From: a virus
DNA length: 23,809 nucleotides
Strand: one strand, 5' to 3'
Virus record (IMG/VR): IMGVR_UViG_3300021963_000650
Coordinates: 1 to 23,809 of that record
In this document: positions 1 through 23,809 of the stretch, piece after piece
Numbering within the stretch: the first letter of the stretch is position 1
Layout: the number at the start of each line of letters is the position of its first letter
Position numbers and translations under genes: made by a program
Notes under the pieces: model-generated
What the model was told of the DNA's origin: nothing
The model's database searches: none
The model's input: the letters and a program-made list of their open reading frames with translations, nothing else

Positions 1-887
1 AGGACGACGTTGCCTTGGCGCTTGCAGAGCGCAGAGGAGTCCGCGCCAAAGCGCGCCACGTCGAGGCCCCAGACGATCGGCGCGTTGGTGTTCTGGGCCA
101 CGTCACGGTCGAGCGCCGACTGCGCGAGCTCCAGCCCGATCAGGGTGTCGTCGTCGGCGACCGGGAACTCGCCCAGGACGCGGACCCGGTACGCGTTCGA
201 CCCCTCGCCGTAGCGGCTCGACATCTCCCTCACGTAGTCCTCGCTCACCCGCGGCGAGTCGAGGCACGAGACGTGGAGGTTTTTCCACTCCGGCGCGAGC
301 CGGTGGAAGGTGTCGTAAAAATACCCCTGCGTCCGGGTGGGGTTGCCGAGTAGGAGCGTCGTCGCGGCGTGGCCCGACATGCTGCCGCCCGCGGATTCGA
401 AGACCGCCTCGGATACGCCGGGGGCCTCGTCCACGACCAGCAGCACAAACTCGGCGTGGATGCCTTGCAGCGCGTCGGGCTGCTCGGCGCGGCTGGTGCG
501 GGCGGAGATGAAGGCCTCCTCGGGGCTGGCCTTTAATTCAATTCGGTCGGACTTGATCTCGAGCAACTCCCCCACGGCGGGGGGTAGGAGCTTGGCCCAG
601 CGGCGGCATTCGCCGAAGAGGGCGTCGAACAACTGGCTGGCCGTGGGCGCCGTGACGACGACCTTTACGGGGACGCGGGTGAGCATGTACCAGAGCATGG
701 CCCAGGACGCGACGGTGGACTTGCCGGTGCCGTGGCCGGAGCGGACGGAGATCTTGCGCTCTCCCGCAGCCAGGAGGCTCAAGAGCGTCTTCTGCCACGG
801 GTCTGGGGTGACGCCTAGCACCTCCTCCACGAAGGCCACAGGGGCCGCGTGGTAGCGTTTAACGAAGTCTAGGTACGGGTTCTGCAT
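1..887 (-). CDS. terL: Terminase large subunit (TerL), C-terminus cut by window edge
   Basis: Motor ATPase and nuclease that pumps phage DNA into proheads. 295 residues are visible; the rest lies beyond base 1. The ATPase domain has Walker A GHGTGKS (residues 51-57), a hydrophobic strand ending VVDE (151-154, Walker B with catalytic Glu), and a coupling motif LLLGNPTRTQG (about 178-188). The nuclease domain begins near 270 with WGLDVARFG, whose Asp276 is the expected first metal ligand. ATG at 887 is the only plausible start because an in-frame TAA lies 9 codons upstream. No clear Shine-Dalgarno precedes it. TerS lies upstream on the same strand, separated by an unusually long structured gap in an otherwise overlapping gene string. 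The family call is secure. Confidence 0.95.
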   Translation of the reverse strand, partial: MQNPYLDFVKRYHAAPVAFVEEVLGVTPDPWQKTLLSLLAAGERKISVRSGHGTGKSTVASWAMLWYMLTRVPVKVVVTAPTASQLFDALFGECRRWAKLLPPAVGELLEIKSDRIELKASPEEAFISARTSRAEQPDALQGIHAEFVLLVVDEAPGVSEAVFESAGGSMSGHAATTLLLGNPTRTQGYFYDTFHRLAPEWKNLHVSCLDSPRVSEDYVREMSSRYGEGSNAYRVRVLGEFPVADDDTLIGLELAQSALDRDVAQNTNAPIVWGLDVARFGADSSALCKRQGNVV

Positions 888-984
888 TTTTTCGGGTTGG
901 CCTGTGTGGGGTTACGCCAGCGCCCGCCCCCGGCGGTGGCACCCACCGGGGGGGGGTTCGCGGGCGGTCGCGACCGCCGATCCG

Positions 985-1092
985 TTGAGAATCAACGACT
1001 TACGCATCGACTGACCGCCTGATGGTCAACTTTACATAATGGGTATTATACGCACTTCGCAGCATAATTCCTTGCGAATCAATGACTTGCGC
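985..1092. repeat. Imperfect 21-base direct repeat, two copies
   Basis: Copy one is at 985-1005 (core GAATCAACGACTTACGC) and copy two at 1072-1092 (core GAATCAATGACTTGCGC), 87 bases apart and 18 of 21 identical by eye. They flank the candidate terL promoter, which fits protein binding sites such as terminase or regulator sites. No family is known to me for this motif. Confidence 0.5.
1045..1050 (-). promoter_or_regulatory. Candidate -10 box for terL
   Basis: The minus strand reads TATAAT at 1050-1045, a perfect sigma70 -10 hexamer, inside the TerS-TerL gap and reading towards terL. No good -35 lies 16-18 bases upstream (AAGGAA at a 17-base spacer), so the call rests on the -10 alone. A transcript from here would have a GC-rich leader of about 155 bases with hairpins. 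Confidence 0.3.
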
Positions 1093-1126
1093 GAGTTGCG
1101 TTTTGCGCGGAGCGTGATTATGCGGG

Positions 1127-1165
1127 TTTTTATGCATAAAAAAGTGTTATGTTATAACATTACAC
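1127..1165. repeat. Two AT-rich palindromes at the end of terS
   Basis: TTTTTATGCATAAAAA at 1127-1142 is a perfect 16-base palindrome. A second, ATGTTATAACAT at 1149-1160, is perfect over 12 bases and extends with one mismatch per arm to GTGT...ACAC (1144-1165), covering the terS stop codon. They may be operator sites or a weak terminator after terS. The richness in A and T contrasts sharply with the GC-rich flanks. Confidence 0.55.
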
Positions 1166-1669
1166 TGATGAATCGCGCGCGGCCGGCGACGCTGACGCGT
1201 CAGTGTCAGAGGTCAGTTTTTCGGGCTCTACAACGCTCACGGTCCGCATTAAATCGCGCACGGCTTGCAAGTGCAGCTGCGTCGTGTCGGTGATCTTCAC
1301 GTCCTGCTGGATCTTGTTTCCCCAGCGCTTCGGGTCCATTCGCTCGGCGAGCCACTGCCTCGCGCCCATCGCGACCTTCGCCGCGTTCGGGTCCATCTGC
1401 TCGGTCTCGACCTTCTCGGCCAGCGCCTCGATCCGTTCCGCGTTTGCAAGCGCTCTCGCGTTACGCACGATCTCGTAGCGTTCCATCAAGACCGGGTCGG
1501 ATTGCATCTTTCGCCAGAGCACGCCATACGGCACGTCGCTGCCGCTCACAAACGATCGCAGCGTGTTGCCCTCGGCCAAGTGCTCCCAGAGCATCTCCCA
1601 GAAGTCAGGCTTCGCCATGATTGCCAGCGCCTTCTCGTGCCTGGCTCGTTTAATCGGTGTCCCTGCCAT
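1160..1669 (-). CDS. terS: Terminase small subunit (TerS)
   Basis: 169-residue putative DNA-recognition subunit of the packaging motor. The N-terminal half is helical and HTH-like (residues about 10-60, including DFWEMLWEHLAEGNTLRSF and VPYGVLWRKM). It is followed by ARALANAERIEALAEKV and a region KVAMGARQWLAERMDPKRWGN (about 98-118) that matches the conserved arrangement of phage TerS-like proteins, where a helix RxWxAxxLxPKxYG follows a charged coiled coil. The C-terminus is Ser/Asp-rich and probably disordered. ATG at 1669 overlaps the upstream TGA (TGATG); a TTG three bases earlier is not needed. Its place directly before terL supports the call. Confidence 0.8.
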   Translation of the reverse strand: MAGTPIKRARHEKALAIMAKPDFWEMLWEHLAEGNTLRSFVSGSDVPYGVLWRKMQSDPVLMERYEIVRNARALANAERIEALAEKVETEQMDPNAAKVAMGARQWLAERMDPKRWGNKIQQDVKITDTTQLHLQAVRDLMRTVSVVEPEKLTSDTDASASPAARDSSV

Positions 1670-1971
1670 CAATCATCCTGCATATGAACGTAGGTCGTCA
1701 CGTCTTCGTGGTCCATCTCGTATCCCTCGAGCGGCACCACGTCGAAGTTGCTGTAGGTCTTTCTCGGTCGCTCTGCCTGGTCAACCTTTCGGCCAATCCT
1801 CGGCGCTGCCTTTGCGGCGCGGATCTCTTCGGCGTAGACCTTCCGCCAGACCTTCTCGCTGGTCGTGAACCTGAAGCCGCACGTGACACACTCTCGGCGC
1901 CTGCGGGCCTCTGCCGTGAACTGGTAGACCTTCACGACCTCGCTAGGCTTGCCACACTTTGGGCACCTCAT
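1669..1971 (-). CDS. NrdR-like zinc-ribbon protein lacking the ATP-cone
   Basis: 100 residues. The first 45 form a zinc ribbon with C3-P-K-C6 and C28-V-T-C31. The string RRRRECVTCGFRFTT (residues 23-37) closely follows the N-terminus of NrdR, the bacterial repressor of ribonucleotide reductase genes. Full NrdR (about 150 residues) continues with a nucleotide-binding ATP-cone. Here the tail is unrelated and ends acidic (DHEDVTTYVHMQDD). The start is ATG at 1971, overlapping the upstream stop as ATGA; the longer open frame upstream has low-complexity residues typical of a shadow frame. It lies between a nuclease and TerS, so a DNA-binding or transcription role is plausible. The function is not shown. 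Confidence 0.7.
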   Translation of the reverse strand: MRCPKCGKPSEVVKVYQFTAEARRRRECVTCGFRFTTSEKVWRKVYAEEIRAAKAAPRIGRKVDQAERPRKTYSNFDVVPLEGYEMDHEDVTTYVHMQDD

Positions 1972-2291
1972 CGCTCGGGCAGCTCTCCCTTCGCCATCTT
2001 GAGCCAGTCCTCTAGCCGCTGGATGACGAGGAACTCGCGCTTGTCTGCACGGCAGACCACGACCGGGATCTCGTACGGCGCGCACGCCGCGGATGCCTGG
2101 TCGATCCACTCATAGACCGCGATTGCCTTCCTGCGCTTGACCTCGAGCACAAACTGCCCGAGTCGAATATCGCACCCGCCGTCTCTCGCCTGGCCGAGCT
2201 CACGCTTGACGACCCAGCCGATCTTTTCGGAGATTGTCTCGCAGACCTCGCGCTCTGTCTCGGCGCCACGCTCTCGTTGTCGCTTACCCAT
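1968..2291 (-). CDS. PD-(D/E)XK nuclease, Holliday-junction-resolvase-like
   Basis: 107 residues. The small restriction-endonuclease-like fold is suggested by an N-terminal helix with a conserved Glu (GAETEREVCETI), then GGCDIRLGQFVLEVKRR, which supplies Asp41, Glu50 and Lys52 of the catalytic D...ExK motif, then a helix and strand IPVVVCRADKREFLVI. Length and order fit Hjc-type resolvases and phage VRR-NUC-like nucleases. It may resolve branched DNA before packaging, which its place upstream of the terminase genes suits. ATG at 2291 overlaps the upstream TGA (TGATG); two GTG codons just before it are alternatives. The exact family is uncertain, the nuclease fold fairly sure. Confidence 0.7.
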   Translation of the reverse strand: MGKRQRERGAETEREVCETISEKIGWVVKRELGQARDGGCDIRLGQFVLEVKRRKAIAVYEWIDQASAACAPYEIPVVVCRADKREFLVIQRLEDWLKMAKGELPER

Positions 2292-2665
2292 CACCACCCC
2301 GCACTGATTCGGCCCAAGTCTACCGCACGACAGAGATCAGCGATCAAGGGCCGCAGCCTACGACGCAGGCTCTTGCTGACCTTGCGTTGCGTCCTCCGCT
2401 TCTCGGCGTGGCGCCAGTAATAGTCTCGGTGATACTCCTTGCGAGACTTCTTTGGCTTTGGTTGCCAGTGAAGCGGCTGCCTCGTTAGGTCAACGGCGTC
2501 ACAAATAATCGCCCTCACCCGGTTCTGCTCGATCGTGACCAGAGCCATCTCGGTGAGTTGCTGCGGCGTATAGCCTTTCTTGCGCGACCCGTTCTTGTGC
2601 CACCCGTGAACGCGACCGCCCGTGTTCTCAACCAGACAGATCGGGCAGCGCTTTATTTCCCCCAC
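2291..2665 (-). CDS. Small basic protein with CPIC motif, unknown
   Basis: 124 residues, not recognised. It opens with one Cys pair (C7-P-I-C10) followed by HGWHKNGSRKKGY, so a single metal site using Cys and His is possible. The second half is strongly basic and helical (KPKKSRKEYHRDYYWRHAEKRR and beyond), suggesting nucleic-acid binding. GTG at 2665 is chosen because GGAGG sits five bases upstream, inside the preceding gene, which it overlaps by 13 bases. The stop overlaps the nuclease start (TGATG). It is part of the string of small genes between the primase and terminase. Confidence 0.65.
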   Translation of the reverse strand: MGEIKRCPICLVENTGGRVHGWHKNGSRKKGYTPQQLTEMALVTIEQNRVRAIICDAVDLTRQPLHWQPKPKKSRKEYHRDYYWRHAEKRRTQRKVSKSLRRRLRPLIADLCRAVDLGRISAGW

Positions 2666-2937
2666 GTCGGCCTCCAGTCGTGGATGCCGTTGCGCTTCGG
2701 CGGGTCGCGGTACTTGTGCTCTTCGGCTTCAGCCGCGGCAGCCTCGAACGTCTCGAACGACCCCAGGTGCTTCGGGATCACCCTGCCGTCTGGTCCACGC
2801 CGCCAGAGGACGAACTCCTGCTTTCCGTTCATCGTCTGGCCACGGATCGAGAACCGCCGGCAGGCCGAGGTCTTGCCCCAGAAATCCGAGTCCTCCCAGA
2901 CCAGCGGCCCGAGTAGGTTGAATTCACTCTGTGTCAT
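2653..2937 (-). CDS. Hypothetical phage protein
   Basis: 94 residues, not recognised. It holds two aromatic-rich stretches (GPLVWEDSDFWGK and KQEFVLWRRGPDGRVIPKHLGSF) and an alanine/glutamate helix (ETFEAAAAEAEEHKY), ending in a basic tail, and looks like a small soluble alpha/beta protein. ATG at 2937 lies in the end of the preceding gene (14-base overlap) and has GAGG seven bases upstream. The longer open frame to 3087 is rejected because it only reads through the neighbouring gene. Confidence 0.6.
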   Translation of the reverse strand: MTQSEFNLLGPLVWEDSDFWGKTSACRRFSIRGQTMNGKQEFVLWRRGPDGRVIPKHLGSFETFEAAAAEAEEHKYRDPPKRNGIHDWRPTWGK

Positions 2938-3157
2938 CGAGCCACCTCGGCATCTTCCCGACCTCGCCGTGCCTGTCGCGGTAGTGCAGCAGCCTTGCAC
3001 CAAAGTGCGACTGTAGCGTCTTGAGGTCGGCCAGCATCTCCGGGCCACCCTCTTCCGCCATGCGTTTAGCCAGTGGCGTATCAGCAACAGGTTGTTGCTT
3101 CTTTACAACACCACCACCCCCCACCCTAGCCTGCTGGAGCAATCTTTTCTTCCTCAC
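2924..3157 (-). CDS. Hypothetical small protein, GTG start
   Basis: 77 residues, not recognised. A basic N-terminus (RKKRLLQQAR) and Gly/Val stretch lead to a helical segment (PLAKRMAEEGG, then EMLADLKTLQSHFGARLLHYRDRHGEVG). GTG at 3157 is the only start giving this length and is preceded by AGGA at a workable distance. It is the first gene left of the TTTGACC repeat region and could be controlled by it. Confidence 0.5.
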   Translation of the reverse strand: MRKKRLLQQARVGGGGVVKKQQPVADTPLAKRMAEEGGPEMLADLKTLQSHFGARLLHYRDRHGEVGKMPRWLDDTE

Positions 3158-3174
3158 ATATTTATCCTATGTCT

Positions 3175-3283
3175 GGTCAAATCCATGGTCAAAAGTCAAA
3201 ACCCTATATAGGGTTTTTTGACCTTTTTGACCGCATGGACGGTCAAAACGTGGTCAAAATTTGACCTTTTTGACTTTTTGACC
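3175..3283. repeat. TTTGACC motif cluster (candidate origin or operator)
   Basis: About 109 bases between the primase gene and the next gene hold eight full copies of TTTGACC. Four are in one orientation (GGTCAAA at 3175, 3187, 3241, 3252) and four in the other (3217, 3226, 3260, 3277), with partial GTCAAAA/TTTTGAC copies at 3195 and 3268. Two copies form GGTCAAA-A-TTTGACC (3252-3266). Iteron-like clusters beside replication genes often bind initiators; multiple repressor sites are the alternative. The repeats are directly visible, the role inferred. Confidence 0.75.
3195..3222. terminator. Palindromic hairpin with T-run inside the repeat cluster
   Basis: AAAACCCTATATAGGGTTTT (3198-3217) is a perfect 20-base palindrome, flanked by GTC at 3195 and GAC at 3220 with two extra Ts. 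The plus strand ends in six Ts and the minus strand in four, so it resembles a bidirectional intrinsic terminator. It follows the primase stop by about 70 bases on the minus strand. With only CCC/GGG as GC pairs the stem is weak, and it could equally be an operator or origin element. Confidence 0.35.
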
Positions 3284-3285
3284 GC

Positions 3286-5367
3286 CTACTTTAACCCCTC
3301 TTCCGAGAGCCTGAACCCACCCACCGTGCTGGTCAGGAACGGGCTCATGGCCATCATTTCGACCGCCCTGTGGACAGACTGCTTGCTCTGTCCGCACTCC
3401 TTTCCGACCTGCCGCAGGTCTACCATGGTCCAGATCAGGGTCGTCTCGGACGCCTTCTGGCGCGCCCGGAGCGCGTCCAGGATCATCTTCTGGACCTTGC
3501 CCTGCGGCGTCGCCTTCTTGGTCGCGACCACCGGGTCGGTGGCCCGCATCACGAGCGACTTGACGCCCTCGCCGTACCGATCCACGCGCCCGAGGTCCAC
3601 CTCGACGGCCTCGTATCCGATTGGAGACATGGAGGCCGTGTCCTTGAACCGCTCGCGGGTCACGTTGACCGCCATGCCCTGGGCGTCTGGCCGCTCGACG
3701 ATATACTCGGCGTCTGGGTTAGCCATGAGCGCGCTGGCGCCACGCGGACGCTTCGCGTCACCATGGCCCGAGTGCGCCACCAGCAGCACCGTCGCCGTGT
3801 ACCGCTCGCGCAGCCCGATCGTGAGCTTGGAGAGATACTCGGCGACCTCTTGGTTGCTGTTCTCGTCGAGCCCCGCGCTGAACTTGCTGAACGTGTCCAC
3901 GACCACGAGCGCCGGCCGTATCCCGGCCTCGTCGATCGCGCTCTGGAGCATGGTCATCTCCTCGTCGGCGTTAAGGTTCGCGACCGACTCCAGCGCCATG
4001 AGCCGCAGCTCCTCGAGGTCGCGCCCCTTGCCGTGCTCCTGCATCCATGCCTCGGCGCGACGGCCGAGGCCCGCGCCCTCGCCCGAGAGGATCACCACGG
4101 GATTATCAGCCGCCGCGATACGCATCGCCCAGTCGAGCGCGATGAACGACTTGAAGCTGGCTCGTGGCCCGGCGAGCACCGCGAGCACGTTGGCCTCGAG
4201 CACGTTATGGATCAGCCAGCTCGCCTCGCGCCGCTCGGTGACGATCTCGCCGATGGGCCGAAGGATGAGGCGACGGCTCGCGACTATGCCACCAGGTGTC
4301 ACGGTCCCGGATTGTTGTCCGGACGCTGTGTGTACGATCTGCGGCTCGCGGACGCGCTCCATCCCGAGCGCCTCGGGCAGGTTTTCGTAGCTACGGAAAT
4401 CCTCGGGCTCCTCGCGCTTGGGCGGCCCGAGCCGCACCGCCTCTGGCACGTTGACCCAGCCGCCCGCCTTGGCCGCGTTGAATAGGCTCCCGAGCGTGAC
4501 CCCGCCGCCACGATCAAGGTGGAACGACTGCCACCGATACTCGATGTCGGCGCGGCCCGCGTAGGAGTCTGGCAGTACGCCGGTGACGCACCCGCTTGAC
4601 CAGGCGTCCCAGAGCTCGAGCCCGTCGTCGGCGCCGCCGGAGGCGTGGTGCAGCGCCATCCCTACCATGAGCCACGGGTCGTAGTCAGCCGGGTCGATGA
4701 AGACGAGGGCCTCGGTGATCCGCCGCAGCTCGCGCTGGAAGTCTCCGCTGGTGCCGGGCTTTGGCGGTAACTTGGCCGCGACCTCCGCCGGAAGTTCAAG
4801 GTCCATCCGGCGCTCGTCGATGAGGCCAGCGGGCAGCGGCTGGACCTCCTCGAGCGGACCGCTCTGGCCGAAGTGCAGCGGCCACCAGATGATGTAGCCA
4901 CCCTCGGCGCGGATGTCTAAACCGTCGCGCTTGACCTTCCCGAGGACGACGTTGGCGCCGCCCCTGATCTTGACTCCGGGCGGTAACTTGAAGAGGTAGT
5001 GCCGTCCGCCGCTGCCGCCGCCGGTCTGGTGTACGCGGGTGCTTAGAAGAGCGCCCTGATTTTCAGATAGCCACTCTTGAGCAGCGACCCCAGCCTTGCT
5101 GGTATCGAAGTCAATGACGGCGAGGCCGGTGCGGCTCCCGGTCGGGACGCCGACGAGGGCGTCAGGGTGAGCGGCCCAGAATCGACGTATCTGGGCCTCG
5201 TCTTGGGTGGCGTCCTTGAATCCGTTTTTGGTGAGCGGGCTCTTGGCTTTGAGCGTGCGCCCCTCTTGGTCTGTTTCATCTTTTCTCCTGCATGGAAATA
5301 CGGGGTAACGCCTCGCCAGCTCGAGGACCCTCTCGACTGGCACGATCGCGGTGAGTTCTGGTTTCAT
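3286..5367 (-). CDS. Primase-polymerase / RecA-like helicase fusion
   Basis: 693-residue replication protein. The N-terminal prim-pol domain (about 8-185) has the archaeo-eukaryotic primase motifs: DFD (86-88), the GRHYLF His (H123), and the LDIRAEGGYIIWWP Asp (D151). A PriCT-like segment follows (IDPADYDPWLMVGMALH, about 224-240). The RepA/AAA_25-type ATPase domain has a divergent Walker A, GPRASFKS (400-407, Phe instead of the usual second Gly), Walker B LVVVD (487-491) and the LLVAHSGH segment near 528-535. The C-terminus (about 620-690) looks like a winged helix. It probably primes and unwinds phage DNA. ATG at 5367 overlaps the regulator stop (ATGA); the frame is open further upstream but only through that gene. 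Organisation is certain, enzymatic details inferred. Confidence 0.92.
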   Translation of the reverse strand: MKPELTAIVPVERVLELARRYPVFPCRRKDETDQEGRTLKAKSPLTKNGFKDATQDEAQIRRFWAAHPDALVGVPTGSRTGLAVIDFDTSKAGVAAQEWLSENQGALLSTRVHQTGGGSGGRHYLFKLPPGVKIRGGANVVLGKVKRDGLDIRAEGGYIIWWPLHFGQSGPLEEVQPLPAGLIDERRMDLELPAEVAAKLPPKPGTSGDFQRELRRITEALVFIDPADYDPWLMVGMALHHASGGADDGLELWDAWSSGCVTGVLPDSYAGRADIEYRWQSFHLDRGGGVTLGSLFNAAKAGGWVNVPEAVRLGPPKREEPEDFRSYENLPEALGMERVREPQIVHTASGQQSGTVTPGGIVASRRLILRPIGEIVTERREASWLIHNVLEANVLAVLAGPRASFKSFIALDWAMRIAAADNPVVILSGEGAGLGRRAEAWMQEHGKGRDLEELRLMALESVANLNADEEMTMLQSAIDEAGIRPALVVVDTFSKFSAGLDENSNQEVAEYLSKLTIGLRERYTATVLLVAHSGHGDAKRPRGASALMANPDAEYIVERPDAQGMAVNVTRERFKDTASMSPIGYEAVEVDLGRVDRYGEGVKSLVMRATDPVVATKKATPQGKVQKMILDALRARQKASETTLIWTMVDLRQVGKECGQSKQSVHRAVEMMAMSPFLTSTVGGFRLSEEGLK

Positions 5368-5576
5368 GGATAGATGTCCGGCCTCAGAGCCTTGCGTGAT
5401 ACACCAGTCGCGGCCTCGACGGCAAGGACGCGCAGCGGCGGCAGCCGCCCCGACGCGCACCACTTCTGGACCGCCTGTGGCCTGACCCCCAACTCCCGCG
5501 CCAGGGCGGATTGCCCGCCCGCCTTAGACACGGCGTGAATTATTGCCGCCTGCTGCGGCGTGATCTTTCTGCTCAT
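5364..5576 (-). CDS. Cro/YdaS-type helix-turn-helix regulator
   Basis: 70-residue DNA-binding protein. The HTH is GGQSALARELGVRPQAVQKW (about 20-39), with recognition helix VRPQAVQKWCASG, followed by PPLRVLAVEAATGVSRKALRPDIYP, the typical ending of Cro/YdaS-like phage regulators. It is the first gene of the leftward transcript and is translationally coupled to the primase by ATGA. The divergent region at its 5' side carries an inverted repeat overlapping candidate promoters in both directions, so it probably represses its own transcript and the early operon. The nearest Shine-Dalgarno is not obvious. Confidence 0.85.
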   Translation of the reverse strand: MSRKITPQQAAIIHAVSKAGGQSALARELGVRPQAVQKWCASGRLPPLRVLAVEAATGVSRKALRPDIYP

Positions 5577-5580
5577 GTCG

Positions 5581-5650
5581 CAAGATTACAACCCACGGTG
5601 GAGCCCAGACAAGGGGCCAGGAAAAAGAAATTACACCGGGGGGTTGTAAC
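5581..5650. promoter_or_regulatory. Inverted repeat, candidate operator pair
   Basis: TTACAACCC at 5586-5594 and GGGTTGTAA at 5641-5649 are exact inverted copies. With one single-base indel and one mismatch the match extends to the left arm's complement CACCGTGGGTTGTAA against CACCGGGGGGTTGTAA at 5634-5649. The right arm overlaps the candidate rightward -35 and touches the candidate leftward -10. The likely ligand is the adjacent HTH protein. Confidence 0.55.
5630..5635 (-). promoter_or_regulatory. Candidate leftward promoter -10 (regulator/primase operon)
   Basis: The minus strand reads TGTAAT at 5635-5630, five of six to the sigma70 -10, about 54 bases before the regulator ATG. The -35 at a 17-base spacer (CTTTTC) is poor. 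The position, next to the operator right arm, makes regulation by repression plausible. Confidence 0.3.
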
Positions 5651-5672
5651 TCGAAAAGCGCTTTGCTACATT
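5644..5672 (+). promoter_or_regulatory. Candidate rightward early promoter
   Basis: TTGTAA (5644-5649) and TACATT (5667-5672) are separated by exactly 17 bases, each four of six to the sigma70 consensus. They lie about 50 bases before the first gene of the plus-strand operon. The -35 lies inside the right arm of the inverted repeat, so a bound regulator would block it. Confidence 0.45.
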
Positions 5673-5720
5673 CTGATCTCCCCGGCAAGGTGCCGGACGA
5701 AGCGATAGAAGGAGACAAAC

Positions 5721-5978
5721 ATGAGCAAAGTAAACATGAACATCGTCATTTATCCCGCCCGAGGTTTTCTCGGCGCGACGAACGTCGTTGCAGTTCGCGG
5801 CAATCTTCAGGCAATTCGCTCTGCGGGCGCAACGGACGCTGCTCGATTTGATCTCGCGATTCAAGTTCCGGCTCGTAAATTTCGCGGGGTTGCCGCTCCT
5901 CAATTTTTATCTAACGACGTTCCTGCGGCTTTTCGCGCTTCGTGGGCGGTTGTTTCGGCTACAGAGGCGGCGGCGTAA
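5721..5978 (+). CDS. Hypothetical early protein
   Basis: 85 residues, not recognised. It reads as a small alpha/beta protein rich in Ala, Val and Arg (for example GATNVVAVRGNLQAIRS and DLAIQVPARKFRGVAAPQF) with no membrane segment. The start at 5721 is well supported by AGGAG seven bases upstream. It is the first gene of the rightward operon behind the candidate early promoter, a place where phages often carry host-takeover genes; that role is only inferred from position. Confidence 0.65.
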   Translation: MSKVNMNIVIYPARGFLGATNVVAVRGNLQAIRSAGATDAARFDLAIQVPARKFRGVAAPQFLSNDVPAAFRASWAVVSATEAAA

Positions 5979-5996
5979 GCCGCCCAGGAGTCAATC

Positions 5997-6206
5997 ATGA
6001 CCACCCTCGACACTTTCTCCCAGGCCCTCCACCGCCACGACTGGCTCTACAACTATTCAGACGATCACTCGGTCTGGAGCCGCGGCCAGGGCGAGCTCAA
6101 TGATCTGCGTCGCATGATCGAGGAGCTCGACCGCGCCGGTCTCGGCCAAGAGGCACGCGCTCTCTTCAACAAGGTCGCGCGCGATCGCCTGCCGGGGGTG
6201 GCGTGA
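5997..6206 (+). CDS. Hypothetical early protein, helical
   Basis: 69 residues, not recognised. After LHRHDWLYNYSDDHSVWSRGQGE the rest is two helices (LNDLRRMIEELDRAG and GQEARALFNKVARDRL). The N-terminal HDW...YSDD..VW pattern recurs in small unnamed phage and plasmid proteins as I recall, without a known function. AGGAG lies seven bases before ATG at 5997. The stop overlaps the next ATG (TGATG). Confidence 0.65.
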   Translation: MTTLDTFSQALHRHDWLYNYSDDHSVWSRGQGELNDLRRMIEELDRAGLGQEARALFNKVARDRLPGVA

Positions 6207-6322
6207 TGGAGCTCGTCGCCGGCTTTGCCACCTTTGAAGAGTGGATGACCCTCGCCGGGGCCTTCGCGGTCTTCGGCGTGGCGGCAATCGTGTGCGCGAT
6301 CCTGCGGCCGGAGGAGTGGTGA
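6206..6322 (+). CDS. Tiny membrane protein (38 aa)
   Basis: The frame ATG 6206 to TGA 6320-6322 encodes 38 residues with one hydrophobic helix (about 14-33, LAGAFAVFGVAAIVCAIL) between an acidic N-terminal part and RPEEW. It starts inside the preceding stop as TGATG, the coupling used throughout this phage, which supports translation. Small single-pass proteins in early operons often modulate host membrane enzymes or exclude other phages; nothing specific shows that here. Confidence 0.5.
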   Translation: MELVAGFATFEEWMTLAGAFAVFGVAAIVCAILRPEEW

Positions 6323-6447
6323 TCCGCTGGGTCTTAGATTTAATCCGCCGCCTACAAGCGGCGGCTCAAGAAAGTTGGCGGTCGGTTCCCCCGCCAAACT
6401 GGCGGAGCTCTCGGCGCCGCGCCGGGTCCCCGCATAATCTTTGGTGA
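6319..6447 (+). CDS. Possible tiny basic protein (42 aa) over two stem-loops
   Basis: GTG at 6319 overlaps the preceding TGA as GTGA and has GGAGG (6310-6314) upstream. The product begins with a short hydrophobic/basic helix (IRWVLDLIRRLQAAAQ) and continues Pro/Arg-rich to TGA at 6445-6447. The coding DNA folds into two strong hairpins (6345-6364, 6375-6397), so selection here may be on the RNA rather than the peptide. Not recognised. Confidence 0.35.
   Translation: MIRWVLDLIRRLQAAAQESWRSVPPPNWRSSRRRAGSPHNLW
6345..6397 (+). other. Tandem GC stem-loops before the SSB-like gene
   Basis: CCGCCGC (6345-6351) pairs with GCGGCGG (6358-6364) around a six-base loop. TTGGCGG (6375-6381) pairs with CCGCCAA (6391-6397) around nine bases. 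No U-run follows, so they are not classic terminators. They may be processing sites or mRNA stabilisers ahead of the AT-rich leader of the next gene. Confidence 0.4.
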
Positions 6448-6484
6448 ACTGTATCTACATCGTTTATACGAAGGAGTAACGAAA

Positions 6485-7117
6485 ATGTCTATCTACGTCA
6501 GCGCCTCTTCAGGCGGAAACTACCCCGAGCGCAAGCCCATCGAGGCCGGCGCTTATGCCGCGGTCTGCGACATGCTCGTGGACCTGGGCGTGCAGCCGAG
6601 CCCCGGCGGTCAGTTCGCGCCAAAGCGCACGCTGCTGCTGCGGTTCCAGATTCCCTCGGAGCGCGTAGAGATCACGAAGGACGGCGAGACGAAGAGCCTC
6701 CCGGCGGTGATCTCTCGCACGGTCGGGTTGTCGCTCAACGAAAAGGCGACCCTACGGCAGTTGCTTCAGTCCTGGCGCGGTCGCGCCTTCACGCCCGAGG
6801 AGCTCAAGAAGTTCGACCTCGTGAACGTCCTCGGCAAGCCCGCGTTCGTCAATATAACGCACGCCGTTAAGGGCGAGAAAACCTACGCGAACCTCACGAG
6901 CATCATGCCGCTGCCGAAGGGCATGCCGGCCCCGACGCTTGAGGGCGAGTCGCTCTGGTACTCGGTGGAGTCGCCAGACGCGGCGGTCTTTGACAAGCTC
7001 CCGGCGTGGGTCCAGGACAAGATCGCGGGCCGCATCATCGACCCGCCGAAGGCCCCCGCCAAGGCCGCGCCCGCGGCGGTAGTGGAGGAGTTCAAGGACG
7101 ACGAGGTGGCCTTTTAA
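6485..7117 (+). CDS. Putative phage single-stranded DNA-binding protein
   Basis: 210 residues. The body alternates strands in an OB-fold-like manner (YAAVCDMLVDLG, RTLLLRFQIPSERVEI, PAVISRTVGLSL, LGKPAFVNITHAV, TYANLTSIMPL). The tail is low-complexity Pro/Ala followed by a short acidic tip, EEFKDDEVAF, ending in Phe as in SSB proteins whose last residues recruit partners. It probably coats ssDNA during replication or recombination. ATG at 6485 has AGGAG eight bases upstream, and an AT-rich leader (6448-6484) could hold a weak internal promoter (TTGGTG at 6441, TATACG at 6465). The exonuclease starts one base inside its stop. The fold call is from pattern only. Confidence 0.65.
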   Translation: MSIYVSASSGGNYPERKPIEAGAYAAVCDMLVDLGVQPSPGGQFAPKRTLLLRFQIPSERVEITKDGETKSLPAVISRTVGLSLNEKATLRQLLQSWRGRAFTPEELKKFDLVNVLGKPAFVNITHAVKGEKTYANLTSIMPLPKGMPAPTLEGESLWYSVESPDAAVFDKLPAWVQDKIAGRIIDPPKAPAKAAPAAVVEEFKDDEVAF

Positions 7118-7824
7118 TGGCGACCTCACGCACGGGCTACAAACTGGCAGACGGCACGAAGGTGCCGTCCGTCACCACCATCTTAAAGATCAAGGACCCC
7201 GGCGCGCTCTTGCTCTGGGCCTACAAGACTGGCCGCGCACACGGGGTGCTGGAGGGACAGGGCAGGGACGCCCCGGCCGGCCTATACGAGGGCAACGACG
7301 CGCTCGCGATCGGGACCTGCGTCCACGAGATGTGCGAGGCCTTCGTGAAGGGCGCGGACCCAATGGCGCACCTCGAGAAGGTCATGCAGAACGCGAAGAC
7401 CTCGGAGCCCGCGGCGTTTCGCGCGCAGGTCGTGAGCGCCTATTCGGGGTTTGAGTTCTGGGTCAAGGGGACGCAGCTCGAGATCATCGACTGCGAGGTC
7501 CCGGTGTTGTCGGAGGCGCACCGCTACGGCGGGACGCTGGACTTCATCGGCAGGCTCAACGGCAAGCTGGTCCTGGGCGACTTCAAGACCTCTGGCGCGG
7601 TGTACCCCGAGTACCTCATGCAGGTCGCGGCGTACGCCAAGGCCTACGAAGAGACCAGCGGCAACAAGATCGACGGCGGGTATCACGTCCTGCGGTTCTC
7701 GAAAGAGAACGGTGACTTCGGGCACCACTTCTACCCGTCGCTCGACGACGACGCCTGGCCGGCGTTCCTGCACCTGCGGGCGCTGCATGATCTAAACGAA
7801 CGACTCAAGAAGAGGGCAGCATGA
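7117..7824 (+). CDS. RecB/Cas4-family PD-(D/E)XK exonuclease
   Basis: 235-residue nuclease. Motifs in order: H70 in IGTCVHEMCEAF, E127 or E133 in IIDCEVPVLSE, D142 in GGTLDFIGRL, D155-F-K157 in VLGDFKTS, and Q169...Y173 in YLMQVAAYAKAYEE, the QxxxY motif of RecB-type nucleases. It probably degrades one DNA strand to help recombination or host DNA breakdown. ATG at 7117 overlaps the SSB stop (TAATG), so the two are coupled, suggesting an SSB-nuclease pair. No strand-annealing protein such as Beta or RecT is visible beside it. The open frame upstream to 7006 is shadow inside the SSB gene. Confidence 0.85.
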   Translation: MATSRTGYKLADGTKVPSVTTILKIKDPGALLLWAYKTGRAHGVLEGQGRDAPAGLYEGNDALAIGTCVHEMCEAFVKGADPMAHLEKVMQNAKTSEPAAFRAQVVSAYSGFEFWVKGTQLEIIDCEVPVLSEAHRYGGTLDFIGRLNGKLVLGDFKTSGAVYPEYLMQVAAYAKAYEETSGNKIDGGYHVLRFSKENGDFGHHFYPSLDDDAWPAFLHLRALHDLNERLKKRAA

Positions 7825-7964
7825 CGGACAAAGATATTGCGACGGATACGATCGTCACGGTCTTGTATGTACTGGTGACGCTCTTTGTGGCGATGGCGGC
7901 CGCGGTCTCGGTTGGCCTATTTGTCGGGATCGCTATCCGCGTCGCCCGGCTGGTAACAGGGTGA
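7821..7964 (+). CDS. Tiny membrane protein (47 aa)
   Basis: ATG at 7821 lies inside the exonuclease stop as ATGA, with an AGAGGG purine stretch just upstream. The 47 residues start with charged MTDKDIATDT and continue as one long hydrophobic helix (about 11-39) ending in basic IRVARLVTG, so it is likely a single-pass inner-membrane protein. The function is unknown. Coupling on both sides supports its being real. Confidence 0.55.
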   Translation: MTDKDIATDTIVTVLYVLVTLFVAMAAAVSVGLFVGIAIRVARLVTG

Positions 7965-7972
7965 GGCTACGC

Positions 7973-8287
7973 ATGGCACAGGATAGGCTCGCAGAGATAC
8001 CGCCGCCCTTTGATGGGCTCGGGTTTATCGACGACGTTGAAGACGTGGTGAACGACCCGCGCCACTATAAGATCACCCTGCCAGAGGGGCAGAAGATCGA
8101 GGCGATCGACTACATCCAGGCCGTCCTCGGCCACGAGGGTGCGGTCGCGTACTGCCACGGCTCTGCGCTCAAGTACCTCTCCCGCGCCGGGCGGAAGGAT
8201 AACTTTGGGCAGGACCTACGCAAGGCGGCGTGGTTCTGTACGAAGGCGGCGCAGATATACGACGACATGGAGATGATGGACAAGTAA
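7973..8287 (+). CDS. DUF3310-family protein
   Basis: 104 residues matching the short phage family known as DUF3310: VNDPRHYK near the N-terminus, EAIDYIQAVLG, then YCHGSALKYLSRAGRK and DLRKAAWFCTKAAQIY. In other phages this module occurs alone or fused to replication and nucleotide-metabolism proteins; its activity is unclear. ATG at 7973 is chosen because GAGG lies six bases upstream. A GTG at 7961 inside the preceding stop would add four residues and is an alternative. Confidence 0.8.
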   Translation: MAQDRLAEIPPPFDGLGFIDDVEDVVNDPRHYKITLPEGQKIEAIDYIQAVLGHEGAVAYCHGSALKYLSRAGRKDNFGQDLRKAAWFCTKAAQIYDDMEMMDK

Positions 8288-8351
8288 CCCTAGAGCCAAG
8301 CCGCGTGGTCAGCTACGGAGCACCGGCCCCGTCGCGGTAGCCGGAACTTAT

Positions 8352-8660
8352 ATGGTGACAGTAGACACGGAGAGCCCCCCGAGGGCGTGGCTAGATGCCT
8401 GGTTGAGCGGCGCACGCACCAAGGAGGAGCTGCGCGTCATCATCCAAGAGCAGCAGGACCGGCTTGATGCTTACGTCAAGCGGATCGAGGCCCTCGAGCA
8501 CGAGCGATCTGGGATCATGCGCTGGCGCGTGGAGGCGACGCACCAGGACATGATGCAGCGCGGGATCATCGAGCGTTACAGGTCCGCGCTCGAGGACATC
8601 GCAAAGTCAAACGCGCCCGGCGCGTCGGCGCTCGCCGAGTCTGCGCTGCGCGTGTCGTGA
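8352..8660 (+). CDS. Hypothetical coiled-coil protein
   Basis: 102 residues, not recognised. After a short N-terminus (PPRAWLDAWLSGARTKEEL) the centre is a long amphipathic helix (RVIIQEQQDRLDAYVKRIEA onwards, about 28-60), probably an oligomerising coiled coil, with a second helix near the C-terminus (IERYRSALEDIAKS). No good Shine-Dalgarno is seen before ATG at 8352. The 64-base gap before it shows nothing clear. Confidence 0.55.
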   Translation: MVTVDTESPPRAWLDAWLSGARTKEELRVIIQEQQDRLDAYVKRIEALEHERSGIMRWRVEATHQDMMQRGIIERYRSALEDIAKSNAPGASALAESALRVS

Positions 8661-8737
8661 TTGATTTTTTGATCGACGCCGCCTCGGCTCTGGCGTGCGT
8701 GGTGTTGGTTTTGCTCGCGATTAAGCGCGGGCGCTAG
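8657..8737 (+). CDS. Possible tiny membrane peptide (26 aa)
   Basis: GTG at 8657 overlaps the preceding stop as GTGA. The frame gives IDFLIDAASALACVVLVLLA followed by basic KRGR, a single hydrophobic helix with positive-inside tail. Its TAG (8735-8737) shares the bases CTAG with the stop of the convergent phosphoesterase gene. Short and without other support, but the coupling pattern matches the two clearer membrane peptides of this operon. Confidence 0.4.
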   Translation: MIDFLIDAASALACVVLVLLAIKRGR

Positions 8738-9477
8738 CCGTACTTGCGGCGCAGATAGTCCATCCGCAGCGGCATGAGGTCATAGTCGCCGCGCCGCACG
8801 CCGTTGAGGACGACGATTCCGTTCCACTCAGATTTTTGCACGTCGTCGGGTCGATAGTTTTCGTGCTCTAGGTAAAAGCGCCCCGCGACGAGTCCGTGCT
8901 TAACGTGGTCCGGGTATTGTTTGCTCGCGTACAGAAAGCCCTGCTGGTGGCCCTGGACGAACGACTTGCCGATGGAGTTCAGGCGGTTGACGATGGTGCC
9001 GCCGATCGGCTTGCCGCTAAAGGGGTTGGCAAAGTAGTGGCAATACGCGACCCCGTCGATCTCCACGATCTTGAGGAACGGGTGGCGCTCCCAGTCGAGC
9101 GTCTGGCAGTTCTGCGAACCGATAACGCCCTGCCACTTCGGGTCATTTTTTGATACGCGGTTGGCGCGGTTCTCGTGGTTGCCCTCGAGGAATACGCGCC
9201 GCGGGTGCCACGTCTTGCTGCGCGACCGTTTGAGGTAACTGTCGAGCAGGCGGAATGCTTTGTTGCCGGCGTCGATGTCTCCTTGGTAACGAGCGCCCTC
9301 GAGCTCCGCGCTGCCCTTTTCGGCGTGGCTGTTGAGGCTCGGGAGGTCCCACCAGTCGCCGAGGCACACGATCACGTCGGGGCGATAATCTAAAATCGCC
9401 TCGCCGGCCCACTTGACGTGATCTATTCGGCTCCCCGGCTTGACCTGCGCGTCGGGGATGATGAGGTGGCGCCTCAT
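8734..9477 (-). CDS. Calcineurin-like metallophosphoesterase
   Basis: 247-residue phosphoesterase. Motifs in order: IIPDAQ (D9-x-Q11, where most relatives have DxH), GDWWD (40-44), GNHE (99-102), CHY (H147) and QGHQQG (H177; most relatives have GHxH). This variant occurs in phage phosphoesterases. Substrates could be nucleic-acid ends, nucleotides or protein phosphates; the sequence does not decide. ATG at 9477 overlaps the metallopeptidase stop as ATGA. The frame stays open to 9951, but that extension is Arg/Pro-rich read-through of the genes above. Last gene of the late block, ending against the early operon. Confidence 0.85.
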   Translation of the reverse strand: MRRHLIIPDAQVKPGSRIDHVKWAGEAILDYRPDVIVCLGDWWDLPSLNSHAEKGSAELEGARYQGDIDAGNKAFRLLDSYLKRSRSKTWHPRRVFLEGNHENRANRVSKNDPKWQGVIGSQNCQTLDWERHPFLKIVEIDGVAYCHYFANPFSGKPIGGTIVNRLNSIGKSFVQGHQQGFLYASKQYPDHVKHGLVAGRFYLEHENYRPDDVQKSEWNGIVVLNGVRRGDYDLMPLRMDYLRRKYG

Positions 9478-9776
9478 TCCATCGTGGTCATGGCTTGCTG
9501 CAAGAGGTGCCCCAGGCGATCGACGAGCTGCTCGTTGCGCGAGAGGTCGTCGTGGCCGGCGACATCGAGCAGGGCGTGGATGAGTTCGTGCGTGAAGACC
9601 TGCTGCCGCGCGCTGCCGCGCAGGCTGGCGATGACCTCGATGCGATATACGTCTGGTATCCAGATGCCGACGCAGTTCTTGCCGTGCCTCCACTTGGAGC
9701 GCGGTACCGTCCGCACCTCGATCGTGTGGCCCGCGAGCTGGAACTTTTTGGGGATGCCGTCGGTGCGTGGCTTCAC
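9474..9776 (-). CDS. HEXXH zinc metallopeptidase-like protein
   Basis: 100 residues. The core helix FTHELIHALLDVAG has the zinc-binding and catalytic motif H63-E64-L-I-H67, and E82 in RNEQLVDRL is placed to be the third ligand. Before it are beta strands (HTIEVRTV, KNCVGIWIP, YRIEVIA), like small phage and SprT/ImmA-type minimal metallopeptidases. GTG at 9776 overlaps the lysozyme stop as GTGA, and ATGA links it to the phosphoesterase. Its position beside lysozyme suggests a role in lysis or cell-wall or host-protein cleavage, but peptidase activity is inferred from motif only. Confidence 0.75.
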   Translation of the reverse strand: MKPRTDGIPKKFQLAGHTIEVRTVPRSKWRHGKNCVGIWIPDVYRIEVIASLRGSARQQVFTHELIHALLDVAGHDDLSRNEQLVDRLGHLLQQAMTTME

Positions 9777-10237
9777 GGCAAAAGGCCCGCCTCGGCCTTG
9801 CGGCGTCGGACAAGGCCCGGCAACTCACGACCGCCGGCCTTGGTCCAGCGCATGAGTTGTTCTTTGGCACCCTCCCAGTCCTCGGCCTGTAGTCGCTTTC
9901 GCAACGTGCTCGCCCTATACCGTGAGACGCCAAGATTGTATGCAAAATCAATGGCCGCCGCCAAGGCCCTCGGGTGGTTTATGAGGTTCGGGCTGGCCTT
10001 CAGTATCCCGGCGCCGTAGTTGGTCCGCAGCTCGGACATGAGCCACGCCTCGGCCTGCTCGACCGAGATTGGTGGGTCATCCATTGATACGCGGGTCCCG
10101 TCTGGCTTGAAGACGGTCCCAAAACCCTGTGTAGGGTATCCAGCCGGGCAGATGTAAACTTTGCTCCTGAAGCCCTCAAAGTGCCTGCAAAGTGTCGCCG
10201 CGGCCTCGATCGCCTCGTCAAGCCTTGGTGCGTTCAT
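9773..10237 (-). CDS. GH24 lysozyme (endolysin)
   Basis: 154 residues. The T4-type muramidase signature is HFEGFRSKVYICPAGYPTQG, giving catalytic Glu21, Cys30 in the usual Asp/Cys position, and Thr36. The rest (FAYNLGVSRYRASTLRKRLQ, MRWTKAGGRELPGLVRRRKAE) is the conserved helical lobe of phage lysozymes. No signal peptide or SAR anchor is seen at the N-terminus, so release through the holin upstream is expected. ATG at 10237 is chosen over a TTG five codons earlier and overlaps the holin gene by 20 bases. Confidence 0.93.
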   Translation of the reverse strand: MNAPRLDEAIEAAATLCRHFEGFRSKVYICPAGYPTQGFGTVFKPDGTRVSMDDPPISVEQAEAWLMSELRTNYGAGILKASPNLINHPRALAAAIDFAYNLGVSRYRASTLRKRLQAEDWEGAKEQLMRWTKAGGRELPGLVRRRKAEAGLLP

Positions 10238-10688
10238 AGACGCGACCCACAAACCAGAACGAGAGCACCATGTTAAGGACCGCCATGTCGTCGGCCGACC
10301 AGAGCGACATCAAAACAGACTTCCAGTCGCCGCCCTGCGCGAGCGCGATCTGAAACGCCGCGATCTTCACGAGCGCGTAGGCCACGACAAAGAGATACGT
10401 CGTCACGGGGCGCACCAGCGCAGAGAGCGCCGCCACAAACCACCCGGCGGACTTCGCCGTATCGGCCTGTTCTTTGAACGCCTCGCCGATCGCCGCCACC
10501 TCGGCCATCGTCATCTGGGCCTCGGTCTGCTTCATCGCGATCTCGCCCTTCACCTGGGCGAACTTCATCTCCGCCTCGAGCATCGCGAGCTCGTGCTTGC
10601 GCTCGTTCTTGCTGTCGAAGAACTTGAGCGCCTCTGGCGCTAGACGCAGGAGTCCACCAAATACGCCGCCGAGGAGTGTGTCGAGCAT
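10218..10688 (-). CDS. Putative holin (3-TM type)
   Basis: 156 residues. A long charged helix or coiled coil (about 27-75) separates a short hydrophobic N-terminus (LLGGVFGGLLRL) from two or three membrane segments (about 82-92, 96-116 with RPVTTYLFVVAYALVKIAAF, and 134-150 with NMVLSFWFVGRVYE). The RPVTTY...ALVKIA and FWFVGRVYE patterns fit the GTA_holin_3TM family. It probably forms the pore that releases the lysozyme encoded next. A 49-residue membrane protein gene ends one base before its start. Confidence 0.75.
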   Translation of the reverse strand: MLDTLLGGVFGGLLRLAPEALKFFDSKNERKHELAMLEAEMKFAQVKGEIAMKQTEAQMTMAEVAAIGEAFKEQADTAKSAGWFVAALSALVRPVTTYLFVVAYALVKIAAFQIALAQGGDWKSVLMSLWSADDMAVLNMVLSFWFVGRVYERTKA

Positions 10689-10689
10689 G

Positions 10690-10839
10690 TCACTTTCCCT
10701 TGTTGATTAAGTCGAACAGCGTCTTGACCTTCTCTTCAAGCACCGCCACCCGCAGGTCAAGTTTTGACAACACGATGATCAGCGTAATAAACGCCAAGAC
10801 CATCGGCCACGCGCGGGTAAAGATCTCGAAGAGGTCCAT
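10690..10839 (-). CDS. Small membrane protein in lysis cassette (49 aa)
   Basis: ATG at 10839 to TGA at 10692-10690. One transmembrane helix (about 10-29, AWPMVLAFITLIIVLSKLDL) is followed by a charged heptad-like segment (RVAVLEEKVKTLFDLINK). This is the shape of a small holin partner or antiholin, and the gene lies directly before the holin. It starts three bases after the preceding stop. Too short for motif-based naming. Confidence 0.6.
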   Translation of the reverse strand: MDLFEIFTRAWPMVLAFITLIIVLSKLDLRVAVLEEKVKTLFDLINKGK

Positions 10840-10842
10840 GAG

Positions 10843-12771
10843 TTACTTCTCTTCTTGAGTGGACAACAGCCCAGGGAGCCGCCCACCAAACTGCACAGAG
10901 CCGACCTTTTTTGCCACGCGGGTTGCCGCGTCTCGCATCAATTTTTGGTCTTCAATATCAAGCCTGTCTAGCACGGCCATCTGTTGCTGTGGGTCCATCT
11001 GGGTCAGCATACGGGCCATGTCTTCACGCACCGCGGGCGTCAGTCCACGGAGACGGCCGCCCGCAATGTTTAAGAGCGTCATAAAACGCGACGCGCTGTT
11101 GCCCATAGCAAACTGCGCGACCTGCTCGGTACGCGCCAGTTGGTCGACGCCTGCGCCGCCTGCCGCCATCCTGCGCGCCGTGTCCGACCCGATGTTCGGG
11201 TTGATCTTGCGGGCAAACTCCTGGAGGCGCCGCTCTTGCTTGATCCGAAGCGCGGCCTGCGCGGCCTGCTCCGGCGTCTCTGCAATGAAATCAAGGAAGT
11301 CCCTGTTCTGTTTGCTCGAGACAAGTGCGCGCGCCATTCCGGCGTCGTCCATGCGGGCGAGGTTGTTGTAAAAGGCGTCTCGTGCGGTGTCGCGCACCAC
11401 AGACTGCTGCTCTGGGCTCAGTGCACGGAGCGCGACCTTGCGATCAGACTCCGACATCGCGCTGAACTTTTGGCCAAGCTCAGAGAGCCGTATCAGCTCA
11501 GAGTCCTCAAAGAATCGAGCGCGCGCCGCGCCGTACTCTGGCACCAGCGCCTTGACGCGTGTATCAAGCTGGTCGAATAGCGCCTTGATCCCGGAGGCGT
11601 TCACGTCGCCGGCTCGAAACGCCTGGTCTCTCTTTGCGCCCACCGCGCGCATGAGGTAATCAAGCGCGGCCACGGACGGGTAGGCGTTCTGGATCAGGTC
11701 CCCGTTTTTATCGACAAGATCCGGGAGCTTTATTTTTTCTTGACGCTGCGCGTTGACCTGCGCCTTTTTGTAGAGCGCGCGCAGCAGCGGGTCGCCGACG
11801 ATCGTGCTGACGATCTCGTCGTCTTGCACGATCCCGACCGCGCGGGCGTCGCCGTATAACTTGGTGGCGTTCGCGTTGCGCATGTCCTTAAACTTTTTAA
11901 GGATGTCCTGCGTGAACTGACGGTTCCCGCCGGTCATCTCGTTGACGACCTGCATCACGCGGGCGCCAGACCCGCCGAGGACATCCTCCGACACCGCGCG
12001 CGTTATGTCTGCCGCCTGCCCGCCACCGAGCGCGGCGCGTTCCGCGGCCATCTGCCCAGGCTGGCCCATCATCATCCCGAGGGGGTTGATCTCGCCGGGC
12101 CTCCCCGAGAGGATCTGCTGCCGCAGCTGGTCCGTCGTCAGTCCGGCCTCTCGTAGCGCGCCGAGGACTTCCTGGGACGCGACGCGCGGCTCGTCTGGCC
12201 TAAACGCGCGCCCCATGACGGCACGCGCGCCACGCGCAAAGTCCATCGCCGCGCCAAAGGCTGGTCCAGTGACCGCGCCGGCGGCTCCGCCGCTGACCGC
12301 GCCAGAGAGCCGACTATCTGGCTGCGCCTCGAGCGCGCCCTGGATGGCGCCCGTCGTGCCGCCGATGCCGGCCTGCGTCAAGAGGCGCCCGCCCGTCCCC
12401 GTGACCGAGGCCAGCTTGCCAAACGGGTTAGGAGACGCCAGCGCGCCGGCAAACTCCGAGGCTGCATAGGTGAACGGGTTGGCGCGCCGCATCGCCTCGC
12501 GCTCCGCGGCCTGCTGCTGCATGCTCTGGCCGTAGGGCATGACCCCCGCGCCAGACTCAATCGCCGCGATGGCCTCGTCGGCTCCGCCGTACGTGAAGCC
12601 CTGGCCAAAGCCGCGGATCGCGGTCTGGAGCATCCCAGGGGGCTCCGATTCTTGCGGTTGACGCGTGGCGCGTGACATCTTTTGCCGCCGCACGCGTTCA
12701 ATAACTTCCGGTTTGGTCCCTTCAGGGAATACCGCGGTCGTGCCGTCCGGCATCGCTACCTTTATCGCCAT
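10843..12771 (-). CDS. Large internal virion / DNA-ejection-like protein
   Basis: 642 residues. The N-terminus KVAMPDGTTAVFPEGTKPEV is the short pattern seen at the start of many large podovirus internal proteins. Residues about 45-190 are Gly/Ala-rich and hydrophobic (GFGQGFTYGGADEAIAAI, GGTTGAIQGALEA, SGGAAGAVTGPAFGAAMDF), as expected of membrane-interacting ejection proteins. The remainder is almost all helix with coiled-coil character. No lytic transglycosylase motif is seen. ATG at 12771 has GAGG eight bases upstream in a ten-base gap. Position before the lysis genes and after other virion genes fits; homology to a named protein is not proven. Confidence 0.6.
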   Translation of the reverse strand: MAIKVAMPDGTTAVFPEGTKPEVIERVRRQKMSRATRQPQESEPPGMLQTAIRGFGQGFTYGGADEAIAAIESGAGVMPYGQSMQQQAAEREAMRRANPFTYAASEFAGALASPNPFGKLASVTGTGGRLLTQAGIGGTTGAIQGALEAQPDSRLSGAVSGGAAGAVTGPAFGAAMDFARGARAVMGRAFRPDEPRVASQEVLGALREAGLTTDQLRQQILSGRPGEINPLGMMMGQPGQMAAERAALGGGQAADITRAVSEDVLGGSGARVMQVVNEMTGGNRQFTQDILKKFKDMRNANATKLYGDARAVGIVQDDEIVSTIVGDPLLRALYKKAQVNAQRQEKIKLPDLVDKNGDLIQNAYPSVAALDYLMRAVGAKRDQAFRAGDVNASGIKALFDQLDTRVKALVPEYGAARARFFEDSELIRLSELGQKFSAMSESDRKVALRALSPEQQSVVRDTARDAFYNNLARMDDAGMARALVSSKQNRDFLDFIAETPEQAAQAALRIKQERRLQEFARKINPNIGSDTARRMAAGGAGVDQLARTEQVAQFAMGNSASRFMTLLNIAGGRLRGLTPAVREDMARMLTQMDPQQQMAVLDRLDIEDQKLMRDAATRVAKKVGSVQFGGRLPGLLSTQEEK

Positions 12772-12781
12772 GTCTTATACC

Positions 12782-13981
12782 TCACCAGTTCCCGGTTGCG
12801 CCGGAGCGCTTGCGCCCGACTGGGTTTCCGTTTGCGTCGTACTCTTCGACGGGCCCGGCTTGCTCAAGGATGGATCGAATCATCTGTCCCTGTACCGGAG
12901 CCGGCAGCATCGGGTTCGGGAACTGCCGCACGCCGACCTCCACGTCGGTGCCGGTGATCGGCCCGGTCGGGTTCTGTACCATCGCGATACCGGCACCGCC
13001 CGTGGTCGACGGACCGATGAGGTCGGCGTTGGAAGACTCAACGATTGACTTACCGAGGTCTCCAACGATCGGGAGGTTGCTAATCATCCTCGCGGTTCCG
13101 CCCTGCAACACGCGACCGCCGCGGGTGCTGATCAGTTGCTCAATCTCCACCGGCGTCATCGTCTTGAGCTTCTCGACGCTCACGCCGGTGAGGTTCGACG
13201 CGTAGGTGTAGGCAGCGTCTCTGGTCATGTTCACGCCGGACTGCTGGCGGGCGTTGAGGGTCTCGCCCGTGCCGCCCTCTCCCTTCGGGGTGTAGGGCGC
13301 GCCGACCGCAGTCCCGGTCGACTGTCCCGGCGAGATCCACATATCCTGGACCATCCCGTTCGGTAGACGCACCTGCCGCAGCGTCGGCTGCGCTGCCTCT
13401 TTTGGTTGCCGCACCTCGCGCTGGATCACTTTGCGATCCTCTGGGTTGCGACGGTTTACCGCCACGAGCCCGACGCCGGGCACGTTTTGATAGACGTACT
13501 CTTCGGGCTTCATGCCCTCCTGTGCCGCGGTCGCGAGCGCCGGAGAGATCTGGCCAACGTCTAGGCCAGCGCGGGTGCCAGAGAGCATCGCCATCGCCTC
13601 TGCGGGGTCTCTGCGGTAACTCGCGGTGAGGCGAGACGCCGGGTCAAGGCCTGGCGCGGTCTCAATCTGTCCAAGCGATCGCCCGCCATAGACGCGGCCG
13701 ACGATACCCGGCAGCGCGGCCTCTGCGGCGGCTTGGCGCTCGCGCCCCCTCTGGGCCTCAAGCCTAGCGCCGGCCATCGCGGCCACGCGCTCAAGGTTTG
13801 CGGTTGGAGTCGTGCCCTGCGCCATCGCGTCAAAGATTGCGGTCGCCGCCTGCCTGCGGATGGCGCGACGCTCTTCTTCGGAGAGACCCTCAATGTTCTC
13901 GCCCAATAATCCACCAATGTTGCGCTCAAGGTTTTTCCCGATGCGCTGTGGAATTTTTCTCAGTGTATCAAGCAGTGCCAT
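12782..13981 (-). CDS. Putative internal virion protein, unknown
   Basis: 399 residues, not recognised. The N-terminal third is helical (IPQRIGKNLERNIGGLLGEN, LSEEERRAIRRQAATAIFDA), the middle carries beta-rich Gly/Pro segments (PGVGLVAVNRR, TLRQVRLPNGMVQDMWISP), and the C-terminus is low in complexity. A large soluble virion-associated protein is the best guess from position among the other internal proteins. ATG at 13981 has GGGAG seven bases upstream; a GTG at 13987 inside the previous stop is less likely. Confidence 0.55.
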   Translation of the reverse strand: MALLDTLRKIPQRIGKNLERNIGGLLGENIEGLSEEERRAIRRQAATAIFDAMAQGTTPTANLERVAAMAGARLEAQRGRERQAAAEAALPGIVGRVYGGRSLGQIETAPGLDPASRLTASYRRDPAEAMAMLSGTRAGLDVGQISPALATAAQEGMKPEEYVYQNVPGVGLVAVNRRNPEDRKVIQREVRQPKEAAQPTLRQVRLPNGMVQDMWISPGQSTGTAVGAPYTPKGEGGTGETLNARQQSGVNMTRDAAYTYASNLTGVSVEKLKTMTPVEIEQLISTRGGRVLQGGTARMISNLPIVGDLGKSIVESSNADLIGPSTTGGAGIAMVQNPTGPITGTDVEVGVRQFPNPMLPAPVQGQMIRSILEQAGPVEEYDANGNPVGRKRSGATGNW

Positions 13982-13983
13982 TG

Positions 13984-14256
13984 TCACTCTCCCAAGAGGC
14001 CGCCGCGTACCTTGCGACCGCCGTACATGCTGTATAGGCCACCGTAATATTTGTTCGGGTCATAAACCGGCGCGCCGCCCTTACCCTGGGCGGCCTTTCC
14101 GAGAAATGAGGAGAGATCTTCTTCGTCCTCTGTCGCGCCTGCCCCAGAGAGTTGCCCGAGGATGTCCATGATGCCGCCCTTCTTTTTTTTGCCCATCGCG
14201 CGCAGCAGCGGGTTTGTCTCGCCGCTGAAGATTGCTTGCCCGGTTGAGACTTGCAT
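13984..14256 (-). CDS. Hypothetical virion-module protein, Gly/Tyr-rich
   Basis: 90 residues, not recognised. It contains a lysine run (GKKKKGG), an acidic patch (TEDEEDLSS), and a Gly/Tyr-rich end (DPNKYYGGLYSMYGG), so much of it may be disordered. ATG at 14256 overlaps the stop of the S74 protein (TAATG), and its stop sits just before the next start. It may be a minor structural or assembly protein. Confidence 0.6.
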   Translation of the reverse strand: MQVSTGQAIFSGETNPLLRAMGKKKKGGIMDILGQLSGAGATEDEEDLSSFLGKAAQGKGGAPVYDPNKYYGGLYSMYGGRKVRGGLLGE

Positions 14257-16208
14257 TATTTCTTACCCCTGCGCTTCTTGCCTTCTACCTTGGCGTCGAG
14301 TTCTTTGACGGCCTCCGTCAAGAGCCCGACCACCTTCGGGAAGTCGACCATCATCTTGCCGTTGTCGGCGTATTCCACGGCCTCGGGCATCTCGCTCTCC
14401 ACGTCCTGCGCGGAGACGCTCATGCTCTTGCCCTCTGGCTCCTGGCCGTTCTCTTCCACGTCTCCCTTGTATTCGTCTTCCCACTCAAATTCGATCCCCT
14501 TCAGCCGGTTCACCTTGTCGAGCGGGTTCTTGATCTTGGAGACGTTCTTTTTCATGGTCTCGTCGGAGAACCCGGCGATCGTGCTCCCGATCTGTCCCGC
14601 CATCTGCCAGTAGCTCGGGCGGCTCGTCACGGTCCCGGTCTGGGTCACGTTATACGGGCTCGCCGCGATCGCGCCCTGCCGGATCGCGAGCTGCTGGAGC
14701 GGATAGTTCTGCTGGCGTGCGAACTCCTGGTACTGTCGGTCAAGGTACTGCTGCATCAAGTTCTGCTGCGCCGTTCCGAGGCCCGTCATCGCCGCCGCGG
14801 CGCCGTAGCGGTTCTGGAGCGCCTGACGACCAAAGTCGCCGAGTTGCGTCGCCGCGCCAAGCCGGAACTGCGCCGCCTGCTGGCCCGCGCCTTGGTTGGC
14901 GAGCGCCGCGCGCATGGCCTGCTCCGCGTTGAACTGCTCGGCGGTCATGCCCATCTCTTGCGCACGCTGCCGCGCCTGCTGGTTGGCGAGCGCGATCTGT
15001 TGGAGCTGCTGCGCGTTGAACTGCTGCTGGCCCTGCGTCATCTGCTGGCCCTGGAGACGCGCCGCTTGGTTCAAGCGAGCGGCCTCGAGCATCGCCTGCT
15101 GGTTCGCCTGCTCTGCCGTGAGGCCCAGCCGCGCGGCCTCTTGCTGGGCCTGTTGGTTAGCGAGCGCGACTCGCGCCTGTTGCTCTACATTAAACTGCTC
15201 GGCGGTGAGGCCGAGCTGCTGCGCCTGCTGCTGGGCGGCCTGATTCGCGAGCGCGGCGCGCATCTGCGCCTCCACATTCGCCTGCTCCGCCGTGAGCCCG
15301 AGCTGCTGGAGCCGGATGTCGCGCTCTTGGTTGCTGATCTGGCCCGCCTGCGCGAGCTGCATCACGTTTTGAGCCGCCTGCTGGTTTGCGAGCGCCGCCT
15401 GCTGCTGGCGCCCCACGTCCGCCTCGCGCATCGCCGCGGCCTCTTGGAAGCCACGCGCGCGCTGCTCGGCCACGAAGCGGTTGCGCTCACGCGCCGCCTC
15501 TCCCGCGGCGATCCCCTCCTCGATCGCGGCACGCGAGCCACCAAAGGCACGCGCCTGCGTGGCGCGGGCGGCGCGACCGGCGCGGGCCTGCTCCTCGGCG
15601 CGGGAGATGTCAGAGAGCCCCGCCTCGATCACGGCCTGCTGGTACGGGCTCTGGTAGCGAGCGAGGTCCTCGCCCAAGACAGAGGCGCCCTGCGCCATTG
15701 GGGCGGCGCCTGGTGCGCCTACGTCACGCGCCGCGAAGCGCGTACCGACCTGGCCCGCGCCAACCGCCGGGGCCGCGAACTGCGTCGCGACGCGGCCCGC
15801 CGTGGTCACGCCCGGCGCGAACTGCGTCGCGACCTGGCCCGCGCTCACCGTGTCGACCGCGGTCCCCGGCGTCACGGTGGCGGCCTGCGCCGTCGGCGCG
15901 CGAAACCGCTGCCGCGTCCCCGGCGCAAAGACGCGCTCTGGCTGGAACCCAAGGTCACGCTGCACCTGCCGCGAGGCCAGCTCCAGCTCTGGGACGAAGC
16001 CGCCCTCGCCGGCGATGGCGCGCGTCATCGCCTCGCCACGCATATAGTCCTGCGTGAAGGGCGCCGTGAGGAGCCCCTGGTAGGGCGTAAACGGCACCGA
16101 GGCCAGCTGGTTTGCCAACTCAATGTTTGCGAGGACGTTTTGATAGACCGCCGGGTCTATCTCCGTCTTCTGGGTCTCGGTCTTCTTGGACTTAAACAGG
16201 TTACTCAT
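14256..16208 (-). CDS. Coiled-coil virion protein with C-terminal S74 chaperone
   Basis: 650 residues. Residues 120-160 hold three short repeats (AGQVATQF, AGRVATQF, AGQVGTRF). QARAFGGSRAAIEEG (219-233) is a pattern I associate with podovirus internal virion proteins. Residues about 268-450 are Gln/Ala-rich with a 29-residue period: LTAEQ at 304-308, 333-337, 362-366 and 421-425. The C-terminal about 105 residues are an intramolecular chaperone (Peptidase S74): GFSDETMKKN with Ser548 and Lys553 spaced as in the catalytic dyad, then the conserved core to VKELDAKVEG. It likely trimerises, then cleaves off its chaperone. It may be a fibre or an internal rod; location in the virion is unknown. 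Confidence 0.8.
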   Translation of the reverse strand: MSNLFKSKKTETQKTEIDPAVYQNVLANIELANQLASVPFTPYQGLLTAPFTQDYMRGEAMTRAIAGEGGFVPELELASRQVQRDLGFQPERVFAPGTRQRFRAPTAQAATVTPGTAVDTVSAGQVATQFAPGVTTAGRVATQFAAPAVGAGQVGTRFAARDVGAPGAAPMAQGASVLGEDLARYQSPYQQAVIEAGLSDISRAEEQARAGRAARATQARAFGGSRAAIEEGIAAGEAARERNRFVAEQRARGFQEAAAMREADVGRQQQAALANQQAAQNVMQLAQAGQISNQERDIRLQQLGLTAEQANVEAQMRAALANQAAQQQAQQLGLTAEQFNVEQQARVALANQQAQQEAARLGLTAEQANQQAMLEAARLNQAARLQGQQMTQGQQQFNAQQLQQIALANQQARQRAQEMGMTAEQFNAEQAMRAALANQGAGQQAAQFRLGAATQLGDFGRQALQNRYGAAAAMTGLGTAQQNLMQQYLDRQYQEFARQQNYPLQQLAIRQGAIAASPYNVTQTGTVTSRPSYWQMAGQIGSTIAGFSDETMKKNVSKIKNPLDKVNRLKGIEFEWEDEYKGDVEENGQEPEGKSMSVSAQDVESEMPEAVEYADNGKMMVDFPKVVGLLTEAVKELDAKVEGKKRRGKK

Positions 16209-16576
16209 AGTCTTTTTTCCAGCACCACCGCGGTGCGTTTGTAGCCCTCAAGCGCCCTCTGCCATCCGGGGCGGCCAAAGATAATCAGCGCCTCGCAGCC
16301 GATGGACTTGGCCCAGGTCTCGATCACCGGCCTGATGACCGCGTCGATCTCTTCCAAGTCCCCGGCGCCGATGATGATCGTGAGCTGCTTCAGGCGCGGG
16401 AAAATGTCTATCGTCGTGATGACGCAGGAGTTGCTGGCGGTCCAAAACTGGTACTCGCCGCGGTTGATCCCCTGGACGATGTCGTCATAGTTCAGTTGCC
16501 CGTACCCTTCCGCCAGCGCACGCTCTATGAGCTCGCGGAAGGGTGCGACGTATTCTATGCCCTCAACGTCGCTCAT
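16205..16576 (-). CDS. GNAT-like small virion-module protein
   Basis: 123 residues. An N-terminal helical part (FRELIERALAEGYGQLNYDD) precedes a strand-rich segment (YQFWTASNSCVITTIDIFP, LKQLTIIIGAG), then a helix and strand with EALIIFGRPGW (95-105) and a final basic strand. The layout, including the GRPGW turn, resembles short GNAT-fold proteins in phage structural clusters, of which T7 gp13 is the best known by position. Acetyltransferase activity is not implied. It is linked on both sides by ATGA overlaps to the tail protein and the S74 protein. Confidence 0.55.
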   Translation of the reverse strand: MSDVEGIEYVAPFRELIERALAEGYGQLNYDDIVQGINRGEYQFWTASNSCVITTIDIFPRLKQLTIIIGAGDLEEIDAVIRPVIETWAKSIGCEALIIFGRPGWQRALEGYKRTAVVLEKRL

Positions 16577-18048
16577 CGCTCGCCGCCCGCGACCGCATCC
16601 AGCCGCATCGTCCCGACGCGCCAGTCGGTCAGGGTATCGCCCGTGATCTTCATCTCGATCTGGCGCCCAGAGAAGCGCACCGGCGTGTAGGGGCTGTCGA
16701 TCGTGTAGGTCTTGACGACCTCGCTCCCGAGGGGCGTGAAGCGCGTCTTGAACTGTACCCCCACCGACCCTTGGGTCTTCTCGTCGGCGATCAGTTGCCG
16801 CGCGACCATGATCTTGTCGCCGTTGCCAAACTCAATCGGCCCGGTCTGCGCGTAGGGCGTCGCGCCGTCGTAGGCCACGCCGACCTCGTGCTCGTAGACG
16901 TAGCCGTCTGCCGAGACCATGATCGGGTACGTGAAGACGCCGCGGTCGGTGCCCGCCGTGCGCGCCAGAGACCCGATGGTCCAGTGGTTCTCGCGGTAGT
17001 TATAGACCACGTAAGAGTCGTTCTCGGTGTTGGCGGCGCTCGGGTAGAACCACCAGACCTCGCCAAATTGATTATTCGCGACCGCGTAGACCTTGGATCG
17101 CTGCTGCTGCGAGAGGTTGCCGACCACGTAGTCTAGGACCTCGCACTTGAGGGGGCGCACGAAGCCGTCGTACATGAAGAAGCCCGCCGGGCCCCACCAG
17201 TACGCGACCGACTCCACCGCCGCCACGGCCTGCGCGCTCATCAAGCCGCAGCCGGTCGCGATCCGCTCAAAGCCATACACGTACGGTGGCCCCTGGTATT
17301 GAGCCGTGTGTACGTCCACGTCGGTGAAGATCAGGTTCACGCCGCGGAGGCGCTTGCCGGCGACGATCGACCCGACCGTCTCGAGCTCGATGTCTCCCGC
17401 CTGGTTGGTCACGGCGGGGGTCCACATGGTGTTGTCTTCTTGGTCGCTCCACTGCACCTTGCGGGCGTTGCCGCCGGCGCCGAGCGCGAACACAAACCGC
17501 TCCGCCGTCACGAGGACGGCCTTGTTGCTGGTCGGGGCGTTAGTGAGCGCCGCGGCCTTCACGCCGGTGTTGAGTTGCCATTCCAGGATCTTGCCGTCGG
17601 CGTTAGAGCAGGCGAGGAGATATTCGCCCCAGTTGTCCATGCTCCAGGTCGTCGCCGGGGTCGCGGTCCCGGTGTCTGGCCGCGGGGTGCCGTAGGCAAA
17701 GTAACCATACGCGCCGCCGCCGTAGCCAAGGTTGAGGGTCGCGTCCGCCTGCCCCGGCGTGAAGCCAGAGGTCGGGGTGATGTCGGTCAGGGTCCCCGAC
17801 TCGCTCATCGCGTAGAGCTTGCTGTGCGTCCCGAGCCCGATCCAGCGTACGTTGGCGTTGGTGCGCCACGCGATGAGGCCACGGCAGAGGCCGGTCATCT
17901 GGCTGCTCGAGCGCTTGCGCCACCCGCCCACGGGGCGCATGGTGGCCTCGTACCAGCGCACGAGGCTGGCGTCGCGCCAGCGGCCCTTGCTCTGGTAGTC
18001 GGTGCCGTTGCGATAGACGCCGGGCTGGATGTTGATCGGTAGCAGCAT
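16573..18048 (-). CDS. Tail nozzle / DNA-stabilisation protein (T7 gp12- or P22 gp10-like)
   Basis: 491 residues, almost entirely beta strand with repeated W/Y-rich blades (ARKVQWSDQEDNTMWTP, VAYWWGPAGFFMYDG, GEVWWFYPSA, NHWTIGSLART). The opening INIQPGVYRNGTDYQSKGRW is typical of podovirus tail proteins with a beta-propeller that close the tail tube or stabilise packaged DNA. It should sit at the tail tip below the adaptor. ATG at 18048 overlaps the preceding TAA (TAATG). The family call is fairly firm; whether it is closer to gp12 or gp10 cannot be judged by eye. Confidence 0.8.
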   Translation of the reverse strand: MLLPINIQPGVYRNGTDYQSKGRWRDASLVRWYEATMRPVGGWRKRSSSQMTGLCRGLIAWRTNANVRWIGLGTHSKLYAMSESGTLTDITPTSGFTPGQADATLNLGYGGGAYGYFAYGTPRPDTGTATPATTWSMDNWGEYLLACSNADGKILEWQLNTGVKAAALTNAPTSNKAVLVTAERFVFALGAGGNARKVQWSDQEDNTMWTPAVTNQAGDIELETVGSIVAGKRLRGVNLIFTDVDVHTAQYQGPPYVYGFERIATGCGLMSAQAVAAVESVAYWWGPAGFFMYDGFVRPLKCEVLDYVVGNLSQQQRSKVYAVANNQFGEVWWFYPSAANTENDSYVVYNYRENHWTIGSLARTAGTDRGVFTYPIMVSADGYVYEHEVGVAYDGATPYAQTGPIEFGNGDKIMVARQLIADEKTQGSVGVQFKTRFTPLGSEVVKTYTIDSPYTPVRFSGRQIEMKITGDTLTDWRVGTMRLDAVAGGER

Positions 18049-18269
18049 TATTTGTCGGCCTTGTTCTCAAGACGGTCAAAGATGAGCCGCAGCATGGACT
18101 TGATCTCGTCAATATCGCGCTGGTAGTGATTCTGGGTCACGTAGGTCAGGGGCATGTTCCTGACGTCCTCGTCCAGCTTCTCGATGGAGCGGGAGATGTT
18201 GTTAAGAATCCACCCGCCGAAGACGCCGGCGAGGCCGACCACGATATTGAAAAGGACCTGAATATCCAT
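18048..18269 (-). CDS. Small membrane/coiled-coil phage protein
   Basis: 73 residues. One N-terminal hydrophobic segment (about 5-24, VLFNIVVGLAGVFGGWILNN) precedes a charged helix with heptad character (ISRSIEKLDEDVRNMP, then YQRDIDEIKSMLRLIFDRLENK). This combination is common among small phage proteins encoded among tail genes; function unknown, with membrane or spanin-like roles possible. GAGG lies three bases before ATG at 18269. The stop overlaps the tail protein start. Confidence 0.65.
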   Translation of the reverse strand: MDIQVLFNIVVGLAGVFGGWILNNISRSIEKLDEDVRNMPLTYVTQNHYQRDIDEIKSMLRLIFDRLENKADK

Positions 18270-18275
18270 TTGCCT

Positions 18276-18581
18276 CTACCAGGGCAGGTCTTTTGCCACC
18301 GTCGGCGGGTTGACCTGCATATCCAGTTCCCGCGCCACGTTCGCCTCAACCTCATCCTTGTCCACGCCGTTTGCCCAGACCCAGCCGAGGACATCCGCTT
18401 CGGTGAGATCGGGATACGCGATGAAGTCGCCGCTTGGTGAGGCGAAGCCCATGCTGCCGTAGTTGCTGGCAGAGTGGTCGCCATCTACCGCCGTGCAGCG
18501 CCATGCCGCCGTCACCACAACGTCCGTGTGCGAGCCGTCTACCGGCTTCACGACCATGCTCTCAATTTTCCAGTTAGCCAT
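18276..18581 (-). CDS. Conserved small protein next to tail fibre
   Basis: 101 residues. NWKIESMVVKP, HTDVVVTAAWRCTAVDG, DLTEADVLGWVWANG and the ending AKDLPW follow the layout of a small family I recall beside phage tail-fibre genes (HTDVVV..V.WRC and EE.VLGWV). Its role is not known to me; tail-fibre assembly or head decoration are guesses. Ribosome site AAGGAG lies seven bases before ATG at 18581, inside the preceding 49-residue gene. Confidence 0.65.
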   Translation of the reverse strand: MANWKIESMVVKPVDGSHTDVVVTAAWRCTAVDGDHSASNYGSMGFASPSGDFIAYPDLTEADVLGWVWANGVDKDEVEANVARELDMQVNPPTVAKDLPW

Positions 18582-18723
18582 TGCTCTGCTCCTTCAACTG
18601 TGATTCGGATTGCTCTTTGATCTTAACGACCAAGGGCCACGCGCCGCTGCTTGTCGGGAGTTGCCCGAGGGTCTGAAGCACGGCATTAATTTCATCGACG
18701 GTGAGTTTGAGTGTGATGTCCAT
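18574..18723 (-). CDS. Small helical protein downstream of tail fibre (49 aa)
   Basis: ATG at 18723 to TAA at 18576-18574, starting in the tail fibre stop as TAATG with AAGGAA upstream. The product begins ITLKLTVDEINAVLQTLGQL and continues WPLVVKIKEQSESQLKEQ, a strand-helix-helix pattern. Very similar short proteins (beginning with hydrophobic LTL.E.N.VLQALG.LP) often follow S74 or fibre genes in phages. It may assist fibre assembly; there is no direct evidence. Confidence 0.6.
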   Translation of the reverse strand: MDITLKLTVDEINAVLQTLGQLPTSSGAWPLVVKIKEQSESQLKEQSNG

Positions 18724-21050
18724 TATTTTCCTTCCAATGACGCAACTTTGGCTTCCAACTCTTGGATCGCCTTGACCAGAATCGGGATGATGCTTTGATA
18801 CGCCACGTTAAGGTGGTTCGGCCCTTCCTGCACCACGCCCTCAAGGTACGCCTTGCCCGCCATCGCAGTCTGCAATTCCTGCGCGATGAAACCGGGCTGT
18901 ACGCTTTGATCCTTACTGTAATCCGGCTTGTATTGGAACGTCACCGGACGCATAGCCTTGACGACATCAAGACCCGAATCAAGCGATTGGATGTTGTCCT
19001 TCAGCCGTGCGTCAGAGCCGTTGACGTAAGCACCCGCACCCCATACGCCTGTGCCGTTGCATTGAAGATTGTATGCGCCGTTGTCGGTGTTTCCGCCGAC
19101 CAACACTTCACCGGTAGCGCTGACCCGCATTCTCTCGGTAACCGTTACGCCGTTTTTGTGCTGAAATGCTATAAAATCGCTGTCTGCGGTAAATATCTGC
19201 AAGCCGCTACTGTTTGGCGTTCCGATTCCGTAGTTTGTTGTATATGTGTAAAACGCTTTTGCAAGCGGAACAATAATGCTTCCTTCGCCCGGATCAGTCG
19301 TTGTTCCAACAGAAACGCTACCAGCAAAGTAGTTCCGCGCCGTCCCCGCTGCATAGAAGTTCCAGCGGTTTGAGCCAGAGGCGATGTTGCTGTAGAAGCC
19401 GTAGTTGTTGGTGGCTCCGGTGAGGCTATCTGCAACAGAAAATCCATATTGATTGGTTACGACTGACCCTGCACCCAAAGTTTGAGGGTCTGCTTCAAAA
19501 TGGATAAGATTGGTTAAAGTAAACGCTGTTGCTTGCGTTACTGGGCGAGACAAAAAACTACGATAACTAGCCGTTGTGCCGCTTGGAATTGTGCCGTCTA
19601 AACGTACAACTTGAGTCGCGTTGCTGGATGTTGGATATGTTCCAAGTAAATTAAGACGAGAATACGCCTGTGCCGTCCCGCCAATCCCGACGTTGCCGCT
19701 GGAGTCAATGCGCATGCGTTCGGCGGCGCTTGACCCAGTAGAGAACGTAAGAATGTTACTACCGTCAGCCGTAATACGAGCGACTTCTACGTTGTTAACC
19801 GTATAAAAGTCGTATACCTGTTGCCCTGTTGGAGCAACACGTTGAAATGCGGCGTAACCTCCAGTTGATCTGGATATAACAATGTTATTGCTAGATGACG
19901 AAACATCTAACTTTCCCGCAGGCGACCCAGTACCAATTCCCAGATTCCCCGACGTATCCAGCCGCATACGCTCTGTACCGGCAGCATTGCTGAACACTAA
20001 ATCCGGCGTTGCGCTGTCAGTTGCGCCAATGTAATACGTTTGACCTGCATTGCATCTGGCTTGGGTATATCCAACGGCAATAGAGTAAACTTCGCTATTC
20101 GCGCCAAAATTAGAGCGCCCACCACCAACATTAAATTTGCTTGCAGGCGACGTAGTACCAATCCCGACGTTGTTGGAGGTGTCAATCGTAACCGCCGCGC
20201 TTGCGCTCGTAAAAAACTGCAAACCGTTGTAGGCGTTGTTGTCGTTGTTAATGCCGGTAAAGGTCGCGTACCCAGTCGCACGCTGAATACGCACGCCTTC
20301 TTGCGCGGTAGTGCCGCCGCTTAACTGTGTGCCGCCACCCACAACTGTGAGTCGGCTTCCAGCAAGCCCGGTCGCCGTGCCAAGAAGCAGATTCCCCGAC
20401 GTGTCCAGCCGCATACGCTCGGCGCCGCTGGTATAGAAGGTCATCGGCGTATAAGAACCAGTTCCCGATAATTCGGAAAGAATTCTGCTATCCGATGAAC
20501 CTACTTGAAGTAACGTAAGAAACGATGTATTTGCAACATCTGATCCACCAAAAGCGCGAAATCCGCTAACTGTTGCGGTTCCATTAGGAATTGCGCTAAC
20601 TGTAGTATTGCCATTCGTCGTGCTGGTCTGAAACGCCAGCCGATTGCTTAACGTCGCGTTGCTAAAGTCGCCCGTGATGCGCTGGGCGGTGGACGAGAAG
20701 GTGAGGTTGCCGGAGAGGCTCGCGGCGGCTCCGCTGATCGTCCCGGTAAACGTCGGGGAGGCAGATAGCACGTTGTTTCCGGTGCCGGTGTTCGTGACGC
20801 TCACGACATTTTTGCTGGCGTCGAGCGCCAACGCGGTCGAGGCCGTCAGCGCAGACATGTTCTGCGTGCCGCCCACGGTGAGGGTCTTTCCGGTGCCGAC
20901 GTTTAGGCCCACCGAGGTGCCGCTACCGGCGCCCGCAAAGATCCCGTCGATGGTGTCGAGGTTGGTGTTGAGCTTCCCGCCCCAGGTATCGGCAGACGCG
21001 CCGACCTCCGGCTTCGTCAGGCCCAGGTTGGTGGTTGTCGTATCAGCCAT
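18723..21050 (-). CDS. Tail fibre with C-terminal S74 chaperone
   Basis: 775 residues, the likely receptor-binding fibre. The N-terminus NLGLTKPEVGASADTWGGKL (8-27) is the common virion-attachment segment of phage fibres. Beta-rich repeats built around ERMRxDTSGNxxxGT recur near 211, 360, 444 and 637, with a variant near 288. The C-terminal 99 residues are an S74 intramolecular chaperone: GSDARLKDN with Ser679 and Lys684, then PGFIAQELQ and the final ILVKAIQELEAKVASL. Self-cleavage after trimerisation is expected. The middle of the gene (about 19150-20640) is visibly poorer in G+C than the rest, suggesting exchanged receptor-binding modules. GAGG nine bases before ATG at 21050. Confidence 0.9.
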   Translation of the reverse strand: MADTTTTNLGLTKPEVGASADTWGGKLNTNLDTIDGIFAGAGSGTSVGLNVGTGKTLTVGGTQNMSALTASTALALDASKNVVSVTNTGTGNNVLSASPTFTGTISGAAASLSGNLTFSSTAQRITGDFSNATLSNRLAFQTSTTNGNTTVSAIPNGTATVSGFRAFGGSDVANTSFLTLLQVGSSDSRILSELSGTGSYTPMTFYTSGAERMRLDTSGNLLLGTATGLAGSRLTVVGGGTQLSGGTTAQEGVRIQRATGYATFTGINNDNNAYNGLQFFTSASAAVTIDTSNNVGIGTTSPASKFNVGGGRSNFGANSEVYSIAVGYTQARCNAGQTYYIGATDSATPDLVFSNAAGTERMRLDTSGNLGIGTGSPAGKLDVSSSSNNIVISRSTGGYAAFQRVAPTGQQVYDFYTVNNVEVARITADGSNILTFSTGSSAAERMRIDSSGNVGIGGTAQAYSRLNLLGTYPTSSNATQVVRLDGTIPSGTTASYRSFLSRPVTQATAFTLTNLIHFEADPQTLGAGSVVTNQYGFSVADSLTGATNNYGFYSNIASGSNRWNFYAAGTARNYFAGSVSVGTTTDPGEGSIIVPLAKAFYTYTTNYGIGTPNSSGLQIFTADSDFIAFQHKNGVTVTERMRVSATGEVLVGGNTDNGAYNLQCNGTGVWGAGAYVNGSDARLKDNIQSLDSGLDVVKAMRPVTFQYKPDYSKDQSVQPGFIAQELQTAMAGKAYLEGVVQEGPNHLNVAYQSIIPILVKAIQELEAKVASLEGK
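19941..20420. repeat. 33-base direct repeat inside the tail fibre gene
   Basis: 19941-19973 and 20388-20420 differ at one of 33 bases (GACGTATCC against GACGTGTCC), 447 bases apart and in frame. They encode the ERMRLDTSGNL repeat. Such near-identical blocks in an otherwise diverged gene could serve as crossover points for module loss or swap. A related, weaker copy lies near 19690-19720. Confidence 0.8.
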
Positions 21051-21061
21051 GTCTAGTTACC

Positions 21062-21907
21062 TCAAGCGGCCTGTAAATAGGCCGGGTGTGTCTTCTGCGT
21101 CCAAGTCTTCGCCGTATCACTCGCCGGCGCCCATGTCTCTGCCGTGTCACTCGCCGGGGTCCACGCGACGACCGTGTCGCTCGCGGCGCTCCAGCTCTCT
21201 GCCGTGTCCCCCTGCGCCGTCCACGTCTCTGGCGTGTCGGGCTCTGTCTGCCACTTGAGGCGCCCGGAGGCCACCATCGTCGCCGCCGCAGAGGCCGCAC
21301 AGGCGGCGCTCTGTACCAGGACCCCAGAGGCCCCCACCGTCGCCGCGCCGACTAAGGCGGCGCTGTCTAGGTAGATGACCTTCGCGGTCGCTGTCTGCGT
21401 GGCCGACCCAGACAGGGCCGCCGCGCCGTCTGCGACGCGCACCCCCGAGGCGGATACGCTCGCGGCGGCAGAGACCGCGGCGCTCGCGAGCCTGACGCGG
21501 CGATAATCCGCGGAGAGCGACGCGCTGGCACTCAGCGCGGCGTCCCCGAGCCGTACTCTGGTCGCCGCCGAGGCCAGAGTGGCCGCCCCAGACAGCGCAG
21601 CGGCGCCGTCTTTGACGATCTTTGCGGCGCACGTCACCGACGCCGCGCCGTTCAGTGCCGCGGCGCCGTCCTTGACGATCAGCGCCGACGCCGACTGGCT
21701 CGCGGACGCCGATAACGCCGACGCCGCGAGCCTTACCCTTACCCCGACCGCCGTCACCGTCGCGGCGCCGTTTAGGGCCGCCGCCCCAAACTGGACCCGC
21801 CTGCCGATGCAGGACAGGGCCGCGGTCGCGTTTAGTGTGGCAGCGCCCTCTTTAGGGTCGATGCCATACCTGCCACGGCCATATAAACCAGAGCCGTAGC
21901 CTGCCAT
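21062..21907 (-). CDS. Repeat protein: ten 20-residue and five 10-residue units
   Basis: 281 residues. A short Gly/Tyr N-terminus (GYGSGLYGRGRYGIDP) is followed by ten gap-free 20-residue repeats (19-218), consensus about xxGAAALSGAASxxASxxRV. Each likely forms one or two short strands, so a beta-solenoid or extended rod is plausible. Then five 10-residue repeats (224-273) read DTAETWTPAS with variation, each with a Trp. No known enzyme motif. Lying between two tail-fibre-type genes, it is probably a virion spike, fibre or decoration protein. The DNA shows the same 60- and 30-base periods. ATG at 21907, no clear ribosome site. Confidence 0.75.
   Translation of the reverse strand: MAGYGSGLYGRGRYGIDPKEGAATLNATAALSCIGRRVQFGAAALNGAATVTAVGVRVRLAASALSASASQSASALIVKDGAAALNGAASVTCAAKIVKDGAAALSGAATLASAATRVRLGDAALSASASLSADYRRVRLASAAVSAAASVSASGVRVADGAAALSGSATQTATAKVIYLDSAALVGAATVGASGVLVQSAACAASAAATMVASGRLKWQTEPDTPETWTAQGDTAESWSAASDTVVAWTPASDTAETWAPASDTAKTWTQKTHPAYLQAA
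21089..21853. repeat. 60-base (x10) and 30-base (x5) coding tandem repeats
   Basis: The 60-base units span 21254-21853 and the 30-base units 21089-21238, matching the protein repeats exactly. Some neighbours are nearly identical: CGGCGCCGTCTTTGACGATC at 21601-21620 recurs at 21661-21680 with one change. Others have diverged. This points to past tandem duplication with purifying selection on unit length. Confidence 0.85.
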
Positions 21908-21910
21908 TGA

Positions 21911-22294
21911 TTAGTTCAACGTAATATCAAGGTCGCCCGCCGGGACCCGAAACACGTCGCCCGAGGCGATCGTCTTGCTCGAGGTCAGCGCGCCGTGAAA
22001 TAACAGATTCCCGCCCGTGACGTTGTCCCAGACGGCGATCCAGCCGACGGTGCCCCACGACGCCGTCGCGGTCGGGAACTCTACGGCGCTCGTGTTGCTG
22101 CCCGTGTCTCCCGTCACCGTAAAGGCGCACGACTGGCGCGCATAAGATCCGCCGCTCACCTCCGTGCCCGTCCCGGCGTCGGTCGGGTCTGCGGTGTGCA
22201 GGCCCAGGTACACCGTCGTCGGCGACGTGTAAGACGTATTTGTCAACACGTGCTGGAGGATCTTGGTCTCAAGGTAATTAGAAAATGCACTCAC
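21911..22294 (-). CDS. Tail-fibre-like beta protein
   Basis: 127 residues. SNYLETKILQHVL at the N-terminus, then TTVYLGLHTADPTDAGTGTEV, SYARQSCAFTV, FPTATASWGTVGWIAVWDN, and GALTSSKTIASGDVFRVPAG to the end. This is the typical series of a small phage protein family usually labelled tail fibre or structural protein, with all-beta character. It may decorate the tail or the fibre base. GTG at 22294 overlaps the adaptor stop as GTGA, with GAGG upstream. The family is familiar; the precise role is not. Confidence 0.65.
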   Translation of the reverse strand: MSAFSNYLETKILQHVLTNTSYTSPTTVYLGLHTADPTDAGTGTEVSGGSYARQSCAFTVTGDTGSNTSAVEFPTATASWGTVGWIAVWDNVTGGNLLFHGALTSSKTIASGDVFRVPAGDLDITLN

Positions 22295-22923
22295 GGGATC
22301 ACCCTCGTCGGTTTGACGGTCATTGCGGTGCGGCCTTGGCTAAAGGCGGCGCGTTCGTTTTGCAGCATCATCTCTTCCATCGCGGACTGGTACAAACCAG
22401 ACCAGACCCCTATGCGCTCATCGTCGCGCAGGTACGGCGCCGCCTGTAGGAGCGACCCGTAGAGATACACGTCGGGGTGGCGCTCGAGGACCCAGTTAGA
22501 TGCGTTACTGTCCGAGAGCTTCGCGAGCGTCGCCACGTAGGTGAGCTCGGCCGTGTAGCTGGTGTCAGGCGCTGGCATGACCTCTATCTGGTTCCCGATC
22601 AGCGAAAAATACTTCGGCTTGCCGGTGGCGTTGTAGACGTATTTTTTTGCGTCTACCTCGTCCTCCGACAAGAACACGAGCTGCTGCACCGGAGACGTGC
22701 TGGTCAGGATCAGGGCCTTACACGAAAGAAAGTCAGACGGCAGCGCAGAGAACGGCGTGTCGATCGTCGCCGTGGAGCGCTTGACCATCTTTTGCGTCGG
22801 TAGCCTCCGCTCCATCTGCGCCTCTGCGAGCGAGATGAAGTCGGGGATCACCGACGTGAGGTCGTCGCGGTTAAGCCAGTCGGCGACGCTAGACTTGAGC
22901 GCTGTGTATGATGTTAGAGCCAC
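22291..22923 (-). CDS. Head-tail adaptor-like protein
   Basis: 210 residues. The opening ALTSYTALKSSVADWLNRDD followed by IPDFISLAEAQMERRLPT is the recognisable start of the podovirus adaptor or tail tubular protein A group. The middle is beta-rich (SALPSDFLSCKALILTS, KPKYFSLIGNQIEVMPAP, YTAELTYVATLAKL) and the end helical (HPDVYLYGSLLQAAPYL). It probably joins the portal to the nozzle protein. GTG at 22923 lies 35 bases inside the glycosyltransferase gene, with an AGGTGG purine stretch upstream. No better start exists, and the family N-terminus matches. Confidence 0.75.
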   Translation of the reverse strand: MALTSYTALKSSVADWLNRDDLTSVIPDFISLAEAQMERRLPTQKMVKRSTATIDTPFSALPSDFLSCKALILTSTSPVQQLVFLSEDEVDAKKYVYNATGKPKYFSLIGNQIEVMPAPDTSYTAELTYVATLAKLSDSNASNWVLERHPDVYLYGSLLQAAPYLRDDERIGVWSGLYQSAMEEMMLQNERAAFSQGRTAMTVKPTRVIP

Positions 22924-23563
22924 CGTCCACCTGTTCCTTCACCGCCCAGGCACCCTCGTGAGAATACTCAAAGGTGCCGATATGTTTTACGTGCTGCGAG
23001 AGGTCATGGTCCAGCGTTATCTCGTACCCTGCCTCTCTCGCCTTGCGGCAAAAGAAGACATCCTCGCCGATGTAGTGATTCCCGACCGTTGAGTAGGGGA
23101 TCGCAAACCACGGCGCGTCGAGTTTTTCAAACACCTCGCGCTTCGTCATCATCACGCCCATGCCGACATAGTCGACACTTTGCAGGCCCTCGGACTCTGG
23201 GCCGGTATATACCCGGTCAATCTTCCCGCCGCCGTCCATCATCGCCACCGGCTTCACCGGCATCCGGCGCGTGGAATAATTCGCGGCCACGATGGGCTTA
23301 TCGCGCAGGATGAGGTGCCCGATCGTTTCCTTCGGGAACCGCATGTCTGAGTCAAGCCAGAGGAGATAGTCCGCCTTCTCCTCGAGTGCTTGACGCGCAA
23401 GCTCCATCCGCTGAGAGGCGATTAGAGTCCCGTGGCTCGTGAAGAGCAGAACACGGTCGTCTGTCGTCGCTGTGTGGTAACTCATCGCCCGCGCCATGTC
23501 GTACGCAAACGAGGTCATCACCGTATCCCGAGCAGGGACCAATATCGCTATGGACCTGCTCAT
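22889..23563 (-). CDS. GT-A fold glycosyltransferase
   Basis: 224 residues. The N-terminal strand SIAILVPARDTVMTSFA is the nucleotide-sugar binding start of GT-A/GT2-like enzymes. YLLWLDSDMRFP has the metal-binding DSD (71-73), and GEDVFFCRKAREAGY (166-180) supplies the ED pair common as catalytic base region. DHDLSQHVKHIG may bring a further metal-binding His. It likely transfers a sugar from a nucleotide donor to a virion protein or host glycan. ATG at 23563 overlaps the preceding stop as ATGA, placing it firmly in the structural operon. Acceptor unknown. Confidence 0.8.
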   Translation of the reverse strand: MSRSIAILVPARDTVMTSFAYDMARAMSYHTATTDDRVLLFTSHGTLIASQRMELARQALEEKADYLLWLDSDMRFPKETIGHLILRDKPIVAANYSTRRMPVKPVAMMDGGGKIDRVYTGPESEGLQSVDYVGMGVMMTKREVFEKLDAPWFAIPYSTVGNHYIGEDVFFCRKAREAGYEITLDHDLSQHVKHIGTFEYSHEGAWAVKEQVDGGSNIIHSAQV

Positions 23564-23809
23564 ACACGCCCCGGACGCGTGCGAAAAAATCTGTTATCGG
23601 GGTCGTTAAGCCAGCGCTTCATCGCCGCCGGATCGTCAATGATCCCCTTTGCCTTTAGCCTGTAGAACAAAGCCATCGGTATCGACGCGACCTTGCTCCA
23701 CTCGCCGTACCGGGCACGCTCGTCCGTGTCCGCGTATTGCTTTTTGTTCTGCTCAATCAGGTCGCCGACTTCAAAGACCGTCTCGATCGTGGCCTCGTCT
23801 TTTTCGGCG
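23560..23809 (-). CDS. Conserved hypothetical protein, N-terminus cut by window edge
   Basis: Only the last 82 residues are visible, from base 23809 to TGA at 23562-23560. They are helical and charged (TIETVFEVGDLIEQNKKQYA), then DERARYGEWSKVASIPMALF, then KGIIDDPAAMKRWLNDPDNR and FFRTRPGRV. I recall similar endings in unnamed proteins of phage head gene clusters, without a function. It precedes the glycosyltransferase with an ATGA overlap. The start and any upstream domain lie outside the window. Confidence 0.7.
   Translation of the reverse strand, partial: AEKDEATIETVFEVGDLIEQNKKQYADTDERARYGEWSKVASIPMALFYRLKAKGIIDDPAAMKRWLNDPDNRFFRTRPGRV

Follow-up and report, generated by a model that had tools for sequence, protein, structure and literature searches.

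A candidate Cro gene with operator-like sites over two divergent phage promoters and no recognisable CI

Among the closest described systems, the cryptic prophage CP-933P carries YdaS, a Cro equivalent whose role was established by EMSA, footprinting and reporter assays, and the report on it argues that YdaS and YdaT are Cro and CII and do not form a toxin-antitoxin pair (PMC8630535). The same report describes two divergent promoters with overlapping palindromes, as in the locus analysed here, whose regulator belongs to the same Pfam family; unlike the present locus, CP-933P has a CI equivalent, PaaR2, encoded opposite, and it is the PaaR2 gene that is leaderless. In PY54 (PMC4488713) the cro mRNA is leaderless, an UP-element-like tract lies by the cro promoter and the Cro site is palindromic, all of which recall our locus. 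This Cro comes from a telomere phage and is akin to the solved Cro of N15; however, PY54 has cI, and its Cro is described as binding OR3 only and not its own promoter.

The cI/cro regions of PS-1, Tr60_Ab31 and HB2107-3I are similar in their recognition helices, of the type [ST]PQAVQ[KR], and in their TACAACC/GGTTGTA-type sites, but they have an annotated repressor or HTH regulator gene divergent to cro and an SD-like stretch upstream of cro. The Cro homologues of PS-1 and Tr60_Ab31, each beside an annotated repressor gene, show 66 % (over 63 % of the query) and 63 % identity to the protein studied here. Upstream of its Cro homologue PS-1 carries a perfect 17-bp palindrome, TACAACCGCTGGTTGTA, and Tr60_Ab31 the site TGCAACCAGCGGTTGTA. 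By eye, three spaced TTGTAA/TACAAC-type sites can also be seen between the repressor gene and cro of PS-1 (around 3840-3940 of locus L091). Caulobacter phage Jess A (Rauchvirus) likewise has a YdaS-like gene and, facing it, a divergent arm, without an annotated repressor in the interval, and its gene order is YdaS-like gene, one gene, primase and terminase small subunit; its HTH protein, however, is 41.8 % identical, and the comparison is one of gene order, not of operators.

That the helix of Cro and its half-site change in a correlated way is already established as an idea (Hall et al. 2005, as cited in PMC4488713). Similarly, in Cluster A mycobacteriophages the repressor and its binding motif diverge together, as they do in the group described below, and there set the superinfection type, but those phages are temperate and carry a true immunity repressor (PMC6550527).

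The present locus lies in a 23.8-kb virus record, a fragment; this whole stretch of DNA is called the window in what follows. In contrast to CP-933P, its opposing promoter would drive an arm with an exonuclease gene, and the search for CI found none. We consider it likely, with a probability of about 0.8, that the region is a lambda-type operator with Cro and without a recognisable CI, in which Cro would repress both divergent promoters through two sites, here named A and B. The region looks like an immunity region minus the immunity repressor. Its parts, Cro and operators, are ordinary; what is unusual is that no CI was found and that they appear to be swapped as a cassette.

The 70-residue protein and the two gene arms

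The HTH gene (5364-5576, minus strand) encodes 70 residues with the recognition helix RPQAVQKW at residues 32-39. An earlier note on this DNA had assigned it to Cro/YdaS, and the profile searches bear this out: Pfam YdaS_toxin (PF15943) matches at 2.6e-18, with 66 bits against a curated cut-off of 30, and P22_Cro (PF14549) at 5.7e-8, with 32.9 bits against 30.2, while the PHROGs match is phrog_35, transcriptional repressor. Solved relatives include the Cro of Xfaso 1 (1.1e-8) and that of N15 (0.0017). The AlphaFold model comprises five helices (pLDDT 88.6) in the all-helical Cro fold, and the best fold match is Xfaso 1 Cro at TM 0.80-0.82, with a Foldseek E-value of 1.6e-3 at best, none of the matches reaching 0.001. 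Judged from its sequence, the protein is most likely a Cro that would repress the opposing early promoter as well as its own, a probably leaderless one.

The ATG of a primase-polymerase/helicase gene (3286-5367, minus strand; Prim-Pol 1.2e-27 and AAA_25 1.8e-26, in a profile search that began at 5376, three codons upstream of this ATG) overlaps the HTH stop codon as ATGA, and the HTH gene heads the primase operon. On its other side, 144 bases separate the leftward HTH gene from the rightward arm, which starts at 5721 with an ORF of 85 aa without a family match (5721-5978, plus strand) and encodes a phrog_862 protein of unknown function, an exonuclease and a DUF3310 protein. With this content the opposing arm looks early, and a rightward exonuclease arm is reminiscent of the PL recombination arm of lambda. 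The suggestion of a simple early/late switch finds no evidence of late-gene control to sustain it; given that the opposing arm looks early and that the HTH gene heads the primase operon, the better fit is a protein that acts as a brake on two early promoters.

Operator-like sites, promoters and the rightward leader

Within the 144-bp intergenic region, TTACAACCC (5586-5594) and GGGTTGTAA (5641-5649) form an exact 9-base inverted repeat with 46 bases between the arms, which lengthen with one indel to about 15 bases (CAAGATTACAACCC against CGAG-TTACAACCC), just as had been claimed. The repeat alone is only mildly unusual, an exact inverted repeat of at least 9 bases being found in 1.85 % of 2000 dinucleotide shuffles of the region, and taken by itself it could be due to chance. 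With at most one mismatch, TTACAACCC occurs three times in the window against 1.9 expected; it is therefore the pair and its placing that count, and not the 9-mer alone.

The earlier note had envisaged one bound dimer touching both arms, which would make them a single site with a spacing of 55 bp. This is too distant, and each arm is instead part of its own 17-bp operator-like site. Arm 2 is the strong half of site A (5632-5648, no strand), which lies over the rightward -35 and ranks first in the window with 12 of 14 consensus positions; arm 1 is the strong half of site B (5587-5603, no strand), which lies over the leftward spacer and -10 and ranks second with 11 of 14, the third-best place in the consensus scan reaching 10 of 14. 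The claim that the arms overlap the divergent promoters thus stands in that operator-like sites cover the rightward -35 and the leftward -10, but they do so as two sites and not as one.

The palindromic scan consensus, TACAACC-N3-GGTTGTA, was read from the immunity regions of temperate Pseudomonas phages (PS-1 and Tr60_Ab31) and was picked for its likeness to the arms, so that these ranks are supporting and no independent proof. When the raw PS-1 string was scanned on the window, A came first and B was tied with two other places; with the raw Tr60_Ab31 string A was tied for first and B fell outside the top six. A blind 17-bp dyad search per locus rose barely above shuffles, with 4.83 versus 4.32 of 7 for site A and 4.72 versus 4.14 of 7 for site B. 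This weak blind test, and the 1.85 % of shuffles with an equal repeat, are what could be expected if the repeat were due to chance or non-regulatory, for instance a transcription or recombination structure; such a reading is nevertheless very improbable in view of the class-matched motifs at both same places in 66 of 70 relatives.

A consensus promoter scanner with a threshold of 9 of 12 found no promoters, so both promoters described here rest on position and conservation. The inferred rightward promoter, TTGTAA-17-TACATT (5644-5672, plus strand; -35 at 5644-5649, -10 at 5667-5672), has its -35 inside site A, and the best promoter fit places the -35 within site A in all 29 representatives of the relatives, in a test that took in TTG-beginning hexamers only. 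The inferred leftward promoter, TTGTCT-16-TGTAAT (5585-5612, minus strand; -35 at 5612-5607, -10 at 5590-5585, with the ATG 8 nt further), is a best-of-many fit, as are the leftward promoters of the 29 representatives, in which the best-fitting -10 lies 6 to 10 nt before the ATG. With this spacing, and with an SD-like match of at least 4 upstream of the HTH gene absent in 24 of the 29, the HTH mRNA is probably leaderless or nearly so. An A/T-rich, UP-element-like tract is seen by composition at 5622-5633 (minus strand). At -59 to -42 the A+T fraction averages 0.70 in the representatives, with 0.72 in the window, and exceeds both flanks in 21 of the 29.

A dimer of the 70-residue protein would bind a 17-bp site near TACAACC-N3-GGTTGTA. 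At site B it would sit on the -10 and the spacer of the HTH gene's promoter, blocking it, and at site A it would cover the -35 of the opposing promoter, from which the phrog_862 protein, the exonuclease and the DUF3310 protein would be expressed, and block that promoter as well. The protein would in this way turn down its own transcript, which would run on into the primase gene, together with the opposing early transcript. Binding, repression and the order of filling are what we infer.

Alternatively, the protein at site A could activate the rightward promoter from a class II position instead of repressing it, and it would suit such a role that the centre of site A in the window falls near -39 relative to the inferred rightward start and that -35 hexamers are often weak. 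We regard activation as improbable, however, since the operator encloses the -35 in all 29 representatives, the -35 of one helix class (H) reads TTGACA or TTGACG and would need no activator, and a family member, YdaS of CP-933P, represses both promoters that it overlaps (PMC8630535). As for how sites A and B would act in repression, cooperative looping at a fixed helical phase is disfavoured by the varying A-B span in the representatives (58 in 11, 54-57 in 8 and 47 in 3, with outliers of 25 and 75; spans of class A excluded), and this variation also weighs against the two-site reading as a whole.

The leader of the rightward mRNA contains a hairpin, CCGGC-AAGGT-GCCGG (5682-5696, plus strand; window fold z -1.77), and a conserved GAAGCGATAGAAGGAG with the ribosome-binding site (5699-5714, plus strand). 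Counterparts of the two (5676-5714 in the window) are found in 56 distinct leaders, across helix classes and before different first genes. In 25 of the 56, which were chosen by hand, pairing holds in 91.4 % of cells, and both sides have changed in 15 cells, against a shuffled mean of 4.3 (0 of 500 shuffles); two other covariation measures lie within shuffles (95 and 141 of 500). RNAalifold predicted three pairs on the leader, and no Rfam family matched it up to E 1. In some relatives ATGGACGGC... can be read as a short ORF, which was considered as a conserved leader peptide and set aside, the start or frame being missing, by eye, in the window and in others.

Search for lysogeny genes

The window had been described as having a single HTH gene and no integrase, which holds in the records tested: HTH_3 matches exactly once in each of 30 records and tyrosine integrase (PF00589) in none of the 30. 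YdaS matches once in each of 16 records, while resolvase (PF00239), S24-type repressor (PF00717) and ParA (PF13614) match in none of the 16. Most records are fragments, as is the window. Two look complete because their ends repeat exactly, over 127 bp in a record of 36,242 bp and over 81 bp in one of 36,394 bp; the only regulator seen in either is the HTH protein of the 36,242-bp record, the PHROGs scan having covered 20 of 50 and 10 of 45 ORFs of the two.

A lambda-type lysogeny switch has operators common to two divergent promoters, three operators per region, a CI-type repressor opposite cro, and an integrase or other prophage maintenance gene. Operators common to two divergent promoters appear to be present here, and two sites, not three, stand out in the window; the profile counts given above yielded neither a CI-type repressor nor an integrase, resolvase or ParA. 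Speaking against a lack of lysogeny genes, the nearest TerL relatives carry annotated recombinases, a resolvase in MW202879.1 (locus L276, at 65 %) and an integrase in MF074189.1 (locus L277, at 57 %); among such relatives ctjtQ328 has an annotated gamma-delta resolvase, and phiM5 has both an annotated integrase and a protein like P22 c2. Bacterial genomes yielded no prophage form of this clade, the genome collection giving 6 distant matches at 42-53 %, and the plasmid collection gave 21 records with distant matches only, all under 60 % identity. Going by these absences, the phage group of the window is probably not lysogenic via any standard integration route.

It could also be that the protein is the maintenance repressor of a non-integrating prophage, such as a phage-plasmid or pseudolysogen, in which case the phage would be temperate in an unusual way. 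To lack a leader is CI-like for a repressor gene, as with lambda cI and PaaR2 (PMC8630535), and the diversity of cassettes recalls superinfection immunity types. However, PY54 Cro is leaderless too (PMC4488713), the head of the primase operon is Cro's place, ParA is absent from the 16 records, and the genome matches, none of them of this clade, and the plasmid matches are all distant, which together make a maintenance repressor unlikely. With regard to the reading as a Cro without CI, a literature search for a virulent phage with cro and operators and without a repressor returned no fitting paper; such papers may exist.

Helix classes, matched sites and cassette exchange

Relatives were taken from four scans of viral contigs, as the best 80 loci of 113, 138, 119 and 118, leaving out loci with less than 100 nt upstream. 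At least 100 distinct contigs gave 70 distinct protein-plus-upstream sequences and 29 representatives; L082-L089 (contigs repeated), L090-L095 (other phages) and L239 (a distant relative) were excluded from the 70. By recognition helix they fall into the classes R (RPQAVQKW, as in the window), H (KPQAVHQW, KPQAIHQW), Q ([TS]QQAVQ[YF]W), Q2 (KPQAVQQW) and A (APAA[IV]SRW), L081 being missed by the helix pattern and put in class A on reading its sequence.

Comparison of these relatives shows that the operator-like sites and the recognition helix change together. With motif classes defined after the sequences were seen, site A has the motif of its own helix class in 70 of 70 distinct relatives, the A motif being common to H and Q2 and one class A member also having an R-type motif; site B, near the start codon, has the own-class motif in 66 of 70 and an other-class motif in none. 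In class R, L227, L232, L233 and L275 (4 of 27 distinct) are without the start-proximal site B and have two tandem sites further upstream. In a 4x4 test on 28 of the 29 representatives, which left out class Q2 with its one representative, sites A and B of the four classes resembled each other most when paired within their own class (rank 1 of 24 permutations). The earlier note had held that loss of the arms where the protein is kept would speak against its reading; apart from these four R-class relatives at the start-proximal site, the arms are kept with the same helix and differ with a different helix. Unlike the established helix/half-site rules for Cro, this change is found among very close phages and together with whole-cassette exchange.

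On a tree built from 64 primase N-termini, helix class has to change 26 times (minimum 4, shuffled mean 31.5), and different helix classes are found within each of three sets of primase N-termini that are identical over 260 residues. Near-identical primase DNA is shared by 32 locus pairs. The 23 same-class pairs are 98-100 % identical from -150 to +1199, whereas the 9 different-class pairs, which are drawn from nine loci and hence not independent, are 97-100 % identical at +200 to +1149, 42-66 % at -100 to +149 and 86 % at the leader (-150 to -101). In these 9 pairs the first rightward gene differs as well (32-39 % at -350 to -151, about 5727-5926 of the window), and in some pairs identity drops again within the primase gene; the exchange is therefore, on these identities, part of a broader mosaicism for which the leader is one of the boundaries. 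Operators and the half of the HTH gene that encodes recognition appear to move together, bounded by the conserved leader hairpin on one side and the HTH 3' codons on the other. Subject to assembly error, the cassette appears to move as a unit between phages with nearly identical flanks; mixed cassettes as assembly chimeras are possible, and the nine loci of the different-class pairs come, by contig name, all from different samples. At least two helix classes occur in 11 of the 12 metagenomes that have two or more contigs. With the first rightward gene replaced between otherwise near-identical phages, exchange at the leader extends to this gene as well.

Where related phages carry many repressor/operator types, a situation known as heteroimmunity, the usual explanation is selection from prophages. 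Here a heteroimmunity-like pattern, with matched types that coexist in one sample and are exchanged, is seen in a group without a recognisable CI or integrase, and if the pattern holds, some other force must maintain the diversity; the 70-residue protein with its two sites would offer a small test system. One tentative and rather doubtful explanation is that strictly lytic phages keep and swap mutually blind Cro/operator types, a resident Cro silencing the early promoters of a same-type co-infector. If this were true, immunity-type diversity would arise from competition between phages within an infection, with no lysogen. Additionally, the natural helix/operator pairs may help to derive rules of Cro recognition; among them are helices that differ by one residue, for example KPQAVHQW and KPQAVQQW, whose sequences also have other differences elsewhere.

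In L280, L281, L282 and L283 (Bradyrhizobium and related records) the HTH stretch is the N-terminus of a longer ORF of about 260-310 aa, which stands upstream of an ORF of about 980 aa.
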